From: Hanstruepera ponticola
GTDB taxonomy: Bacteria > Bacteroidota > Bacteroidia > Flavobacteriales > Flavobacteriaceae
Assembly (NCBI RefSeq): GCF_012931685.1
Contig: NZ_JABANC010000002.1
Location: forward strand, 372,001-436,000
Length of the DNA: 64,000 nt
Direction of reading: 5' to 3'
Under the pieces are notes generated by a model. The model saw only the letters and a list, made by a program, of their open reading frames with translations, had not been told where the DNA came from and did not search any database. The position numbers were made by a program, and so were the translations under genes. Below are positions 1-64,000 of the stretch, piece by piece; positions within the stretch are counted from its first letter, which is position 1, and each line of letters starts with the position of its first letter.

Positions 1-130
1 GAATTAATGAAAGCATCATCCAAGGTTCAGGTACCGAAAAAATTTGCTCACTATTAAGTAACAATTGTTGAAGCAATGATGACCCAGAACGTGGTTGAGA
101 TATTAAAAACAATAATTGATTTTCTTGCAT
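1..130 (-). CDS. Sulfotransferase family protein (N-terminal fragment, cut by window edge)
   Basis: Reading the minus strand from an ATG at 130 gives 43 codons that run off the left edge. The start MQENQLLFLISQPRSGSSLL carries the P-R-S-G-S-S-L-L loop at about residues 13-20. In the sulfotransferase superfamily this loop binds the 5'-phosphosulfate of PAPS. A downstream V-P-E-P-W stretch also suits that family. The gene starts 4 nt after the stop of the Wzt-like ATPase gene, so it is probably the next gene of the polysaccharide operon and could sulfate the exported glycan. That role is inferred from context. Only the first domain is visible, so the acceptor cannot be predicted. Confidence 0.72.
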   Translation of the reverse strand, partial: MQENQLLFLISQPRSGSSLLQQLLLNSEQIFSVPEPWMMLSLI

Positions 131-134
131 AAAT

Positions 135-1388
135 CTAGTTAATTAATCTCCAGTCACAATCAATTATGACACAACCAATATCATCATTAAAATGATTTTG
201 AAATTTTGTTCCTGTTTCTTCAATTGAGAAGTTTACAATATTATCTAATTTCCTAATAATATATTTTTTAAATACATGATATCCTACTGTAATGTTATAA
301 TTGTTAGGAGAAAGTAACAAACTAGGTATAGTAACCTTGAAAACGTACACCCCTTCAGAATCAATATAATCAATTAAATTAATATTCGTTGAAAAAACGA
401 TTCTTTCAGATTTGTCAATTACTTTAAAACCTAACCTCGCTTTTAAGTCATTTGAAGCAACTTTTAGTTTAAATTCAATGTCAATAGCATCAGAAAAAGA
501 AAAAACATTACTTGGAATACCTTCTTTTTTCACAACTATTTCTAAAATGTCTGACTCTTTAATTTGATTATCATTTATAAATTGATAAGAATTATTTTGT
601 GAATTAATCTGTAAATAATAATCCACAGCCTCATCAGTATTACCCTCAAAAACTGTTGTTCCATGCTCTAATACCATAGCCCGTGTACACAAACTTTTTA
701 CCGCTGCCATATTATGACTTACAAACAATACCGTACGCCCATCTCCTTTGCTGATGTCCTGCATTTTACCCACGGCTTTTTTTTGGAATTCGGCATCCCC
801 TACAGCCAGTACCTCATCAACCACCAAAATATCGGGCTCCAAATGCGCCGCAACCGCAAAAGCCAATCGTACACGCATCCCAGAACTATATCGCTTCACA
901 GGTGTATCTACATAACGCTCACAACCACTAAAGGCAATGATTTCACTTTCTTTTGCCTTAATTTCAGATTTAGTCATCCCCAAAATAGCGCCGTTCAAAT
1001 ATATGTTTTCCCTGCCAGTTAATTCTGGGTGAAACCCCGTCCCAACTTCCAGTAAACTGGCAATACGACCTTTAGTTTTTATGTCGCCTGTGGTAGGACT
1101 TGTAACTCGTGATAGTATTTTTAACAAGGTACTCTTACCTGCGCCATTTTTGCCAATAATTCCAAGCACCTCCCCCTTATGCACCTCAAAATTAATGTCC
1201 TGCAGCGCCCAAACATAATCACTATCAGCTTTGGCACTTCTATCATTTACAGAACCTACTTTCAAATAAGGATCTTCCTTTCCGCGCACCCGATACCACC
1301 AACGGTTTAAATCATGGCTTATAGTACCTGTACCCACCAATCCAAGACGGTATTGCTTACTAATATGTTCAGCTTTGAGAATAACCAT
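135..1388 (-). CDS. Polysaccharide ABC transporter ATP-binding protein (Wzt/TagH type)
   Basis: This 417-aa protein is the ATPase of an ABC-2 exporter for O-antigen or capsular polysaccharide. Walker A is GKNGAGKST at about residues 79-87, the signature is YSSGMRVRLA near residue 167, and Walker B is ILVVDEVLAVGD. After the nucleotide-binding domain (about 1-255) there is a C-terminal beta-rich domain (about 270-417). In Wzt proteins such as those of E. coli O8/O9a this domain recognises the end of the finished glycan before export. The permease gene lies immediately upstream at 1449-2315. The length is normal for Wzt with its C-terminal domain. The substrate specificity is unknown, and a teichoic-acid-type name would be wrong for this phylum. 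Confidence 0.93.
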   Translation of the reverse strand: MVILKAEHISKQYRLGLVGTGTISHDLNRWWYRVRGKEDPYLKVGSVNDRSAKADSDYVWALQDINFEVHKGEVLGIIGKNGAGKSTLLKILSRVTSPTTGDIKTKGRIASLLEVGTGFHPELTGRENIYLNGAILGMTKSEIKAKESEIIAFSGCERYVDTPVKRYSSGMRVRLAFAVAAHLEPDILVVDEVLAVGDAEFQKKAVGKMQDISKGDGRTVLFVSHNMAAVKSLCTRAMVLEHGTTVFEGNTDEAVDYYLQINSQNNSYQFINDNQIKESDILEIVVKKEGIPSNVFSFSDAIDIEFKLKVASNDLKARLGFKVIDKSERIVFSTNINLIDYIDSEGVYVFKVTIPSLLLSPNNYNITVGYHVFKKYIIRKLDNIVNFSIEETGTKFQNHFNDDIGCVIIDCDWRLIN

Positions 1389-1448
1389 AAATACGCTTTG
1401 TTCTATTTTTTATTTGCAATTCAATTTTTTCTTACTCTCCACTAACTA

Positions 1449-2315
1449 CTAAACGGTATCCACAAATATTTTCTCTGTTCTATTAAAAATAATCAGCCCA
1501 AACAAAAATACTATAACGCTTATTATTAAGGTGTAAATAAATCCAACCCAGCTAAAATACCCCATTCCTAGTAGCATATATCTAAACCCTTCAACAATTT
1601 GTGTCACTGGATTATAAATAACAAATTGAGCCACAATCTCTGGAAACTTACTTTGAGCTTCTGAAACAGGATAAGGTACAGCAGACATATACATTAATAA
1701 CTGAACCCCAAAACCAACCAAAACATTTAAATCTCGATATTTAGTAGTCATAGATGAGATAATCATCCCAAGACCAAGCCCTAACAAAGCCATCATTATA
1801 ACATAAATAGGAAACAAAAGTAAGCTTGTATTAATAGTCAAAACGAAACCATTAAAACAATAATAAATTAAAAACCCAATAAAAATAACTAGCTGTATTC
1901 CAAATTTCAATAGATTAGAAATGGTAACAGACATGGGCATAATAACTCTTGGAAAATAAACCTTCCCAAAAATATTAGCGTTTACTGTAAACGTACTTGA
2001 AGTTTTAGTCAAACATTCCCTAAAATAATTCCAAGCCGTAATACCAGCAAGATTAAATAAAAACGGTGGAACACTTCCTGTTTGTATATTCCCAAGGCTA
2101 TTAAAAACAAGAGTGAAAATTACCGAAGTAAATAAGGGTTGTATAACATACCATAATGGTCCCAATACCGTTTGTTTGTAAACCGTAACAATATCACGCT
2201 TTACAAACAAAATTAACAAATCACGATAACGCCAAATTTCCTTAAAATTTAAGTCTATAAGCTTACGTTTTGAGGAAATGGTATATAGCCATTGATCGTT
2301 ATCTGGAGTACTCAA
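1449..2315 (-). CDS. Polysaccharide ABC transporter permease (Wzm/TagG type, ABC-2)
   Basis: A 288-aa membrane protein with about six hydrophobic segments after a cytoplasmic N-terminus. The stretch RDLLILFVKRDIVTVYKQT followed by LGPLWYVIQPL is characteristic of Wzm/KpsM-type ABC-2 permeases. It would form the inner-membrane channel with the Wzt-like ATPase encoded 60 nt downstream and export a lipid-linked glycan. The pair implies ABC-dependent synthesis. However, Wza- and Wzc-like genes, usually associated with Wzx/Wzy systems or group 2 capsule export, are in the same run. Start ATG at 2315; the upstream 290 nt hold only decayed repeats. Confidence 0.93.
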   Translation of the reverse strand: MSTPDNDQWLYTISSKRKLIDLNFKEIWRYRDLLILFVKRDIVTVYKQTVLGPLWYVIQPLFTSVIFTLVFNSLGNIQTGSVPPFLFNLAGITAWNYFRECLTKTSSTFTVNANIFGKVYFPRVIMPMSVTISNLLKFGIQLVIFIGFLIYYCFNGFVLTINTSLLLFPIYVIMMALLGLGLGMIISSMTTKYRDLNVLVGFGVQLLMYMSAVPYPVSEAQSKFPEIVAQFVIYNPVTQIVEGFRYMLLGMGYFSWVGFIYTLIISVIVFLFGLIIFNRTEKIFVDTV

Positions 2316-2404
2316 ATTAACGGGTGTTTTTGGTTAGGGCTAATATAAAGAATGCCATTTTAACAACAAAGCATAATAAAGAACTAATATTTAAAAACGC
2401 CTCT

Positions 2405-2549
2405 GTAATTGCGAGCTATAAACTAGATGGCAATCCATTTTCATACTAAACTCTTGTATTGAGCTCGTCAACATCTGTTTCGCAAACCCAATGCGTCACT
2501 TCAAGTGATTTGCTGATTCATTAGTAACAGCAAATAGTATCGAGAAACA
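2405..2549. repeat. Decayed dispersed palindromic repeats between wzm-like and epimerase genes
   Basis: The 291-nt gap between the permease and epimerase genes has no ORF. At 2405-2434 a degenerate GTAATTGCGAG...GGCAATCC resembles the repeat flanking the GIY-YIG gene (3698-3784). At 2508-2515 and 2528-2535 there is a perfect inverted repeat ATTTGCTG/CAGCAAAT, embedded between GTCACTTCAAG and CGAGAAA. On the minus strand that context reads as a TTTCTCGATAC...CTTGAAGTGAC element, a pattern also seen in decayed form at 37555-37588. Assignment to repeat families is by eye. Confidence 0.45.
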
Positions 2550-2606
2550 ATTCCAAAATACATACTATGACAAAAAAACCATCTCCTTACTGCGACTCAC
2601 TAATAA

Positions 2607-3575
2607 CTACTTATTAAAAAAATCCCAAGTCAATTTCAAACCCTCACGAACCGAAATTTGTGGCTCATAACCCAACAGGTCATGGGCTTTAGAGATATCA
2701 GCCAAACTATCACGAACATCACCTTGGCGTGGCGGTCCATAGGTAGCTTTTAAATCAGAATGGGCAGCTAACTGTAAAGATTCCCACAAATAATTAACTG
2801 AAATACGTTCACCACAGGCCACATTAAAAACCTGATTGCGAGCTTTATCATCAGCAAAAAAGCCTTTTATATTAGCTTGTACAGCATTGTCAACATAGGT
2901 AAAATCACGTGTTTGCTCACCATCACCATTAATTTTAGGCGACTGGTTGTCTTTTAACGCTTGCATAAATAAAGGTATAACTGCAGCATAAGCACCATTG
3001 GGACTCTGCTTAGGGCCAAACACATTGAAATAGCGTAATCCAATAACATCTGTCCCATAGGTTTTACCAAATACATCAGCATACAATTCATTAACATATT
3101 TGGTAACAGCATATGGAGACAAAGGCTTACCAATGGTATCTTCTATTTTGGGCAGGTTTTTACTATCGCCATAAGTAGAACTGGAAGCAGCATAAACCAT
3201 ACGTTTAACAGACTTTGAATCCTTTAACGCTATCATCATATTTAAAAACCCAGATATATTAACAGCATTGGTAGTAACTGGATCATTTATGGAGCGTGGA
3301 ACAGAACCCAGTGCAGCTTGGTGCGAAACATAGTTCATACCATCCATAGCTTCATGACAGGTATTCAAATCACGTATATCGCCTTCTAGCAGTTCAAATG
3401 AAGGATTATTCATAAACTCGGTAAGGTTTTCACGATAGCCATTAGAAAAATCATCAAGCACACGGACTTTTTGCGCACCATGTTGCAAAAGATAGCCAAC
3501 TAGATTGCTTCCGATAAAGCCTCCGCCTCCGGTTACTAAAAAATTAAGTCTAGATAAGTCGGTTGAATGATACAT
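2607..3575 (-). CDS. UDP-sugar 4-epimerase, SDR family (WbpP/TviC-like)
   Basis: A 322-aa extended short-chain dehydrogenase. The NAD-binding glycine motif is TGGGGFIGSN (residues 15-24), the substrate-contact stretch is AALGSVPRSI, and the catalytic pair is Y-x-x-x-K in SPYAVTKYVNE (about residue 155). The pattern HQAALGSVPRSINDP is typical of the WbpP/TviC group, which epimerises UDP-GlcNAc/GalNAc or their uronates at C4. A TviB/WbpO-like 6-dehydrogenase gene lies in the same operon at 4324-5610. Together they would supply UDP-GalNAcA or a similar N-acetylhexosaminuronate for the capsule. The exact substrate cannot be read from sequence. Confidence 0.88.
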   Translation of the reverse strand: MYHSTDLSRLNFLVTGGGGFIGSNLVGYLLQHGAQKVRVLDDFSNGYRENLTEFMNNPSFELLEGDIRDLNTCHEAMDGMNYVSHQAALGSVPRSINDPVTTNAVNISGFLNMMIALKDSKSVKRMVYAASSSTYGDSKNLPKIEDTIGKPLSPYAVTKYVNELYADVFGKTYGTDVIGLRYFNVFGPKQSPNGAYAAVIPLFMQALKDNQSPKINGDGEQTRDFTYVDNAVQANIKGFFADDKARNQVFNVACGERISVNYLWESLQLAAHSDLKATYGPPRQGDVRDSLADISKAHDLLGYEPQISVREGLKLTWDFFNK

Positions 3576-3697
3576 GCTTTCGTAAATAAAGTTCAGGTTA
3601 TGATGTAAAAATAAAACTAATTATAGGATTACAAACGAAATAATGAGCTAATTAGACAAACCGATAAGCCTAATCGGGTAACGGTATTAAAATGTAA

Positions 3698-3784
3698 GTG
3701 TCATTGCGAGCAGAGCGAAGCAATCTCATATTCGATAGATTGAATTAACAAATTACTTCAGTAGTACCTCCTTGATAATGACAC
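3698..3784. repeat. REP-like palindromic repeat (left of GIY-YIG gene)
   Basis: An 87-bp element with terminal inverted repeats GTGTCATT (3698-3705) and AATGACAC (3777-3784). The left arm continues GCGAGCAGAGCGAAGC then AATCTC. The right arm GTAGTACCTCCTTGATAATG is a decayed complement of that arm. The motif TCATTGCGAG...GAAGCAATCTC is a repeat I know to be common in intergenic DNA of Bacteroidota genomes. It lies between the epimerase gene and the GIY-YIG gene, and an inverted partner arm lies at 4172-4207. Confidence 0.7.
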
Positions 3785-3823
3785 AAAAAGACCACGTATT
3801 TATACATTTTTGCGTTCTTATTA

Positions 3824-4135
3824 TTACTCAAAATCTTCAAAGTCCTTTTTTACTTGTTCAAACAAATCCTTCCAGTTTGGGTTTAAATTATTAATCAACG
3901 CCTCCTTTTTCAATCTACTTCCTGCCTTTAATTGCTTTTCTCTATCAATCGCATCACCTATCATTTGAAAAGCTTCAAAATAAACAAGCTTATGCAAGTT
4001 ATACTTTGAAGTAAATGATTTTGGATTATGTTTTTCCTTATGTTGCTTAATCCTAATTATGATATCTGAAGTCACACCAACATATAATGTTGTATTATTT
4101 GTGTTGGTTAAAATATATACAAACCCTGGTTTCAT
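3824..4135 (-). CDS. Small single-domain GIY-YIG nuclease family protein
   Basis: A 103-aa protein consisting almost entirely of a GIY-YIG (URI-type) domain. It begins MKPGFVYILTNTNNTTLYVG; the paired V-Y-I and Y-V-G replace the G-I-Y and Y-I-G of the family name. An R in DIIIRIKQHK, an aromatic-rich core and a Glu in AIDREKQLK fit the metal-dependent active site. Stand-alone proteins of this size are abundant in Bacteroidota and are often misnamed excinuclease subunits. The gene lies between the two sugar-nucleotide genes of the capsule operon and is bounded by repeats at 3698-3784 and 4172-4207, so it looks like an insertion. Its function is unknown; see the finding on repeat association. 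Confidence 0.85.
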   Translation of the reverse strand: MKPGFVYILTNTNNTTLYVGVTSDIIIRIKQHKEKHNPKSFTSKYNLHKLVYFEAFQMIGDAIDREKQLKAGSRLKKEALINNLNPNWKDLFEQVKKDFEDFE

Positions 4136-4171
4136 GACATTGCATTATAATACTATTAAGATTATTCTTTT

Positions 4172-4207
4172 GAGATTGCCGCGTCGCTACGCTCCTCGTA
4201 ATGACAT
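4172..4207. repeat. REP-like repeat arm (right of GIY-YIG gene)
   Basis: The sequence GAGATTGCCGCGTCGCTACG continuing into CTCCTCGTAATGACAT is the reverse complement form of the arm at 3698-3726 (TCATTGCGAG...AATCTC). The two arms are in inverted orientation on either side of the 3824-4135 gene. The opposite half of the hairpin is missing here, so this is a half element. Confidence 0.7.
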
Positions 4208-4323
4208 CCAGTTGTTGTTTCTCTCGAAATTCAATCTAGTCTCTTTTCTTTGTTCGCTTTCTAAACGAAACTGACAACTGCAACTACAAACTAATCCCTC
4301 ACAACTACCTACTACCAATCACC

Positions 4324-5610
4324 CTACAACCGTGCATCCACTAAATGCTTTGGTAATAGCGATTTAACATCAAACACAACACCGTGTTCTGATTTTAATT
4401 GATTAATATCTAATTCTAAAAATTCTTGATGGCTCACAGCTAGCACAATAGCCTCATATGCATCCGCCAATTCAGAAGCATTGGTCAATAGCTCAAAACC
4501 ATACTCGTCGCGCACTTCTTCTTTAGAAGCCCATGGATCGTAAACATCTACATCAACATGGTAAGCTTCAAATTCTCTAATAATATCAATGGCTCTAGAG
4601 TTTCTGATGTCAGGGCAGTTTTCTTTAAAAGTAATACCCAAAACCAAAACTTTGGACCCCTTAATGGTAGCACCTTTTTTTATCATCAACTTCACAGTTT
4701 CTGTCGCGACATAGCTCCCCATACTATCATTCATTTTCCGACCTGCTAAAATAATTTCAGGATTATAACCACTCTCAATAGCCTTCTGTGCCAAATAATA
4801 AGGGTCAACCCCTATACAATGACCACCAACCAAACCAGGTGTGAACTTGATGAAATTCCATTTCGTACCGGCAGCTTCTAAAACCGCTTGTGTATCTATA
4901 TCCAATAATCTAAAAATTTTAGAAAGCTCATTAACAAAAGCAATGTTAATATCGCGCTGAGAGTTTTCTATAACTTTGGCAGCCTCGGCAACTTTAATTG
5001 AAGGTGCTTTGTGCGTACCTGCAGTAATGATGGACTTATACAAATCATCCACAACATCAGCTATTTCGGGTGTAGAACCCGATGTTACCTTTAAAATTTT
5101 AGTAACCGTATGCTTTTTATCGCCCGGATTAATGCGTTCAGGTGAATAACCAGCGTAAAAATCTGAATTGAAAGTTAATCCAGAAACAGATTCTAATATA
5201 GGCACACAAATATCTTCTGTGACTCCTGGGTAAACTGTTGATTCGTAAATAACAATATCATCCTTTTTCAAAACCCTACCTATGGTTTCACTGGCTTTAA
5301 TTAAAGGGGTAAAAACAGGTTTATTTAAGTCATCGGTTGGCGTTGGCACCGTTATAATGTAAATGTTTGATGTATCAGTATCTGACACCAAATCCGTAAT
5401 GCGTAATCCAACAGCATGAGGTTCTTGGGTTAAAACGGACTTCAATTCAGGTTCTGTTACTTCAAGCGTTCTATCGATGCCATTTTGCAATTCCGCTACA
5501 CGTTTACTGTTAATGTCAAAACCAATCACTGGGAATTTTTTGGCAAATTCAACAGCCAGAGGCAGTCCAACATAACCAAGTCCAACGATTGTAATATTCT
5601 GTTTTTTCAT
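4324..5610 (-). CDS. Nucleotide-sugar 6-dehydrogenase (TviB/WbpO-like, UDP-HexNAc dehydrogenase)
   Basis: A 428-aa protein of the UDP-glucose/UDP-N-acetylhexosamine dehydrogenase family, which makes two sequential NAD-dependent oxidations at C6 to give a uronate. Visible elements are the N-terminal dinucleotide motif GLGYVGLPLA (residues 10-19), the hinge with conserved E and K, the catalytic Cys in GGHCIGVDPYYL (about residue 265), and the C-terminal UDP-binding domain with VLGITFKENCPDIRNS. The KENCPDIRNS form and the overall sequence are closer to TviB/WbpO than to plain UDP-glucose dehydrogenases. The neighbouring TviC/WbpP-like epimerase supports UDP-GalNAcA-type precursor synthesis. Confidence 0.9.
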   Translation of the reverse strand: MKKQNITIVGLGYVGLPLAVEFAKKFPVIGFDINSKRVAELQNGIDRTLEVTEPELKSVLTQEPHAVGLRITDLVSDTDTSNIYIITVPTPTDDLNKPVFTPLIKASETIGRVLKKDDIVIYESTVYPGVTEDICVPILESVSGLTFNSDFYAGYSPERINPGDKKHTVTKILKVTSGSTPEIADVVDDLYKSIITAGTHKAPSIKVAEAAKVIENSQRDINIAFVNELSKIFRLLDIDTQAVLEAAGTKWNFIKFTPGLVGGHCIGVDPYYLAQKAIESGYNPEIILAGRKMNDSMGSYVATETVKLMIKKGATIKGSKVLVLGITFKENCPDIRNSRAIDIIREFEAYHVDVDVYDPWASKEEVRDEYGFELLTNASELADAYEAIVLAVSHQEFLELDINQLKSEHGVVFDVKSLLPKHLVDARL

Positions 5611-5648
5611 GTTTAAATGGGGGAAATTTAAATTTAAGAGGTTGTGGT

Positions 5649-8129
5649 TTAAATGCGTTTAATAAAATCTGTTACTTTTTTCCAGGTACTACGTTTACCA
5701 TCCTCATGATAAGCATTACCATAAACACCGTAGCCGTATCCATAGCCATAGCCATATCCGTAGCCATAACCATAATTGTGATTGGTTTTATGCTTGTAAA
5801 AATTGAGTACAAAACTAATATTTTTAATCTCGCCGCCTCGATATTTAGCGTTAATTAATTGCAACATCCCCTTTTTGGTATAATCCAAACGCACCATAAA
5901 AATGGTGGTGTCTGCATATTTCACGAGTTCCAAAGCGTCTGTGACCAGGCCTAAAGGTGGTGTGTCTAAAATAATGATATCATAGGTTTCTCGTAAATTA
6001 GAAACGAGTATTTCCATTCTATCACTCATTAACAACTCTGAGGGATTGGGAGGTATCGGACCAGCCGGAACAACAGATAAATTTTCAATGTGTGTTTTAT
6101 TAACAACATCATCAAAGTTCAAATCATCAATAAAATAATTAACCATCCCATAATCATTCGTCAATTCAAAATCATCAAATATTTTAGGTTTACGCAAGTC
6201 TAAACCTAATAAAATTGTTTTTTTGCCAGATAATGCATAAACGGTAGCAATATTTATGGAAGTAAATGTCTTTCCCTCTCCACTAACCGAAGAAGTTACC
6301 ATAATGGTGCGACCACCTGGTTTTGGTGTTTTATTTAAAATAAATTGCAGACTTGAACGAATAGAACGAAACGATTCTGCAACGGCAGACTTAGGTTTTT
6401 CAAAAACCACCAAATTGTTGTGATAACGATACTTACCAATAAGTCCTAATATTGGAATACTAGATAACTGCTCTATTTCATCGGAACCATGGATAGTTGT
6501 ATCCAATAAGAACACAATAAAAATCAGGAACATGGGTATAAAAAATCCCATCATTAGCCCCATCATATAATTCAAGGATTTATTAGGACCTATTTTACCG
6601 CCTCCAATATCTTTGGCTTCATCCACAATGGTAATATCTGAAATATTAGCCGCTTTCACTATGGCCGCTTCACCACGTTTGGCTAAATAAAGATTATAGG
6701 CCTCTTGACTAATATCTAGTTTACGCTGAATACGCAGGTATTGTTGCTGATCCTCTGGCAAGCCACTTAATTTACTTTCAAAATTCGCTATATTTCTATT
6801 TATGGAGTTTATAAGTGTATTAATAGTATTTTTTGTAGAACTAATGGTTTCCAACAGAACCTGCTTTTCAGCTTCAATACGTCTGTCTAGATCTTTAAAC
6901 AAATCAGACCCTTCCCGAGTCGTATATTCCATGTTTTGGCGCTCAATAGCCAAAGATGTAATAGTCCTAACACTACTTAATATATTTGGTTCATCAATAC
7001 CAACCGATGTCGGCGCAGCAATATTGGTATAATCAGTTTTAGTGTTGAGGTAGGTCTCAAGTAAACTTAAATAGTCTAATTTAACACGTTCCTCTTCCTT
7101 TTGTCTTTCTAGCTCTTTTAGTTTAGATGATACTTCAGCCATCTCGGCATCAATATTAAAAACTTTATTTTGTTTTCTAAAAACATTCATCTCATTATTA
7201 ACATCTTTCAAATCAGCATTTACTGCTTTAAGAGAGCTATCAATAAACTTGATGGTATTGGAAGCATACAAGTTTTTTCGTTCCAATTCTGTTCGGCTCA
7301 AAATGGCGGCCGTAGTATTTAAATAATCAACTATTTTAGATTTGTTATGTCCAGCCAATGATAATTGTAAAACAGATGAAGCATTAGCATTAAAAGTTTG
7401 TGCTATTATTCTAGCTTGGTAGTGGTTTACTATAGCATCAAAACTGTTGAATTGGATATAATATTCTGAAAGTGGCTTAACCGTTTTAACTTCTTCTCTT
7501 AAAAATAATCGACCACTTAAAAAAGGAAGTGCTATACTATCTCCAATCTTGAATTTTTTCTTAAATTCACCTATCGGAACATCAATAGGAACCATGTCTT
7601 TAGAATCGTAACGTTGTGACAGCCTACTACTAGATTCAAATTGTGTAAATACCTCAAAATGTGACTGATCTAAAAACCGAATGCCTATGGGGTAATTAAG
7701 CACTTGGTTACCAGACAAATTTAAATCGATAACAAACGGAGATGTTTTATAAATATCAACCTTACGATATTTTCCCTCAACCAAGTAATCCATAAAGTAT
7801 TGAAGAGAATCGACTACTTTTTCATTATGGGTTCGCGTCTTTAAAGTTGTAATGGTTTTACCTACTTTATTCGATACGCCTCCCCAATTAAACGATATAC
7901 TGGTGTTTGCCGTAAAAAATGGATTTTGATCATTTTCTACAGAAATCAAGGAGCTTAATTTATAAACATTCTGTTTTCTAACATTTATTAAATAAGCAAT
8001 AAGCAATGCAAATCCAATGCACAAAAGCACAAATTTCCACAGATTGAGGACTTTAAACAAATAGCCTTTAAAATCAAATGCTATTTGATTCCGTTCCTGG
8101 TGGTCTAAGTCCAAATGCTCGTTACTCAT
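5649..8129 (-). CDS. Wzc-type polysaccharide co-polymerase with C-terminal BY-kinase
   Basis: An 826-aa inner-membrane protein. A first transmembrane helix at about residues 32-48 begins the Wzz/GNVR periplasmic region, with coiled coil at about 270-480. A second helix at about 528-548 leads to a cytoplasmic tyrosine autokinase. Kinase motifs are Walker A SGEGKT (about 612-617), Walker A' LLGLDLRKP, and Walker B IIILDTPPLG (about 720). The C-terminus has a tyrosine cluster made of eight consecutive Tyr-Gly dipeptides before VYGNAY, the expected site of autophosphorylation. It would control chain length and export together with the Wza lipoprotein encoded 6 nt upstream. Confidence 0.93.
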   Translation of the reverse strand: MSNEHLDLDHQERNQIAFDFKGYLFKVLNLWKFVLLCIGFALLIAYLINVRKQNVYKLSSLISVENDQNPFFTANTSISFNWGGVSNKVGKTITTLKTRTHNEKVVDSLQYFMDYLVEGKYRKVDIYKTSPFVIDLNLSGNQVLNYPIGIRFLDQSHFEVFTQFESSSRLSQRYDSKDMVPIDVPIGEFKKKFKIGDSIALPFLSGRLFLREEVKTVKPLSEYYIQFNSFDAIVNHYQARIIAQTFNANASSVLQLSLAGHNKSKIVDYLNTTAAILSRTELERKNLYASNTIKFIDSSLKAVNADLKDVNNEMNVFRKQNKVFNIDAEMAEVSSKLKELERQKEEERVKLDYLSLLETYLNTKTDYTNIAAPTSVGIDEPNILSSVRTITSLAIERQNMEYTTREGSDLFKDLDRRIEAEKQVLLETISSTKNTINTLINSINRNIANFESKLSGLPEDQQQYLRIQRKLDISQEAYNLYLAKRGEAAIVKAANISDITIVDEAKDIGGGKIGPNKSLNYMMGLMMGFFIPMFLIFIVFLLDTTIHGSDEIEQLSSIPILGLIGKYRYHNNLVVFEKPKSAVAESFRSIRSSLQFILNKTPKPGGRTIMVTSSVSGEGKTFTSINIATVYALSGKKTILLGLDLRKPKIFDDFELTNDYGMVNYFIDDLNFDDVVNKTHIENLSVVPAGPIPPNPSELLMSDRMEILVSNLRETYDIIILDTPPLGLVTDALELVKYADTTIFMVRLDYTKKGMLQLINAKYRGGEIKNISFVLNFYKHKTNHNYGYGYGYGYGYGYGYGVYGNAYHEDGKRSTWKKVTDFIKRI

Positions 8130-8135
8130 AACAGT

Positions 8136-8930
8136 TTAGATTCTATTAATCAATAAAATAGTGGTGGTAATAAGTGACATAGCTGCTATTATAGTTGTTA
8201 TGGACTCGCGTCCTGTAACACCAAACCCCCAAGATTTTTGTTTTAAAGGTTTAACGTAAATAATATCGTTAGGTTGAATATAATAGTAGGGTGATTCCAT
8301 AACGGCTACATCCAGCAAATTTAAATGGTGAATTTTTTGACCTTGAGGATACTGCCTGATAATCATGACATCCTCTCGGTTTCCAGTTACTTGAATATCG
8401 CCTGCATTAGCCAGTGCCTCAAAAATATTAACGCGGGGTTGGTAAAGCGTTTGAGTCCCTGTGGAACCAACCTCCCCATTAACTGTAAATCGTAAGCCGG
8501 TTAATTTTACAGAAACAAAAATATTCGCGGTTTCTTTAAATTCTTCCTCCAATAATTTTTTTTCCAACATGTTTTCTATCTCTTCTGTTGTATAACCGAG
8601 CACATTAATCTCTCCGAGAACCGGCACACGAATGTTACCATGCAAATCAACCGTAAAGCCATCAAAAAAGGCCCGTTGATCCGTATCCATATTCAGTTCC
8701 TGCTCACCAACCGGATTAAATATTTGAACATTTTCTTGATCTAGTGCCTTGACACGAATATTTAGAATATCATTTATCTGAATACGGTAAGGCTTTTGCT
8801 TCTCAGTGATAGCAAGTGTACTATCAACAGCTCCTTCTCTATTTTGTAGATACACCAATTCCTTATTAGGAATACAAGAAGATAGAACGCTTGAAAAAAT
8901 AAGTATAACTAGAATATGCAATTGCTTCAT
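8136..8930 (-). CDS. Polysaccharide export outer-membrane lipoprotein (Wza type)
   Basis: A 264-aa protein of the Poly_export/SLBB family. I place the start at 8930, MKQLHILVILIFSSVLSSC, which gives a clean lipoprotein signal with Cys19. The longer in-frame ATG at 8981 lies in the promoter (8953-8983) and gives a poor signal. After a spacer, the Poly_export domain includes YRIQINDILNIRV, followed by an SLBB domain (GLRFTVNGEVGSTG...). A C-terminal hydrophobic helix (about 240-260) could span the outer membrane, as in Wza. First gene of the minus-strand capsule operon. Wza forms the outer-membrane exit channel; that role is by homology. Confidence 0.9.
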   Translation of the reverse strand: MKQLHILVILIFSSVLSSCIPNKELVYLQNREGAVDSTLAITEKQKPYRIQINDILNIRVKALDQENVQIFNPVGEQELNMDTDQRAFFDGFTVDLHGNIRVPVLGEINVLGYTTEEIENMLEKKLLEEEFKETANIFVSVKLTGLRFTVNGEVGSTGTQTLYQPRVNIFEALANAGDIQVTGNREDVMIIRQYPQGQKIHHLNLLDVAVMESPYYYIQPNDIIYVKPLKQKSWGFGVTGRESITTIIAAMSLITTTILLINRI

Positions 8931-8952
8931 ATCGAGGGCACAAGTTTGTTCA

Positions 8953-8983
8953 CAAATATAGCCTTTCACTAGGAATATCAAAA
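8953..8983 (-). promoter_or_regulatory. Promoter of capsule operon
   Basis: On the minus strand the sequence reads TTTTG, 18 nt, TATATTTG, then about 22 nt to the ATG at 8930. This matches the Bacteroidota primary sigma consensus (-33 TTG, about 19 nt, -7 TAnnTTTG). It overlaps the longer potential N-terminus of the Wza-like gene and so decides that start. Confidence 0.7.
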
Positions 8984-9032
8984 CTAATCGTTTAAATTTT
9001 GGTTTTTTTACGTTATTTGCAAAAAAGACCCG

Positions 9033-10892
9033 TTGAACTACCTTACTGTTGAAAATATTTCGAAATCTTATGGCGAATTAAAGCTGTTTGAAAATCTGTC
9101 CTTTAGCATCCATAAAGATCAGAAAATAGCTTTTGTGGCTAAAAATGGCACAGGCAAAACGTCAATATTAAATATGCTTTCCGGAAGAGACCAACCAGAC
9201 TCTGGACAAATTATATACAGAAAAGATATTGTTACAGCTTTTTTATCGCAAGACCCCAAATTAGATAGCAACCTGACTGTGGAGCAGGCTATTTTTGATA
9301 CAAAAAATCCTATTCTAGATATTATAAAACAGTACGAAACTGCCATAAAAAATCCAGACGACACGGAAGCTTATCAAAAAGCGTTTGACAATATGGATAG
9401 GCACAATGCATGGGATTTTGAAACACAATACAAGCAAATACTGTTTCAATTGAAGCTAGATAACCTCAACCAAAAGATAAGCACCTTATCAGGTGGACAA
9501 AAAAAACGTCTAGCTTTAGCAAATGCCTTGCTGAAAAAACCAGACCTTTTAATTCTAGATGAGCCAACCAACCATTTGGATTTGGAAATGATTGAATGGT
9601 TAGAATCTTTTTTTGCAAAGGAGCAAATCACTTTATTTATGGTTACTCATGATCGTTATTTCTTGGAGCGTGTGTGTAATGAAATTATTGAACTAGACCA
9701 TGGCGAATTATATACTTATAAAGGCAATTACTCTTACTATTTAGAAAAACGTGAAGCCCGTATAGAGCGTGAAGCTATTGAAACGGGAAAAGCAAAACAA
9801 CTCTTTAAAAAGGAATTGGACTGGATGCGCAGGCAACCCAAAGCACGTACTACAAAATCCAAATCACGTATTGATGATTTCCATGACATTAAACATCGTG
9901 CGCATCAACGTAGAAAAGACCATGAAGTGCAATTGGAATTAAACATGGAACGGTTGGGTAGCAAAATATTGGAATTACATAATATTTCGAAAAGCTATAA
10001 AGACAAAACCATACTTAACAAATTTGAATACACCTTTAAAAAAGGCGAACGTATTGGGATTATTGGAAAAAATGGTACTGGCAAATCAACTTTCTTAAAT
10101 ATCATTACACAATCCGTCGTACCAGATTCTGGAAAAGTTGTAATTGGTGAAACCGTAAAATTTGGTTACTACACGCAATCCGGAATACCTATTAAACAAG
10201 AACAAAAAGTAATTGATGTTATAAAAGAATTTGGTGATTATATCCCTTTAAAAAAAGGACGACAAATTAGTGCCCAACAACTGTTGGAACGATTTCTCTT
10301 CGACAGAAAAAAGCAATATGATTTCGTTGAAAAGTTAAGTGGTGGTGAACGCAAACGCCTATATTTATGTACAGTCTTAATTCAAAACCCTAATTTTTTA
10401 ATTTTAGATGAACCAACCAACGATTTAGACATTGTGACGCTCAATGTACTCGAAAATTTCTTATTGGATTTTCCTGGCTGCCTCATTGTAGTTTCGCATG
10501 ACCGGTATTTTATGGATAAAATTGTTGACCATTTATTTGTATTCCGAGGTGATGGTGTTATTGAAGATTTCCCAGGAAATTATTCTGACTTTAGAATTTA
10601 TGAAGACAGTCAAGAACCTGAAACTACTGACAATTCGAAAAAGGATAAAAAGCAATGGAAAAAAGACAGTAATAATACCCTATCCTATAACGAGCAAAAA
10701 GAGTTTAAGAATATTGAAAGTAAATTAAAATCATTGGAGTTTAACAAAAAAGAATTGGAAAGTCAATTTCTTAATCCTGATTTAACAACCGATGCCATTC
10801 AAGATTTATCCAATCAATTACAAGTAATTTTAGATACTATTGAAGAAAAAGAAATGCGCTGGTTAGAACTTATGGAAAAAATGGAACAATAA
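9033..10892 (+). CDS. ABC-F family ATPase (Uup-like)
   Basis: A 619-aa soluble protein with two ABC domains in tandem and no membrane segment. The first domain has Walker A AKNGTGKTS (about 36-44) and signature LSGGQKKRLALA. The second has GKNGTGKST (about 346-354) and LSGGERKRLYLC. The linker between them carries the basic helical region typical of ABC-F. Residues about 530-619 form a charged coiled coil as in Uup. ABC-F proteins act on ribosomes or DNA rather than transport. The start is a TTG, chosen because MNYLTVENISKSYGE is the usual N-terminus and no ATG lies nearby. Divergent from the capsule operon. Confidence 0.92.
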   Translation: MNYLTVENISKSYGELKLFENLSFSIHKDQKIAFVAKNGTGKTSILNMLSGRDQPDSGQIIYRKDIVTAFLSQDPKLDSNLTVEQAIFDTKNPILDIIKQYETAIKNPDDTEAYQKAFDNMDRHNAWDFETQYKQILFQLKLDNLNQKISTLSGGQKKRLALANALLKKPDLLILDEPTNHLDLEMIEWLESFFAKEQITLFMVTHDRYFLERVCNEIIELDHGELYTYKGNYSYYLEKREARIEREAIETGKAKQLFKKELDWMRRQPKARTTKSKSRIDDFHDIKHRAHQRRKDHEVQLELNMERLGSKILELHNISKSYKDKTILNKFEYTFKKGERIGIIGKNGTGKSTFLNIITQSVVPDSGKVVIGETVKFGYYTQSGIPIKQEQKVIDVIKEFGDYIPLKKGRQISAQQLLERFLFDRKKQYDFVEKLSGGERKRLYLCTVLIQNPNFLILDEPTNDLDIVTLNVLENFLLDFPGCLIVVSHDRYFMDKIVDHLFVFRGDGVIEDFPGNYSDFRIYEDSQEPETTDNSKKDKKQWKKDSNNTLSYNEQKEFKNIESKLKSLEFNKKELESQFLNPDLTTDAIQDLSNQLQVILDTIEEKEMRWLELMEKMEQ

Positions 10893-10894
10893 CC

Positions 10895-11662
10895 ATGTGG
10901 TATTCAATTCTATCCTATTTAAAATTTATCATATCATCTACCAATCAACACGGTGTGCATTCGCCTTATATTTATGATTTGGTTACAAAATGCTTTTATG
11001 ACCAAACCGTATATACTGCTTATTCAAAATTAAGTCACTACAGAACCCATTTATTACGAAATGATAGTCTGATTAAAATAACCGATTTAGGACCAGGCTC
11101 CAAAAAACATAAATCAGAAACACGTCAAATTTCTGACATCGCTAAAACTTCAGGAACTACATTAAAACGGAGTAAACTCTTATTTAGACTAACACAGTAT
11201 CTAAATCCTCAAAACATGTTAGAGTTAGGCACATCATTAGGCATAGCAACTAACGCACTGGCTTTAGGGAATCCTAAATCGAAAATAATCAGTATTGAGG
11301 GCTGCCCTAACATAGCGACATTCACAAAACAGCAACTTAAAAACCATACAAACACAACAATCCTTACAGGTGATTTTAATGCGTATCTTCAAAAATTAAA
11401 GTCCCAATCGTTTGATTTGATTTTTTTTGATGGTAACCATACCAAGGAAGCTACAATCAATTATTTTAATCAATTGTTACCTACAACCAACAATGATAGT
11501 GTTTTTGTTTTCGATGACATTTATTGGTCAAAAGGCATGACAGAAGCTTGGGAACAGATTAAAAAATATCCGCAGGTAACAGTCACAATAGACACTTATT
11601 TCTGGGGTTTCGTGTTTTTTAGAAAAGAACAGGTTAAAGAACACTTCAAAATTCGCCTATAA
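10895..11662 (+). CDS. Class I SAM-dependent methyltransferase
   Basis: A 255-aa protein with a SAM-binding motif I in NMLELGTSLGIATNALAL (about residues 109-125), a motif II acid in IISIEGCP, and a later FDLIFFDGNH resembling O-methyltransferase motif IV. The N-terminus QHGVHSPYIYDLVTKCFYD is a conserved lead-in in Bacteroidota homologues. It starts 2 nt after the ABC-F stop codon, so the two are co-transcribed and perhaps translationally coupled. The substrate is unknown. Confidence 0.85.
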   Translation: MWYSILSYLKFIISSTNQHGVHSPYIYDLVTKCFYDQTVYTAYSKLSHYRTHLLRNDSLIKITDLGPGSKKHKSETRQISDIAKTSGTTLKRSKLLFRLTQYLNPQNMLELGTSLGIATNALALGNPKSKIISIEGCPNIATFTKQQLKNHTNTTILTGDFNAYLQKLKSQSFDLIFFDGNHTKEATINYFNQLLPTTNNDSVFVFDDIYWSKGMTEAWEQIKKYPQVTVTIDTYFWGFVFFRKEQVKEHFKIRL

Positions 11663-11667
11663 AGCCA

Positions 11668-11697
11668 TTGTTCAATAATATTTAACCTTTAACTTTG
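11668..11697 (+). promoter_or_regulatory. Promoter of adenosyltransferase gene
   Basis: TTG at 11668-11670, 19 nt, then TAACTTTG at 11690-11697: an exact match to the Bacteroidota TTG-N19-TAnnTTTG pattern. The ATG follows only 6 nt after the -7 box, implying a very short leader. Confidence 0.72.
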
Positions 11698-11702
11698 TTC
11701 TC

Positions 11703-12275
11703 ATGAAAATTTACACCAAAACAGGCGATAAGGGAACCACAGCATTATTTGGAGGAACACGAGTCCCCAAACACCACATTCGTATTGACAGCTACGGAAC
11801 TGTTGATGAATTAAACTCGCATTTAGGACTTATTCGTGACCAAAACATCAAACAACATTATAAAGATATTATTACCCACGTTCAAGATAGGCTGTTTACA
11901 GTTGGCGCCATATTAGCCACTGATCCAGAAAAAGCTATTTTAAAAAGTGGCAAAGAACGTCTGAACATTCCAAAAATTTCAGAAAAAAATATCTCGCTAC
12001 TTGAAACCGAAATGGACACCATGAATACGGAGTTACCTCAAATGACACATTTTGTATTACCAGGTGGTCACCAAACCGTGTCATTCTGTCACATTGCGCG
12101 TTGTGTGTGCCGTAGAGCGGAACGTTTAGCCTCTGCCCTAAACGATTTAGAACCTATAGACCCTATGGCTTTAAAGTATTTAAACCGACTCTCAGACTAT
12201 CTTTTTGTATTGGCACGGAAATTGTCCTATGACCTGCAAGCAGATGAAATTAAATGGATTCCTGAAAAACACTAA
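11703..12275 (+). CDS. Cob(I)alamin adenosyltransferase, PduO type
   Basis: A 190-aa ATP:corrinoid adenosyltransferase. It has the ATP-binding N-terminus KIYTKTGDKGTTALFGG (residues 2-18), the substrate motif DSYGTVDELNSHLG, and the helix CRRAERL near residue 140 that carries conserved Arg and Glu. It converts cob(I)alamin to adenosylcobalamin, the cofactor of methylmalonyl-CoA mutase. MeaB, the chaperone GTPase of that mutase, is encoded at 25849-26937, but the mutase itself is not in this window. A strong promoter directly upstream makes it an independent unit. Confidence 0.95.
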   Translation: MKIYTKTGDKGTTALFGGTRVPKHHIRIDSYGTVDELNSHLGLIRDQNIKQHYKDIITHVQDRLFTVGAILATDPEKAILKSGKERLNIPKISEKNISLLETEMDTMNTELPQMTHFVLPGGHQTVSFCHIARCVCRRAERLASALNDLEPIDPMALKYLNRLSDYLFVLARKLSYDLQADEIKWIPEKH

Positions 12276-12388
12276 TTCATCTTCTTGATTAAAACTATTA
12301 TTACTGTAAAAATAACATGGGTTTTTATGTTAAGGGTACAGCAAAAAACACGTTCTTATCATTATTGAGTAATTAATTGTTTTTTTTC

Positions 12389-12418
12389 TTGCCTATTTAA
12401 ACTAAAAATTTATTTTTG
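12389..12418 (+). promoter_or_regulatory. Promoter of DUF2795-like gene
   Basis: TTG at 12389-12391, 19 nt, TATTTTTG at 12411-12418, followed 24 nt later by the ATG at 12443. Exact match to TTG-N19-TAnnTTTG. Confidence 0.72.
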
Positions 12419-12442
12419 CAAAAAAATTAAAACACATTACAA

Positions 12443-12664
12443 ATGTATTGGACATTAGAATTAGCATCTTATTTAAGTGATGCACCTTGGCCAGCAACAA
12501 AAGATGAACTAATTGATTATTCAATTAGGACTGGAGCACCTTTAGAAGTTGTTGAAAACTTACAATCTATTGAAGATGAAGGAGACTCTTACGAATCTAT
12601 TCAGGAAATCTGGCCAGATTATCCAACTGACGAAGATTACCTCTGGAATGAGGATGAATATTAA
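12443..12664 (+). CDS. Small acidic DUF2795 family protein
   Basis: A 73-aa, strongly acidic, tryptophan-containing protein. The middle (LASYLSDAPWPATKDELIDY, then ITGAPLEVVENLQ-like residues) matches the DUF2795 fold, and the tail IWPDYPTDEDYLWNEDEY is acidic and aromatic. Close relatives occur next to secA in flavobacteria as I remember them, but the function is unknown. It has its own promoter and a clear intrinsic terminator, which argues for a real, well-expressed gene. Confidence 0.85.
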   Translation: MYWTLELASYLSDAPWPATKDELIDYSIRTGAPLEVVENLQSIEDEGDSYESIQEIWPDYPTDEDYLWNEDEY

Positions 12665-12682
12665 TATTTATAAAAGCTTATA

Positions 12683-12708
12683 AAAAAGTCTCGTCAGAGA
12701 CTTTTTTT
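12683..12708 (+). terminator. Intrinsic terminator after DUF2795-like gene
   Basis: Stem AAAGTCTC / GAGACTTT with loop GTCA, followed by a run of T, 19 nt after the stop codon. Confidence 0.85.
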
Positions 12709-12743
12709 GTGTCTGATAATTATAAAATTGACCAAATCAACCA

Positions 12744-12751
12744 TATCTTTG
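12744..12751 (+). promoter_or_regulatory. Probable -7 box of secA promoter
   Basis: TATCTTTG is an exact TAnnTTTG. A -33 TTG at the ideal spacing is not obvious; the nearest, at 12728-12730, is only 13 nt away. It would give a leader of about 70 nt containing the palindrome at 12788-12807. Confidence 0.5.
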
Positions 12752-12787
12752 AGAGCCTAAAATCTTAAAGTGTAAAACATATTTCAA

Positions 12788-12807
12788 AACTAGCATACAT
12801 GCTAGTT
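12788..12807 (+). promoter_or_regulatory. Perfect palindrome in secA leader
   Basis: AACTAGCAT-AC-ATGCTAGTT: a 9-bp perfect inverted repeat with a 2-nt spacer, ending 18 nt before the secA ATG at 12826. It contains the upstream in-frame ATG at 12799. It could act as an RNA hairpin or a protein-binding site; its role is unknown. Confidence 0.6.
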
Positions 12808-12825
12808 AAACTAAAACATACAAAC

Positions 12826-15800
12826 ATGAGTTTTTTAAATTCTGTACTAAAGGTATTTGTTGGCGACAAATCAAAACAAGACGTCAAAGCCATCATGCCT
12901 ATAGTTAAACAAATAAAAACATTTGAATCTGCTTTAGCGCAATTATCACATGACGAATTACGTGCTAAAACCAGCTTTTTTAAGGAGAAAATTGAAGAAG
13001 CGCGTAAACCGCTGAATGAAAAAATAGAATCTTTATTAGAACAAGCTGAAAATACGGAAGATATTGATGAGCGTGAAGATATCTATCTTGAAATAGACAA
13101 AATAAAAGATGAAATTTACGACATAACCGAAGGTGTTCTCAATGATATTTTACCTGAAGCTTTCGCAGTGGTAAAAGAAACAGCAAAACGCTTTGTTGAT
13201 AATACTGAAATTGAGGTCACAGCCAATACATTTGACCGTGAAGTTTCTGGTGAAAAAGATTATGTAACACTTGACAATGATAAAGCAATCTGGGCAAACT
13301 CCTGGGATGCAGCAGGGAAACCCATCACCTGGGACATGGTGCATTATGACGTGCAATTAATAGGTGGTATTGCCATGCACCAAGGTAAAATTGCTGAAAT
13401 GCAAACGGGTGAAGGTAAAACATTGGTAGCTACCTTACCGGTTTACTTAAACGCTTTAGCTGGTCGTGGTGTTCATTTAGTAACTGTAAACGATTATTTG
13501 GCCAAACGTGATAGTGCTTGGATGGCTCCTATATTTGAATTTCATGGTTTAAGTGTCGATTGTATTGATTATCATCAACCCAATTCAGCTGCTCGTAAAA
13601 AAGCTTATCGTGCCGATATTACTTACGGAACTAACAATGAATTTGGTTTTGATTACTTGCGTGATAATATGGCGCATTCGCCAGACGATTTAGTACAACG
13701 ACCACACCATTATGCCATTGTAGATGAGGTGGATTCAGTATTAATTGATGATGCACGTACACCGTTAATAATTTCTGGACCAATTCCTCAAGGTGATCGC
13801 CATGAGTTCATTGAATTGAAACCAAAAGTTGATGACATCGTTTCAGTTCAACGAAAATATTTAACTGGAGTTTTAGCTGAAGCTAAAAAATTAATCACTG
13901 AAGGTGATACAAAAGAAGGTGGTTTTCAATTATTACGCGTGTATCGTGGTATGCCTAAAAACAAAGCCCTAATTAAGTTTTTAAGCGAAGAAGGTATTAA
14001 GCAATTGCTTCAAAAAACTGAAAACTTCTACATGCAAGATAATAACCGTGAAATGCCAAAAATTGATGCGGAATTATACTACGTTATAGAGGAAAAAAAC
14101 AATCAAATTGAATTAACGGATAAGGGTATTGAATTTCTTTCAGGAAAAGATGATCCTAACTTTTTCGTCATGCCAGAAATTGGTATCGAGATTGCAAAAA
14201 TTGAGTCACAAGGCTTATCATCTGAAGAAGAAGCTAATCTTAAAGAAGACTTATTTAGAGACTTTGGTGTAAAATCAGAACGCATTCATACTTTAAATCA
14301 ATTACTTAAAGCATATGCTTTATTTGAAAAAGACACGCAATACGTGGTCATGGACAATAAGGTAATGATTGTTGATGAGCAAACGGGTCGTATCATGGAT
14401 GGTCGCCGTTATAGCGACGGCTTACACCAGGCTATTGAGGCTAAAGAGAATGTAAAAATCGAGGACGCCACCCAAACTTTTGCAACAGTAACGTTACAGA
14501 ATTACTTTAGAATGTATCGTAAGCTATCTGGTATGACTGGTACAGCCGTAACTGAAGCTGGTGAATTCTGGGAAATTTACAAGCTAGATGTCGTTGAAAT
14601 TCCAACTAACAAACCTATTGCGCGTGACGACCGTGAAGATTTAGTTTACAAAACTAAACGTGAAAAATACAACGCCGTAATTGATGAAGTTACTAAATTA
14701 TCACAAGCTGGAAGACCGGTTTTAATTGGTACAACGTCAGTTGAGATTTCAGAATTATTGGGTAAGATGTTAAGTATTCGAAAGATTCCTCATAACGTCT
14801 TAAATGCCAAGCAACATAAAAAAGAAGCTGAAATTGTAGATGAAGCTGGACGAAAAGGTCAAGTAACTATAGCAACAAACATGGCTGGTCGTGGTACCGA
14901 TATTAAATTGTCTGACGAAGTAAAAGCAGCAGGTGGTCTAGCTATAGTTGGTACAGAACGTCATGATTCCCGTCGTGTAGATAGACAGTTACGTGGTCGT
15001 GCTGGACGTCAAGGAGATCCAGGAAGTTCACAGTTCTACGTGTCTTTAGAAGATAATTTAATGCGATTATTTGGTAGTGAGCGTATTGCCAAAATGATGG
15101 ATAGAATGGGCTTGGAAGAAGGCGAGGTTATTCAGCATTCCATGATTTCAAAATCTATTGAGCGTGCTCAGAAAAAAGTGGAAGAGAATAACTTTGGAGT
15201 TCGTAAAAGATTATTGGAGTATGATGATGTGATGAATGCGCAACGTGAGGTCGTTTATAAGCGTCGTCGTCATGCCTTACATGGTGAGCGTTTACGTGTA
15301 GATTTAGCCAACATGATATATGATACGTCTGAAGGTATTGCTGAATCTAACAAGGAAGCCAATGATTACAAGAATTTTGAATTTGAATTAATTCGTTATT
15401 TCTCTATGAGCTCACCAGTTACCGAAGCTGAATTTGGGAAACTAGGAGCACAGGAATTAGCAGGCAAAATATACAAAGCTGCGTTTGAGCATTACCGTGA
15501 AAAAATGGAGCGTAACGCTGAAATGGCTTTCCCTGTTATTAAAAATGTGTATGAAACGCAACGCGACAAGTTTAAGCGTATTGTAGTGCCTTTTACTGAT
15601 GGCGTGAAAAACCTGCAGGTAGTAACAGATTTAGAAAAAGCTTATGAAACCAATGGTAAACAACTTATCAATGATTTTGAAAAGAACATCACCTTGGCCA
15701 TAGTTGATGATTCTTGGAAAACACATTTACGTAAAATGGATGAGTTAAAACAGTCTGTTCAATTGGCAGTGCATGAGCAAAAAGATCCGCTACTTATTTA

Positions 15801-16179
15801 TAAGTTTGAAGCTTTTGAGTTGTTTAAAAGTATGATTGACCATGTGAATAAAGATGTTATCTCATTTTTATTCAAAGGTGAATTACCAACAGAAACACAA
15901 AATACTATTCAGGAAGCTCGTCAAACCCGAAAGAAGGAAAAACTAGAAACTTCTAAAGAAGAAATTCCAAATATGGATGAACGTGCTGCTCAAAGCAGAG
16001 CAGCTGGTAATACACAACGTCAACAAGAGGTTGTTGAAACCATTGTACGCGATAGACCTAAAATTGGACGAAATGATCGCGTGACAATAAAGCACGTTAT
16101 GAGTGGAGAAAACAAGACTTTAAAGTATAAACAAGCTGAACCATTAATCAATAAAGGTGATTGGGTTTTAGTAGAATAG
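12826..16179 (+). CDS. secA: Preprotein translocase ATPase SecA
   Basis: A 1117-aa SecA, the motor that drives unfolded proteins through SecYEG. I chose the start MSFLNSVLKVFVGD at 12826. An in-frame ATG at 12799 falls in the palindrome and adds nine residues not usual for the family. Motifs are the Walker A site MQTGEGKTLVA (about 194-204), DEVDSVLIDDA, and in the second motor half TNMAGRGTDIK and RQLRGRAGRQGD. It is longer than the E. coli protein because of insertions typical of Bacteroidota. The C-terminal zinc-binding tail is absent; the protein ends in a small beta domain NKGDWVLVE. Confidence 0.98.
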   Translation: MSFLNSVLKVFVGDKSKQDVKAIMPIVKQIKTFESALAQLSHDELRAKTSFFKEKIEEARKPLNEKIESLLEQAENTEDIDEREDIYLEIDKIKDEIYDITEGVLNDILPEAFAVVKETAKRFVDNTEIEVTANTFDREVSGEKDYVTLDNDKAIWANSWDAAGKPITWDMVHYDVQLIGGIAMHQGKIAEMQTGEGKTLVATLPVYLNALAGRGVHLVTVNDYLAKRDSAWMAPIFEFHGLSVDCIDYHQPNSAARKKAYRADITYGTNNEFGFDYLRDNMAHSPDDLVQRPHHYAIVDEVDSVLIDDARTPLIISGPIPQGDRHEFIELKPKVDDIVSVQRKYLTGVLAEAKKLITEGDTKEGGFQLLRVYRGMPKNKALIKFLSEEGIKQLLQKTENFYMQDNNREMPKIDAELYYVIEEKNNQIELTDKGIEFLSGKDDPNFFVMPEIGIEIAKIESQGLSSEEEANLKEDLFRDFGVKSERIHTLNQLLKAYALFEKDTQYVVMDNKVMIVDEQTGRIMDGRRYSDGLHQAIEAKENVKIEDATQTFATVTLQNYFRMYRKLSGMTGTAVTEAGEFWEIYKLDVVEIPTNKPIARDDREDLVYKTKREKYNAVIDEVTKLSQAGRPVLIGTTSVEISELLGKMLSIRKIPHNVLNAKQHKKEAEIVDEAGRKGQVTIATNMAGRGTDIKLSDEVKAAGGLAIVGTERHDSRRVDRQLRGRAGRQGDPGSSQFYVSLEDNLMRLFGSERIAKMMDRMGLEEGEVIQHSMISKSIERAQKKVEENNFGVRKRLLEYDDVMNAQREVVYKRRRHALHGERLRVDLANMIYDTSEGIAESNKEANDYKNFEFELIRYFSMSSPVTEAEFGKLGAQELAGKIYKAAFEHYREKMERNAEMAFPVIKNVYETQRDKFKRIVVPFTDGVKNLQVVTDLEKAYETNGKQLINDFEKNITLAIVDDSWKTHLRKMDELKQSVQLAVHEQKDPLLIYKFEAFELFKSMIDHVNKDVISFLFKGELPTETQNTIQEARQTRKKEKLETSKEEIPNMDERAAQSRAAGNTQRQQEVVETIVRDRPKIGRNDRVTIKHVMSGENKTLKYKQAEPLINKGDWVLVE

Positions 16180-16202
16180 TTTAACACATATTAAGCAATA
16201 TA

Positions 16203-16231
16203 AAAAGCCCTGTGATTCAGGGCTTCTTTTA
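16203..16231 (+). terminator. Intrinsic terminator after secA
   Basis: Stem AAGCCCTG / CAGGGCTT with loop TGATT, followed by C and a T run, 25 nt after the secA stop. Confidence 0.85.
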
Positions 16232-16381
16232 TTTAATTTTTCAGCATAACTAATATTTTTCCATTACATCGAATAATCCATAAATTACTCATTTGCTTAA
16301 GTATATATACTTAAATTTATATCATAATTCTCTTTCCAAAAAGATTTTTCGGTTAATAGCAGTAATTGAAAATTAAAAAGA

Positions 16382-19300
16382 ATGACCTTTATTAATAACG
16401 CGTTTAAGTTTGGTTTTGGTTGCTTGACCACAACTTTATTACTCATGGCATTTATGTCATCAAGTTTAGTTGCACAAACCATAAGCTTTGGTTCAACAGG
16501 GCTTCAGAATGAAAATGTTTTAAACCCAACATCTTTAGAATTTGGTCCAGACGATAGATTATATGTTGCTCAACAGAATGGCATCATATGGGCTTATACT
16601 ATAGAACGTGATAATGCTGTAGCTGGTGATGGTACTTATACCGTTATTAACAGCGAAGAAATAACTAATATCCGATTTGGTATTCCCAATCATAATGATG
16701 AAGGCGTTTTCAATCCAAGTCAGCAACGACTCATTACAGGAATCATGACGGCTGGAACCGCCGAAAACCCTGTTTTATATGTAACTTCTTCTGACTATTT
16801 GTTAGGTGGTGGTGCTGGCGGTAATGATACTAATCTAGATACTAATTCCAGTATGTTATCCAGACTCGAAAAAATTAATGGTGTTTGGGAAAAAACCGAT
16901 TTAATTCGTGGATTACCACGCTGTGAAGAAAACCATGCTGTGAATGGATTGGATATGTTTGAACGAAACGGAGACACTTTTTTATTGATTGTTCAAGGAG
17001 GACAAACTAATAAAGGTGCTCCAAGTAACAATTTTGCTGGTACACCAGAATTTTTCTTTTCAGGCTCCATGTTAATTGTGAATTTAACAGATTTGGAGAG
17101 CATGCCAGTTTATACTGACCCAAGAAATGGCAGTAATTATGTATATGACTTACCCACTTTAAATGATCCAACTCGTTTAGATATTGACAATACACATCCT
17201 GAATTCCCTTATCCAGTAGGACATCCCATGTATAATGCGACTATCGATATTGGTGATCCGTTTGGAGGAAATAATAGTTTAAATCAGGCCTTCCCGGAAG
17301 TTGGAGGTCCTATTCAAATTTTTTCTGCAGGATTTAGAAATGCCTATGATGTTGTTATAGCTGAAAATGGGAAAATATATACTTCAGATAATGGTGCCAA
17401 TTCCCTTTGGGGTGGTTTACCTAGAATTTATGATAGCGCTACTGATACGTTTTTAGGTGATGAAAGCACGATGGTCTATGACCCAAATAACCATTATATT
17501 AAAAATGAGCTGAACGAAAATGGTAGTACAATTATTAATGATCCATTACATTACGTAGGGACTATTAATGATGCCAATGAAACATACTATGGCGGACACC
17601 CTATTCCTATATTGGCATTTCCATCAAGAGCTGGAATTTACACCTATGAAAAAGTTGATGGCTCTTGGGTTGCTACAAATTCTTATGATTTAGAAACTTT
17701 AATAAGCGGAACATCTGGTTATTTCAACTCCAGTTTTACCATTACGGACTTTCCCGATCGTCCAGAACTTGGTGAGTTTTTAGCGGATGAACCTATTGCC
17801 AGCCCAAGAAATAATATTCTAGCGCGAGTCAATTCATCTACTAATGGCATTACAGAATATACTGCTTCCAATTTTGGTGGTAACATGCAAGGGAATATCT
17901 TAACTGCATCTTTTAATGGTAATATCAATCGATACGTCCTCAATGCATCTGGAGATGAAGTACTAGAATCTGAAACCACTTTTAATGGTTTTGGTAGTTT
18001 ACCATTGGATGTTACCGCACAAGGTGATGATGATATTTTTCCTGGGACAGTTTGGGCTGCAACTTATGGATCCAATAGTGTAACTATTTTTGAACCTACA
18101 GATATTAATTGTTTGTTGCCAGGCGATGCAGGCTATGATCCAAATGCAGACAATGATGGTGATGGTTACACCAATCAAGATGAAATAGATAACAACACAA
18201 ACCCATGCTCACAAAGTAGTAAACCTAAAGATAATGATGGTGATTTTATTTCTGATTTAAATGATCCCGATGATGATAACGATACTATTTTAGACGTGAA
18301 TGATGTTTTTGCATTAGACCCTAATAATGGTACAACAACTAATTTGCCTATAGATTACCCATTTTGGAATAACGATCCAGGCACAGGCTTCTTTGGACTC
18401 GGTTTTACTGGTCTTATGTTAGACCCAAATGGCACAACAGATTATCTAACACAATTTGACGAAGAAAGCATATCGTTTGGAGGTGCTGCTGGAAAGGCCA
18501 CTGTTGATAATGTAACTGGAGGTGATGCATTTGAAGCACTTAACAATCAAGATTATGGTTTTCAATTTGGTGTAAATGTAGATTCAAACTCAAATCCTTT
18601 TACTGTTCACTCAAAAATTGAATCACCTTACTTTGGTTCAGGTGGCTCACAAAACGCTCCAATAGATTATCAATCTTATGGTGTTCAATTAGGTACTGGT
18701 GACCAAGACAATTATTTGAAATTGGTTTTTATGAATGGGACTTTAAATGCTGATGCTTTAAATGGACTACAAGTAGTTTTAGAAGATAATGGCATCGTTA
18801 CAGTTAACGAAAGCTATAACATTCCTAATATATTAAACTCAAGTGCTATTAATTTATATATTTCTGTTGATCCAGTCAGTAATCTGGCTCAACCATTTTA
18901 TTCTATTGATGATGGGGAAACATTAAATTTATTAGGATCGCCTATTGTTCTACCAACAAGTTTTTTAGATGATTCTGATAACAAAGGATTAGCAATAGGG
19001 CTTATTTCTACTTCAAGGAGTGATACCAGTCCAAATCCCTTTACAGCGACTTGGGATTTTATAGAAGTTTATGAAAATCTTGATGGTGTACTCTCTATCA
19101 ATCCAGCACCATTAAATTTTGGATTGACTCCAGTAAACAATTCACAACGCACAAAATATATTACGCTTAACAATGAGGGTGGGCCTACCGATAGTTCGAT
19201 AACCATAACTGCTTTAAATTTCATTGGAACAAATTCTAATTTATTCTCAAGCGATTTTCAATTACCTTTCAATTTAAGTCCTGGCGCATCTGTTAAAGTT

Positions 19301-20959
19301 CCAGTAGATTTCAGTTCCGACGAAATTTTGGGAGAAAAAACAGCTTCGTTAGAAGTTGTTCACAACGGCACCAACACACCCACAACCATTTCATTAACTG
19401 GAGAATTAACGGATATATATTCACCAGTTGTTAGAATTAATTCAGGTGGTATTATGGTACTTGCTTCAGATGGTGGCCCAGAATGGGAAGCCAACACCTC
19501 AACAACAGGAGATTCATACGTAGTATCTTCTGGATCACCATTTACAATTGACGAAATCATTTATGAAAATCGAGATGTTTCTATTCCAGACTACATAAGT
19601 CAAGCCGAGTATGAAGAGATTATGCGTTCTGAATTAAGCACTAATGACCTCGATTTCCCTGTTACTTATTCAATTAGCCTTCCAAATGGTTCCTATATTG
19701 TAAATCTCTATTTTGCTAACCTTTATAATGGCACATCAGAACCTAATGAACGTATTTTTAACGTCAATATCGAAGACATAAGAGTCATTGAAAAACTGGA
19801 TCCTTCAAAAGAATTTGGACATCGCATAGCAGGTATGATTCAAAATAATATTGAAATCACTGATGGTGTTATGGACATACAGTTTCTATTTGAACTACAG
19901 AATCCAATAATTAATGCTATTGAGGTTTTAGGTATAAGCTATCCGCCTCTCAATATTGAACCTATTGCTGATAGATCAGACTGTGAGCTGGAATTATCTG
20001 ATTTTCAAGCTGAAGGTTCTGGCGGTAATCCAGCAGACAATTTGGTGTATTCCATTAACGGACAGCCTTTGGGTATAGATATTGAGCCTACAAATGGATT
20101 AATATTTGGCGTCATTGATGAAACAGCAGTTACTGGTGGACCAAATAGTGATGGTGTTTATGAAGTGACTATTACAGTAAGCAAACCAGGTAGTTTAGAT
20201 GTTTCCACTAATTTTATTTGGACGGTAATTAATGATATTGAAGCTCCAGAAATAAGCTGTCCAGATGATCTAATTGAAGCTGTATCGGTTGGTACAACTG
20301 AAGCAAACATTACCATTACAGAACCGTTTATTACTGATAATTGTGATAGTGATATTAATATTGAAGCTAGCCGCTCTGATGGCTTGGAACTCACAGATGC
20401 TTTTCCTTTAGGAGATACCACTATAACTTGGATTGCTACGGATGCATCTGGTAACGTATCAGATTCTTGTGAGCAAATAATTACTGTGGAAATCCCTGAA
20501 TACAGTCTTCAACTGAATGTCTCTTTACAAGGGCGAACAGACTATAGTGGTAATTTTGACATACAACTTTTCCATATAAATGATTTAGTAACTCCGTTAT
20601 ATACTTTTACTGAATTTGGAAATGCTTTAGGAGAAATCAGTTTACCATCAACCATTAGTCAAGGCGAATATAAAATTATTGTAAAGCATCCTATGTATTT
20701 ACAGCGTTTAAAAACCATAAACCTAACAGCCAACAGTATTGAAACATTTAATGATGTACTATTAGCAGGTGATGTTAACAATGATAATGTGATCAATATA
20801 TTTGATTTAGGTATTTTCTCTGGCACTTACAATTTGAGTTCTGGAGATTCTGGGTTTGACTCACGAGCTGATTTTGATAATAATGCTACAATCAACATTT
20901 TTGATTTAGGAATTTTTTCTGGAAATTATCAATTGTCAGGAGAGACACAAAATGATTAA
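16382..20959 (+). CDS. Large secreted multidomain protein with C-terminal dockerin-like repeat
   Basis: A 1525-aa exported protein. Signal peptide residues 1-31, cleavage after LVAQ. Order by eye: a beta-propeller-like region (about 45-575, opening SLEFGPDDRLYVAQQNG); calcium-type Asp-rich repeats (about 585-640, NADNDGDGYTNQDE); a lectin-like beta region (about 650-900); an ASPM/HYDIN-like domain (about 905-1015); a malectin-like domain (about 1017-1195, from VVRINSGG); an Ig-like domain; a HYR domain (about 1290-1378); a beta-sandwich; and two dockerin-type loops (from about 1461: GDVNNDNVINIFDLGIFSG and ADFDNNATINIFDLGIFSG). There is no T9SS sorting domain at the end. The next gene overlaps it by 8 nt and encodes a cohesin-like protein that has one. 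No catalytic site was recognised. Confidence 0.85.
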   Translation: MTFINNAFKFGFGCLTTTLLLMAFMSSSLVAQTISFGSTGLQNENVLNPTSLEFGPDDRLYVAQQNGIIWAYTIERDNAVAGDGTYTVINSEEITNIRFGIPNHNDEGVFNPSQQRLITGIMTAGTAENPVLYVTSSDYLLGGGAGGNDTNLDTNSSMLSRLEKINGVWEKTDLIRGLPRCEENHAVNGLDMFERNGDTFLLIVQGGQTNKGAPSNNFAGTPEFFFSGSMLIVNLTDLESMPVYTDPRNGSNYVYDLPTLNDPTRLDIDNTHPEFPYPVGHPMYNATIDIGDPFGGNNSLNQAFPEVGGPIQIFSAGFRNAYDVVIAENGKIYTSDNGANSLWGGLPRIYDSATDTFLGDESTMVYDPNNHYIKNELNENGSTIINDPLHYVGTINDANETYYGGHPIPILAFPSRAGIYTYEKVDGSWVATNSYDLETLISGTSGYFNSSFTITDFPDRPELGEFLADEPIASPRNNILARVNSSTNGITEYTASNFGGNMQGNILTASFNGNINRYVLNASGDEVLESETTFNGFGSLPLDVTAQGDDDIFPGTVWAATYGSNSVTIFEPTDINCLLPGDAGYDPNADNDGDGYTNQDEIDNNTNPCSQSSKPKDNDGDFISDLNDPDDDNDTILDVNDVFALDPNNGTTTNLPIDYPFWNNDPGTGFFGLGFTGLMLDPNGTTDYLTQFDEESISFGGAAGKATVDNVTGGDAFEALNNQDYGFQFGVNVDSNSNPFTVHSKIESPYFGSGGSQNAPIDYQSYGVQLGTGDQDNYLKLVFMNGTLNADALNGLQVVLEDNGIVTVNESYNIPNILNSSAINLYISVDPVSNLAQPFYSIDDGETLNLLGSPIVLPTSFLDDSDNKGLAIGLISTSRSDTSPNPFTATWDFIEVYENLDGVLSINPAPLNFGLTPVNNSQRTKYITLNNEGGPTDSSITITALNFIGTNSNLFSSDFQLPFNLSPGASVKVPVDFSSDEILGEKTASLEVVHNGTNTPTTISLTGELTDIYSPVVRINSGGIMVLASDGGPEWEANTSTTGDSYVVSSGSPFTIDEIIYENRDVSIPDYISQAEYEEIMRSELSTNDLDFPVTYSISLPNGSYIVNLYFANLYNGTSEPNERIFNVNIEDIRVIEKLDPSKEFGHRIAGMIQNNIEITDGVMDIQFLFELQNPIINAIEVLGISYPPLNIEPIADRSDCELELSDFQAEGSGGNPADNLVYSINGQPLGIDIEPTNGLIFGVIDETAVTGGPNSDGVYEVTITVSKPGSLDVSTNFIWTVINDIEAPEISCPDDLIEAVSVGTTEANITITEPFITDNCDSDINIEASRSDGLELTDAFPLGDTTITWIATDASGNVSDSCEQIITVEIPEYSLQLNVSLQGRTDYSGNFDIQLFHINDLVTPLYTFTEFGNALGEISLPSTISQGEYKIIVKHPMYLQRLKTINLTANSIETFNDVLLAGDVNNDNVINIFDLGIFSGTYNLSSGDSGFDSRADFDNNATINIFDLGIFSGNYQLSGETQND

Positions 20960-21725
20960 AAAGAAGACTATGAATTTATTTAATAAGATTATTTCGTTTT
21001 TTACTATTTGCCTTTTGCTTTCGTCTGGGTTTATTTCAGCACAATCTGTTGATTTGATTGCCTCTGCTGATCAAATGCCACCGTTTACTAATGGCCAAAC
21101 ATTTAACTATTCCATTATGTCAACAGGAAGCCCCTACAATGCTTTACGTATAAAATTAGAATACAACCCAAGTGTTATCCAAATTAATAGTCTAACACCT
21201 GTTTATGCTTTTGGCTTTACTCCTGTGAATGATACGAGTACTCCAGGTCTTGTAAAATATGAAGCCGCTAGTCTATCGGGTAACATTACTACTGATGAAG
21301 TTATTTTTAATATTGAATTTGAAGTGCTTGATAACAATCAAGCTATTTCTATTGCTCATAGCTATGATGCTGCCGACGGAACTGTTGTTGTTAATAGCGG
21401 CGGGAATAATATTTTGGGAACAGCTAATGACATACTTTTGGAAACCTTAAGTATCAGCCATAACAATTTTGAGTCGCTCACTATTTATCCTAATCCTGCT
21501 AGTAATCAGATTTCAATAATTAAAAGTGAACCTTCTCAAATTAAAAGCATTACACTATACACGTTAGAGGGTAAGATGATTATGAAACAATCAATTTCCA
21601 ATCAAGATTCAAATAATGAGAATATTATTGTGGATGTATCATCTTTAAAAAACGCCTTATACTTTATGGACGTTATTGATCAAAACGATTATAAAAAAAC
21701 TTTTAAGGTTTTGGTATCTCATTAA
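20952..21725 (+). CDS. Cohesin-like secreted protein with T9SS C-terminal sorting domain
   Basis: A 257-aa exported protein starting within the last codons of the 1525-aa gene (ATGATTAA overlap). A second start at 20970 would also retain the signal peptide, which ends near FISAQ (about residue 30). Residues about 32-150 look like a cohesin-type beta-sandwich: NALRIKLEYNPSVIQI, a VKYEAASLSGN strand and VIFNIEFEVL. Residues about 175-257 are a type A T9SS sorting domain: LTIYPNPASNQISI, then a VDVSSLKNALYFM strand and a final basic FKVLVSH. Such domains direct secretion and surface attachment or release. The overlap and the dockerin partner suggest that the two proteins form a complex. Confidence 0.85.
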   Translation: MIKKKTMNLFNKIISFFTICLLLSSGFISAQSVDLIASADQMPPFTNGQTFNYSIMSTGSPYNALRIKLEYNPSVIQINSLTPVYAFGFTPVNDTSTPGLVKYEAASLSGNITTDEVIFNIEFEVLDNNQAISIAHSYDAADGTVVVNSGGNNILGTANDILLETLSISHNNFESLTIYPNPASNQISIIKSEPSQIKSITLYTLEGKMIMKQSISNQDSNNENIIVDVSSLKNALYFMDVIDQNDYKKTFKVLVSH

Positions 21726-22414
21726 CCCAATTTCAATAATGTATTTGGATCTGGGCAATTATTAGAAAAAAACTCTAAATCGTTTAAACTGCACACGCCT
21801 GGATAATCACCTTTATAAGCTGACATGTCTCTTACAATTTGAAAATGCAAATGTGGTGCGTAGTCTCCATTAACTGTGGCATCACCCAATGTGGCTATAC
21901 ATTCTTGAGCTTTAAAAAATTGACCAACTTTCAAGTCCTTGATTGACTCCAAACTCAAATGACCATACAATGTAAAAAAGTTGATTTCACCCATTTGATG
22001 TTCTAAAATGAGTGTTGGACCATAATCACCATAATTAGTGTTATTAGCAAAACTATGAACTGTTCCGTCCAAGGGTGTGTAAATGTTACTTCCAGCTGAA
22101 GTCCATAAGTCTAATCCTAAATGTATGTTTCTTTCGGAGTCTGGATTATTTTGATTGAAATAAGAACTGCGTTTATATATATTTCGCTTCTCTAAATAGC
22201 CTCCATAAGCCACACTAGCTTGATGGTTTTCGCAATAGCTACGTATATATTGCTCCCATTGGGTTGATGAATTAATATCAAAAGTTTGTAAGTCTTGATT
22301 GGAATCAGATAAGTCTATGAAAACGAATTTATGATGTGGAATACGCTTATCTAAAACAGGTATTGGTTGTGGATTAAGTGAATTTAGAAATGAGGTAAAT
22401 GTAATGGTGTTCAT
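21722..22414 (-). CDS. M23 family metallopeptidase (LytM-like)
   Basis: A 230-aa protein with a LytM/M23 fold at about residues 90-200. The zinc ligands are visible as H and D in NIHLGLDLWT and the H-x-H of PHLHFQIV. Members cleave glycyl bonds in peptidoglycan cross-links or act on other proteins. No clear signal peptide is seen at the start MNTITFTSFLN, so it may be cytoplasmic or use a different start. Its stop codon overlaps the convergent cohesin gene by 4 nt. It lies 29 nt after the repeat-rich protein gene and may be the last gene of the sigma-factor operon. Confidence 0.85.
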   Translation of the reverse strand: MNTITFTSFLNSLNPQPIPVLDKRIPHHKFVFIDLSDSNQDLQTFDINSSTQWEQYIRSYCENHQASVAYGGYLEKRNIYKRSSYFNQNNPDSERNIHLGLDLWTSAGSNIYTPLDGTVHSFANNTNYGDYGPTLILEHQMGEINFFTLYGHLSLESIKDLKVGQFFKAQECIATLGDATVNGDYAPHLHFQIVRDMSAYKGDYPGVCSLNDLEFFSNNCPDPNTLLKLG

Positions 22415-22443
22415 TAAATTGAATATAATTCAAATATAATAAA

Positions 22444-23997
22444 CTATTCCATGACTACTTTACTGTACCTAGCATTTATTGCTATGGTTTTATTATTGTT
22501 CAAACTTCCTAATTTAAATGACGACACCGCATTATCATTCTTGTTTTTGGGATGATGTAATCGTGAGTTTTTACCTTGATATTGTAGGTTAAAATCCACT
22601 TTAGGAAGCTTAACAGCCGCATTACTATTATCAAGTGTTATATTAATATTATTGAAGTCTTGAGCTATATTATGAATAACTAAATCTCCAAAACTACCTG
22701 TTAAAATAGCATTACCAGCTAGTCTGTCTATACCAATATTTGAAGAATTGGAATTTAACACCAAGCCATTGACATCTTGTAAAATAGCATTTTCAACAAA
22801 ATTTAACTTAAGAGTGCCTAATTCCCAACTTTTAATCAAAACAGAGCCATAAGAAGCATTGATGGAGGTTTTTTCTCCATCAATGCTGTTAGCTAAAAAA
22901 GTGGCATGATTCAAATCAGCCTTCACGTTGTTGATTAATGACGATACTTTCAATTCACCATGCCTCACGTTTAAATTCAATTTTGCTTTTTTAGGGATTT
23001 TTATTTTTATAACCTTTTTAATATTTAAATTTTTGGATGATCGAGATTCAAATAATGTACGATAGGCCTCTTCATTCTCTTTAGAACGCTCCTCACGAAT
23101 ACCGGCTTGTTCTTCCCAAACTTTTGCTTGCTCTTCCCAAACCTTTGCTTGCTCCTCCATTTGCTTGCCAAATTCTTCACCCCATTTCTCCATACTTTTC
23201 CCAAACTCTTCACCAAATTCTTCGCCCCATTTCTCCATGCTCTTACCAAATTTTTCTCCGAATTCATCACCCCATTTCTCCATATCTTTTTCGAATTTAG
23301 CACCGAACTTTTCACCAAACTTCTCGCCCCAAGCTTCCATATCCTTTTCATATTTAGCTAGTGCTTCAGAATCCACTTCTTTAGCCCACTTTTCCATTTT
23401 TTTAGCATAGGCTTCTCCATATTTATCGCCATACTCTCTACTCCATTTTTCCATATAAGCTTCACCTTCTTCTTGGTAGCGCTCATAATCAAAATTGATA
23501 TTACTCATACCATCAGGAAGATCTGGTAAATCAGGCATCTTTGGCATTTTCGGCATTTTTGGCATATTGGCTAAATCCATAGACTCCAATAAGCCTTCAA
23601 CCATAGGCATAACTGGAATATTAGCCAGTTCAACTTCAAGGTCCTGAAGCGCATCCAATGATTGTAATTCGAAAAGACTAGAATTATCAGACCACGACAA
23701 ACCTCCTAAATCAGAGGAAATAATCACTCTATCTTTTGAGGCATCAACATCTATCTTCCAGTTTTCTAAATGTTTTTGCAACTCCTCCTTACTCAATACA
23801 CTACTTTCAATGTAGGCTTCAACCTCAATAATGTCTTTGTTCCAAGTATCTATTTCAATATTGGTATAACTGGTATTTAAATCAATCTTTACATTATCAT
23901 TGACATTGATAGATTGTGAAACTTTATCCAACTTTTGCTGTGCTGAAACACTCAAGCAAAAGCATAAAAGCAACGTTACTATATATATTTTTTTCAT
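22444..23997 (-). CDS. Secreted repeat-rich protein with C-terminal DUF4097-like beta domain
   Basis: A 517-aa exported protein: signal peptide MKKIYIVTLLLCFCLSVSAQ; a beta-rich region (about 30-95); a proline-methionine stretch (PKMPKMPKMPDLPDLPDG, about 148-165); and about 140 residues of charged repeats built on MEKWGEEFGKS-like units (nt about 23050-23460). These pass into EEQAKVWEEQAKVWEEQ, probably amphipathic helix. Residues about 325-517 are short beta repeats (LNLNVRHGELKVSS...), like DUF4097 adhesin-type folds. It is the third gene of an operon behind an ECF sigma factor and its anti-sigma factor, so it may be part of an envelope-stress response. Function unknown. Confidence 0.8.
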   Translation of the reverse strand: MKKIYIVTLLLCFCLSVSAQQKLDKVSQSINVNDNVKIDLNTSYTNIEIDTWNKDIIEVEAYIESSVLSKEELQKHLENWKIDVDASKDRVIISSDLGGLSWSDNSSLFELQSLDALQDLEVELANIPVMPMVEGLLESMDLANMPKMPKMPKMPDLPDLPDGMSNINFDYERYQEEGEAYMEKWSREYGDKYGEAYAKKMEKWAKEVDSEALAKYEKDMEAWGEKFGEKFGAKFEKDMEKWGDEFGEKFGKSMEKWGEEFGEEFGKSMEKWGEEFGKQMEEQAKVWEEQAKVWEEQAGIREERSKENEEAYRTLFESRSSKNLNIKKVIKIKIPKKAKLNLNVRHGELKVSSLINNVKADLNHATFLANSIDGEKTSINASYGSVLIKSWELGTLKLNFVENAILQDVNGLVLNSNSSNIGIDRLAGNAILTGSFGDLVIHNIAQDFNNINITLDNSNAAVKLPKVDFNLQYQGKNSRLHHPKNKNDNAVSSFKLGSLNNNKTIAINARYSKVVME

Positions 23998-24009
23998 TTT
24001 TAAATTAAT

Positions 24010-24594
24010 TTAAGCTGTTGTTCGTTTTTGATTTGATTGTGAATTACTCAATGTTTTTAATTGTTCTTTTAGACGATACATAAGATTTAAACGCAACTTT
24101 AAATTGGTAATCAATGCATTAACTGTTAGTTCATTAGGACCTGAATTAGTAAGTTCAACTGAAAGTTTTTTATATTCTTTGTTAAGTTCCCCCAACTGAT
24201 TTAGATAACCATCAATAAGCTCTTTGTTCTCAGGTGTTAGCTTCACTTTTGACAATTCTAAATTGATATTTGCCAAATAATAGTCTTCCACTTTTTTAAG
24301 ATCTGGTGAAATGTCACCCAAGGATTTCATTGTGGCTTCTTGAGTATTGGCATCAACTACTTTTGGTTCAATAACATTAGGGCCGTCTATTTTAAAATAG
24401 TTATAGGCACCATAACCTAAACCTAAAGCTATAACTACACTGGCAGCAATACGTAACCAAGACCAAGATTTCAATTTTTCTTCTGGGAATTGTTCATCCA
24501 GTTTTTTAAGAAAACGTGCCTCATGACCTTCTTGCATTTTAGTATGCACTGGTGTTTTATCGTTTTTAATTACATCTCTAATATCTTGTGCCAT
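24010..24594 (-). CDS. Anti-sigma factor (single-pass membrane protein)
   Basis: A 194-aa protein with a short cytoplasmic N-terminal part (MAQDIRDVIKNDK...), one transmembrane helix at about residues 47-66 (WLRIAASVVIALGLGYGAY) and a periplasmic helical region with L-rich heptads. No zinc-finger HxxxCxxC motif is visible. Its gene overlaps the end of the sigma factor gene by 17 nt, the usual arrangement for a sigma/anti-sigma pair. Function is inferred from that linkage and the topology. Confidence 0.75.
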   Translation of the reverse strand: MAQDIRDVIKNDKTPVHTKMQEGHEARFLKKLDEQFPEEKLKSWSWLRIAASVVIALGLGYGAYNYFKIDGPNVIEPKVVDANTQEATMKSLGDISPDLKKVEDYYLANINLELSKVKLTPENKELIDGYLNQLGELNKEYKKLSVELTNSGPNELTVNALITNLKLRLNLMYRLKEQLKTLSNSQSNQKRTTA

Positions 24595-25129
24595 CCTTTA
24601 TGTGTTTTAACAGTTCTTGCAATTTTAATTTTCCTCTGTAAAGCTGTGTTCTTGAAGCAACTTCAGTAATATCTAGTATTTCAGATATCTCCTGATGATC
24701 ATAACCTTCTATCAGGTAAAGCATCACAACATATCTATACTTTTCAGATAATGAATTGATGGCTTCTTTTATTTCTTCAATAGTCACAGCATCGTCAACC
24801 AACCATTTGTCATCATCACTAGTATCAACCACTTTCAGGTGCACCTCCTCCAATTCAACCAGACGTTGTTTATTGGCTTTAAGCGTGTCAATACTGGTGT
24901 TTATAACAATACGTTTTAACCAAGCCCCAAAAGTAACTTCAGCATGATATTGATGTAGTTTTGTGAATGCCTTAATGAAGGCATCCTGAACAACATCTTC
25001 AGCTTGAGCATCATTCTTAATAAATCGTTTGGCAACTATATACATACCATTGCAGTACTGGCTGTATAACTGCATTTGTGCTTTACGATCATTTGCTTTG
25101 CATTTTTCAATGATATCAGTCTGAAACAT
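24578..25129 (-). CDS. RNA polymerase sigma factor, ECF subfamily
   Basis: A 183-aa ECF sigma-70 factor. Region 2 includes the core-binding helix and the -10 recognition stretch AEDVVQDAFIKAFTKLHQYH followed by FGAWLKRIVINTSID. Region 4 is a helix-turn-helix with YRYVVMLYLIEGYDHQEISE and LDITEVASRTQLYRGK. The downstream overlapping gene encodes its probable anti-sigma factor. An upstream TGCAACATT/CGTCTTT pair (25161-25192) suggests autoregulation. Confidence 0.95.
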   Translation of the reverse strand: MFQTDIIEKCKANDRKAQMQLYSQYCNGMYIVAKRFIKNDAQAEDVVQDAFIKAFTKLHQYHAEVTFGAWLKRIVINTSIDTLKANKQRLVELEEVHLKVVDTSDDDKWLVDDAVTIEEIKEAINSLSEKYRYVVMLYLIEGYDHQEISEILDITEVASRTQLYRGKLKLQELLKHIKDGTRY

Positions 25130-25160
25130 GCTTTACTTTTTGGTTTTTTGATTAGTTCAT

Positions 25161-25192
25161 CTTAAAGACGACATAAAAATATGAATGTTGCA
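25161..25192 (-). promoter_or_regulatory. Candidate autoregulated ECF promoter
   Basis: On the minus strand: TGCAACATT, a short spacer, CGTCTTTAAG, ending 31 nt before the sigma gene ATG. The AAC core at -35 and CGTC at -10 with about 16 nt between them is the general ECF promoter pattern. It is clearly different from the TAnnTTTG boxes elsewhere in the window. Confidence 0.5.
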
Positions 25193-25289
25193 AAAAGATA
25201 TTTATTTTTCTATAATAAAAATATATTGCTTACTATTTTAGTAGCATTTAGAATTGAATTATCTTTATCTTAATTAATCTCAAACATCA

Positions 25290-25856
25290 ATGAATAAACT
25301 ATTTAAATGGTTTTTTGGTTTTTTATTAATCGTTGCTATTGGTCTTTTTTGTTACTCATATTTTATAGATGATAGCTTATTAGTCCCTCGCAAAAGTCCG
25401 ATTGATACTGTGACACTAGTAGAAAATGACTTACAGCTTGATGTGGTTTATAATAGACCATCAAAACGTGGCAGGGAAATTTTTGGTGGTTTAGTTCCGT
25501 ATAAAGAAGTATGGCGAACAGGTGCCAATGAGGCGACTACGTTTAAAACAAACAAGCCCTTAAAAATAAATAACGATTCACTTCCAGCAGGAAAATACAC
25601 GTTATGGACCATTCCAAATGATTCCACATGGCAAATTATGTTTAACACAAAACAATATGCTTGGGGAGTAGATAAAGAAATGAAACCTATGCGCGAACCT
25701 GAATTTGATATTATTAGTTTGGCTGTACCTGTGCAACATATTAATAAAACTGTTGAACAGTTTACCATAGGATTTGATAACACGTTAGACGCCATTGCAT
25801 TAACAATGGCATGGGACAAAACCAAAATTGAGGTACCTATAGAAACTTTTGACTAA
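25290..25856 (+). CDS. DUF2911 domain protein, membrane-anchored
   Basis: A 188-aa protein with one N-terminal transmembrane helix (about 6-25) and a periplasmic DUF2911 domain. The domain has the conserved stretches GREIFGGLVPYKEVWRTGAN (about 61-80) and AGKYTLWTIP (about 99-108). Function unknown. Its stop overlaps the TTG start of the MeaB gene, suggesting coupling, though a metabolic link is not evident. Confidence 0.87.
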   Translation: MNKLFKWFFGFLLIVAIGLFCYSYFIDDSLLVPRKSPIDTVTLVENDLQLDVVYNRPSKRGREIFGGLVPYKEVWRTGANEATTFKTNKPLKINNDSLPAGKYTLWTIPNDSTWQIMFNTKQYAWGVDKEMKPMREPEFDIISLAVPVQHINKTVEQFTIGFDNTLDAIALTMAWDKTKIEVPIETFD

Positions 25857-26937
25857 AAAAAAACCACATATTTCTGCTTTAAGTGAGCAACATGGTGTTT
25901 CTGATTCAGAAATCACCAACGAAGCTGCTTTAGACAAATTAAAATTGAAACGGCAAAAACAGCCGTCTGTTGTTGAATTAGTACAAGAAATTTTAAAAGG
26001 AAATATTTCATCTTTAAGTCGTGCTATTACACTTATTGAGAGTAAAAATCCAAGCCATTATAAAACTGCCAGTGACATAATTAAAGCCTGCCTCCCTTAT
26101 GCCAATAAGTCAATTCGCGTAGGGATAACAGGAGTTCCTGGTGTAGGAAAAAGCACATTCATTGAGAGTTTTGGAAAATATCTTTCTCAAAAAGGAAATA
26201 AAATTGCGGTTTTGGCTATTGACCCAAGTAGTTCTATTTCCAAAGGAAGCATTCTAGGTGACAAAACCCGTATGGAAGATTTGGTAAAAGACAACAATGT
26301 TTTTATCAGACCATCCCCTTCTGGCGACACGTTGGGAGGTGTAGCTAGAAAAACTCGTGAAACCATCATATTATGTGAAGCAGCAGGTTTTGACACCATT
26401 ATTATTGAAACCGTTGGTGTTGGTCAAAGCGAAACTGCGGTGAATGACATGGTTGATTTCTTTTTACTCTTAAAATTGGCAGGTGCTGGTGATGAGTTGC
26501 AAGGTATAAAACGTGGTATTATTGAAATGGCAGATCTTATCGCAATAAACAAAGCAGATGGCTCCAATTTAAAAGCTTCTAAATTAGCTAAAGTGGAATT
26601 TAATAGAGCACTCCATCTTTACCCTAAAAAGGAATCTGAATGGCAACCAAAAGTATTATTATGTAGTGCCTTGAAAAATGATGGAATTGACAGTATTTGG
26701 AATGCTATTTCTGATTACCTAACTCTAACTAAAGCAAATAATTATTTTTCCAAAAGACGTCAAGATCAAAATAAGTTCTGGCTATTGCAAAGTATCAAAG
26801 ATAAGCTCCATACTGACTTTTTTGAAAATACTGTTATAAAAAAAGCATTAAAAGAGCAGTTACTTTTAATTGAAAAAAACCAAACAACACCTTTTGCAGC
26901 AGCAAACTACTTGCTGAACTTAAAAAAGGAATTATAG
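25849..26937 (+). CDS. meaB: Methylmalonyl-CoA mutase-associated GTPase MeaB
   Basis: A 362-aa G3E-family GTPase that gates cofactor loading and protects B12-dependent methylmalonyl-CoA mutase. Visible motifs are Walker A GVPGVGKST (about residues 92-100), the D of AIDPSSS in switch I, the G-domain ETVGVGQSE, and the guanine-specificity motif NKAD. The start is TTG at 25849 overlapping the upstream stop (TTTGACTAA). The C-terminus ends in a helical dimerisation arm. The mutase subunits are not in this window. A PduO-type adenosyltransferase at 11703-12275 serves the same pathway. Confidence 0.95.
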   Translation: MTKKKPHISALSEQHGVSDSEITNEAALDKLKLKRQKQPSVVELVQEILKGNISSLSRAITLIESKNPSHYKTASDIIKACLPYANKSIRVGITGVPGVGKSTFIESFGKYLSQKGNKIAVLAIDPSSSISKGSILGDKTRMEDLVKDNNVFIRPSPSGDTLGGVARKTRETIILCEAAGFDTIIIETVGVGQSETAVNDMVDFFLLLKLAGAGDELQGIKRGIIEMADLIAINKADGSNLKASKLAKVEFNRALHLYPKKESEWQPKVLLCSALKNDGIDSIWNAISDYLTLTKANNYFSKRRQDQNKFWLLQSIKDKLHTDFFENTVIKKALKEQLLLIEKNQTTPFAAANYLLNLKKEL

Positions 26938-27873
26938 AAAGTTTTCTTTATACCAAGCGACCTGCTTCTCCACTCCTTCCAGCAATGTAGTTTCCGGATT
27001 ATAATTCAACAACTTTCTCGCTTTATCTATATTGGCTTTTGTTCGCCACTGATCACCTGCTCTAGCTTCAACATGGTTTATTTTAATAGTCATATCCATG
27101 ATTTTTTCAACAGCATCAATACCGTCTTGGGTGGTATGTTCTATTTCAGTACCTAAATTAATAACTTCACCATCAACCAAATTTTCCTTACCGATCACAC
27201 TCACCACACCATCTACAATGTCATCAACGTAAGTAAAACTACGTAGATGCTTGGCACTTCCATCAAAAAGCGGAAATTCTTCTTGGTTAAAACCGCAAGC
27301 AATTAATTTTGTGTACATCTTTTCAGGACGTTCACGAGGTCCAAAAACCGAATACAAACGTAGTGAGCATGCCTTTAATTGTTTTTCTCTAGATTTTTGA
27401 AGAACCAATTGTTCAGCAGCCAATTTTGTAACACCATAATGAGAAGCTGGCTTAGGCGCTATATCCTCTGGAAATGTCGCTTCCAATCCATAAATTGATG
27501 ATGTACCAATATTAACAAAAAGCTTTAAATTTGGCAGTTTTAAAGCATAGTCTATTAAGTTTTTAGTGGCAATAATGTTATTGGAAAAATAATCTTCAAA
27601 ACTTGAAGACGACGATATTCCTGGCTGGGCTGCGAAATGGAATATGTATTCAATATCTAAAGGCAAACTCTCCTTAAGGTCAGTATCCCGTAAATCTTTT
27701 TTTATAACCTGAATACCAATTTTTTCTAAATCACGTTCATTCAATTTCTTTAATGATTCACTGTAATAAGGAGAAAAATTATCAAGACCTACCACATCAT
27801 GCCCTAAATGTTTCAATCGTTCAGCAGTATGAGAACCTATAAAACCAACAGCACCTGTAACTAATATTTTCAT
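26932..27873 (-). CDS. NAD-dependent nucleotide-sugar epimerase (UDP-glucuronate 4-epimerase-like SDR)
   Basis: A 313-aa extended SDR. The nucleotide-binding loop is TGAVGFIGSH (residues 6-15) and the catalytic Y-x-x-x-K is in HYGVTKLAAE (about 146). The motif LDNFSPYYSESLK with a later FGPRERPEKM is close to UDP-glucuronate 4-epimerases. The 3' end overlaps the convergent meaB stop by 6 nt. It is divergent from the glycosyltransferase operon at 27965 and may supply a uronate for surface glycans. Exact substrate uncertain. Confidence 0.88.
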   Translation of the reverse strand: MKILVTGAVGFIGSHTAERLKHLGHDVVGLDNFSPYYSESLKKLNERDLEKIGIQVIKKDLRDTDLKESLPLDIEYIFHFAAQPGISSSSSFEDYFSNNIIATKNLIDYALKLPNLKLFVNIGTSSIYGLEATFPEDIAPKPASHYGVTKLAAEQLVLQKSREKQLKACSLRLYSVFGPRERPEKMYTKLIACGFNQEEFPLFDGSAKHLRSFTYVDDIVDGVVSVIGKENLVDGEVINLGTEIEHTTQDGIDAVEKIMDMTIKINHVEARAGDQWRTKANIDKARKLLNYNPETTLLEGVEKQVAWYKENFL

Positions 27874-27937
27874 AAATCTAATATCTTGTACAAAGAAACA
27901 TTTTTTTTCTGTAAGATTAGAATTCTATAAAAAAGAA

Positions 27938-27945
27938 TACATTTG
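27938..27945 (+). promoter_or_regulatory. Probable -7 box of glycosyltransferase operon
   Basis: TACATTTG fits TAnnTTTG and lies 19 nt before the ATG at 27965. The -33 region has TTAG rather than TTG. Confidence 0.5.
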
Positions 27946-27964
27946 TAAAACCAACCCATTAAAT

Positions 27965-28681
27965 ATGGATTACGAATTTACTATTATTGTACCTGTATAT
28001 AATGAAGAAGACAACCTCCTTCGCGTTGAAAAAGAACTCCTTAAATATAGCGAAATAGCCAAAAAGAAAACTAAAATTCTTTTTGTAAATGATGGGTCAA
28101 AAGATGCCAGTCAAGACCTTATTGAAGACATTTCTAACAGACATGATAATTTCACTTTTATCAGTTTTGCTGAAAACAGAGGCTTGAGCGCTGCCATAAA
28201 AGCTGGTTTTGATCATGCTAATACTGAATTAGTTGGTTATATTGATTCTGACTTACAAACAGCACCTGAAGATTTTAATTTATTGTTAGAGCACATTGGT
28301 GAATACGATTTGGTAACTGGGGTAAGAGCAAATAGAAAAGATTCGTTTGTAAAGAACATGTCATCAACTATTGCCAATGGTATTCGCAGAGCCTTTACAA
28401 AAGATGGTATGGATGATACAGGTTGCCCTCTAAAAGTCATAAAAACAGATTATGCTAAACGCATTCCTATGTTCAAAGGTTTACATAGGTTTTTACCTGC
28501 TATGATATTATTACAAAATGGGAAAATCATTCAAGTTCCCGTACAGCATTTTCCGCGTGTTGCTGGTCAGGCTAAATTTGGTGTTTGGAATAGGCTAATT
28601 GGGCCCTTAATGGATTGCTTTGCCTATTTATGGATGAAAAAAAAATATATTAACTATTCCGTTGCAAAAAAGAGCGAATGA
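27965..28681 (+). CDS. Family 2 glycosyltransferase (DPM1/ArnC-like)
   Basis: A 238-aa GT-A enzyme without the C-terminal membrane helices of ArnC. Motifs are IIVPVYNEEDN (residues 7-17), VNDGSKD, and the metal-binding Y-I-D-S-D-L-Q (about 92-98). The C-terminus has the Q-V-P-V-x-H-x-P-R pattern typical of polyprenyl-phosphate sugar transferases. It probably transfers a sugar to undecaprenyl phosphate for use by the ArnT-like enzyme two genes downstream. Its last codon overlaps the next start (ATGA). Confidence 0.9.
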   Translation: MDYEFTIIVPVYNEEDNLLRVEKELLKYSEIAKKKTKILFVNDGSKDASQDLIEDISNRHDNFTFISFAENRGLSAAIKAGFDHANTELVGYIDSDLQTAPEDFNLLLEHIGEYDLVTGVRANRKDSFVKNMSSTIANGIRRAFTKDGMDDTGCPLKVIKTDYAKRIPMFKGLHRFLPAMILLQNGKIIQVPVQHFPRVAGQAKFGVWNRLIGPLMDCFAYLWMKKKYINYSVAKKSE

Positions 28682-29310
28682 GTAATTGGATAATATATAG
28701 CATTGGGTTTCTGGCTCAAATATTATTTTCCTCACGACTCATCATTCAATGGATTTATTCTGAAAAGCAAGGTCGCGTCATTACACCAACTATTTTCTGG
28801 ACTTTAAGTCTAATTGCATCATTTTTATTATTTGTTTATGGCTATTTACGGGATGATTTCGCCATAATGCTCGGTCAAGGCCTTACCTATTTCATCTATA
28901 TTAGAAATCTTCAGCTACAAAACAAATGGGATCAAATGCCAAAATGGTTGCAATGGTTTATTTTATTAGTGCCTTCTTTTATTATTATTTATTATTTTAA
29001 TAATAACAGTATTGATGTAGAAAAATTATTTAGAAATGATGCCATACCTTTGTGGCTATTAATTTTAGGAGTTATTTCGCAAATTGTATTTACATTGCGT
29101 TTTGTCTATCAATGGTTGTATTCCGAAAAACAAAAAGAGTCCTCTCTACCTATGGGCTTTTGGTCATTAAGTTTGATAGGTTCAATGCTAATTTTAACCT
29201 ATGCCTTTTTCAGAAAAGATCCTGTTTTATTTATCGGTCATATTTTAGGTGCTACCATTTATGTTAGAAATCTTTTTTTAATTTACAGATATGCTAAAGA
29301 AACTAGTTGA
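28678..29310 (+). CDS. Membrane protein with two tandem LABN domains
   Basis: A 210-aa membrane protein. The two halves (about 4-78 and 124-200) are repeats of the lipid-A-disaccharide synthase N-terminal-like (LABN) domain. Each has an R-x-x-x-Q-W-x-Y-S-E-K core: RLIIQWIYSEKQG in the first and RFVYQWLYSEKQK in the second, followed by F-W-(T/S)-L-S-L-I. Each half has about three membrane helices. Co-transcribed between a DPM1-like and an ArnT-like gene with overlaps at both ends, so it may help present or flip the lipid-linked sugar. That role is inferred only. Confidence 0.87.
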   Translation: MSNWIIYSIGFLAQILFSSRLIIQWIYSEKQGRVITPTIFWTLSLIASFLLFVYGYLRDDFAIMLGQGLTYFIYIRNLQLQNKWDQMPKWLQWFILLVPSFIIIYYFNNNSIDVEKLFRNDAIPLWLLILGVISQIVFTLRFVYQWLYSEKQKESSLPMGFWSLSLIGSMLILTYAFFRKDPVLFIGHILGATIYVRNLFLIYRYAKETS

Positions 29311-30922
29311 TTCATATCCTGTTTTAACGCTCTGCCTAATATTCCTCCTAATTTTACTTCCTAATTTGGAAGTGCTAGATGTGACAATTATGGAGGCTCG
29401 TAATTTTATTACAGCTCGTGAGATGTTAACGGATAACAATTGGCTTTTAACAACTATGAATGGAGAAGCACGATACGAAAAACCACCACTACCAACCTGG
29501 CTTACAGCTATTTCAGCAGCATTCTTTGGTGTAAAAAGCGTATTCGCTATGCGTCTTCCTGCTGCTTTATTTGTGATTTTACTAGTTGTTTTTGTATTTA
29601 AAATTTCACGAGGGCTAACCCAAAATAACACTTTTGCATTTAGAAATGCTCTGATAGCTGGTTCATCATTTTACATCATAGGAATTATTATTGAAGCACC
29701 TTGGGATATTTTTACTCATGGTTTTATGTGTGTTGCAATTTACTTTCTATTTCAATTTTTAGAGCAAAAGAAATTCCATGTGAAATATGCGTTTTTAGCA
29801 AGCTTATTTATAGGATGTTCATTTTTAAGTAAAGGTCCTGTTTCATTATATGCTTTACTCTTACCATTTTTGTTAGCGTATGGTTTTACTTTTAAGTATA
29901 AACCTTTACCCAAAAAACTCATTGCTATTGTTAGTATTTTAGTAATTAGTATTCTAATTGGAGGTTGGTGGTATCTATATGTTCGGGCCTATGATCCTGA
30001 AACCTTTGCTGCTATTACAGAAAAAGAAACGGGAAATTGGAGCAGTTACAACGTGAGACCATTTTATTATTATTGGAGTTTCTTTACGCAAAGTGGTATA
30101 TGGACCATTCCTGCATTTATTAGCTTAATATATCCTTATTTAAAGAGTAGAGTTAAAAACCTAAAGGCTTATCAGTTCAGTTTACTATGGACATTACTAG
30201 CGGTTATATTATTGTCGCTAATTCCAGAAAAAAAATCACGCTACTTGATGCCTGTTTTAATTCCGCTATCCATTAATATTAGCTTTTACATAAATTATCT
30301 AATTACAGAATTTAAAACTCTACAGGACAAACGCGAAACACTTCCTGTGTATTTTAATTTTGGTTTGATTGGTCTAATTGGAATCATCTATGCATTTATA
30401 GTTGGTTGGCTTTTGAAAGATTCTATGGAAGGCTACTTTTTGTATTTTATAATTTCTGGATTAATCCTTTTTGGAATTGGGATTTTAATTTTTAAGAATT
30501 TAAGAAAAAAAGAACTGTTAAATGTCTTTTACTTAACCTTTGGTTTATTTGCAACTTTACTTATTACTGCATTACCACTTAAAAATGCTCTAATAAGTGA
30601 TACTTACAAACCTATTTCAGAGTTAAAACAACAAAGTGACTTGAACTTATATCAGTTTAATTATATAGCGCCAGAAGTGATTTGGCAATATGGTGATAAG
30701 ATTCCTCCAATAAAATTAAAAGATGGCTCTATTGAATTCCCAAAAGAAGATACATTTGGTTTATTAGCTATTGGTATTAGTCCTAAGGATGCAGAATATC
30801 TACAATCCTTATATCAAATAGAAGAACAAGAGACTTTTGATTTAAACCAAGTTAGTTCAAATTCAAGGCAGTACAAAGAACGCTTACAAGCTAATTACTA
30901 CATTCTCACAAAACGACATTAA
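29291..30922 (+). CDS. ArnT-like glycosyltransferase, GT39/GT83 family
   Basis: A 543-aa integral membrane protein with about 11-13 helices. The first periplasmic loop has D-x-x-x-M-E-A-R (VTIMEARNFITAREML) and MNGEARYEKPPLPTWL, which matches the conserved Y-x-K-P-P-L motif of ArnT and related lipid-to-lipid or lipid-to-protein sugar transferases. It would use a polyprenyl-phosphate sugar made by the GT2 at 27965. The acceptor, perhaps lipid A or another surface lipid, is unknown. It overlaps the LABN gene by 20 nt and the convergent PAP2 gene by 4 nt. Confidence 0.9.
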   Translation: MLKKLVDSYPVLTLCLIFLLILLPNLEVLDVTIMEARNFITAREMLTDNNWLLTTMNGEARYEKPPLPTWLTAISAAFFGVKSVFAMRLPAALFVILLVVFVFKISRGLTQNNTFAFRNALIAGSSFYIIGIIIEAPWDIFTHGFMCVAIYFLFQFLEQKKFHVKYAFLASLFIGCSFLSKGPVSLYALLLPFLLAYGFTFKYKPLPKKLIAIVSILVISILIGGWWYLYVRAYDPETFAAITEKETGNWSSYNVRPFYYYWSFFTQSGIWTIPAFISLIYPYLKSRVKNLKAYQFSLLWTLLAVILLSLIPEKKSRYLMPVLIPLSINISFYINYLITEFKTLQDKRETLPVYFNFGLIGLIGIIYAFIVGWLLKDSMEGYFLYFIISGLILFGIGILIFKNLRKKELLNVFYLTFGLFATLLITALPLKNALISDTYKPISELKQQSDLNLYQFNYIAPEVIWQYGDKIPPIKLKDGSIEFPKEDTFGLLAIGISPKDAEYLQSLYQIEEQETFDLNQVSSNSRQYKERLQANYYILTKRH

Positions 30923-31494
30923 CGCATTCTAAATCGGTTTTGAAGGAATTTATCCAAACGATAAAACGCATAGCCTGAAAGCCCTCCAAATATCCATCCA
31001 CTCAAAACATCAAGAGGATAATGCACGCCAATATAAATACGGCTAAATCCCATACCAATTGCCCATACAATTAAAATATATAGTAAATATTTAAACCTAT
31101 AACGCAACATAAACCCAGCAAATATAGCAACTGCCATAGAGTTTGATGAATGCCCTGAAAAATATCCAAACTGACCACCACAATATGGTTTCACTAATCT
31201 AAACAACCCTTCTAGAGCTGGTTCATGGCAAGGTCTCAAACGAAGTACCAATACCTTTTTAAACAAATTAGCAATTTGGTCAGTAAAGGTTATCATTAAA
31301 GCAATGATGATAACGGTTAAAATAAATATTTTAGGATTTGGCATTTTGTATATCAAAAACAACAAAATGGCATACAATGGAATCCAGTAAAATTTAGTGG
31401 TATAAAACATCCAGAATCCATCCCAAGTAGTTGTTCCTAAATTATTGAGATATAAAAAAAGATCTGTATCTAATTGTACTAATTGTTCTAGCAT
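30919..31494 (-). CDS. PAP2 family lipid phosphatase
   Basis: A 191-aa membrane phosphatase with the three-part acid phosphatase signature: K-x6-R-P in KVLVLRLRPCHEP (about 75-87), S-G-H in FSGHSSNSM (about 112-120), and S-R-x5-H-x3-D in SRIYIGVHYPLDVLSG (about 156-171). About five helices. Candidate substrates are undecaprenyl diphosphate or lipid A phosphates. The preceding minus-strand gene ends 2 nt before its start. Confidence 0.93.
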   Translation of the reverse strand: MLEQLVQLDTDLFLYLNNLGTTTWDGFWMFYTTKFYWIPLYAILLFLIYKMPNPKIFILTVIIIALMITFTDQIANLFKKVLVLRLRPCHEPALEGLFRLVKPYCGGQFGYFSGHSSNSMAVAIFAGFMLRYRFKYLLYILIVWAIGMGFSRIYIGVHYPLDVLSGWIFGGLSGYAFYRLDKFLQNRFRMR

Positions 31495-31496
31495 AA

Positions 31497-31724
31497 CTAT
31501 TCTTCGTAGCGTTCTACTTCCCTATCGTAGAATTTATTGGCTTGTTCAATTAAATTTTCAGCTTCTGTTTCCAGTTCACGTTGATCGTGTTGATCGAAAT
31601 CTTCAAGCCATTCCACTTCATCATTTTCAAGATTAATAATAAATCTTGGAAATTCGGTATGTATCACATAAATAGCGTCTGGATAATCGGTATTATCGCC
31701 TAAAATAAATTTAGGAAGTTCCAT
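31497..31724 (-). CDS. Small acidic conserved hypothetical protein
   Basis: A 75-aa acidic protein from MELPKFILGDNTDYPDAIYV. I recognise this as a flavobacterial hypothetical whose function is unknown. The start at 31724 is preferred because relatives begin there as I recall; ATGs at 31733 and 31736 are possible. It overlaps the end of the MATE gene by 14 nt and sits 2 nt before PAP2, so the three form one operon. The C-terminal half is helical and charged. Confidence 0.72.
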   Translation of the reverse strand: MELPKFILGDNTDYPDAIYVIHTEFPRFIINLENDEVEWLEDFDQHDQRELETEAENLIEQANKFYDREVERYEE

Positions 31725-33096
31725 GTTTTGCATCAATTAACTTTTTAGTTAAATAATTAAATCTAATATACAATAAAATAGCAGCAGTAGTCAAACCAGC
31801 TAACAATCCAAGCCAGATTCCAAAACTACCCAAACTATCAGCTTTCCCAAAATAAATACTGATTGGAAACCCAATAATCCAATACGAAATAAACGTAATT
31901 ATTGTTGGTATTTTCACATCTTGTAAACCACGTAGTGCTCCTAATACAACAACTTGAATACTATCACTTATTTGAAATATTGCGGCAGCAATTAACAATT
32001 TAGAGGCTATAGCCATTACTTCAGTATTATCAACAGCATTCAATAAATCGTTTTGATCCAAATATAATTTTGGTAATTCATTATGAAATGCAAAAAACAA
32101 TAATCCGAATAAAATAGCAAATAAGGTTCCCATTAAAAACAGTGAAAACGCAATACGCCTTAATTCAAAATAATTTTGTAATCCCTTTTGATTACCAACC
32201 CTAATCATAGATGCAACACTTAAACCCATTGCCACCATAAACGTCATGGAAGATAAGTTTAAAGCAATTTGATTAGCCGCTTGAGCATTCTTACCCAATA
32301 AGCCACTTAACCAAATGGCTGCGGTAAAAATAGCTACCTCAAAAAACATTTGCATGGCACTTGGAGATCCTAAATTCATTAGTTTTTTAATCATGCTTGA
32401 ATTCAATACAAAGAATTTAATATGTGTTACAAAGGCTTTAGACTTCTCATGACCTTTTAAAAGCCACCATAAAAAGGCGACCATTACAAACCTTGAAATT
32501 AAAGTACCATAGGCAGCACCAACGATTCCTAATTGCGGGAAACCTAGTTTTCCAAAAATCAAAACATAGTTTAATACCACATTAACAATATTGGCAATCA
32601 AGGTTGCATACATAGGGTAGCGCGTCATCGATAAGCCATCACTAAACTGCTTAAAAGCCTGAAAAACTACCAAAGGAATTAATGAAAAAGCTACTAAATC
32701 TAAATATGGAATGGCCAGTTTCACAACTTCATCAGGTTGTTTCATGAGGTACATTAACGGCTTTGCAAAAAACACCATTAGAAATAATAGAATTCCTAAA
32801 ATAGTACAGAGAAACAAGCCATGTTTAAATGCTGATTTTCCAGACGCAAAATTATTTTCTGCATCTGCTTCCGCAACCAAAGGTGTAATGGCTGTTGAAA
32901 AACCAATACCCAATGACATAGCTATAAACATAAAACTATTACCAAGGGATACGGCTGCCAATTCAGCTGTACCTAATTGACCTACCATAATATTATCAAC
33001 AAAACTCACAAAGGTATGACCTAGCATGCCGAGCATGACTGGTGAAGCTAATTGCCAATTATATTTAAACTCTTTGGTATAGTTGCTCAAAACCAT
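31711..33096 (-). CDS. MATE family efflux transporter (NorM-like)
   Basis: A 461-aa transporter with 12 predicted helices in two homologous MatE halves. The N-terminal half carries LASPVMLGMLGHTFVSFVDN and IMVGQLGTAELAA, the usual MATE pattern. Members exchange Na+ or H+ for drugs or metabolites. I prefer the start at 33096 over 33114 because a TACTTTTG -7-like box (33101-33108, minus) lies between them, leaving almost no leader. Confidence 0.93.
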   Translation of the reverse strand: MVLSNYTKEFKYNWQLASPVMLGMLGHTFVSFVDNIMVGQLGTAELAAVSLGNSFMFIAMSLGIGFSTAITPLVAEADAENNFASGKSAFKHGLFLCTILGILLFLMVFFAKPLMYLMKQPDEVVKLAIPYLDLVAFSLIPLVVFQAFKQFSDGLSMTRYPMYATLIANIVNVVLNYVLIFGKLGFPQLGIVGAAYGTLISRFVMVAFLWWLLKGHEKSKAFVTHIKFFVLNSSMIKKLMNLGSPSAMQMFFEVAIFTAAIWLSGLLGKNAQAANQIALNLSSMTFMVAMGLSVASMIRVGNQKGLQNYFELRRIAFSLFLMGTLFAILFGLLFFAFHNELPKLYLDQNDLLNAVDNTEVMAIASKLLIAAAIFQISDSIQVVVLGALRGLQDVKIPTIITFISYWIIGFPISIYFGKADSLGSFGIWLGLLAGLTTAAILLYIRFNYLTKKLIDAKHGTS

Positions 33097-33207
33097 GAGG
33101 CAAAAGTAGTGCATTACTTTTGGTTTTATACCGTAAAATTTTACAGATTAACAAAGTCTTAAGACAGGTGATTATCAGTAATTATTATCTTGTTTAAAAG
33201 TTCTACT

Positions 33208-34134
33208 ATGAAACATATTTATTTCTCTATTTTCTGTTTGTTCTGTTTATTTGGCAATTCTCAAGAAATGCCTATACCGTTTGCATCTGATATAACCTCT
33301 GAATTTCCAAATGTTCGTGATATTGCTATTTCACCAAATGGTAATGAAATGATGTTTACGGCACAAAGTGTCATGGGAAACTTATCGGTTATAATATCGG
33401 TAACAAAAGAAAATAATATTTGGAACAAGCCTCAAGTAGCGTCATTTTCAGGAATGCATTTTGATTTAGAGCCATTCTTTTCGCATGATGGTTTAAAACT
33501 TTATTTTGTTTCCACTCGACCACTTAATCAAATCGAAACACAACCCAAAGATTTTGATATTTGGTATGTTGAACGTGCAAATCTCAAAGCGCCTTGGTCT
33601 ACACCAAAAAATTTGGGAAGTCCCATAAATACTGAACATGGGGAATTCTACCCTTCAATAGCAAATAATGGTAACTTTTATTTTACGAGAGATGACACGA
33701 CTAAAAACCGAAAGGATGATATTTACGTCAGTAAATTATTAAATGGTACATATCAAGAACCGGAAGCTTTACCTGAAACCATTAATACAGAAAGTTATGA
33801 GTACAATGCTTTTATTGCACCAGATGAATCGTATTTACTTTTTGGCGGCTACAATAGAAAAGACGGATTGGGAAGTGGTGATATTTACATCAGCAGACTA
33901 ACCAAAAATGGATGGGAGCAAGCCGAAAATTTAGGCCCTAATATTAATTCAGATAAAATGGATTATTGTCCATTTGTAAAAGATAACACGCTTTATTTTA
34001 CAAGTAAGCGTGACCACACGAAAGTTGATCACAAACAACCTTTAAATTTAGAAACATTATTAAGGGAATTCAATAAAGCTGATAATGGCTCTAGCCGATT
34101 ATTTAAAATAAAAACAGTTACTTTTGCCGAATAA
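33208..34134 (+). CDS. Exported PD40/WD40-like beta-propeller protein
   Basis: A 308-aa protein starting MKHIYFSIFCLFCLFGNSQE with a signal peptide (about 1-18). Then come four or more TolB/PD40 blades: RDIAISPNGNEMMFTA, EPFFSHDGLKLYFVS, FYPSIANNGNFYFTR, YNAFIAPDESYLLFGG and YCPFVKDNTLYFTSKR. No enzymatic motif is visible. The ORF can extend upstream to a TTG at 33190, but the signal peptide supports 33208. It precedes a TonB-type receptor by 67 nt. Confidence 0.83.
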   Translation: MKHIYFSIFCLFCLFGNSQEMPIPFASDITSEFPNVRDIAISPNGNEMMFTAQSVMGNLSVIISVTKENNIWNKPQVASFSGMHFDLEPFFSHDGLKLYFVSTRPLNQIETQPKDFDIWYVERANLKAPWSTPKNLGSPINTEHGEFYPSIANNGNFYFTRDDTTKNRKDDIYVSKLLNGTYQEPEALPETINTESYEYNAFIAPDESYLLFGGYNRKDGLGSGDIYISRLTKNGWEQAENLGPNINSDKMDYCPFVKDNTLYFTSKRDHTKVDHKQPLNLETLLREFNKADNGSSRLFKIKTVTFAE

Positions 34135-34201
34135 AAACAGCATGGTCTGTTTATTTATTTAATATCACCTATTTATTATTGTTTTTACCTGTTCCAGCTA
34201 T

Positions 34202-36577
34202 ATGAATACATATTTCAATTATACGCTTTTCACCATTTTATTGATCCTAAACTGTAGTTTTAGTTTTGCACAGAACCAAGAAATTGTGGTTAGGGGTTCA
34301 TTGGTTGAAGAAGAAAGTAATCAACCCATGCCCTATGCTACCGTTGCTATTTATAACGCATCCTCAAAGTCCATTATATCAGGAACTACAACAGATGACT
34401 TTGGTAAATTCGAAACTACAATCCCTAATAAAGACGTGTATTTTGAAATTAGTTTTATGGGTTACGAAACCAAAACCATTTCTACATTTTCGGTTGCAGA
34501 TGGCACTGCGAATTTAGGGACAATAACATTGGCTCCAGATAGTCAAGCACTTGATGAAGTGGTGTTAACTGGTGAAGTTTCAAAAACAGTTTTTAAATTA
34601 GATAAACGTGTGTTTAATGTTGGAAAAGACATAAGTAGTACTGGTGTTAGTGCCCTTGAGGTTTTAAACAATGTACCTTCGGTTAATGTGAGTATTGAAG
34701 GCGAAGTTAGTCTGCGTGGCAGTGGTGGTGTACAAATTTTAATTAATGGTAAACCGTCTATATTGGCTGATCAATCAGGGAATGCACTTGGCACTATAAC
34801 AGCCGATATGATTGAAAGCATTGAAGTTATTACTAATCCATCAGCAAAATATGAAGCTTCGGGTACTTCTGGAATACTCAATATCATCTTAAAAAAGGAA
34901 GAAAAGCAAGGCTGGAATGGTTCAATATCTGCCAATACCGGAATACCTGACAATCACAGTATTGGTGGCAGTATCAATCGTAGGACTGAAAAATTCAACC
35001 TATTTACACAATTTGGTGCAGGATATCGCTCCCTGCCAAGAGACAATGAAGCCATTAACTATAATCTTATTAATGATGAAACGGTATTTAGCAATGGAGA
35101 AGAATTTAGAAATGAAACCTTTTTCAATATCACACTAGGGACCGATTATCATTTAAATGAATACAATGTATTTACACTATCCGGGAATTTTGCCTATGAA
35201 ATTGAAGACCAGCCCTCTGAAACTAATTTTAGTTTTTTTGAGGGTAATAATTTAATTTCCCGCTGGGTGCGTGAAGAGACTACCGAAGCCACAAACCCGA
35301 AATGGCAATACGAATTTAACTGGAAAAAAACCTTTCAGAACAATGAAGACCATTCGTTTCAGTTAAGTGCTTTGGGAAGCTTTTTTGGGAAAGACCAATC
35401 GTCACTATTTACAGACACAACTATTGAAGGCGAAGACCAAAATAGCAATCAGCGTACCGCTACCGAATTTCAACAAGCGGATTATACGTTTAAAGCAGAT
35501 TACGTAAATCCAATTAATGAACTATTCACTATAGAAACCGGTTTACAATATGTTATCAATGATGTAGGTAACGATTTTGAAGTTGAAGATTTAATAAATG
35601 GCTCTTATGTCATCAATGAAAACTTAACTAATAATTTTGAATGGAATCAAAAAGTATTAGGTGTTTATGCAACAGGTGCTTATGAAAATGACACTTGGGG
35701 TTTAAAACTAGGTCTGCGTATTGAAAATACAGACCTCAACACGTTACTCACTAATACCAATGAAGCCAATGCGCAAAACTTCACCAATTTGTTCCCTTCG
35801 TTTCATACCTCGTATAAAGTGAGTGAAGGTTTTTCGCTTCAAGCCGGTTATTCCAGACGTATTTTTAGACCACGATTATGGGACCTAAATCCGTTTTTTA
35901 ACATTAGAAACAATTTTAATGTAAGAGTAGGTAATCCAAACCTACAGCCAGAATTCACGGATTCTTATGAGTTAACCAGTATATACAAAATTGGTAAAGC
36001 CTCATTAAGTTCCAGTCTATACCATAGATACACAACAGATGTTGTTGAGCGTGTTTCGTATTCTGAAGATAACGTCGTGATAACACGGCCTGAAAATATT
36101 GGAACAAACGCCACTATTGGTTTTGAAACCAACGGAAAATATAGTCCCACAAAATGGTTGACCTTAACTGGTGATTTTAACTTCAATTATTTTGACCGAA
36201 AGGGAACATTTGAAGACCAAATTTTTGATTTTACCGGTAATCAGTGGTCAACCCGATTGGGTTCTAAAATAGGGTTTCCAGCAGATATTGATTTAGAATT
36301 AACAGGAAATTATCAATCGGGATTTGAAACCGTACAAGGTGAACAAAGTGGTTACGCTTTTCTGGATTTAGGACTTCGTAAAAAAATATTTAAAGGAAAA
36401 ATTGTAGCAAATTTAGGTATAAGAGATCTTTTTGCCTCTCGAATTGATGAACGATTTGTAACACAACCGACTTTTGAAACTTATAACTACAGTTTGCGCG
36501 GACGCTTTGTTACTTTTGGCATCAGTTATGGCTTTGGTAAAGGTGAGGCTATGACTTATTCAGGCAGAAGACGTTGA
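34202..36577 (+). CDS. TonB-dependent receptor-like outer-membrane protein (CarboxypepD_reg, plug, OMP_b-brl_3)
   Basis: A 791-aa outer-membrane protein. Signal peptide about 1-23; CarboxypepD_reg-like domain about 29-113 (VRGSLVEEESNQPMPYATV); plug about 125-225 with VSLRGSGGVQILINGKPS and a TADMIESIEVITNPSAKYEA stretch; then a long beta-barrel typical of the Bacteroidota outer membrane beta-barrel family. No SusD partner gene is adjacent, so it is not a standard polysaccharide utilisation pair. The ligand is unknown. Confidence 0.92.
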   Translation: MNTYFNYTLFTILLILNCSFSFAQNQEIVVRGSLVEEESNQPMPYATVAIYNASSKSIISGTTTDDFGKFETTIPNKDVYFEISFMGYETKTISTFSVADGTANLGTITLAPDSQALDEVVLTGEVSKTVFKLDKRVFNVGKDISSTGVSALEVLNNVPSVNVSIEGEVSLRGSGGVQILINGKPSILADQSGNALGTITADMIESIEVITNPSAKYEASGTSGILNIILKKEEKQGWNGSISANTGIPDNHSIGGSINRRTEKFNLFTQFGAGYRSLPRDNEAINYNLINDETVFSNGEEFRNETFFNITLGTDYHLNEYNVFTLSGNFAYEIEDQPSETNFSFFEGNNLISRWVREETTEATNPKWQYEFNWKKTFQNNEDHSFQLSALGSFFGKDQSSLFTDTTIEGEDQNSNQRTATEFQQADYTFKADYVNPINELFTIETGLQYVINDVGNDFEVEDLINGSYVINENLTNNFEWNQKVLGVYATGAYENDTWGLKLGLRIENTDLNTLLTNTNEANAQNFTNLFPSFHTSYKVSEGFSLQAGYSRRIFRPRLWDLNPFFNIRNNFNVRVGNPNLQPEFTDSYELTSIYKIGKASLSSSLYHRYTTDVVERVSYSEDNVVITRPENIGTNATIGFETNGKYSPTKWLTLTGDFNFNYFDRKGTFEDQIFDFTGNQWSTRLGSKIGFPADIDLELTGNYQSGFETVQGEQSGYAFLDLGLRKKIFKGKIVANLGIRDLFASRIDERFVTQPTFETYNYSLRGRFVTFGISYGFGKGEAMTYSGRRR

Positions 36578-36592
36578 TGCCTATATAATTTT

Positions 36593-37534
36593 TCAGAGCT
36601 TATTGACGTATTGCTTGGCCATCTCAAATTCCAGCATCATGTCTTCTATAATTTGAGCTGCTGGTTTAATGTCGTGAATTAATCCAGCTATTTGACCAAT
36701 TTCTAATTCACCATCGTCTAAATCACCTTCAAACATTCCCCTTTTTGCTCGTGCTCTACCTAATAACTCTTTTAATTGCTCAATTGAAGGAGCCGTTTTA
36801 TACAATTCTTGAACCTCATTAAAGAATTTATTTTTGACCAATCTAACTGGAGCTAATTCTTTTAATGTCAATTGGGTATCGCCTTCTTTGGCATTTACAA
36901 CCACTTGCTTAAATGCTTGATGCGCTGAACTCTCTTGGCTTGCCACAAATCGACTTCCAGCCTGAACAGCATCGGCTCCCAATACCATAGCTGCCAACAT
37001 AGCTTGTCCTGTCGCTATTCCTCCAGCTGCTATTAAAGGAATTTCTAATTGTTCTTTTACCATAGGTATTAAAGTCAATGTTGTTGTTTCATCACGACCA
37101 TTATGCCCACCTGCTTCAAAACCTTCAGCCACAACTGCATTAACACCGGCTTCTTGTGCTTTTAAAGCAAACTTCACACTACTAACAACATGCACAACTA
37201 TAATACCCTTTTCTTGTAACCATGTGGTCCATGTTTTTGGATTACCGGCAGACGTGAAGACTATTTTCACATCTTCTTCAACAATAATACCCATGATTTC
37301 CTGAATATTTGGATACAGCATGGGTACATTCACACCAAATGGTTTATTGGTAGCTTGCTTACATTTTTGAATATGTTCTCGCAAGACATCTGGATACATA
37401 CTTCCAGCACCAATTAAACCTAAAGCACCTGCGTTACTAGCCGCCGAAGCCAAGCGCCAGCCTGAATTCCATATCATACCAGCTTGAATGATTGGATATT
37501 GTATATTGAAGAGTTCGGTTATTCTATTTTGCAT
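36593..37534 (-). CDS. Nitronate monooxygenase / FabK-like FMN enzyme
   Basis: A 313-aa TIM-barrel flavoprotein. Visible elements are PIIQAGMIW at the start, GALGLIGAGSM, VVAEGFEAGGHNGRDE (FMN and substrate loop with His), IAAGGIATGQ and GADAVQAGSRF (phosphate-binding). The family includes nitronate monooxygenases and the enoyl-ACP reductase FabK; sequence alone does not settle which. Upstream between 37535 and 37658 are two dispersed repeats. Confidence 0.88.
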   Translation of the reverse strand: MQNRITELFNIQYPIIQAGMIWNSGWRLASAASNAGALGLIGAGSMYPDVLREHIQKCKQATNKPFGVNVPMLYPNIQEIMGIIVEEDVKIVFTSAGNPKTWTTWLQEKGIIVVHVVSSVKFALKAQEAGVNAVVAEGFEAGGHNGRDETTTLTLIPMVKEQLEIPLIAAGGIATGQAMLAAMVLGADAVQAGSRFVASQESSAHQAFKQVVVNAKEGDTQLTLKELAPVRLVKNKFFNEVQELYKTAPSIEQLKELLGRARAKRGMFEGDLDDGELEIGQIAGLIHDIKPAAQIIEDMMLEFEMAKQYVNKL

Positions 37535-37554
37535 ATTATTGATTTTATGGAAGA

Positions 37555-37588
37555 TTTCTCGACTACACTTCGAGTTGCCTTAATGACC
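37555..37588. repeat. Dispersed repeat, TTTCTCGACT...CGAG type
   Basis: TTTCTCGACTACACTTCGAG followed by TTGCCTTAATGACC. This resembles a common flavobacterial intergenic repeat and the decayed copy at 2495-2548 read on the minus strand. Located upstream of the nitronate monooxygenase-like gene. Confidence 0.5.
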
Positions 37589-37629
37589 ACGCTCGAATTG
37601 ACATGTTCAAAAGTAAGAAAATGAATTTA

Positions 37630-37653
37630 GATTCCTGCCTTCGCAGGAATGAC
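37630..37653. repeat. Palindromic repeat ATTCCTGC-CTTC-GCAGGAAT
   Basis: A perfect 8-bp stem ATTCCTGC / GCAGGAAT with loop CTTC, followed by GAC. This GATTCCTGCCTTCGCAGGAATGAC form is dispersed in many genomes. It ends 6 nt from the mnmA stop codon and could also work as a weak terminator. Confidence 0.65.
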
Positions 37654-37658
37654 AAAAT

Positions 37659-38855
37659 TTAAGAAATGACACCCGACCCAATTAGTTCGTCGTCTTGGTA
37701 CCAAGCAGCAAATTGCCCTTCAGTTATAGCCGATTGCGGCTCATTAAATTCTACATAAAGACCACTTTCCACTTTATGCAATATGGCTTGTTGCAAGGGC
37801 TGTCTGTATCGTATTCGTGCTTGAACAGACATGGTTTCACCGGCTTGTAAAGCCAAATCTTCACGTATCCAATGTAGTTCGTTATTTGAAATAAACAGTG
37901 CTGATTTATACAATCCAGGATGTGATTTTCCTTGACCGGTATAAATAACATTTTCTTTCACGTCCGTATCTATTACAAATAATGGCTCGACCGTACCTCC
38001 TACCGCCAGTCCTTTGCGTTGACCTTTAGTATAGAAATGTGCACCTTGATGCTTGCCTACAACTTTGCCATCAGTCATAGCATACTTTAATTTTCGAGAT
38101 TTAAACTCCAATTCCTTTACTTTAGAATCGAAATTATTGATCTGTTCATTATAATTGACATTTGTTTCAGGTACCTCAACAATAACACCCTCTTTTGGCT
38201 TAAGTTGTTGCTGTAAGAAATCAGGCAGCCTAACTTTTCCAATAAAACAAAGTCCTTGTGAATCTTTTTTATCTGCCGTGACCAAGTCTAATTTAGCAGC
38301 TATTTCCCGTACTTCAGGTTTTGTCAACTCGCCAATTGGGAACAGTGCTTTTGCTAATTGTTGTTGTGACAACTGACATAGAAAATACGACTGATCCTTA
38401 TTGGTATCAACTCCTGATAGCAATTGATAAATGGATTCCCCATTTTTCTCAATGACACCTTTTCTACAATAATGCCCCGTTGCTACATAATCTGCACCAA
38501 GATCAAGGGCGATTTTCATAAAGACATCAAACTTGATTTCGCGATTACAAAGCACATCAGGATTTGGAGTTCTCCCGCTTTCGTATTCTTTAAACATATA
38601 GTCTACAATACGCTCTTTGTACTGTTCACTCAAATCTACAGTTTGAAAAGGAATACCCAATTTATCGGCTACTAACATGGCATCGTTACTATCGTCTAAC
38701 CAAGGACATTCATCAGAAATAGTAACTGAATCATCATGCCAATTCTTCATAAATAGCCCTATAACCTCATACCCTTGTTCTTTTAAAAGATATGCGGCTA
38801 CGCTAGAATCTACACCTCCAGAAAGGCCTACTATAACTCGTTTTTGCGTCTTCAT
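37659..38855 (-). CDS. mnmA: tRNA-specific 2-thiouridylase MnmA
   Basis: A 398-aa enzyme that forms s2U34 in tRNA-Lys/Glu/Gln. PP-loop [15 protein letters not shown] (about residues 10-24); first catalytic Cys in [12 protein letters not shown] (about 104); second Cys in GLCFIGKV (about 205); and C-terminal beta domains for tRNA binding. I chose the start [10 protein letters not shown] at 38855, because the ATG four codons upstream (38867) overlaps the -7 box at 38865-38872. Confidence 0.96.
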
Positions 38856-38864
38856 AATTGCATG

Positions 38865-38872
38865 CAAATATA
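38865..38872 (-). promoter_or_regulatory. -7 box of mnmA promoter
   Basis: TATATTTG on the minus strand, 9 nt before the mnmA ATG at 38855. A -33 TTG at ideal spacing is not evident. Confidence 0.55.
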
Positions 38873-39153
38873 CGGCAATTAGCCGAATATTAAATTCAAT
38901 TTAGTCTGTGATCTTTAAGACCACATGATGATAAATTCCATTAATTATTGCGTTAATTTAAATCATGTAATAAAACTATATGATTATTTACATCCTGATA
39001 ATCAATATTTTAAAGCTTATAAAGAAAGTTTTACTTTAAACAATTTTGAAATATTGATATTAATATATATATTGACCTCACTTATGTTTAGGTAACTCTC
39101 CATTTTGATTGATTAATAGCTCACAACATTAAAATGTTTATACCTAAATAAGA
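38873..39153. other. AT-rich intergenic stretch without recognised gene
   Basis: About 280 nt of very AT-rich sequence between mnmA and the terminator of the MORN gene. I see no ORF, RNA fold or repeat family that I can name. It may hold upstream promoter elements of mnmA. Confidence 0.5.
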
Positions 39154-39186
39154 AAAGCTCCTTAAGAAATTAAGGAGCTTTCGTTT
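39154..39186 (-). terminator. Intrinsic terminator after MORN gene
   Basis: Stem AAAGCTCCTTAA / TTAAGGAGCTTT with loop GAAA, 12 bp, with T-rich flanks on both sides, 23 nt beyond the MORN gene stop. It could work in both directions. Confidence 0.85.
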
Positions 39187-39208
39187 TTTATTAGTCATAC
39201 TACTGCCT

Positions 39209-39913
39209 TTACTTCTTCTTTTTATACGGATTTTTACTCTTAACCGTAAAGTCCTTCTCCTCTTTTAGTTCACCATCTTCATAGTATTTCCAAATACCAT
39301 GTTTTTTATCTTTTCTATAAATGCCTTCGGCAACTAAAACGCCTGCTTTATCATAAAACTTGGCTTCACCATGTAATTCACCCATAACATAGCGATACTT
39401 TTTTATTAGTACACCATCTTCTGTATACCATAAGGCTTCACCATCTAATTTGCCATCTTTATAAAATGATTGTTCCGCTATTTGTCCGTTTGGATAGTAA
39501 ATGAATTTATCGCCATCTAGTTGACCATTATTATTATAATGCTCTAAAGTCATTAACTGCTTCGATTTATTATGATAATATTTCCATGGACCTACATAGG
39601 TTTTCCCACGCATTAAACCTTCACTAATAACTTGTTTATCTGATGCATAGAAGGTCACTTCGGCTAAATCATCGGTATTATTGAACTGTCTAGTTGCGGT
39701 TAATACTGGTACGCCTTTTATATTTTTATAAAACTTAAAAAGTCCGACTTCTTTGCCATGTGAAAATTCACCTTCATATCTAACGACTTGTGTCCCTTCA
39801 AAGTTTTTTTTCCACTTACCATGACGATTACCATCGCTATCAAACTGATTCAAAGATTGACTCATTAAGGTTCCGGATAGTAAAACCATTACGCATAACA
39901 CAAACTGTTTCAT
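39209..39913 (-). CDS. Exported MORN-repeat protein (YwqK-like)
   Basis: A 234-aa protein from MKQFVLCVMVLLSGTLMSQS, with a signal peptide of about 18 residues. Seven or so MORN-type repeats follow, for example RHGKWKKNFEGTQVVRYEGE, LDGDKFIYYPNGQIAEQSFY and LHGEAKFYDKAGVLVAEGIY. It ends in a lysine-rich tail. An ATG five codons upstream (39928) is possible. Often annotated as a YwqK antitoxin-like protein; I see nothing that supports an antitoxin role. Located after yidC. Confidence 0.85.
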   Translation of the reverse strand: MKQFVLCVMVLLSGTLMSQSLNQFDSDGNRHGKWKKNFEGTQVVRYEGEFSHGKEVGLFKFYKNIKGVPVLTATRQFNNTDDLAEVTFYASDKQVISEGLMRGKTYVGPWKYYHNKSKQLMTLEHYNNNGQLDGDKFIYYPNGQIAEQSFYKDGKLDGEALWYTEDGVLIKKYRYVMGELHGEAKFYDKAGVLVAEGIYRKDKKHGIWKYYEDGELKEEKDFTVKSKNPYKKKK

Positions 39914-39969
39914 ATAATCTATTTTCATTTTATACTTGTGTAACGAATTTATTCACGATTTGTTATAAC

Positions 39970-39998
39970 AAAAAAGCTGCCAAAACTGGCAGCTTATT
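39970..39998 (-). terminator. Intrinsic terminator after yidC
   Basis: Stem AAGCTGCC / GGCAGCTT with loop AAAACT (plus-strand reading) and T runs on both sides, directly beyond the yidC stop codon on the minus strand. Confidence 0.85.
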
Positions 39999-40000
39999 TT

Positions 40001-41899
40001 TTATTTTCGTTGTTGATTCTTTTTTTGCTGCTCTGCCTGCTCCATCATTTCTGCCATTTTCTTTTGAAACTTATTCTGCTTTTTAGGTTTCTTTTTATTT
40101 TCTTGAATCCTAGCATGAATCTTATCTTCATCAATGATGTAGTTTTTAATTACTAACATGATTCCAATGGTAATAAGGTTAGAAACAAAGTAATACAAAC
40201 TTAATCCAGATGCATAATTATTAAAGAAAAACAACATCATGATTGGCGAAAAGTAAATCATATACTTCATCATTTTACCCATATCAGGCATGCCTTCTTG
40301 CGTTGGCTGTGAGGCCATTTGTTGTCCTGTGGTCATGCGCATGTAAAAGAATATGGCCAATGATGCCAATATTGGAAACAAACTCACGTGGTCACCATAA
40401 AACGGAATATTGAACGGTAGTTTGGCAATGGTATCATATGATGATAAATCTTCGGCCCAAAGGAAACTTTTTTGTCTTAAATCAAATGCTGATGGAAAAA
40501 ACTGAAACAGTGCATAGAAAACCGGAAGCTGCATAAGTGCTGGTAAACAACCAGCCATTGGACTGGCACCAGCTTTGCTATACAACGCCATGGTTTCCTG
40601 CTGTTTCTTCATAGCGTTATCCTTGTACTTGGCATTGATTTCGGCTATTTCAGGTTTTAACACCTTCATTTTTGCTTGAGACACATAAGACTTATAGGTT
40701 ACTGGCGACATAACTATACGTACCAAAATAGTCATGACTATAATGGCAATACCATATGGCAAGAAGCCACTTAAAAAACCAAACAATGGAATAAACACAT
40801 AACGGTTAATCCATCCAAAGATTCCCCATCCTAATGGAACGACTTCGTCCAGGTTTCTGTCATAACCATTTAGTATTTTATAATCACTAGGGCCATAATA
40901 CCAATTCATGCTCTTATTAATTTCGCCTCCTTGCAATTCCAGAGGCATTTTTGTGGCAAATGCTTTGGTATAAACGGTATCAATTTCTTCGTCTTGAACC
41001 AAGTTTCTAGATTCCAGACTAGCGGTTTTAAAGGGCGAATCGGCTAGAAGGATTGAGGTGAAAAAATGTTGCTTGTATGCCACATACGTCACATCAGAAG
41101 CGGTATCATCTGTTAGTTCTTGTTGCCCCAGATAATCGTCTTTACCACCTTCGTATTCAAAAACCACTTCGGTGTATCTGTTTTCATACGAAATACTCTT
41201 GGCATGACGTATGGCTTTTAAGTCCCAGTTTAAGTTAACCTCTTGTGAGCTATTGAAAACATCACTTAAGCCTTGCGAGCGTATGGTGAAGTCCATCATA
41301 TAATCGTCAGGCTTCAACTCATAACGATATTCTAAATATTGTTGAGGAGACACTTTTAATTTCATGGAAACGACCGTGTTGTCTCCATTTTTGGTTATAG
41401 TAGGCTCAAAATATAGATCTTGAGTGTTTAGAATGCGGCTATCTGTTGTGCCAAAATTGATATTAAATTGCGCGTTACCATCTTGGATGATATAGATTGG
41501 AGCTTCGTTATAATCTACAAACTCTTTTAGTTTAATTTCAGAAATATAACCACCCTTATTACTGAATTTTATAGCCAACAGATCGGTTTCAACTAATGTT
41601 TCATTGGCTCTGGCTGATGGTAATGATGCGGAATAAGCAAAGGCTCCTAATTTATTATTTAGAGCCACCATTTGAGCCGAGTCTTGAACGGCTGCAGCCG
41701 AATAGTCTTCAGTAGTGGTGACTTTAGTGTCTTTTTGTTCTGCTGCTTTCTTTTCTGCTTCTACTTGCTCTTGTTTGGCTTTTTCTTGTTCAGCCAGTTC
41801 TTCAGGAGTTGGTTGATTAGTATACATCATGTACACTAATATTCCGAAAATAAGAACGAATCCAATAATCGAATTTAAATCAAATTTCTTTTCTTCCAT
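40001..41899 (-). CDS. yidC: Membrane protein insertase YidC
   Basis: A 632-aa insertase of the YidC/Oxa1 family. First helix about residues 8-24, then a linker rich in Glu/Lys/Ala, a large periplasmic P1 beta domain (about 80-340), and the five-helix core (about 345-600) beginning GIAIIVMTILVRIVMSPVTY. The conserved Arg in that stretch lies in the hydrophilic groove. The C-terminus is a Lys/Gln-rich tail. Start MEEKKFDLNSIIGFVL at 41899; the ATG at 41917 adds six residues not usual for the family. Downstream of pyrG with 61 nt between. Confidence 0.96.
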   Translation of the reverse strand: MEEKKFDLNSIIGFVLIFGILVYMMYTNQPTPEELAEQEKAKQEQVEAEKKAAEQKDTKVTTTEDYSAAAVQDSAQMVALNNKLGAFAYSASLPSARANETLVETDLLAIKFSNKGGYISEIKLKEFVDYNEAPIYIIQDGNAQFNINFGTTDSRILNTQDLYFEPTITKNGDNTVVSMKLKVSPQQYLEYRYELKPDDYMMDFTIRSQGLSDVFNSSQEVNLNWDLKAIRHAKSISYENRYTEVVFEYEGGKDDYLGQQELTDDTASDVTYVAYKQHFFTSILLADSPFKTASLESRNLVQDEEIDTVYTKAFATKMPLELQGGEINKSMNWYYGPSDYKILNGYDRNLDEVVPLGWGIFGWINRYVFIPLFGFLSGFLPYGIAIIVMTILVRIVMSPVTYKSYVSQAKMKVLKPEIAEINAKYKDNAMKKQQETMALYSKAGASPMAGCLPALMQLPVFYALFQFFPSAFDLRQKSFLWAEDLSSYDTIAKLPFNIPFYGDHVSLFPILASLAIFFYMRMTTGQQMASQPTQEGMPDMGKMMKYMIYFSPIMMLFFFNNYASGLSLYYFVSNLITIGIMLVIKNYIIDEDKIHARIQENKKKPKKQNKFQKKMAEMMEQAEQQKKNQQRK

Positions 41900-41960
41900 A
41901 TTTCTATATTTCTCCAATTGGTTTTGGAGCTACGTTGGGTTTACAAAAAGCTTTCCAATA

Positions 41961-43629
<1,669 letters not shown>

Positions 43630-43758
43630 CAAAATTAAATTAGGTATTTAGGCATGTGATGCGGGTTAAAAACGTGATTTTTTTTAGGCTTGATTTTGAG
43701 GGTTTTTATGGGTTGGAAACGGGATTGACTTTAAAATTGTAAGAATTTTCGATGGCTT

Positions 43759-43919
43759 ACCCGAAGTAAACCCGAAGGAGACCCGAAGTAAACCCGAAGG
43801 AGACCGCAAGGAGCACCAAGGGAAAGCGCTTTAAAATGTGTTTTTGTAGGAATTTTCACAGCTTGACCTGAAGGAGACCTTAAGGAGACCTGAATAAAAC
43901 CTGACGAAGACCTTAAGGA
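43759..43919. repeat. Two blocks of 11-bp degenerate tandem repeats
   Basis: Block 1 (43759-43823): ACCCGAAGTAA, ACCCGAAGGAG, ACCCGAAGTAA, ACCCGAAGGAG, ACCGCAAGGAG and a decayed sixth copy. Block 2 (43865-43919): GACCTGAAGGA, GACCTTAAGGA, GACCTGAATAA and two further variants. The 11-nt unit is not a multiple of three, so any reading frame across it is fortuitous. The stretch 43630-43944 otherwise holds nothing I recognise. It borders the cassette array. Confidence 0.85.
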
Positions 43920-43948
43920 AAATTGACCAAAATTTGCCCCTGACATCT

Positions 43949-44100
43949 ACGTATAAGTACGTATGGTTTAAGTGGGTAAAAATGATTAGATTTGGGTAGC
44001 GGTATAAACTCACTAGTAAACATATATGCCTTATTTGGGTGCAAAAGCACACTTTTTTGGTATATATATAATACATAAGTGTTATACATACGTTATGCCC
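43949..44100 (+). repeat. attC-like site A (left end of array)
   Basis: The 5' arm ACGTATAA (43949-43956) pairs with TTATAC...CGT of the 3' arm, which ends GTTATACATACGTTATGCCC (to 44100). GTTATGCCC (44092-44100) is a perfect 9-bp complement of GGGCATAAC (45418-45426) at the other end of cassette 1. Confidence 0.65.
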
Positions 44101-44111
44101 AATTTGAGGAA

Positions 44112-45425
44112 ATGACACAGCACAGAAAAAGAAATAAAAATTTGGGTTTGGCTGAACTAATTGCCATTGCTCTTGGAGGAATGGTTGGTGGTGGAATTTT
44201 TACAATACTTGGAATTTCAGTTTCATTAATCGGAAACCTTACACCAATTGCTATAATTATTGGCGGACTGATTGCATCGTTAGCTGCTTATTCTTATGTA
44301 AAATTAGGACTTTATTATAAAGATGAAGGAGCAACATATTCCTTCTTTAAACGAACTTATCCGAATTCTAATTTTTCAGCTTCTGCAATTGGTTGGTTTA
44401 TCATTTTTGGTTACATAAGTACTTTAGCATTATATGCTTATACATTTTCATCTTACGCCATAAGTAGTACTGAATTTGCTGATAACGTTTGGATTAGAAA
44501 AGGAATAGCAATAGGAGTTATTGGAGTATTCACTTTTATAAACATTTGGAGTGTTAATGGAATGGGTAAGATTGAGGACTTAATGGTTTATACCAAACTT
44601 ATTGTTTTAACTATTATTTCAATTGTTTTAATAAGTCACGGAACAACTGACTTCGGTTCCTTTGTTAAGAATATGACTTTAGATTTACAAGAATCAAGTG
44701 TCTTTTCTATCTTAATTGTTGCTTCTCTCACCTTTGTCGCATATGAAGGTTTTCAATTGGTCATTAACGCAGTAAATGAAATGACTAATCCTGAAAAAAA
44801 TATACCAAGAGCAATTTATAGCGCTATTTCATTAGCTGTACTAATTTATGTTGTTATATCAATGGGAGCGTTGTTCGCAATTCCAACAGAGGAAATTATT
44901 AAAAATAAAGAATTTGCACTTGCATCTGGAGCAGGGAATATTTTAGGAAAATTAGGGACAAATCTTGTTATTTTAGGTGCGATTTTAGCAACAAGTAGTG
45001 CAATTAGCGGAACTGTCTTTGGCTCTTCACGTCAAATGTCTGTCATTGCAAAAGATGGTTTTTTTCCTCATATCTTATCCATTAGAAAAAATAACAGTCC
45101 TCAAAATGCAATTTTAGCAATGGCAATAATTTCTAGTATTCTAATCTTAATTGGTGGATTAGAATTAATTCTTGAATTTGGAAGTGTTACTTTTCTTTTA
45201 GTATCACTATTAATGGCATTAGCGAATTTTAAAATAAGAGATAAAACTAATTCATCGTCATTTCTGACTATACTTTCAATAATTGGATTAAGCATTGGTG
45301 GAATTTTAATTCTTTATTATGAATTGACAAATAATTGGCAACAAATGTTAGTGATAATTATCCTATATATTTTACTTGCTTTTGGTGCTTGGAAGTTTTC
45401 ATCTAACGAAAAAAACAGGGCATAA
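44112..45425 (+). CDS. APC family amino acid permease (cassette 1)
   Basis: A 437-aa transporter with about 12 helices. The first helix has the APC signature GLAELIAIALGGMVGGGIFT (about residues 12-31), with the unwound GGGIF segment that binds the amino acid carboxylate. Later come EGFQLVINAVNEMTNPEKNI and SGTVFGSSRQMSVIAKDG, also typical. I take MTQHRKRNK at 44112 as the start. An in-frame ATG at 44079 lies inside the site A palindrome. The stop codon TAA is part of the 5' arm of site B (GGGCATAAC). Substrate unknown. Confidence 0.9.
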   Translation: MTQHRKRNKNLGLAELIAIALGGMVGGGIFTILGISVSLIGNLTPIAIIIGGLIASLAAYSYVKLGLYYKDEGATYSFFKRTYPNSNFSASAIGWFIIFGYISTLALYAYTFSSYAISSTEFADNVWIRKGIAIGVIGVFTFINIWSVNGMGKIEDLMVYTKLIVLTIISIVLISHGTTDFGSFVKNMTLDLQESSVFSILIVASLTFVAYEGFQLVINAVNEMTNPEKNIPRAIYSAISLAVLIYVVISMGALFAIPTEEIIKNKEFALASGAGNILGKLGTNLVILGAILATSSAISGTVFGSSRQMSVIAKDGFFPHILSIRKNNSPQNAILAMAIISSILILIGGLELILEFGSVTFLLVSLLMALANFKIRDKTNSSSFLTILSIIGLSIGGILILYYELTNNWQQMLVIIILYILLAFGAWKFSSNEKNRA

Positions 45426-45550
45426 CAACGTGTATAATCCATGCTGCTTCGCTACTCCAATTTTAATTACTAACTTTAAAACATCTGATTTGCAGCTGAA
45501 TCTGACTACGTCTGATTCCGCACAAATCATACACGAAACCGTTGTGGCTA
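45418..45550 (+). repeat. attC-like site B
   Basis: 5' arm GGGCATAACAACGTGTATAA (from 45418); 3' arm CATACACGAAACCGTTGTGG ending near 45550. ACAACGTGTAT pairs with ATACAC...CGTTGT, with four unpaired bases (AAAC) in the 3' arm. GTTGTGGCTA (45541-45550) is complementary in 9 of 10 positions to TAGCTACAAC (46875-46884) at the end of cassette 2. Confidence 0.72.
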
Positions 45551-45566
45551 ATTTAAACCAATCATT

Positions 45567-46877
45567 ATGAAAAAAACAAGTTTATATTTTACGTTATTAT
45601 TGGTCTTTCTTTTTTTAGAAAAAATAATAGCACAAGATAGTTACATATATCCAGGTAATGAATGGGATTACATTTCTAAAAAGTCACCATGTAGTCCAAT
45701 AAATCTGCTAAAACGTTATGCAATTGACAGCTTAAATACAACAGGATTATTAATTATTAAAGGCGGGAAAATTGTCTTGGAGTATGGTGATACGGAGGAA
45801 ATAAGTTATTTAGCATCTGCTAGAAAAAGTATATTGAGCATGATGTATGGGAAGTATGTTGACAACGGTGTTATTAATCTCAATAGCACTCTTGAAGAAT
45901 TAGGAATTAATGATGTTAACCCACTAACAGAAGAAGAAAAGCTAGCTACAGTAGACCAAATTATAAATGCAAGATCTGGAGTTTATCTTCCAGCTGCTAA
46001 TGCAGGATCCGGTCCTGATATGCCCGAACGAGGTCAATACAGACCTGGAGAGCATTTTTATTATAATAACTGGGATTTCAATGTAGCAGGAACCATTTTT
46101 GAGCACAAGACTGGAAAAAATATTTACAAAGCTTTTGAAGAGGATTTTGCCATTCCTTTGGGATTTCAAGATTTTAAATTAGAGAATCAAAGAAAGTATA
46201 GTAATGATAAAGTTTCAAAGCACCCTGCGTATCATTTTTATCTTTCCACAAGGGACATGGCAAGACTTGGATATCTTATGTTAAGAAAAGGTAATTGGAA
46301 TGGAAAACAAATCATTCCAGAAAACTGGATTGATAAAACAACAACAGAGGTTAGCAAAACTAGTTACAGCCTTTTTAAGGGTTACAGTTATATGTGGTGG
46401 TTGCATATTGATTCCGATTATAAATTACTCAAAGGTGCTTATACTGCTGCTGGTGCTTACGGACAATATATTACTGTTATTCCAGAATTAGATATGGTTA
46501 TTGCCCATAAAACTAAAGCAGTTTATCAACGTAGTACTCAAATACCAGAATACGAAAGATTTATAATTAAATTAATTGAAGGCGAGAATAAAGCAATTAA
46601 CGCTGATAAAAATATAGACCTAAATGTATTTACCGGAAGTTATACTGACAACTCTGTTGAAGGTCAACCAATGAATCTGGAAATTGTTATAGACGGAAAA
46701 AACTTAAAAATAAAAGGCCCTATTTTCCCCCAACCTGTTAATATAGTTCTTTGTAGTGAAACAACTGGAGTATTAGATGTAGCTCAAATGGGTTATCCTA
46801 ATTTAATGTTCAAAAAAGACAAAAACGGAAAAATACTTGGCTTTAATGTCATGAATATGTTTATAAAGAAAAACTAG
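45567..46877 (+). CDS. Serine hydrolase, beta-lactamase class C/EstB family (cassette 2)
   Basis: A 436-aa exported enzyme, signal peptide about 1-22 (MKKTSLYFTLLLVFLFLEKI). Active-site S-x-x-K in LASARKSILSM (about residue 83), the Y-x-N motif in FYYNNWDFN (about 170), and a possible third motif near GAYTAAGAYGQYI. A small C-terminal beta domain (about 350-436) follows. Class C-like hydrolases include esterases, DD-peptidases and aminopeptidases; activity cannot be assigned. The stop codon TAG is the first part of site C. Confidence 0.88.
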   Translation: MKKTSLYFTLLLVFLFLEKIIAQDSYIYPGNEWDYISKKSPCSPINLLKRYAIDSLNTTGLLIIKGGKIVLEYGDTEEISYLASARKSILSMMYGKYVDNGVINLNSTLEELGINDVNPLTEEEKLATVDQIINARSGVYLPAANAGSGPDMPERGQYRPGEHFYYNNWDFNVAGTIFEHKTGKNIYKAFEEDFAIPLGFQDFKLENQRKYSNDKVSKHPAYHFYLSTRDMARLGYLMLRKGNWNGKQIIPENWIDKTTTEVSKTSYSLFKGYSYMWWLHIDSDYKLLKGAYTAAGAYGQYITVIPELDMVIAHKTKAVYQRSTQIPEYERFIIKLIEGENKAINADKNIDLNVFTGSYTDNSVEGQPMNLEIVIDGKNLKIKGPIFPQPVNIVLCSETTGVLDVAQMGYPNLMFKKDKNGKILGFNVMNMFIKKN

Positions 46878-47032
46878 CTACAACAAAGATGGCTTATTGC
46901 GGTTGAACTCCTAATCGGAATTGCTTCGCCAGTTCGCTATGCTCGTGTCATTGCAATTTGCTATCTTTCGGTTACGGCGGAAAATCATAGCTAATTTCCC
47001 GCAACGAAACCATAGCCCAACCGTTGTGGCAA
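46875..47032 (+). repeat. attC-like site C
   Basis: 5' arm TAGCTACAACAAAGATGGCT then TATTGCGG; 3' arm CCGCAACGAAACCATAGCCC then AACCGTTGTGGC. Inner arm bases differ from other sites, but the pairing (GATGGCTTATTGCGG with CCGCAA...CCATAGCC) is kept. The centre contains CGCCAGTTCGCTATGCTCG, shared with site F. GTTGTGGCAA (47023-47032) matches TTGCCACAAT (47996-48005) in 9 of 10 positions. Confidence 0.72.
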
Positions 47033-47049
47033 ATTAAACCAAGATAATT

Positions 47050-47994
47050 ATGAAAAAATCAGAATTCAATTTTTTAACCTTGTTAACGTTTTCACTCTTC
47101 TTTTTCGTCTCGGTTTCATATGGACAGGACAAAAAAATGGCAGAATTAAAAGATGCATCACTTGAATATTATGATTTAGGTGGAGAAGAAGTTCCTTTAA
47201 TATTTATTCACGGAGATAGCAGAGACATTAGTCAATACGATGAGTTTATACTGAATTTCGAAGAATCCAACCGAATAATTGGTTATGGAAGAAGAGGCTA
47301 TGGTAATAGTAAAGCAAAAAATCAGGAAAAAGGTTTACAAGCAGATGCCAATGATTTATTGCAGCTAATGGCCTATTTAGAAATTGACAAAGCCGTATTT
47401 ATTGGAAATTCATATGCTGGTTTTTTGATGACACATTTAGCCGAAAACTATCCTAAAAAATGTATCGGGCAAATTTATTTGGCAGGTAATCCAGGTGCAA
47501 CCTTTAAAAACATTATTGCAAAAGATACATTGAATGCTCATAAAATGATGTTTTGGGCACAAGCTGGTGAAGACTACGCTAATGAGACTGTCAAATTTAA
47601 TACATCCTTTAGTCCAAATTACGCTCAAGAAGGATATACTATACCTAATGTTCCTGCACTTGGATTTTTAAATAGCAATAATACCAGAGGTATTGAGAAT
47701 ATGAATGTCATCTTAATTTATGCTCAAAGGGCTGATAATATTCCATATCAAGAGCCAAAGGTTTTTTTTAAAAAAATAGCTTCTGATTCTTTACTAATAA
47801 AACAAGTTGAACAATTTGACAAAGATGTTGTTAAACCAAACTTAATCCAAGATTCAAAGATGTGGGTTGAATCTTTTCCTTCGCTTCAAATTGTAAATTT
47901 ACCTATACCATTCATTACTGGTTATGAATTTGAAAGAAAACCTGAATTAATTATTGAACCTATACAAAACTTCTTAAATAGTTTAAAGAAATAA
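47050..47994 (+). CDS. Exported alpha/beta hydrolase (cassette 3)
   Basis: A 314-aa protein with signal peptide about 1-26 (ending VSYGQ) and an alpha/beta hydrolase fold. Oxyanion-side motif IFIHGDSRD (about 56-64), the GYGRRGYG turn, and nucleophile elbow I-G-N-S-Y-A-G with Ser at about residue 122. The acid and His positions are less clear; a conserved His is not obvious near the C-terminus, so activity is uncertain. It starts 17 nt after site C and ends 2 nt before the matching base pairs of site D. Confidence 0.83.
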   Translation: MKKSEFNFLTLLTFSLFFFVSVSYGQDKKMAELKDASLEYYDLGGEEVPLIFIHGDSRDISQYDEFILNFEESNRIIGYGRRGYGNSKAKNQEKGLQADANDLLQLMAYLEIDKAVFIGNSYAGFLMTHLAENYPKKCIGQIYLAGNPGATFKNIIAKDTLNAHKMMFWAQAGEDYANETVKFNTSFSPNYAQEGYTIPNVPALGFLNSNNTRGIENMNVILIYAQRADNIPYQEPKVFFKKIASDSLLIKQVEQFDKDVVKPNLIQDSKMWVESFPSLQIVNLPIPFITGYEFERKPELIIEPIQNFLNSLKK

Positions 47995-47995
47995 C

Positions 47996-48136
47996 TTGCC
48001 ACAATATTGTGTATAAGTAATAGCGGTTTAAGTCATAAAACGAAAACAAAACATAAAAAAAACGTCAGTTCAAAACTAAAAAGTTAGTGAGTAAAAATCC
48101 GCTACTACTCATACATAAAACCGTTGGCAATAACTT
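47996..48136 (+). repeat. attC-like site D
   Basis: 5' arm TTGCCACAATATTGTGTATA then AGTAATAGCGG; 3' arm CCGCTACTACTCATACATAA then AACCGTTGGCA. TATAAGTAATAGCGG pairs with CCGCTACTACTCATA. GTTGGCAATAACTT (48123-48136) is complementary in 13 of 14 positions to AAGTAATTGCCAAC (49111-49124) at the end of cassette 4. Confidence 0.75.
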
Positions 48137-48194
48137 TGACGGTAACAAAAAACTTCCTTATTCGTCAATTTCATATATACCAATCAATGATATT

Positions 48195-49139
48195 ATGAAA
48201 AACATTTTAGTAAACGCCAAAGTGAAAAGATTAAAAGCTGGGTGGCGTATCCTTTTATTTCTATTAATCTTTTTTACATTTTCAAGTCTTATTTTCATAG
48301 TTAAACCTCTATTTGGTGCCATAACAAAAAGAGCGTTTTTAGAGGATTACAGTTTAATAATAGTTTCAATTTTAGCCTTTGGAGCAACGGTATCTGTTTA
48401 TTTGTCAAGAAAATTTTGGGACAAAAAGACTTTTATTTCTTTAGGTTTGGAATGGAATAAACAGACCATAAAAGACTTGGTTTTTGGATTTATTTTGAGT
48501 GGCTTAATGGCTGCTGTATTTTTTCTACTGTTACTTTTATTTGGACTATTAGAATTCAATGGTTTTAATTTTCAAGAATCAAGTTTAAGTAATTCATTTA
48601 ATTTTGTACACTTTATGAGCGTTGTGACTGTTGGCTCTATGGGACTAATGCTGCTCGAACACATTTTGGTTGGTTATTGGGAGGAATTAGTTTTTAGAGG
48701 CTATATTTTTCAAAATATTGTAGAAGGTTTGGGCATAAAAATTGCAATTATAGTTTCTTGTCTCTTATATGGATTAATTCACTATGCAAATCCTAATGCA
48801 ACAATTTTATCTTCTATAATCATTATAGGTTTTGGTTTCTTAAGATTATATGGCTATTTAAGTACACAAATGCTTTGGTTATCTATGGGAATGCATATTG
48901 GTTGGAATTTTTTTCAAGGTCCAATATTTGGTTTTGCAGCGAGCGGGCATAAAAAAGCAACTCTACTACAACATTCTTTTTTATCTGACCGACATTATCT
49001 AACTGGAGGAGAGTTTGGACCTGAAGGAAGTGTATTCATAATACCAATCTTGATATTGACATTATTAGTTATGAAATGGTATTCTAAAAAGAATTATCCA
49101 AATATTAAAAAAGTAATTGCCAACGCCTTGTATAATTAA
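48195..49139 (+). CDS. CPBP family intramembrane metalloprotease (cassette 4)
   Basis: A 314-aa membrane protein with about eight helices. CPBP (CAAX protease and bacteriocin-processing) motifs: EELVFRGYIFQNI (E-E-x-x-x-R, about 178-190), the His of LLYGLIHYANPNA (about 207), and GMHIGWNFFQG (about 249). The ORF is open upstream to a GTG at 48087, but that lies inside site D, so MKNILVNAKVKRL at 48195 is the likely start. The last seven codons (IANALYN) and the stop are encoded within the 5' arm of site E. Confidence 0.9.
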   Translation: MKNILVNAKVKRLKAGWRILLFLLIFFTFSSLIFIVKPLFGAITKRAFLEDYSLIIVSILAFGATVSVYLSRKFWDKKTFISLGLEWNKQTIKDLVFGFILSGLMAAVFFLLLLLFGLLEFNGFNFQESSLSNSFNFVHFMSVVTVGSMGLMLLEHILVGYWEELVFRGYIFQNIVEGLGIKIAIIVSCLLYGLIHYANPNATILSSIIIIGFGFLRLYGYLSTQMLWLSMGMHIGWNFFQGPIFGFAASGHKKATLLQHSFLSDRHYLTGGEFGPEGSVFIIPILILTLLVMKWYSKKNYPNIKKVIANALYN

Positions 49140-49252
49140 TGCTCACCTTCTACTCCAATTTAAAATCTTATATTTAGACAACTGATTTGCTATAATTGAA
49201 ATCCTAAGGACCTTCAATTGCACAAATCATACACTATCACGTTGTACGCAAG
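49111..49252 (+). repeat. attC-like site E
   Basis: 5' arm AAGTAATTGCCAACGCCTTG then TATAATTAATGC; 3' arm GCACAAATCATACACTATCA then CGTTGTACGCAAG. GCACAAATCATACAC is identical to site B. GTTGTACGCAAG (49241-49252) is complementary in 10 of 12 positions to CTAGCCTACAAC (50445-50456). Confidence 0.7.
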
Positions 49253-49310
49253 CTTGAAAATAAATTCTGTTTTATTGATTCTTCTCATATTAAACATAGA
49301 TGACGTAATA

Positions 49311-49331
49311 ATGTCGTAAACATGACGACAT
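49311..49331 (+). promoter_or_regulatory. Candidate operator upstream of membrane/HTH gene pair
   Basis: Perfect inverted repeat ATGTCGT-N7-ACGACAT, 56 nt before the ATG at 49388. A further GACGTAATA half-like element is next to it on the left. It is the only strong palindrome in the leader of a cassette that encodes its own XRE-type regulator. Confidence 0.6.
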
Positions 49332-49387
49332 CAATGTCCACACTACTGTTTTAATTTTGTTTCAAACATTTAATCGTAGTTATATTA

Positions 49388-49873
49388 ATGGAAACAGAAT
49401 TAGATATCAATCAAAAATCAACAGTTTATCGAGCTTTTCAACTCGCCAAAATTCCAATAATAATTGCATTAATTTTAACACCTATTCGCTTCTTACTTGA
49501 ACTAATTGGATTACCTAATAGTGCTATTTTTATTATTGGATTGCTTTGGCTAACATTAGCATTTGCAATTTATTGGGGAACAAAGTTATATAATACAAAA
49601 CATGCCTATCTTTTACTATTGTTGAGTTTGCTAATTTATTCACCAATTTCAAGGTTTCCAGTTGCGTTGTTTTGGTGGATTGACACAAATTGGGAAATAG
49701 GCACACATTATGGATTATATTTTAATAATTTTGGACAAGCTCTATTAAATCATATAGGTTATGGATCTCTGGTACAAATAATACCTGGATTTATATTAGG
49801 CTCAATAACAATTGCATTTATGAGTAATAGAAAAAATGAGATACAAAAAACTAATACTTTAGAAGATGAATAA
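49388..49873 (+). CDS. Small multi-pass membrane protein (cassette 5, first gene)
   Basis: A 161-aa protein with four predicted helices (about 18-38, 44-62, 70-92 and 120-146). No domain is recognised. The gene overlaps the XRE regulator gene by 8 nt, so the two are probably translationally coupled. It may be the functional partner or target of the regulator. Alternative names cannot be supported. Confidence 0.75.
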   Translation: METELDINQKSTVYRAFQLAKIPIIIALILTPIRFLLELIGLPNSAIFIIGLLWLTLAFAIYWGTKLYNTKHAYLLLLLSLLIYSPISRFPVALFWWIDTNWEIGTHYGLYFNNFGQALLNHIGYGSLVQIIPGFILGSITIAFMSNRKNEIQKTNTLEDE

Positions 49874-50441
49874 GAATCTTTTAGGACTAAGAATAAAAGA
49901 ATTAAGAAAACAAAAAGGGATGTCTCAAGAGTTTCTATCCGATGAATCAGGACTAAGTTTAAGAACTATTCAACGAATTGAAAATGGAGAGACAAATCCA
50001 ACTGGTGAATCTCTCAAACGATTATCAAATGCATTGAATGTAAATCCTGATGAATTAATTGATTGGTCTATAAAAGAAGACAAAAGATATTTGACGTTTC
50101 TAAATCTTTCAGCCCTAACTTTTCTATTCTTTCCTCTACTTGGAATTTTAATACCATTCATACTATGGACATCACGAAAAGGAAAAATCAAAAACATCAA
50201 TAAATTAGGAAAAGACCTAGTCAATTTTGAGATAACCTGGACATTACTTCTATTTTTTATTCCTTTTTTATGGTTTCTCTTTTCAAAAATTGGAATATTA
50301 GAAAGTTTTACTCTAAAAAGGATATTCATTATTATTGGGGTTATGTACTTCATAAATTTAATTTTCATATTACTAAATACATTAAGAATTAGTAATGGAA
50401 ATGATATAATTTACAATCCCAAATTTAAATTTTTAAGATAA
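49866..50441 (+). CDS. XRE-family HTH protein with C-terminal DUF4870-like membrane domain (cassette 5, second gene)
   Basis: A 191-aa protein. Residues about 5-60 are an XRE/Cro helix-turn-helix: LGLRIKELRKQKGMSQEFLS, then SGLSLRTIQRIENGETNPTG. The C-terminal part (about 75-175) has three or four helices, resembling the DUF4870 domain in a known class of HTH-DUF4870 membrane-tethered proteins. It may bind the inverted repeat at 49311-49331. The stop lies 3 nt before the matched bases of site F. Confidence 0.85.
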   Translation: MNKNLLGLRIKELRKQKGMSQEFLSDESGLSLRTIQRIENGETNPTGESLKRLSNALNVNPDELIDWSIKEDKRYLTFLNLSALTFLFFPLLGILIPFILWTSRKGKIKNINKLGKDLVNFEITWTLLLFFIPFLWFLFSKIGILESFTLKRIFIIIGVMYFINLIFILLNTLRISNGNDIIYNPKFKFLR

Positions 50442-50444
50442 AAT

Positions 50445-50611
50445 CTAGCCTACAACAAGGTGTATAATTCATTGCTAATACCCGCCTACTTACGAAAATT
50501 GCTAACGCCAGTTCGCTACGCTCGTGTCTCGCGGATTTTCAGTTTGGTGAGTACTTGCAAAGTTAAACGTTAAATCACTTATCTACTCATAGCCAAGACC
50601 GTTAGCACATT
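50445..50611 (+). repeat. attC-like site F
   Basis: 5' arm CTAGCCTACAACAAGGTGTA then TAATTCATTGC; 3' arm CATAGCCAAGACCGTTAGCA. The centre has AACGCCAGTTCGCTACGCTC between GAAAAT and GATTTTC, an inner hairpin. TTAGCA (50602-50607) pairs with TGCTAA (51256-51261) at the end of cassette 6, a weaker match than in other cassettes. Confidence 0.65.
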
Positions 50612-50708
50612 TTCAAAACTGATATCGAAAATCTCTTTTTTTAAACTGTAACATTCATAAAACATTCTTGTCTTGTATAAGTAGCTAAAAAAAACTAATC
50701 AACAGAAT

Positions 50709-51275
50709 ATGTTCTACAGAATTTTATTTATAATGGGAATTAGCTTCCTTTTAATTGGACAAATAATTCTTTCAAAAGGTAATGCGTTTGTCTACAGCCT
50801 CGAACCAATTGATTTTGCTCATTGGTCTTTACTTGTTGGCGTTGTCCTGCTAATTCCTCAAGTAATCTCATTTCCCAAGAAACCTTTTAGTTACATAGGT
50901 ATACCTCTAACTATCATCGGAATAACCTGTATAATCGGCATGTGTGTAATTGATTTTATTTTTTGGAGTTTCACAAATGATCAATTACGTGATGATTTTA
51001 CGAACCACATAACTCAAGTCCCATCGATCTGGAAAACGTTTATGACTATTGGACCAAGCTCGAAAGTATTTAATCTAGGATTGTTAACATTAAGTTTGAA
51101 CTATTGGAAAACTGAAAAGTTGGGTGTCGGAATTTTAATTCTCGCAACATTGATTTTATGGCATGTTATTCCTACTCCTCATAGGTTAATTTTTGGATAT
51201 TCATTTACGCTTATTGCATTCGGAATTATACTTTTTGGCAAAGACATAAAAACCATGCTAAAACACCGTGTATAA
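50709..51275 (+). CDS. Multi-pass membrane protein of unknown function (cassette 6)
   Basis: A 188-aa protein with five or six predicted helices (for example MFYRILFIMGISFLLIGQII at the N-terminus, LLVGVVLLIPQVI, and YSFTLIAFGIILFGK near the end). No family is recognised. The final codons and stop TAA lie in the 5' arm of site G (CACCGTGTATAA), as in the CPBP cassette. Confidence 0.7.
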   Translation: MFYRILFIMGISFLLIGQIILSKGNAFVYSLEPIDFAHWSLLVGVVLLIPQVISFPKKPFSYIGIPLTIIGITCIIGMCVIDFIFWSFTNDQLRDDFTNHITQVPSIWKTFMTIGPSSKVFNLGLLTLSLNYWKTEKLGVGILILATLILWHVIPTPHRLIFGYSFTLIAFGIILFGKDIKTMLKHRV

Positions 51276-51392
51276 TTAATTGCTTTGGTCGTAGCTTATT
51301 TGGAAAATTCCTTCGTAATTTTCTCGCGTTCGTTTTTGTTTGCTAAATTAGTTGCTTAAACATGTCACTAGCCATAGACTAAACCGTTTGCC
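51255..51392 (+). repeat. attC-like site G
   Basis: 5' arm ATGCTAAAACACCGTGTATA then ATTAATTGC; inner hairpin GAAAATTCC-TTCG-TAATTTTC; 3' arm ending ACTAAACCGTTTGCC (to 51392). Outer complementarity of this cassette's ends is poor, so the site is more diverged than B-E. Confidence 0.55.
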
Positions 51393-51410
51393 AAACATTA
51401 CGTAAAACTC

Positions 51411-51845
51411 ATGAAAAAAAGAACAATAGCATTATTACTTTTGATTATCGGACTTGCTTTGAGTATAGCCTTTATCATGAAGATTGAATTTCCTCAAGGG
51501 TTCGAGTTATATTTTAAAAGAGCATACTATAACCAATATGGTCCATTAGCAATAAGTGTTGAATTGTTATTTGCAAGCTATTATCTATTTATTGGGCATA
51601 AAAAGACTAATTTCACTTTGGCTCTTTTTGGTTTTACAGCATTGTTAGATCCCTTTTTTAATCAAATTGGGCTTTTCAATAGTATCGTGCCTTTATATGG
51701 TACAATAATTTTAGCGATTTGTGCAGTGTTATGTTTATGGTTGGCATTTTCAAACCCATTTAAATTAAAACGTTTATCTCATTTGGCAGCCATATTAAGT
51801 GTTGTACTTGGTGTTTTTATTGAGCTTTTCTTTAATTACATATAA
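51411..51845 (+). CDS. Small membrane protein of unknown function (cassette 7)
   Basis: A 144-aa protein with four predicted helices, starting MKKRTIALLLLIIGLALSIA and ending in a hydrophobic segment VVLGVFIELFFNYI. No family is recognised. It follows site G by 18 nt, in the standard cassette position. Confidence 0.7.
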   Translation: MKKRTIALLLLIIGLALSIAFIMKIEFPQGFELYFKRAYYNQYGPLAISVELLFASYYLFIGHKKTNFTLALFGFTALLDPFFNQIGLFNSIVPLYGTIILAICAVLCLWLAFSNPFKLKRLSHLAAILSVVLGVFIELFFNYI

Positions 51846-51855
51846 TGTGTGCTAA

Positions 51856-51905
51856 GAAACAATGTGTATATTTAATTATCCTACCTTAACAGAAACCGCA
51901 GACTA
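51856..51905 (+). repeat. Short decayed attC-like site H
   Basis: AACAATGTGTATATTTAATT resembles a 5' arm. It is followed within 45 nt by AGAAACCGCAGACTAATG, which resembles a 3' arm (GAAACCGTTGTGGCTAA). The centre is missing. The interval at 52710-52766 has the same layout (ACAACATCGAG...TTTAATTATCCTACC...GAAACCACTAACTAATG). Confidence 0.45.
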
Positions 51906-52709
51906 ATGATTAAGTTCTTTAGAAAAATTAGACAAAATTTACTTTCAGAAGGAAAAACTGGAAAGTATTTAAAGTATGCGATTGGCGAAATTGTGCTTGT
52001 CGTGATTGGCATCTTAATAGCACTACAATTAAATAACGCCAATGAGGATTGGAAAAAAGAAAAATTGAGGCAAGAACTTTTAATTGAACTTCGATCAAGT
52101 ATAATGTCTGATACTATTGTTCTTAAAAATGAAAGAAAAGACTTGAAATCGGCTTATACTAATGCCAATCTATTAATTAATATCATTAATGACGATTTAC
52201 CATATACAGAATCTTTAGATTCTTCTTTGGCATTAATTGAATTGGCAAAAATAAAAAGAGCCGATTATAAAATATTTGATAGGCTCTTAAATATTGGAAT
52301 TGACATTATTGATGACAAAGATTTAATAAATGAAATTGTTCATTATTATGAAGATTCAAAAAATTTAGAGGATATCGGTCATGAAGAAACAAAACTATTA
52401 AAGGAAAAAATTTATCCAAATTACTTTGATAGATATAGATATGGCAGGAAAGCCAAACCAAATGATTTTGAAAAATTAAAAAAATCTACGGAATTTAAAA
52501 TTGTACTTGATTATGTATCTGGGAATTCATTATTCTTAATTAAAAGATCTATACACCGAAAAAATTTGGCAACAGAAATACTAAAAATTCTTGATACAAA
52601 AATTACATCTGAAACAGTTTTGTCTGTAAAAGAACCCTACATAAAAACTATGGAGAAAGATTCAATAGATATTGCTAATGAGATTGAAAATTTAAAAAAT
52701 ACTAAATAA
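51906..52709 (+). CDS. DUF6090 family membrane protein (first copy)
   Basis: A 267-aa protein. The first about 48 residues are MIKFFRKIRQNLLSEGKTGK followed by YLKYAIGEIVLVVIGILIAL, a cytoplasmic amphipathic stretch and one transmembrane helix (DUF6090 signature). The rest is a predicted periplasmic, mostly helical domain rich in Lys/Asp/Glu. It is a paralogue of the next gene, near-identical in the first 45 residues but divergent after. Function unknown. Confidence 0.82.
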   Translation: MIKFFRKIRQNLLSEGKTGKYLKYAIGEIVLVVIGILIALQLNNANEDWKKEKLRQELLIELRSSIMSDTIVLKNERKDLKSAYTNANLLINIINDDLPYTESLDSSLALIELAKIKRADYKIFDRLLNIGIDIIDDKDLINEIVHYYEDSKNLEDIGHEETKLLKEKIYPNYFDRYRYGRKAKPNDFEKLKKSTEFKIVLDYVSGNSLFLIKRSIHRKNLATEILKILDTKITSETVLSVKEPYIKTMEKDSIDIANEIENLKNTK

Positions 52710-52766
52710 CCAAATTACAACATCGAGTCGCTTTAATTATCCTACCATTTTAGAAACCACTAACTA

Positions 52767-53492
52767 ATGATAAAATTCTTTAGAAAAATTAGACAAAACT
52801 TGCTTTCTGAAGGCAAAACTGAAAAATATTTGAAATATGCAATTGGTGAAATCATTCTTGTGGTTATTGGGATTTTGATCGCGCTTCAAATAAACAATTG
52901 GAATGAAAAAAGAAAAGAACGTAATAAAGAAGACCAGCTAATTGACGTTTTAATTACTGACTTACAATCAAAAAAAGCTGAATTCACATCTGATTTAGCC
53001 ATAGGAAAATCAATAATTCGTAATTCTGATGTATCAATTAATTATTGGAAAAAAAGTAGTGACATAGATACTTTAAATTTAAAATACCTACTAAAATATT
53101 TAGCTGAAGACGAATGGTTTTTTAATGAAAATTCACCCGTTTATGCAACTATTGCGGGTTCTGAATTATGGAAACAATTACCAGATAGCTTAAATAGACA
53201 AATTGATAATATGTACAGAATACAGTTCGGGTTAATCAAGTCAGCATTTGCAAAACAAAGCGAATATGCCTTAAATGGTAAATTAAACTTTCTCGCACCA
53301 AATCATCTGTTAAATCTAAATGAAAGCACATTAAATCTGCAGCGAATAGTAGCAGAAAATGATGAGGACTTTATTGTTTTCCTTGAATTATTTAAAAGTG
53401 GAGTTATTCGGTTGACTTCTAAATTTGAAACGACTATTCCTTCTATTGATAGGCTTATTGAAAATTTAGAATTCTATAAAAACGATAAATAA
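52767..53492 (+). CDS. DUF6090 family membrane protein (second copy)
   Basis: A 241-aa paralogue of the preceding gene, with the same N-terminal anchor (MIKFFRKIRQNLLSEGKTEK, then YLKYAIGEIILVVIGILIAL and N-N-W-N-E). The C-terminal domain (about 60-241) is different in sequence but similarly helical. The leaders of both genes share TTTAATTATCCTACC and GAAACC...ACTAATG, pointing to duplication of the unit followed by divergence or replacement of the 3' part. Confidence 0.82.
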   Translation: MIKFFRKIRQNLLSEGKTEKYLKYAIGEIILVVIGILIALQINNWNEKRKERNKEDQLIDVLITDLQSKKAEFTSDLAIGKSIIRNSDVSINYWKKSSDIDTLNLKYLLKYLAEDEWFFNENSPVYATIAGSELWKQLPDSLNRQIDNMYRIQFGLIKSAFAKQSEYALNGKLNFLAPNHLLNLNESTLNLQRIVAENDEDFIVFLELFKSGVIRLTSKFETTIPSIDRLIENLEFYKNDK

Positions 53493-53499
53493 AAAGTAA

Positions 53500-53530
53500 C
53501 CCATTACAACGTGTACAGCTCATAACCGTC
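53500..53530 (+). repeat. attC-like half site I (right end of array)
   Basis: CCCATTACAACGTGTACAGC resembles the 5' arm of sites B and F, 8 nt after the last cassette stop. No matching 3' arm is seen before the minus-strand DUF3820 gene, so the array ends in a truncated site. Confidence 0.55.
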
Positions 53531-53677
53531 GCCTATTTGCTGTTCTTGTATCTTAAGGGTTTTTACTGCTTTTAGTTTCTGAAATATTTATGGAATTAAA
53601 GAATAAAACGAATAATACAAAATTTCTTAATACTATTGCTCGTTTTCAGCTACCCTTTTTAAAATAAAAGACAGGTT

Positions 53678-53914
53678 TTATTTCTTTGGAAAGTTGGTCT
53701 TAATGTTTCTGATTAACTCTTCCAATCCGTTTACTTTTAGTTCATAAACTGTTTGTAAGTATTCTCCTAATTTGCCTTTTGGGAACCCTTTTGTGTGGTA
53801 CCAAACCACATAGTATTCTGGTAAGTCTATTAAATAACGGTCTTTGTATTTACCATAAGGCATTTTGGTATGTGCCAATTTTATTAAGAAATCCTTATCG
53901 GGTTGTAGCGCCAT
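53678..53914 (-). CDS. DUF3820 family protein
   Basis: A 78-aa protein matching DUF3820: KMPYGKYKDRYLIDLPEYYV (about residues 17-36) and WYHTKGFPKGKLGEYL (about 38-53) are the conserved core. The molecular function is unknown to me. It starts directly after the stop of the DUF922 gene. Confidence 0.87.
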   Translation of the reverse strand: MALQPDKDFLIKLAHTKMPYGKYKDRYLIDLPEYYVVWYHTKGFPKGKLGEYLQTVYELKVNGLEELIRNIKTNFPKK

Positions 53915-54454
53915 TTATTCCGCTTTTATAAAACTATTTAAAGCATTCAACTGTTCAGTAATACTATCCTTCCAAAGTTTTTGTTGTTCTTTATTTCTTG
54001 AGAAATCAGAAGCGTTATCATAGTTGTTTTGCATAGTGCTCAAATCCTGTAATATCTGTAAGTGTAATGCATCTAATTTACTACCAACAGAATTGGATAT
54101 AGATAACTCACTTATTTGCTGTCGTAATTTACGTGCGTGGAGCTCAGTAATATCAAAATGCAACTGTTCATGCTCCAAAATATGGTTGCTAACTTCTTCT
54201 GGTTTGTACCAAGATTTATCAGGATAAAAATGTGCTGTTACATCAGCGGTAAAATCTGTAATATTACCATCAGTCTCACTTAATCTATAACCAAAGGTAA
54301 TTCCGGAAGCTGTAGTGGCGGCAGCATCAGAATTATTATTAGGTGTACCTTGAAAATCTGACCATTGTAATTTGTAGTCAGGTGACCATGCCATTTCCTT
54401 TTCTACTATAAGAAGGCAAATAACACAATAAAAGGCAAAGAATATTTTGTTCAT
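53915..54454 (-). CDS. Exported DUF922 family putative Zn-dependent protease
   Basis: A 179-aa protein from MNKIFFAFYCVICLLIVEKE (signal-like N-terminus). It has the DUF922 core LQWSDFQGTPNNNSDAAATT (about 29-48) and the metal-binding-like H-E-x-x-H in NHILEHEQLHFDITELHAR (about 89-107). The family is predicted to be secreted zinc proteases, without firm biochemical proof that I know. An ATG six codons upstream (54472) is also possible. It abuts the DUF3820 gene. Confidence 0.85.
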   Translation of the reverse strand: MNKIFFAFYCVICLLIVEKEMAWSPDYKLQWSDFQGTPNNNSDAAATTASGITFGYRLSETDGNITDFTADVTAHFYPDKSWYKPEEVSNHILEHEQLHFDITELHARKLRQQISELSISNSVGSKLDALHLQILQDLSTMQNNYDNASDFSRNKEQQKLWKDSITEQLNALNSFIKAE

Positions 54455-54498
54455 TTTTAAGGCGTAAAGCACTTAATAAAACGCTGATTCATGCAAAA

Positions 54499-56442
54499 TT
54501 ATTGCTTAAACTGATCTGAGACATCTGAATTTGGAGTGACCTCAACAATTTTTAAATCTTGATATTTTACCAAATACACCGTGGTATTGTAATATCCACC
54601 CAATAGTTGCTTTTTGTACGCGAATTTATTCTCAACATAAGATGTTAATGGTGCCATATTGACCGATTCATACAAATCTTCATAATTCAAGACCCTTAAA
54701 ATAACATCCATTGTTACATCAAACCCTCTTACAGCAACTTTATTTGGCGTGACGCCAAATCTGTTTATATAATTTTTGGAAAAACTGTTACTTTCATCCT
54801 CATTATAGGTTTTGGCAATGGTAGGAAATAGAAACTGTAAATTTGATAGATGGTAATTAGAAACTTCGTCATCTTCAAAAGCAGCACTCATATTTGAAGT
54901 TGCCAAAATAATTTGGCGGTCTTTTGTAATAAAAGCATTTAACTTACTTGAAACATTAGATACCAATCCAGGATTTGAGGTCTCAAGAAAAACGAGATTT
55001 TTTCCTGGTTTCAGTTTAGGAATAATATCGTCATCCAATATATAATAAGCATCCTGTCCTTCTTTATTCTTTCTTGAATAAACTTGTGGTGCAAAAGCAA
55101 ATTCGCGTTTTAAATCATTACTTACTTTGGTATGGTCATTATCAGCAATAATAATAATTTGGTTAATTGAAGTGTCTTGCTTTACGTAGTTTACAATTTT
55201 ATCATACAATAAATCTTCTGATGGTCTAGATTGAAAAACATTATCAGTAAGCGTTACATTTTTTGTAATTGGAGATACAACAGGTATGCTATCCGTTCGT
55301 AATTGTGAAGCTACTTTCTGAATATTATTGGGCATAAAGGGTCCTATAACAACATCTACATTCTCAAAATTATTTTCATTTAGAATTTTTGAAACTTCAC
55401 TAGTTAAGTTTTTGGTATCATACACATCAACTTTTAATGAAACTCCCATTTTGTCAAGAGAATCTAAAGCCACAACAACGCCCGAATAAAAATCCAATGA
55501 CATTTTTAAGAAGGGGTCTTTTTTCATTTGTGCTTTTGTATCGGCCACAGAATCAATATCTACCTTGTTTAATTTAAAAGGTAACATTATAGCGACGTGT
55601 TTTGTTTTGCGTCTATCAATGCCACTTGATAAATCTACTGGCTCTAAAGCACTTGATGTATTCACGACTTTTTGAGTATAAGGAATCTTCAATACCATAC
55701 CTACTTTTAATCCGCTATCTTTTAATTCCGGATTCAATGCTTCTAATTCAGCTTGATCTAAACCTAACTTCAGTTTCAATCTGTAAAAACCTTCTTTTGG
55801 TAAAACTTCATAATATGAATACTGATTATCAACTTTTTTCTCTTCGGCCAATTCAATATTAGGAACATTTATTTTATCACCTGGATTAAGCACCTCTGCC
55901 ATACCTGGGTTTAAAGCTTCTAACTCATCAACCGTTATCCCATATTTATAAGCTATACGCCATTTGCCTTCTTTTGGCAATACCGTGTATTGCTTTGAAG
56001 GCTCTTTGACTTCTACCACTTCTAATACACGCTTAAAAACAGGAATTTTTAATCGGTCTCCCTTTCTTAAATTATTAGCATATAAAAACGTATTGTGCTT
56101 TTTGATATCATCCTCTTCAACATCATACTTTTTAGATAAACTATATAATGTTTCTTTACGTTTTACTTTATGGTCTTTAAAACCAACTAATTCTTTTGTT
56201 ATTGATGCTTGAGGTGAAGGGCTTAACTTTGATTTTGGAATAATTAATACCGTATTTCGTTTTATGCCTTTTTTGGCATCTGGATTGAGGCTGTAAATAT
56301 CAAATGGTGTTACGTTATATACTTTTGCAATACCTTCAATAGTCTCTCCTTCTTTGACTTTATGAGTTTTATAATTTTGAGCGTTGGTTGCAACACAACC
56401 AAAAATTAATAGAAAGGATAGGAGATAAAAAAACTGTTTCAT
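54499..56442 (-). CDS. LysM-repeat protein with periplasmic-binding-like C-terminal domain
   Basis: A 647-aa exported protein. Signal peptide about 1-22. Four LysM repeats at about 24-70, 88-135, 149-196 and 208-255, for example HKVKEGETIEGIAKVYNVTP and HKVKRKETLYSLSKKYDVEE. The third and fourth have a variant PKEG in place of the usual GDT. Residues about 280-640 look like a type I periplasmic binding fold (KHVAIMLPFKLN at the start, VDVVIGPFMPNNIQKVASQL, and PVVSPITKN). Gene order: guaA upstream, DUF922 downstream. The fusion suggests a cell-wall-located sensor or an LpoA-like regulator, which is inference. Confidence 0.85.
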   Translation of the reverse strand: MKQFFYLLSFLLIFGCVATNAQNYKTHKVKEGETIEGIAKVYNVTPFDIYSLNPDAKKGIKRNTVLIIPKSKLSPSPQASITKELVGFKDHKVKRKETLYSLSKKYDVEEDDIKKHNTFLYANNLRKGDRLKIPVFKRVLEVVEVKEPSKQYTVLPKEGKWRIAYKYGITVDELEALNPGMAEVLNPGDKINVPNIELAEEKKVDNQYSYYEVLPKEGFYRLKLKLGLDQAELEALNPELKDSGLKVGMVLKIPYTQKVVNTSSALEPVDLSSGIDRRKTKHVAIMLPFKLNKVDIDSVADTKAQMKKDPFLKMSLDFYSGVVVALDSLDKMGVSLKVDVYDTKNLTSEVSKILNENNFENVDVVIGPFMPNNIQKVASQLRTDSIPVVSPITKNVTLTDNVFQSRPSEDLLYDKIVNYVKQDTSINQIIIIADNDHTKVSNDLKREFAFAPQVYSRKNKEGQDAYYILDDDIIPKLKPGKNLVFLETSNPGLVSNVSSKLNAFITKDRQIILATSNMSAAFEDDEVSNYHLSNLQFLFPTIAKTYNEDESNSFSKNYINRFGVTPNKVAVRGFDVTMDVILRVLNYEDLYESVNMAPLTSYVENKFAYKKQLLGGYYNTTVYLVKYQDLKIVEVTPNSDVSDQFKQ

Positions 56443-56484
56443 TTATGATACTTTATTAATATACGCTTCAATGTTTAAAATGGA

Positions 56485-58020
56485 CTATTCCCATTCAATT
56501 GTTGCAGGTGGTTTTGAACTAATGTCATACACTACTCTATTAACGCCTTTAACTTTATTTATTATTTCGTTGGACGTTTTTTGCAAAAATTCATAAGGTA
56601 AATTCACCCAATCTGCCGTCATACCATCAGTGCTTTCTACAGCTCTCAATGCCACACATTTTTCGTATGTGCGTTCATCACCCATGACTCCTACACTATT
56701 TACAGGCAGTAAGATTGCTCCTGCTTGCCAAACACTATCATACAAATTATACTTTTTAAGGTTACCTATAAATATGGCATCAACCTCTTGTAATATACGA
56801 ACTTTTTCGGCTGTGATATCACCTAAAATCCGAATAGCCAATCCAGGACCAGGAAATGGATGACGCCCTAATAGCATTTTATCCATATCCATAGAGGCTC
56901 CTACTCTTCGAACTTCATCCTTAAACAAAGCCTTTAATGGTTCTACAACTTTTAGCTTCATAAAATCTGGCAATCCGCCAACATTGTGATGACTTTTAAT
57001 AGTAGCACTAGGACCGCCTGTGGCCGAAACACTCTCAATTACATCTGGATAAATGGTGCCTTGTGCTAGCCATTTCACATCAGTTATTTCATGGGCTTCA
57101 TCATCAAACACCTCAATAAACACGCGACCAATAGCCTTTCGCTTTTGCTCGGGATCACTCAACCCAGCTAATGCATCCAAAAAGCGTGCCGAAGCATCCA
57201 CACCTTTTACATTCAATCCCATTCCTTTGTATTGCTCTAATACATCATGAAATTCATTTTTGCGCAGTAAGCCGTTGTTTACAAAAATACAATAGAGGTT
57301 TTTACCTATGGCTTTATGCAATAACATGGCGGCTACTGAAGAATCCACACCACCTGAAAGTCCTAGAACAACTTTATCATTCCCTAATTTTTCTTTTAAC
57401 TCATCAACGGTTTCTTCAACAAATGATTGAGGCGTCCAGTCTTGATTAACACCTGCAATGTGCACTAAAAAATTTTCTAGTAACTGCTTACCATCTGTTG
57501 TATGATATACCTCTGGGTGAAATTGAATGGCATAAGTTTGTTCGCCTTCAATTTTATACGCTGCATTTTCCACATCATGCGTGCTTGCCAGCAACATGCC
57601 ATTTTCAGGTAATTGCTTTATAGTATCACTATGACTCATCCATACTTGGCTACCTGTTTTTATATTATTAAAAAAAGGTTCCTGATCCTTAACAAACGAC
57701 AAGTTTGCACGACCGTATTCACGGGTATTTGAAGGTGCTACCTCACCTCCAGAAAAATGTGCTAAATACTGCGCTCCATAACAAACAGCCAATAATGATT
57801 TTTTTCCGCGAATTTCTGCTAAATCTGGATGTAAAACAGCTTCACCTCTAACAGAGTTAGGGCTTCCCGAAAGAATAACCGCTTTAAAATCTTCAATATT
57901 ATTTGGAATCTTGTTGAATGGATGAATTTCACAATAAATGTTTAATTCTCTCACGCGACGAGCAATAAGTTGTGTGTATTGCGAGCCGAAATCTAATATA
58001 AGTACGTTGTTGTGTTGCAT
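56485..58020 (-). CDS. guaA: GMP synthase (glutamine-hydrolysing) GuaA
   Basis: A 511-aa enzyme converting XMP to GMP. N-terminal class I amidotransferase: nucleophile Cys in [12 protein letters not shown] (about residue 78) and the His-Glu pair in [10 protein letters not shown]. Then the ATP pyrophosphatase P-loop [15 protein letters not shown] (about 220-234), and a C-terminal dimerisation domain ending KPPATIEWE. Start [14 protein letters not shown] at 58020. An ATG two codons upstream (58026) overlaps the -7 box. Confidence 0.98.
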
Positions 58021-58023
58021 GCG

Positions 58024-58031
58024 CAAAAGTA
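58024..58031 (-). promoter_or_regulatory. -7 box of guaA promoter
   Basis: TACTTTTG on the minus strand ends 3 nt before the guaA ATG at 58020, so the transcript would be leaderless or nearly so. Confidence 0.5.
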
Positions 58032-58069
58032 ATATTTAATACTAAAAATGTATTTATATAATTAAAAAA

Positions 58070-59440
58070 TTATACCATGGAATTTAAAATCAATTGAATA
58101 TCTTTTTCCGTTGTATCTGGATTGATAAAGCAAAATCTTGAGACGGTTTCATACACTTCACCATTTTTCCATTTGGTTGGTGTTACTAAAGCAAATCCTT
58201 TGTTATGATTTTCATAAGTCCAATGGGTGTAGTCTTCCGGCTTCCATCCTTTTCTTCTATACAGAACACATGATAAACTTGGCTCTCTTACCAACTCCAA
58301 ATTAGGATCAGCCTCAATCATACGACCAGCTATTTGAGCCAATTCAATACCGCGCTCAACCGACTCCTTATATCTATCCGTTCCGTGTGTGGCTAAAGAA
58401 AACCATAATGGTAATCCTCGAACACGACGCGTTAGTTGTATTTGATAATCTGTAGGGTTAAAACCGTGAGCACCCTCGTCTTTAAAAATATCTAGATAAG
58501 AGCCCTGTTGAGAATGTGCCTCTTTTGCTAGCTCTGGCTCTTTATAAATTACTGCTCCACAATCATATGGTGAAAACATCCATTTATGCGGATCAATTGT
58601 TATACTATCAGCTTTTTCAATACCTTTAAATAACGGCCTAACAGAATCTGCTGCTAAAGCACCACCACCATAAGCAGCATCTACATGAAACCACAATCGT
58701 TCTGCTTTGCATACTTTGGCTATTCCTTCTAAATCATCAATTATTCCAGCATTGGTAGTTCCACCAGTTGCTACAACGGCAAACAAACGCTTGCGTTGGT
58801 GAAAAGTTAGGTTTTCAATTGTTTCTTGAAGTGCAATACCTGTTAGTTTTTCTTCTGTATCTACTAAAAGTATATCGACGTCAGCCACTTTTGCCATGGC
58901 CTTAATCGAGGAATGTGCACCAATTGATGTAATAATTAATCCTTTTTCACGCTTATAAGTATCATCTCTACGCCAATATTCTCTTGCGGTAACTATGGCA
59001 GATAGATTGGCAGCGGTACCTCCACTTGTAAAAACACCAAATGCGCCTTCTGGCATTCCAGTAAGTGAAACAATCCATTGCATGGCTTCATTTTCACAAA
59101 ATATACCACCTGCTCCTTCCATCCAATAAGCACCATGAATACTTGAAGCAGAAGTCACCAAATCAAACATAACTGCAGCACGCGTTGGTGATGCAGGTAC
59201 AAAAGCAAGATTTCTTGGGTGATCAACTGGCACATTGGCTTTGGACAAGTGCTCTTTCCATAAATTGAATGCATACTCTCCACCAATCCCTTTTTCGGTA
59301 ATCGTATCACCAACCAAAGCTTTTAGTTCTTCAGCTTTTTTGGGTTTACCAATATGATGTTCAGTAGCTGATATTCTACCAATGGCATATTTCATGACAT
59401 CCAAAGTCATTTCAATAAGCTCAATATCTATTTTATGCAT
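58070..59440 (-). CDS. PLP-dependent group II amino acid decarboxylase
   Basis: A 456-aa enzyme of the aromatic-amino-acid/glutamate decarboxylase family. The PLP lysine is in TIDPHKWMFSPYDCG (about 287-301), the cofactor His in IGAHSSIKAM, and the Asp-Ala of VDAAYGGGAL (about 251-260) contacts the PLP ring. The substrate could be an aromatic acid, glutamate or aspartate; I cannot choose from sequence. It starts 3 nt after the bshC stop, so the two are co-transcribed. Confidence 0.92.
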   Translation of the reverse strand: MHKIDIELIEMTLDVMKYAIGRISATEHHIGKPKKAEELKALVGDTITEKGIGGEYAFNLWKEHLSKANVPVDHPRNLAFVPASPTRAAVMFDLVTSASSIHGAYWMEGAGGIFCENEAMQWIVSLTGMPEGAFGVFTSGGTAANLSAIVTAREYWRRDDTYKREKGLIITSIGAHSSIKAMAKVADVDILLVDTEEKLTGIALQETIENLTFHQRKRLFAVVATGGTTNAGIIDDLEGIAKVCKAERLWFHVDAAYGGGALAADSVRPLFKGIEKADSITIDPHKWMFSPYDCGAVIYKEPELAKEAHSQQGSYLDIFKDEGAHGFNPTDYQIQLTRRVRGLPLWFSLATHGTDRYKESVERGIELAQIAGRMIEADPNLELVREPSLSCVLYRRKGWKPEDYTHWTYENHNKGFALVTPTKWKNGEVYETVSRFCFINPDTTEKDIQLILNSMV

Positions 59441-59443
59441 GAA

Positions 59444-61048
59444 TTAGTCTAAATTTAGTATTGTAAATTCGCCTTTAAGTGGTTGCAAATTTAACACTAA
59501 CTGCTGAATTAATTGGTCTCCATACTCTAAATAAAAGTCAGAAAAATTAGCTTGACGCTCTTGTAAGCTTTGGTTTGGGAATAGCGTATCTTGGATGTTG
59601 GTAACACGACCAATAACCTCTTTTAGTTTACGCTTTTGGGCTTTTAACAAACGTTTTTCAAGATGCTCCAATCCTTTTACTTGTTTTCGTTCTTGAGCAG
59701 CTACAGCTCCGAGAAATGATTTATCTGTTTTTTCAGCCAATTCGTAGAGGTCTTCAAATTGCTTATTTAGTTGATTTTTTTGAGCTGTAAAATCAATATC
59801 AATTTGAGAAAATTGTCTAGTGACTTTTGTTATTAAATCATCTTGCTTTAAAAACATTTCTGAAATGTCAATATCCAACTTTTCTAATTTTTCTCGTTGT
59901 TTTTTTGAAATAAGTAGCACCGAATTTCTTAACAACAAAATTGGAAAAGGTACTTGATGAGCTTCAAAACTTGATTTCAACTGAAACCAGTAGGCGAGCT
60001 CTCCACCTCCCCCAATATAACAAAGATTAGGCAAGATTACTTCTTGGTATAAAGGTCTAGTAATTACATTGGGACTAAAACGTTCGGGATTATTTTCAAC
60101 TTCATCTATAATAGTTTCAACATCCCATTTGATATCCGTGTCCAATACTTGGTAAATTCCCTCATTTTCAACAATTCGCTCCCGCAAACCATCACTTATA
60201 TAAAACAAATTTATCTCTCTAGGATTAACTTGAACTTTATAATCAGCTTCAAGTTTATTCAGATTTTTATTGGTTTCAGACACTTTTTGAAACGTTGTTT
60301 TATTTAACAACTCATCCTTTATATTTGGTATAAATAATTGCTTCAAGCTTTTATCATTACCATCTAAAATCACTAAACCTAATTCTGAAAAAAACGTATT
60401 GACCAAATATCGCGTAGCTTCTGCTAGTGTATCATGTTTTAGATAAGCTTCTTTGAATACTGTTTTTAAAGTATCAGCATTATTTCCCAAACCAATTTCT
60501 ACGGAAAACGCCTCATATACTGCATCCAATCCACTTAAATTTAACTCTCCTACAGGGCCCGAAACTTGTTTAGACCATTGAACTTTTTTTCCGTTATGAT
60601 TAAAAAAATTTATTTCATCAAAATCATGATCTTCACTAGCCATCCAGTAAATTGGAACAAAGTTATAGTTAGGGTATTCTTTTTTTAATTCACTACAAAG
60701 ATTAATAGTAGAAACAATTTTATAGAAAAAATAAAGCGGTCCGGTAAATAAATTTAATTGATGCCCCGTAGTAACAGTAAACGTATTTGAATCTTTTAGA
60801 GCAGAAATATTCTTACTTGTTTTGCTTGAAACTGAAATGCTTTCATTTTGAGACTGAAGCACTTTTATAAGAATCTCTCTACTTTCTTTATTGAATGACG
60901 CTTGTTTTTCTTCAATTTGAAGTTTAAAATTATTAAGTTCAGGGAACTTATTATAAAATGGTTGCAATCTGTGTGATTGATCTAGATAATCACAAATTAA
61001 GTCCGAAAAATAACCTGTTTTCTTAAACGGAATATAACTTGATGGCAT
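59444..61048 (-). CDS. bshC: Bacillithiol biosynthesis cysteine-adding enzyme BshC
   Basis: A 534-aa BshC, which is thought to add cysteine to GlcN-malate in bacillithiol synthesis. The nucleotidyltransferase-like core includes FTVTTGHQLNLFTGPLYFFY (about 90-109), with a HxGH-like TGHQ element, and VPIYWMASEDHDFDEINFF (about 130-148). A long coiled coil (about 400-490) precedes the C-terminal domain. BshA and BshB are not in this window. First gene of a minus-strand run through the decarboxylase to guaA. Confidence 0.95.
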   Translation of the reverse strand: MPSSYIPFKKTGYFSDLICDYLDQSHRLQPFYNKFPELNNFKLQIEEKQASFNKESREILIKVLQSQNESISVSSKTSKNISALKDSNTFTVTTGHQLNLFTGPLYFFYKIVSTINLCSELKKEYPNYNFVPIYWMASEDHDFDEINFFNHNGKKVQWSKQVSGPVGELNLSGLDAVYEAFSVEIGLGNNADTLKTVFKEAYLKHDTLAEATRYLVNTFFSELGLVILDGNDKSLKQLFIPNIKDELLNKTTFQKVSETNKNLNKLEADYKVQVNPREINLFYISDGLRERIVENEGIYQVLDTDIKWDVETIIDEVENNPERFSPNVITRPLYQEVILPNLCYIGGGGELAYWFQLKSSFEAHQVPFPILLLRNSVLLISKKQREKLEKLDIDISEMFLKQDDLITKVTRQFSQIDIDFTAQKNQLNKQFEDLYELAEKTDKSFLGAVAAQERKQVKGLEHLEKRLLKAQKRKLKEVIGRVTNIQDTLFPNQSLQERQANFSDFYLEYGDQLIQQLVLNLQPLKGEFTILNLD

Positions 61049-61298
61049 ATAGTGACTTCATTTTTTTGTAAAGATACCATCTTTTGAAGATAATATTCAG
61101 AATTTCGGTTTTTAGCTTTTTTTTAACAAGCCATACTTTAGCTCATTACAATTACGGACATTTATCTCAACAAAAGTGGTGTTTCACTAATCTAAACATA
61201 TAGTTTACTCAATTAAAGAGGTTTTGTATCTAATTTATTTTTAAATTTATAAATGAAAAATCTTAATTATTGCTAATTAAAAAGAATAAACCATTATT

Positions 61299-62096
61299 AT
61301 GAAAAATTTAAAACCAACCTTTTTATGTTTATGTGTACTTTTTCTATCATTCAGTTGTAGCAATTCAGATGATAGTGATCCTAGTCCACCAAATCGAACT
61401 TTTAATGATGTCAGACAAGATTTCAGCGAGATTGAATTTTCAACCGGAAATAACGACATTGCCCTGTTAAACCATTTTAATTTTATATGGAATTTTAGAG
61501 TTATTATGCCAGATGTAGATTTTACAAATAATAACCGACCACTGATTGTTACACTTCATGGCGGAGTTTCTATAAATGACCCTGACGCACATACTTATAC
61601 CGATTGCTATGCAGTGCCTGGCTTTGCTTCTCTTGATGCTATAATTATTAGTCCAAATGCAGACCAATTGTCTTGGTTTAATGCCTATAATGTTGAGCAG
61701 GTATTGTCACTAGTGGATTTAGCAAAAGAATTTTTACCTGTTGATGAATCTAAAATTGTTATAAATGGTTATAGTGATGGCGGAAATGGTAGTTGGTATT
61801 TAGGTGAGACACGATCAAATTTCTTTGGAGCCGCTATACCTATGGCAAGCGCCTATGGATCTTATAACCAAAATGGCACACCTAGAGTTATGCCAGTACC
61901 TATGTATGTAATTCACGGAGAAAATGATGAGCTATTCCCTTTAGAGGATATTGAGAGTTGGATTGATGAAACCAATGGTGTAGGAAGTGACGTAACACTA
62001 GACATAGCATCAGGTTTAACACATACTGAACCTTGTGAATATGTGCCTTATTTACAAAATGCATCAGATTGGCTTCAAAACCATGTATGGAATTAA
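61299..62096 (+). CDS. Lipoprotein esterase, alpha/beta hydrolase (PHB depolymerase/LpqC-like)
   Basis: A 265-aa lipoprotein: signal MKNLKPTFLCLCVLFLSFSC with lipobox Cys20, then a Ser/Asp-rich spacer. The hydrolase domain has HGGVSINDPD near the oxyanion region and the nucleophile elbow NGYSDGGNGSWYL (Ser at about residue 158). It also has the acid in HGENDELFPLEDIE and a late His in SGLTHTEPCEY. This fits the esterase family that includes polyhydroxybutyrate depolymerases and feruloyl esterases. Upstream intergenic 61049-61298 has no feature I can name. Confidence 0.85.
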   Translation: MKNLKPTFLCLCVLFLSFSCSNSDDSDPSPPNRTFNDVRQDFSEIEFSTGNNDIALLNHFNFIWNFRVIMPDVDFTNNNRPLIVTLHGGVSINDPDAHTYTDCYAVPGFASLDAIIISPNADQLSWFNAYNVEQVLSLVDLAKEFLPVDESKIVINGYSDGGNGSWYLGETRSNFFGAAIPMASAYGSYNQNGTPRVMPVPMYVIHGENDELFPLEDIESWIDETNGVGSDVTLDIASGLTHTEPCEYVPYLQNASDWLQNHVWN

Positions 62097-62121
62097 AAGC
62101 AAAACATAATGAAACATAATT

Positions 62122-63393
62122 ATGATGCAGCTGCCTAAATTACAATTTAAGATTATTGCTATATTATTATTGCTTTCAGCCATCAGCTTAAATGCTCAAA
62201 ACCCAACAGATTTCATTGAAATAAGAGGTTCAGTAATCGACGCTAATAATGAAGAACCTCTTGTTTTTGCTGATCTCATAGTAACCAACACCAACATAGC
62301 CACAATAACAAATACCGAAGGTGAGTTTCTGTTAAAGGTGCCAAAAAATATAGTTAATGCAACCGTAAAGATACAGTATTTAGGGTATGCTGATACCGAT
62401 ATGTCAGTCTCTGATTTATTAAAAAAGAGTAATATACTTTTAAAGCCATCTTTCACACAGTTAGAAGAAGTTAATATCACCAGACCCAAAAATGCTGAAG
62501 CATTAATTAAATCCATGCTGAAAAGAAGTGGTGAAAATTATTTTTCTAACAAGACAACCATGACTGCTTTCTATAGGGAGACTATAAAAAAAAGAAGGCA
62601 GAATGTATCTTTATCAGAAGCAGTTATTGAAATTCAGAAACAGGCTTATGCCAATAACAAAAGAGATGCAATCAATATTGTTAAAGTCAGAAAAAACACC
62701 AATTACTCTAAACTCGATACTTTAGCCCTTAAACTTCAAGGTGGTCCTTTTAGTAATTTGTATGCAGACATCATTAAGTATCCGCAATATATTTTTACTG
62801 AAGACAATCTATCGCAGTACATCTTTACGTTTGACAAGTCAACTCAAATTAATGATAGGTTAGTTTATGTCGTCAATTTTAAACAAAAACCAGAATTAAA
62901 AATACCGCTCTATTATGGTAAATTATTTATTGACTCCAAGAACCTAGCACTTACAAGTGCTATTTATAGCTTAAATTTAGATAATAAAGTATTGGCAAGT
63001 GAGTTATTTATTCGTAAAAAACCCAATAAAGTACGCGTATATCCCACAGAGGCCAACTACCGTGTAAATTACCGAGTACATGAAGGCAAATGGTATTACA
63101 GCTATAGTAATATTCTTTTATCTTTTAAAGTCAATTGGAAAGGGCGTTTATTTAATAGTTATTATTCTCTAAATAGTGAAATGGCAGTCACTAATTGGGA
63201 AAATGCTTCAGAAAAGTTTTCTAAACCAATAGACAAGAATCTTATTTTAAAACCAACAAGCATTCTTATAGATGAAGCTACTGGTTTTTCTGATCCTGAT
63301 TTTTGGGGAGAGTATAATATCATTGAACCTGAAAAATCTATTGAATCAGCGATTAAAAAAATCAACAAACAGTTGGAAAAATCAGAATCTTAA
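62122..63393 (+). CDS. CarboxypepD_reg-like domain protein (DUF5686-like)
   Basis: A 423-aa exported protein, signal peptide about 1-26 (ISLNAQ). A CarboxypepD_reg-like beta-sandwich follows (about 32-115: IRGSVIDANNEEPLVFADLI, then EGEFLLKVPKN and VKIQYLGYADT). The remainder (about 120-423) is a beta-rich domain found in Bacteroidota proteins of this type. Starts at 62122 or the adjacent ATG 62125. It lies 25 nt after the esterase gene, so both probably form an operon. Function unknown. Confidence 0.82.
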   Translation: MMQLPKLQFKIIAILLLLSAISLNAQNPTDFIEIRGSVIDANNEEPLVFADLIVTNTNIATITNTEGEFLLKVPKNIVNATVKIQYLGYADTDMSVSDLLKKSNILLKPSFTQLEEVNITRPKNAEALIKSMLKRSGENYFSNKTTMTAFYRETIKKRRQNVSLSEAVIEIQKQAYANNKRDAINIVKVRKNTNYSKLDTLALKLQGGPFSNLYADIIKYPQYIFTEDNLSQYIFTFDKSTQINDRLVYVVNFKQKPELKIPLYYGKLFIDSKNLALTSAIYSLNLDNKVLASELFIRKKPNKVRVYPTEANYRVNYRVHEGKWYYSYSNILLSFKVNWKGRLFNSYYSLNSEMAVTNWENASEKFSKPIDKNLILKPTSILIDEATGFSDPDFWGEYNIIEPEKSIESAIKKINKQLEKSES

Positions 63394-63404
63394 TTCAGTT
63401 ATTT

Positions 63405-64000
63405 ATGAGTTTGAAACAACTAGTAAAAAGCATAACACCAGGATTTGTAATCAAGAAAATACATGCTTCCAGAAAAGCCAAAGAAATGGCTGCTTTTCAC
63501 AAACTATCAACAGAACAGCTTGATTCAAAAAATCTAATTCATGAAAATGACGTCAACCTTTCAGAAATTTTAAACTCAAAAACTATTGGTGAATTTTGGA
63601 ATCAATCCAAGCAAGAAATAGATCAATTTATAATTCCTGATGGTACAGGAGGAGTCAATCCCGGAGACCGAAGAGCACTTTATTATTTATTGTGTCATTT
63701 TAAGCCAAAGTCTGTTTTAGAAGTGGGTACACATATAGGTGCCTCAACACTTCATATTGCCTCTGCTCTTTTTATGAGTCAGGTTAACCATGGTCTTGAA
63801 GTTGATTTTAAAACGGTAGATATTCGGGATGTTAATTGCAAGCAAAATAAACCTTGGCTCGACTATGGCACTAAATATTCTCCTTTGGAAATGATTACCA
63901 AATTTGGCTATGACAGCTTTACGACTTTTAAAGCAGGCATGTCTCTTGATTTAATAAAAACAACTTCTGAAACATTTGACTTTATTTTTTTAGATGGCGA
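63405..64000 (+). CDS. Class I SAM-dependent methyltransferase (3' end beyond window)
   Basis: An ATG at 63405 opens a frame that stays open to the window edge (198 codons). Residues about 77-130 have PDGTGGVNPGDRRALYYLLC and then SVLEVGTHIGASTLHIASAL, a SAM-binding motif I. Near the edge FDFIFLDG is a motif IV-like acid, as in O-methyltransferase or Methyltransf_24 families. It starts 11 nt after the upstream gene. Substrate unknown. Confidence 0.8.
   Translation, partial: MSLKQLVKSITPGFVIKKIHASRKAKEMAAFHKLSTEQLDSKNLIHENDVNLSEILNSKTIGEFWNQSKQEIDQFIIPDGTGGVNPGDRRALYYLLCHFKPKSVLEVGTHIGASTLHIASALFMSQVNHGLEVDFKTVDIRDVNCKQNKPWLDYGTKYSPLEMITKFGYDSFTTFKAGMSLDLIKTTSETFDFIFLDG

Follow-up and report, generated by a model that had tools for sequence, protein, structure and literature searches.

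The window, a stretch of 64,000 nucleotides from Hanstruepera ponticola, contains an operon on the minus strand (positions 22444-25129) that codes for a sigma factor, an anti-sigma factor and an exported protein. The start of the anti-sigma gene overlaps the sigma gene by 17 bp, and the third gene begins 12 bases after the anti-sigma gene. Of 111 loci, 108 have the order sigma factor, single-pass protein and third gene, and the other three lie at contig edges. The same order is also present in all of the 40 further loci (L197 counted) that were picked by hand, mainly for their distance. This is a conserved three-gene operon of marine flavobacteria, of the stress-control type. Coordinates of the individual features are collected in Table 1.

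Table 1. Features of the sigma/anti-sigma operon and of its third protein, with window coordinates
Feature	Position	Strand	Basis
ECF-type promoter TGCAAC-N16-CGTCTTTA	25163..25192	(-)	-35 at 25187-25192; -10 CGTC at 25167-25170
ECF sigma factor, 183 aa (P0003)	24578..25129	(-)	Pfam; phmmer against PDB
Probable anti-sigma factor, 194 aa (P0002)	24010..24594	(-)	position, topology
Third gene, 517 aa exported protein (P0001)	22444..23997	(-)	sequence; homologues adjoin sigma and anti-sigma genes
Signal peptide, residues 1-19, ends AQ, cleavage before Q20	23941..23997	(-)	sequence
First strands of predicted beta-helix, residues 20-100	23698..23940	(-)	AlphaFold2 (pLDDT mostly >93); hhalign to paralogue
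Proline-every-third-residue run, residues 145-163	23509..23565	(-)	sequence, AlphaFold2
W/F/Y-Gly helical repeats, residues ~169-285	23143..23493	(-)	aromatic period, AlphaFold2 helices
C-terminal part of helix, residues 286-319, less conserved, period ~3.6	23041..23142	(-)	conservation, AlphaFold2
Remainder of predicted right-handed beta-helix, residues 326-517	22447..23022	(-)	AlphaFold2 (pLDDT mostly 96-98)
Gene for an M23-type peptidase, possibly fourth in the transcript	21722..22414	(-)	name from reading the sequence

The best 80 of the 133 relatives found were retained. A homologue of the M23-type peptidase, whose gene directly follows the third gene and lacks an obvious signal peptide, occurs in 52 of 80 named loci, mostly directly downstream and on the same strand. 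Divergent from the operon (25290-26937, plus strand) lie a DUF2911-like gene and a gene for a MeaB-like GTPase, both named by eye. Homologues of this pair stand beside the operon in 69 of 80 named loci. Elsewhere in the window, positions 16382-20959 (plus strand) code for an exported protein of 1525 residues, the C-terminal repeats of which look dockerin-like by eye, and the product of the gene that follows may carry a type IX sorting end, likewise judged by eye.

The first gene codes for an ECF sigma factor: its matches to regions 2 and 4 of sigma-70 both lie above the curated Pfam cut-offs (Sigma70_r2 with 51.1 bits, cut-off 24; Sigma70_r4_2 with 53.9 bits, cut-off 25.7), and phmmer matches the protein to the ECF sigma factors SigH, SigW and RpoE in the PDB (best E-value 1.3e-15). 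For the product of the second gene, profile searches returned no family match. Its layout comprises a short cytoplasmic N-terminus, one transmembrane segment (residues ~46-66) and a helical periplasmic part (~92-179), which is strongly conserved and accounts for most of the conserved columns of the protein. Hydropathy analysis detects one transmembrane segment in 140 of 147 homologues. The window protein is one of the seven below the threshold, and its segment 46-66 still aligns with the transmembrane segments of the homologues. Because of its place beside the sigma gene and its single-pass topology, we consider P0002 a probable anti-sigma factor. The motif HxxxCxxC of zinc-containing anti-sigma factors (ZAS) is found in none of the 147 homologues. 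The initial annotation, which had described an ECF sigma/anti-sigma operon, is supported.

The same annotation had pointed to an ECF-specific-looking promoter, and this proposal also held up. The promoter pair in the window, at 25192..25164, reads TGCAAC-N16-CGTCTTT. Of 138 distinct homologous sigma genes, 116 are preceded by the strict form, TGCAAC-N16-CGTC, which occurs in none of 2760 shuffled upstream regions. Relaxing the third and fourth base adds 20 genes (136 of 138), so that the motif is absent, even in the relaxed form, from only two (L102 and L194). Spacings other than 16, in the range of 10 to 22, yield at most two strict matches each. L002, L099, L108 and L197 had been excluded from the 138-gene count beforehand, as were copies with identical upstream regions and those with fewer than 80 bases upstream. 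No promoter motif was found for L002, a paralogue, or for L197, the divergent second operon copy of a single genome (G082:C23). The promoter consensus is TTTTTTGCAACAct..aattTTTgt.TCGTCTTTA. A CGT-box class of ECF promoters, including that of one sigma/anti-sigma operon, is described for Flavobacterium psychrophilum (PMC9723704). From the conservation of the motif we infer that the sigma factor reads its own TGCAAC-N16-CGTC promoter.

How far the regulon may extend beyond the operon was judged from the rarity of this promoter. Within 120 genomes of the family, the exact extended pattern has 55 matches spread over 50 genomes. Forty-five of them belong to this operon (assigned to known loci by eye) and ten lie elsewhere, none beside a homologue according to tblastn; the same pattern read backwards, as a control, has nine matches. 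Nearly the same letters with a spacing one base longer occur in none of the 120 genomes. The sole exact copy in the genome of H. ponticola is that of this operon. Four other sites there carry one or two mismatches, and the control also gives four. Three of the four read TGTAAC with CGTC, which leaves room for other ECF promoters or weak targets. Many near-matches of the form TGTAAC-N16-CGTC are present in this genome (e.g. G000:C8:152224, C6:178001 and C6:1277434), and these are possibly sites of a different ECF sigma factor. Such weaker promoters mean that the regulon is possibly wider than the exact matches show. At high stringency, we read the operon as the only clear target of the promoter. 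Since there is no other clear target, the circuit most likely has the third protein as its output. The initial annotation had suggested that it may be the main output of the stress response; support for this is indirect, in that exact promoter copies outside the operon are at the level of chance (10 compared with 9 in the control, over 120 genomes).

The third protein has a signal peptide; Q20, the residue that would follow cleavage, is invariant across 117 relatives, and no lipobox was seen by eye. These relatives form the protein alignment (A1), in which 117 of 149 proteins remain once near-identical ones and L164, whose frame is truncated, are taken out. AlphaFold2 run on the alignment gave a model with a mean pLDDT of 84.6. 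In this model residues 20-100 and 326-517 make up a single beta-helix (pLDDT mostly 93-98), while residues 104-140 are poorly predicted. VIA-align places the beta part closest to 3lyc and 3jx8 (Z 17.8 for both) and to 4opw (Z 17.4, rmsd 3.2 over 216), and 4qrk is also matched (Z 12.8, rmsd 2.5 over 156); Foldseek returned no match at E <= 0.001 for the third-protein model. The predicted fold is thus the right-handed beta-helix of Toastrack (4QRK/4OPW). The Pfam models DUF4097, DUF2154 and DUF2807 match neither the window protein (E <= 10) nor eight relatives (E <= 0.1), and we therefore assign the protein to Toastrack by fold only. The DUF4097-like beta domain proposed initially stands accordingly as a matter of fold, while sequence profiles do not call DUF4097. 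DUF2884 (YggN) was rejected with scores of 21.6 and 22.5 bits, below the gathering score of 30.6, and E. coli YggN lacks the W/F/G repeats by eye. A survey of Toastrack unites beta-helix proteins of this kind as domains of phage-shock and Lia systems, names both 4QRK and 4OPW and mentions a sigma factor that is linked in an operon (PMC11237479). Toastrack domains are proposed there to be intracellular, whereas the third protein here has a signal peptide.

The beta-helix is split by an insert of ~220 residues, which holds a PxxPxxP run and, after it, a long W/F/Y-Gly helix. The run and the beta domain of the initial annotation both exist; rather than merely coming after the repeats, as stated there, the domain has them inserted within it. 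In a second operon of the same genome (L273:2889-5840 in G000:C9, adjoining a lon-like gene), an exported beta protein likewise comes third, after a sigma factor and an anti-sigma factor. The first strands of this third protein are homologous to those of the window protein (hhalign, E-value 3e-10). In contrast to the latter, it is 364 residues long, lacks the insert and is followed by a DUF2807 protein. The promoter TG[CT]AAC-N15-17-CGT was not found at this paralogous operon. In a set of 247 genomes of the phylum, matches spanning the insert occur in 9 of the 27 genomes from the family of the window and in none of the 220 others; within the family, the well-sampled genus g128 has none in 14. 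Outside the family, matches usually end near profile position 109 and restart near 312, with partial matches reaching position 186 in G362 and covering only 220-281 in G372. As insert-spanning matches are confined to the family in this set, the insert is an addition made at the level of the family to a protein that occurs across the phylum. A fold search with the insert alone gave no useful match, which argues neither for nor against novelty.

The helical repeats consist of units of 11, 15 and 19 residues, each with MExW and one to three GxxF steps. AlphaFold2 predicts helices at residues 171-177, 179-207 and 210-319. When residues 98-328 were modelled alone, the same pattern emerged, with most of the helix at a pLDDT of 83-96; residues 286-319, at 53-62 in the whole model, scored higher in this insert-only model. 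The aromatic residues of the window protein recur with a period of 3.79, a value reached by none of 5000 shuffles, and the period lies between 3.70 and 3.95 in all 117 relatives. With a wider hydrophobic set, 107 of the 117 stay in this range and 10 have periods of 3.6-3.7. The charged W/F/G repeats reported at the outset are therefore periodic beyond expectation from shuffling, and the region is conserved, F169, Y181 and W204 being identical in 117 of 117 relatives, and is predicted to be helical, not disordered. Directly before the helix runs a P-x-x series (P146-P161), non-helical across residues 145-163 in the model (pLDDT ~72-88). Across the family the prolines have a period of 3.02, and P155 and P158 are conserved in at least 90% of the proteins. 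Examined as a test for a hairpin of run and helix, the length of the proline run correlates with that of the helix (Spearman 0.49 for 102 proteins, 0.38 for the 87 with runs). We do not lean on this correlation because the proteins share ancestry and almost no proline run is present in 15 of the 102. The run and the helix may form a hairpin. A proline run adjoining a long alpha-helix is also found in the A3VP1 stalk of antigen I/II (3iox), in which the two intertwine, with Pro-aromatic contacts among the stabilisers (PMC3707005). The stalk differs from the window protein in order, length and function.

What the insert does may be viewed in several ways. The initial annotation had a membrane-binding amphipathic helix in mind, and an apolipoprotein-like helix that coats or shields membranes would fit some of the search results: the insert profile finds apolipoprotein A-IV in the PDB (E-value 3.3e-7 for the whole sequence, with no single stretch passing) and KMP-11 (E-value 0.02), and one distant relative reaches 19.3 bits with the Pfam Apolipoprotein model, whose cut-off is 90. 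These matches, however, possibly reflect a shared E/K-rich composition, and the hydrophobic period of the insert is 3.78, compared with 3.65-3.67 in three apolipoprotein stretches, and so departs from the 11/3 (3.67) repeat. Glycine after the aromatic residues, moreover, suggests helix packing. Right-handed supercoils have 15/4 and 19/5 repeats. A stripe with a period of ~3.8, as seen in all 117 relatives, spirals around the alpha-helix in the right-handed supercoil sense, and packing on helices, on other copies or on the proline run fits such a spiral better than lying flat does. Judged from this periodicity, the flat membrane-binding helix is probably wrong, a right-handed packing helix fits better, and we consider an apolipoprotein-like role unlikely. 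Still more improbable, to a high degree, is that the methionine-rich run and the helix serve as a sacrificial scavenger of oxidants, the type represented by MrpX, a sigma-controlled Met-rich protein. Both the run and the repeats of the window protein are rich in methionine, but the residue preceding proline in the relatives is M in 400 cases, L in 332 and I in 112. Methionine is thus freely swapped while three aromatic residues are invariant, and this reading was rejected since methionine is not conserved among the relatives.

Another possibility concerns the protein as a whole. It might be mainly a regulator, which, like RseB, binds the periplasmic part of the anti-sigma factor and sets its stability, the real outputs then being genes with weaker promoters. 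The gene order is that of rpoE-rseA-rseB, the insert-bearing third gene was never found apart from the sigma and anti-sigma genes in the loci counted above, and the periplasmic columns of the anti-sigma factor are highly conserved. The near-matching TGTAAC sites in the H. ponticola genome would supply such outputs. Against this, no other strong promoter target was found in the 120 genomes, and the predicted beta-helix is unlike the fold of RseB. On balance we regard an RseB-like role as possible but on the unlikely side.

By analogy, the third protein would likeliest be the dedicated product of the sigma factor in an envelope-stress module of the Lia/LiaX kind. LiaX of enterococci likewise combines a helical part with a Toastrack-type beta part; it is described as a sensor of peptide antibiotics with feedback on its own regulator (PMC10269926). 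Unlike in the window protein, the helical part of LiaX is N-terminal rather than inserted, and LiaX works with a two-component system instead of an ECF pair. The LiaX profile (NCBIfam NF038025, cut-off 350 bits) is touched weakly by two distant relatives (17.5 bits for L158, the best score, and 15.0 bits) and does not match the window protein at E <= 1. The Toastrack (DUF4097/DUF2154/DUF2807) proteins of PSP/Lia modules share with it the right-handed beta-helix and the linkage to a transcription regulator. In contrast to them, the window protein is exported, has no profile match and carries the ~220-residue insert of proline run and helix, and the regulator here is an ECF sigma/anti-sigma pair.

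We give about an even chance to a closed, self-targeted envelope-stress circuit with the third protein as its output and with LiaX-like feedback. Given the conservation and rarity of the promoter, the sigma factor would read one strong promoter, its own, and its release from the membrane anti-sigma factor would make sigma factor, anti-sigma factor and third protein rise together. The third protein, as predicted from sequence and model, would be exported as a Toastrack/GIN-type beta-helix with a long inserted arm. If LiaX is a guide, the beta-helix might contact the anti-sigma factor at its conserved periplasmic part, and the helical arm might bind a stressed component or pack with other copies. 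The third protein would then probably be both a product of the switch and a part of its working.

A more elaborate version, which we find doubtful, makes the third protein sensor and effector at once, a split counterpart of Dma, with the beta-helix seated on the anti-sigma factor at the inner membrane and the arm crossing the periplasmic space, where it would act as a strut or gauge. Dma anti-sigma factors belong to sigma switches of Bacteroidota with long periplasmic elements; as described, the operon that they chiefly regulate is their own, and sugar-use loci are regulated as well (PMC13088901). As described, Dma joins tether and C-terminal beta-barrel in one chain, whereas here the long element sits on a separate exported protein. 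If the strut version were true, the arm would consist of a hairpin of proline run and alpha-helix continued by a right-handed aromatic-glycine helix of ~150 residues (~20 nm if straight), and the aromatic-glycine helix with its 15/4 and 19/5 steps would add a new class to the right-handed packing helices.

A search of titles and abstracts, mostly outside subscription journals, found no publication on this operon, which is conserved, real and under-described. The regulons of many ECF sigma factors from non-model organisms are unknown. In the present case, the strong conservation and the rarity of the promoter make the regulon look like a single operon, which points to one uncharacterised protein. 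This protein combines a beta-helix of stress systems with a helix whose 3.8-residue repeat differs from those of lipid-binding helices, and it is a clear target for studies of structure and function in a family of abundant marine bacteria.

Follow-up and report, generated by a model that had tools for sequence, protein, structure and literature searches.

Integron-like gene cassettes in Hanstruepera ponticola with ends complementary to their own trailing sites, and a candidate recombinase at the head of related flavobacterial arrays

The cassette array at the pyrG locus

The window (64,000 nucleotides of Hanstruepera ponticola, contig NZ_JABANC010000002.1, positions 372,001 to 436,000) holds at the pyrG locus a tandem array of gene units that spans 44092 to about 51390 and is followed by a degenerate tail reaching about 53530 (Table 1). 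All of the genes lie on the + strand, and each unit carries one gene, save for cassette 5, which carries two. As judged by Pfam, the cargo consists of an amino-acid permease, hydrolases of the beta-lactamase and alpha/beta families, a CAAX-type protease, an HTH/DUF4870 regulator, and small proteins of no recognized family. Two congeners (G003 and G004) also have arrays at the pyrG locus, and the left boundary of the window's array is homologous to the heads of theirs.

Table 1. Features of the cassette array, in window coordinates
Feature	Position	Strand	Start	End	Remarks
Whole insertion relative to congeners	43640..53686	.			Flanks ~60 bp apart in G001, G002
Left boundary before cassette 1	43996..44091	+		...GTTATACATAC^GTT	Putative attI-like remnant, degenerate
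Cassette 1	44092..45426	+	GTTATGCCC	GGGCATAAC	
Cassette 1 gene	44112-45425	+			Amino-acid permease, PF13520 E 5e-44
Site S1 (AAC ... GTT)	45424..45543	+			Bottom-strand hairpin
Cassette 2	45541..46884	+	GTTGTGGCTA	TAGCTACAAC	End pairing
Cassette 2 gene	45567-46877	+			Serine beta-lactamase family, PF00144 E 1.4e-18
Site S2	46882..47025	+			nhmmer E 7e-7
Cassette 3	47023..48005	+	GTTGTGGCAA	TTGCCACAAT	End pairing
Cassette 3 gene	47050-47994	+			Alpha/beta hydrolase, PF00561 E 4e-9
Site S3	48003..48125	+			Long central stem, fold z -3.9
Cassette 4	48123..49124	+	GTTGGCAATAACTT	AAGTAATTGCCAAC	End pairing
Cassette 4 gene	48195-49139	+			CAAX-protease-like, PF02517 E 3e-14; stop codon within site
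Site S4	49122..49243	+			
Cassette 5	49241..50456	+	GTTGTACGCAAG	CTAGCCTACAAC	
Cassette 5 gene a	49388-49873	+			No Pfam hit
Cassette 5 gene b	49866-50441	+			HTH + DUF4870
Site S5	50454..50603	+			nhmmer E 1e-15
Cassette 6	50601..51264	+			Own-end match weak, 7/14; gene 50709-51275
Site S6	51262..51388	+			nhmmer E 2e-19
Degenerate right part	51386..53530	+			Gene 51411-51845 and two DUF6090-like genes; read directly, DUF6090 matches
Remnant half-sites in right part	near 51846, 52715, 53505				

Two kinds of repeat accompany the array. Between pyrG and the first cassette (43726-43919) there are short tandem-like repeats of GACC(C/T)NAAGGA, which G003 and G004 also have at this locus in altered form. 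In the degenerate right part, the starts of the neighboring DUF6090-like genes (51858-52058 and 52719-52919) are 76% identical over 200 bp, and starts that resemble them recur in many flavobacterial genomes. The same genome (G000) has four more clusters of sites, on contig 7 (23558-28441 and 575315-582071) and contig 8 (125067-129284 and 68840-69889).

Cassette starts match their own ends

A reading of this DNA from sequence only had noticed that the first nucleotides of five cassettes are complementary to the site that trails the same cassette, and had taken this as the mark of a unit that circularizes. All ten of the end sequences it gave lie where it placed them, and the match counts it gave for cassettes 1 through 5 (9/9, 9/10, 9/10, 13/14, and 10/12) are exact. 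The pairing spans about 14 bp, GTT/AAC counted in. The permutation test that it called for was run with six starts and six ends, taking in cassette 6, whose own match is weak (7/14); the right end of the array is degenerate. Of the 720 possible pairings, the true one is alone in scoring best, with 67 matches against a mean of 46.7 over all permutations (P = 1/720). In every cassette of the window that was tested, the start pairs better with its own trailing end (12, 12, 13, 11, and 7 matches per 14) than with the preceding arm (9, 10, 5, 6, and 4, in the same order).

The idea would fail, the sequence-only reading went on, if in larger arrays a start were no more complementary to its own site than to others. 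In fact it is clearly more so. Flavobacterial loci searched with a site profile yielded 242 sites and 156 cassettes. Over the 156, the mean number of matches per 10 informative positions is 8.33 with the cassette's own end, 4.08 with the preceding arm, and 3.98 with other cassettes. The summed own score is 1300; in 20,000 permutations the mean is 625 (sd 20) and the maximum 708 (z 33.5). These counts are not fully independent, since the sites and cassettes have common ancestry. Four arrays from genomes with complete, single-contig chromosomes, holding 36, 44, 61, and 82 cassettes, give the same picture: 7.06-8.45 matches per 10 with the own end and 3.7-4.8 with the preceding arm or other ends (preceding arm 3.74-4.82), giving z of 9.8-21.9. 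The rule extends to the first cassettes at the attI-like site described below, where at most of the loci tested the start matches the far end of the same cassette.

One position within the outer stem stands apart. At position 11, 115 of 126 well-paired cassettes have a conserved A.C mismatch, as read on the top strand, which on the bottom strand is a T.G wobble. The length of the pairing is another matter. Canonical cassettes of R388, read by eye as a control, show own-end complementarity of 7 bp (dfrB2) and 12 bp (the next cassette), and because of the latter, own-end pairing longer than 7 bp is not unique to the flavobacterial system.

Might the units instead be non-autonomous transposons with unit-specific inverted ends, or dispersed hairpin repeats of the MITE or REP type? 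Each unit does have imperfect inverted ends, and the hairpins recur across the genome. But the ends of transposons are common within a family, whereas here they vary and are compensated unit by unit. A repeat with inverted ends of its own would pair within the linear site, where there is no pairing beyond GTT, and the units lie head to tail behind a recombinase. I give this explanation almost no credence. That dispersed repeats explain the pattern poorly was already the view of the first reading, and it is borne out by own-end pairing, in larger arrays as in the window, without pairing to the neighboring arm.

A hairpin favored on the bottom strand

Sites typically measure about 120 bp. Each begins with R'' ending in AAC, and 3 nt separate this from a central stem of 16 bp (GTGTATAATTAATTGC / GCAACTAATCATACAC, with variants) and a variable loop with inner hairpins; on the right side there are 6 nt, mostly ending ACC or CAC, and then GTT. 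In 40 aligned sites, 95% of the cells in the stem are paired, and both sides have changed in 10 of 19 pairs. Covariation in the stem is 0.315, compared to 0.099 when shuffled and no more than 0.104 when slid. The sites have what is looked for in attC (an imperfect hairpin, R''/R' and L''/L' boxes, and a G^TT core with an AAC partner), a likeness of structure only.

The mismatches that the central stem tolerates are nearly all A.C on the top strand, which is to say G.T on the bottom strand, and one such G.T is invariant in 40/40 sites. Counted over those sites, wobbles number 101 as bottom-strand G.T versus 7 as top-strand G.T. By DNA energies, the bottom strand is predicted to fold more stably than the top in 148/156 sites. 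Stability also depends on what follows GTT: a site joined to its own cassette's start, as it would be in a circle, is computed to be more stable than it is in the array in 140/152 cases, by a mean of 4.8 kcal/mol, and in 137/156 more stable than when joined to a foreign start drawn at random.

This asymmetry bears on the possibility that the pairing acts in mRNA, the 5' and 3' ends of a transcript coming together in a loop or terminator and the repeats being RNA structures. In its favor, the units are co-directional single-gene transcripts, with hairpins just past their stop codons. However, the tolerated mismatches are A.C on the coding strand, unpaired in mRNA, and it is the bottom strand that gains the G.T pairs, which argues against an action in RNA. 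Nor would it explain why cassettes keep the same edges in different genera or are associated with an attI-like site, and a search of Rfam gave no match. An explanation at the level of mRNA is therefore very improbable.

An exact IUPAC pattern for the sites has no match in the window's genome, and a first detector that used no motif was dropped, as it gave as many hits in shuffled DNA as in the window. When the cassette that ends in site S1 is compared with its homologs in L115 and L118, the body and R'' end are kept and the loop of the trailing site differs, which suggests fast change or exchange within sites.

A recombinase and an attI-like site at the head of arrays

Arrays in relatives are headed by a tyrosine recombinase that reads in the same direction as the cassettes, with at least two genes downstream. 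A database scan for this recombinase gave 80 loci, nearly all flavobacterial. Sites number 162 on the strand of the recombinase and 7 on the other, nearly all of them downstream. The family occurs in 186/300 Flavobacteriaceae genomes (62%) and in 151/237 genera. Complete genomes have up to 132 sites (with no more than 150 candidates scored), some having about 100 or more. Hanstruepera congeners have one or two recombinases of the array-head type each. The window genome has no member of the family and no IntI, its tyrosine recombinases being two of XerC/D size and two others; despite this it has 35 sites in all. Several other genomes likewise have sites without the recombinase.

In dozens of loci a conserved stretch, putatively attI-like, follows the stop codon of the recombinase gene, typically 15-50 bp away. 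Its consensus is ...GTTCCTnTTATCC... TATATTT...ATATAACnA^GTT, with a conserved ATATAACNA^GTT site. By position it would serve as an attI adjacent to its integrase gene, at the gene's 3' end. Just before the first GTT, L087, L027, and L079 have an imperfect inverted repeat of the type GTTCCTTTTATCCGG / CCGATAAACGAGAAC, apparently varying between loci in a compensated fashion. The repeat may perhaps mark binding sites of the recombinase.

What sort of recombinase is it? Its catalytic core is like that of XerA/XerC-type recombinases, with NCBIfam NF040815 (XerA-type) as the best match, at 221 bits to a cut-off of 220 (L001). The model is named site-specific tyrosine recombinase/integron integrase. 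It differs from recombinases of the XerA/XerC type in its extra N-terminal domain and in its location at the head of a cassette array. The recombinase itself falls short of the cut-off for integron integrase, and the integron integrase model TIGR02249 scores below its cut-off in all five genomes of the genus (5/5), positions 183-239 being unmatched. Residues 183-246 of structure 2A3V have no match in the recombinase, and an alignment to IntI1 leaves a gap of about 43 residues. Judged by these alignments, the recombinase lacks the IntI-specific insert, and it falls outside a definition of integrons that calls for IntI with its insert. IntI1 is placed among the flavobacterial proteins in the recombinase tree, where its branch is very long, and for that reason the tree was not used to judge common origin with IntI.

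The N-terminal extension, about 95 residues, among them the conserved W42 and S43, is predicted with confidence to be folded (pLDDT ~85). Pfam returned only sub-threshold hits to it (DUF5710, E 0.025). A search by fold gave XPB from Archaeoglobus and the HARP domain of SMARCAL1 as best matches, statistically weak ones (E 0.1-0.2, probability 0.80-0.97). XPB and HARP domains are structure-specific DNA-binding domains, and the predicted fold hints at a weak resemblance to them. By itself, the domain is found in 61/395 Bacteroidota genomes, other classes included, although in some of the 61 the match is another protein, judged by length.

Signs of movement in cassettes and arrays

A 968-bp cassette is common to Winogradskyella, two species of Hanstruepera, Tenacibaculum, and another flavobacterium, at 86-92% nucleotide identity, and is found more distantly in a second Winogradskyella, occupying the first or later positions of arrays. 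The best alignments start with the G of GTT, and those that include a shared site stop within about 0-3 nt of the next G. Cassette 1 occurs in another genus (G349, L115) at 84% nucleotide identity, behind a different site and with the same start, GTTATGCCCAATTT. The region of cassette 5 (49240-50472) is matched at 87% nucleotide identity in G152 (L114).

In congeners G001 and G002 the flanks of the array are about 60 bp apart and the entire array is absent from the locus, while G003 and G004 have one at the same place. That of G004 (L140:600-680) begins with a clear attI-like site and the 3' stub of a recombinase gene. I take the window array to be, most likely, the remnant of a complete system whose recombinase has since been lost; otherwise it would be served in trans. 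Many contigs (among L013-L092 and G001-G004) end inside or beside sites, so draft assemblies break in arrays and undercount cassettes.

Comparison with integrons

The arrays are like integrons (IntI/attI/attC), particularly sedentary chromosomal ones, in their tandem, co-directional, single-gene cassettes with a G^TT core, in the division of R'' and R' between neighbors, in a bottom-strand hairpin with an unpaired central spacer, and in arrays of as many as 85 sites that begin with a tyrosine recombinase and an attI-like site. The flavobacterial recombinase differs in missing the IntI-specific insert and in having the N-terminal extension. It also differs in arrangement: the recombinase is co-directional with the cassettes and the attI-like site comes after the 3' end of its gene. 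The outer stem is about 14 bp, with the conserved T.G at position 11, and the strands are distinguished by G.T wobbles rather than by two demonstrated extrahelical bases.

An opposing view is that these are remnants of classical integrons (CALIN), attC cassettes of a canonical IntI since lost and with no relationship to Xer-like recombinases. The sites are attC-like in structure, and the window, with six sites and neither IntI nor the family recombinase, answers to the definition of a CALIN, at least two attC sites with no integron integrase nearby. Phage P12002L, a lytic phage of Polaribacter, lends the idea some support. Its sites are reported as attC (CALIN) in divergent directions, with no cognate integrase proposed in the parts of the article consulted, and IntI1 is described there as recombining the bottom strand of one of them at the rate of the standard control, the top strand giving no recombinants (PMC9892861). 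This assay also counts in favor of the integron-like cassettes proposed below. By my detector the phage (L144) has five sites of the flavobacterial family (best nhmmer E 6e-10), to no particular one of which the assayed attC was matched. They surround methyltransferase genes, and the phage has no recombinase. Between 29.2 and 39.7 kb there are apparently several cassettes, with methyltransferase and small genes and own-end complementarity as judged by eye.

Against a lost IntI, no IntI scores above cut-off in the genus, and a recombinase that is not IntI heads arrays with a conserved attI-like site across Flavobacteriaceae. The stub at the same locus in G004 belongs to the array-head family and not to IntI. 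Descent from a lost IntI is unlikely on these grounds, if a little less so than the explanations by repeats or by mRNA. The circularizing unit of the first reading is supported by the own-end rule, and independently by the shared edges, the array-free locus in congeners, the recombinase and attI-like site, and the hairpin stable on the bottom strand. It works like an integron; that it is a classical one is not supported, the recombinase not being a canonical IntI.

A model for cassette movement

I propose, with high confidence, that the window holds an array of integron-like cassettes moved as circles by the array-head recombinase family, with a cut at G^TT and insertion at an attI-like site. 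Each unit begins at G^TT, reaches as far as the G of the following site, and ends in an attC-like site of its own on the 3' side. The linear array splits the outer stem, leaving the left arm (R'') in the unit and placing the right arm, after GTT, in the next. Excision between neighboring sites would join the unit's G to its own TT, and only then would the outer stem be complete. The bottom strand of the circle could then fold into a hairpin and be bound by the recombinase. A cut at G^TT would follow, made by this tyrosine recombinase, and the circle would be inserted at the attI-like site just past the recombinase's own gene.

A site in an array is mispaired in its outer stem beyond GTT/AAC, which should make it a poorer substrate than the circle. 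Since the circle's site pairs better than those of the array, insertion would be favored over excision, leading to net capture of cassettes.

Relatives outside the flavobacteria and a wider distribution

According to IntegronFinder 2.0, within Bacteroidetes proper a complete integron is found in Salinibacter only (PMC9024848). The literature search met no account of cassette arrays with such a recombinase in Flavobacteriaceae, subscription papers lying largely outside it. This would apparently be an undescribed, widespread, integron-like system of gene capture in flavobacteria, with a different kind of integrase. With the candidate integrase in so large a share of the Flavobacteriaceae genomes sampled, a large gene-capture system may be escaping current tools.

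Among described systems, the rAID cluster of Bacteroidales (recombinase-associated acquired interbacterial defence) comes nearest in recombinase and layout. There a tyrosine recombinase lies upstream of short genes that all read in its direction and have conserved motifs between them (PMC12247911). Conserved intergenic motifs are found here as well, and so, in relatives though not in the window genome, is a recombinase upstream of at least two co-directional genes. The cargo differs: orphan immunity genes in rAID, but permease, hydrolases, CAAX protease, and regulators in the window. The sites differ too: those of rAID have an ATT core and a length of about 55 bp, and by sequence they cannot be recognized as the longer flavobacterial kind.

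An immunity-gene cluster on a Bacteroides ovatus plasmid (L127), which lies behind a related recombinase and matches the description of rAID, obeys the own-end rule, with 59/70 own-end matches compared to 32.7 when permuted (0/200,000 as high), a score lowered by one start having been placed 2 nt too low. In the recombinase tree the L127 protein groups with flavobacterial recombinases of the L003 type. The model above would offer a likely mechanism for rAID immunity-gene arrays.

A broader version can be put forward more tentatively, as an idea that may well prove wrong: that there is a second lineage of integrons across Bacteroidota, rAID included, in which a Xer-type recombinase recognizes bottom-strand hairpins by their G.T wobbles through a fused HARP/DRD-like, structure-specific domain that stands in for the IntI insert, and a stem complete only in the circle makes insertion exceed excision, so that arrays stabilize themselves. 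The insert of IntI has been described as essential for integron function (PMC8138268); in the flavobacterial recombinase it would have a natural substitute. A further array, on a Chryseobacterium plasmid, follows the own-end rule in 3/3 cassettes.
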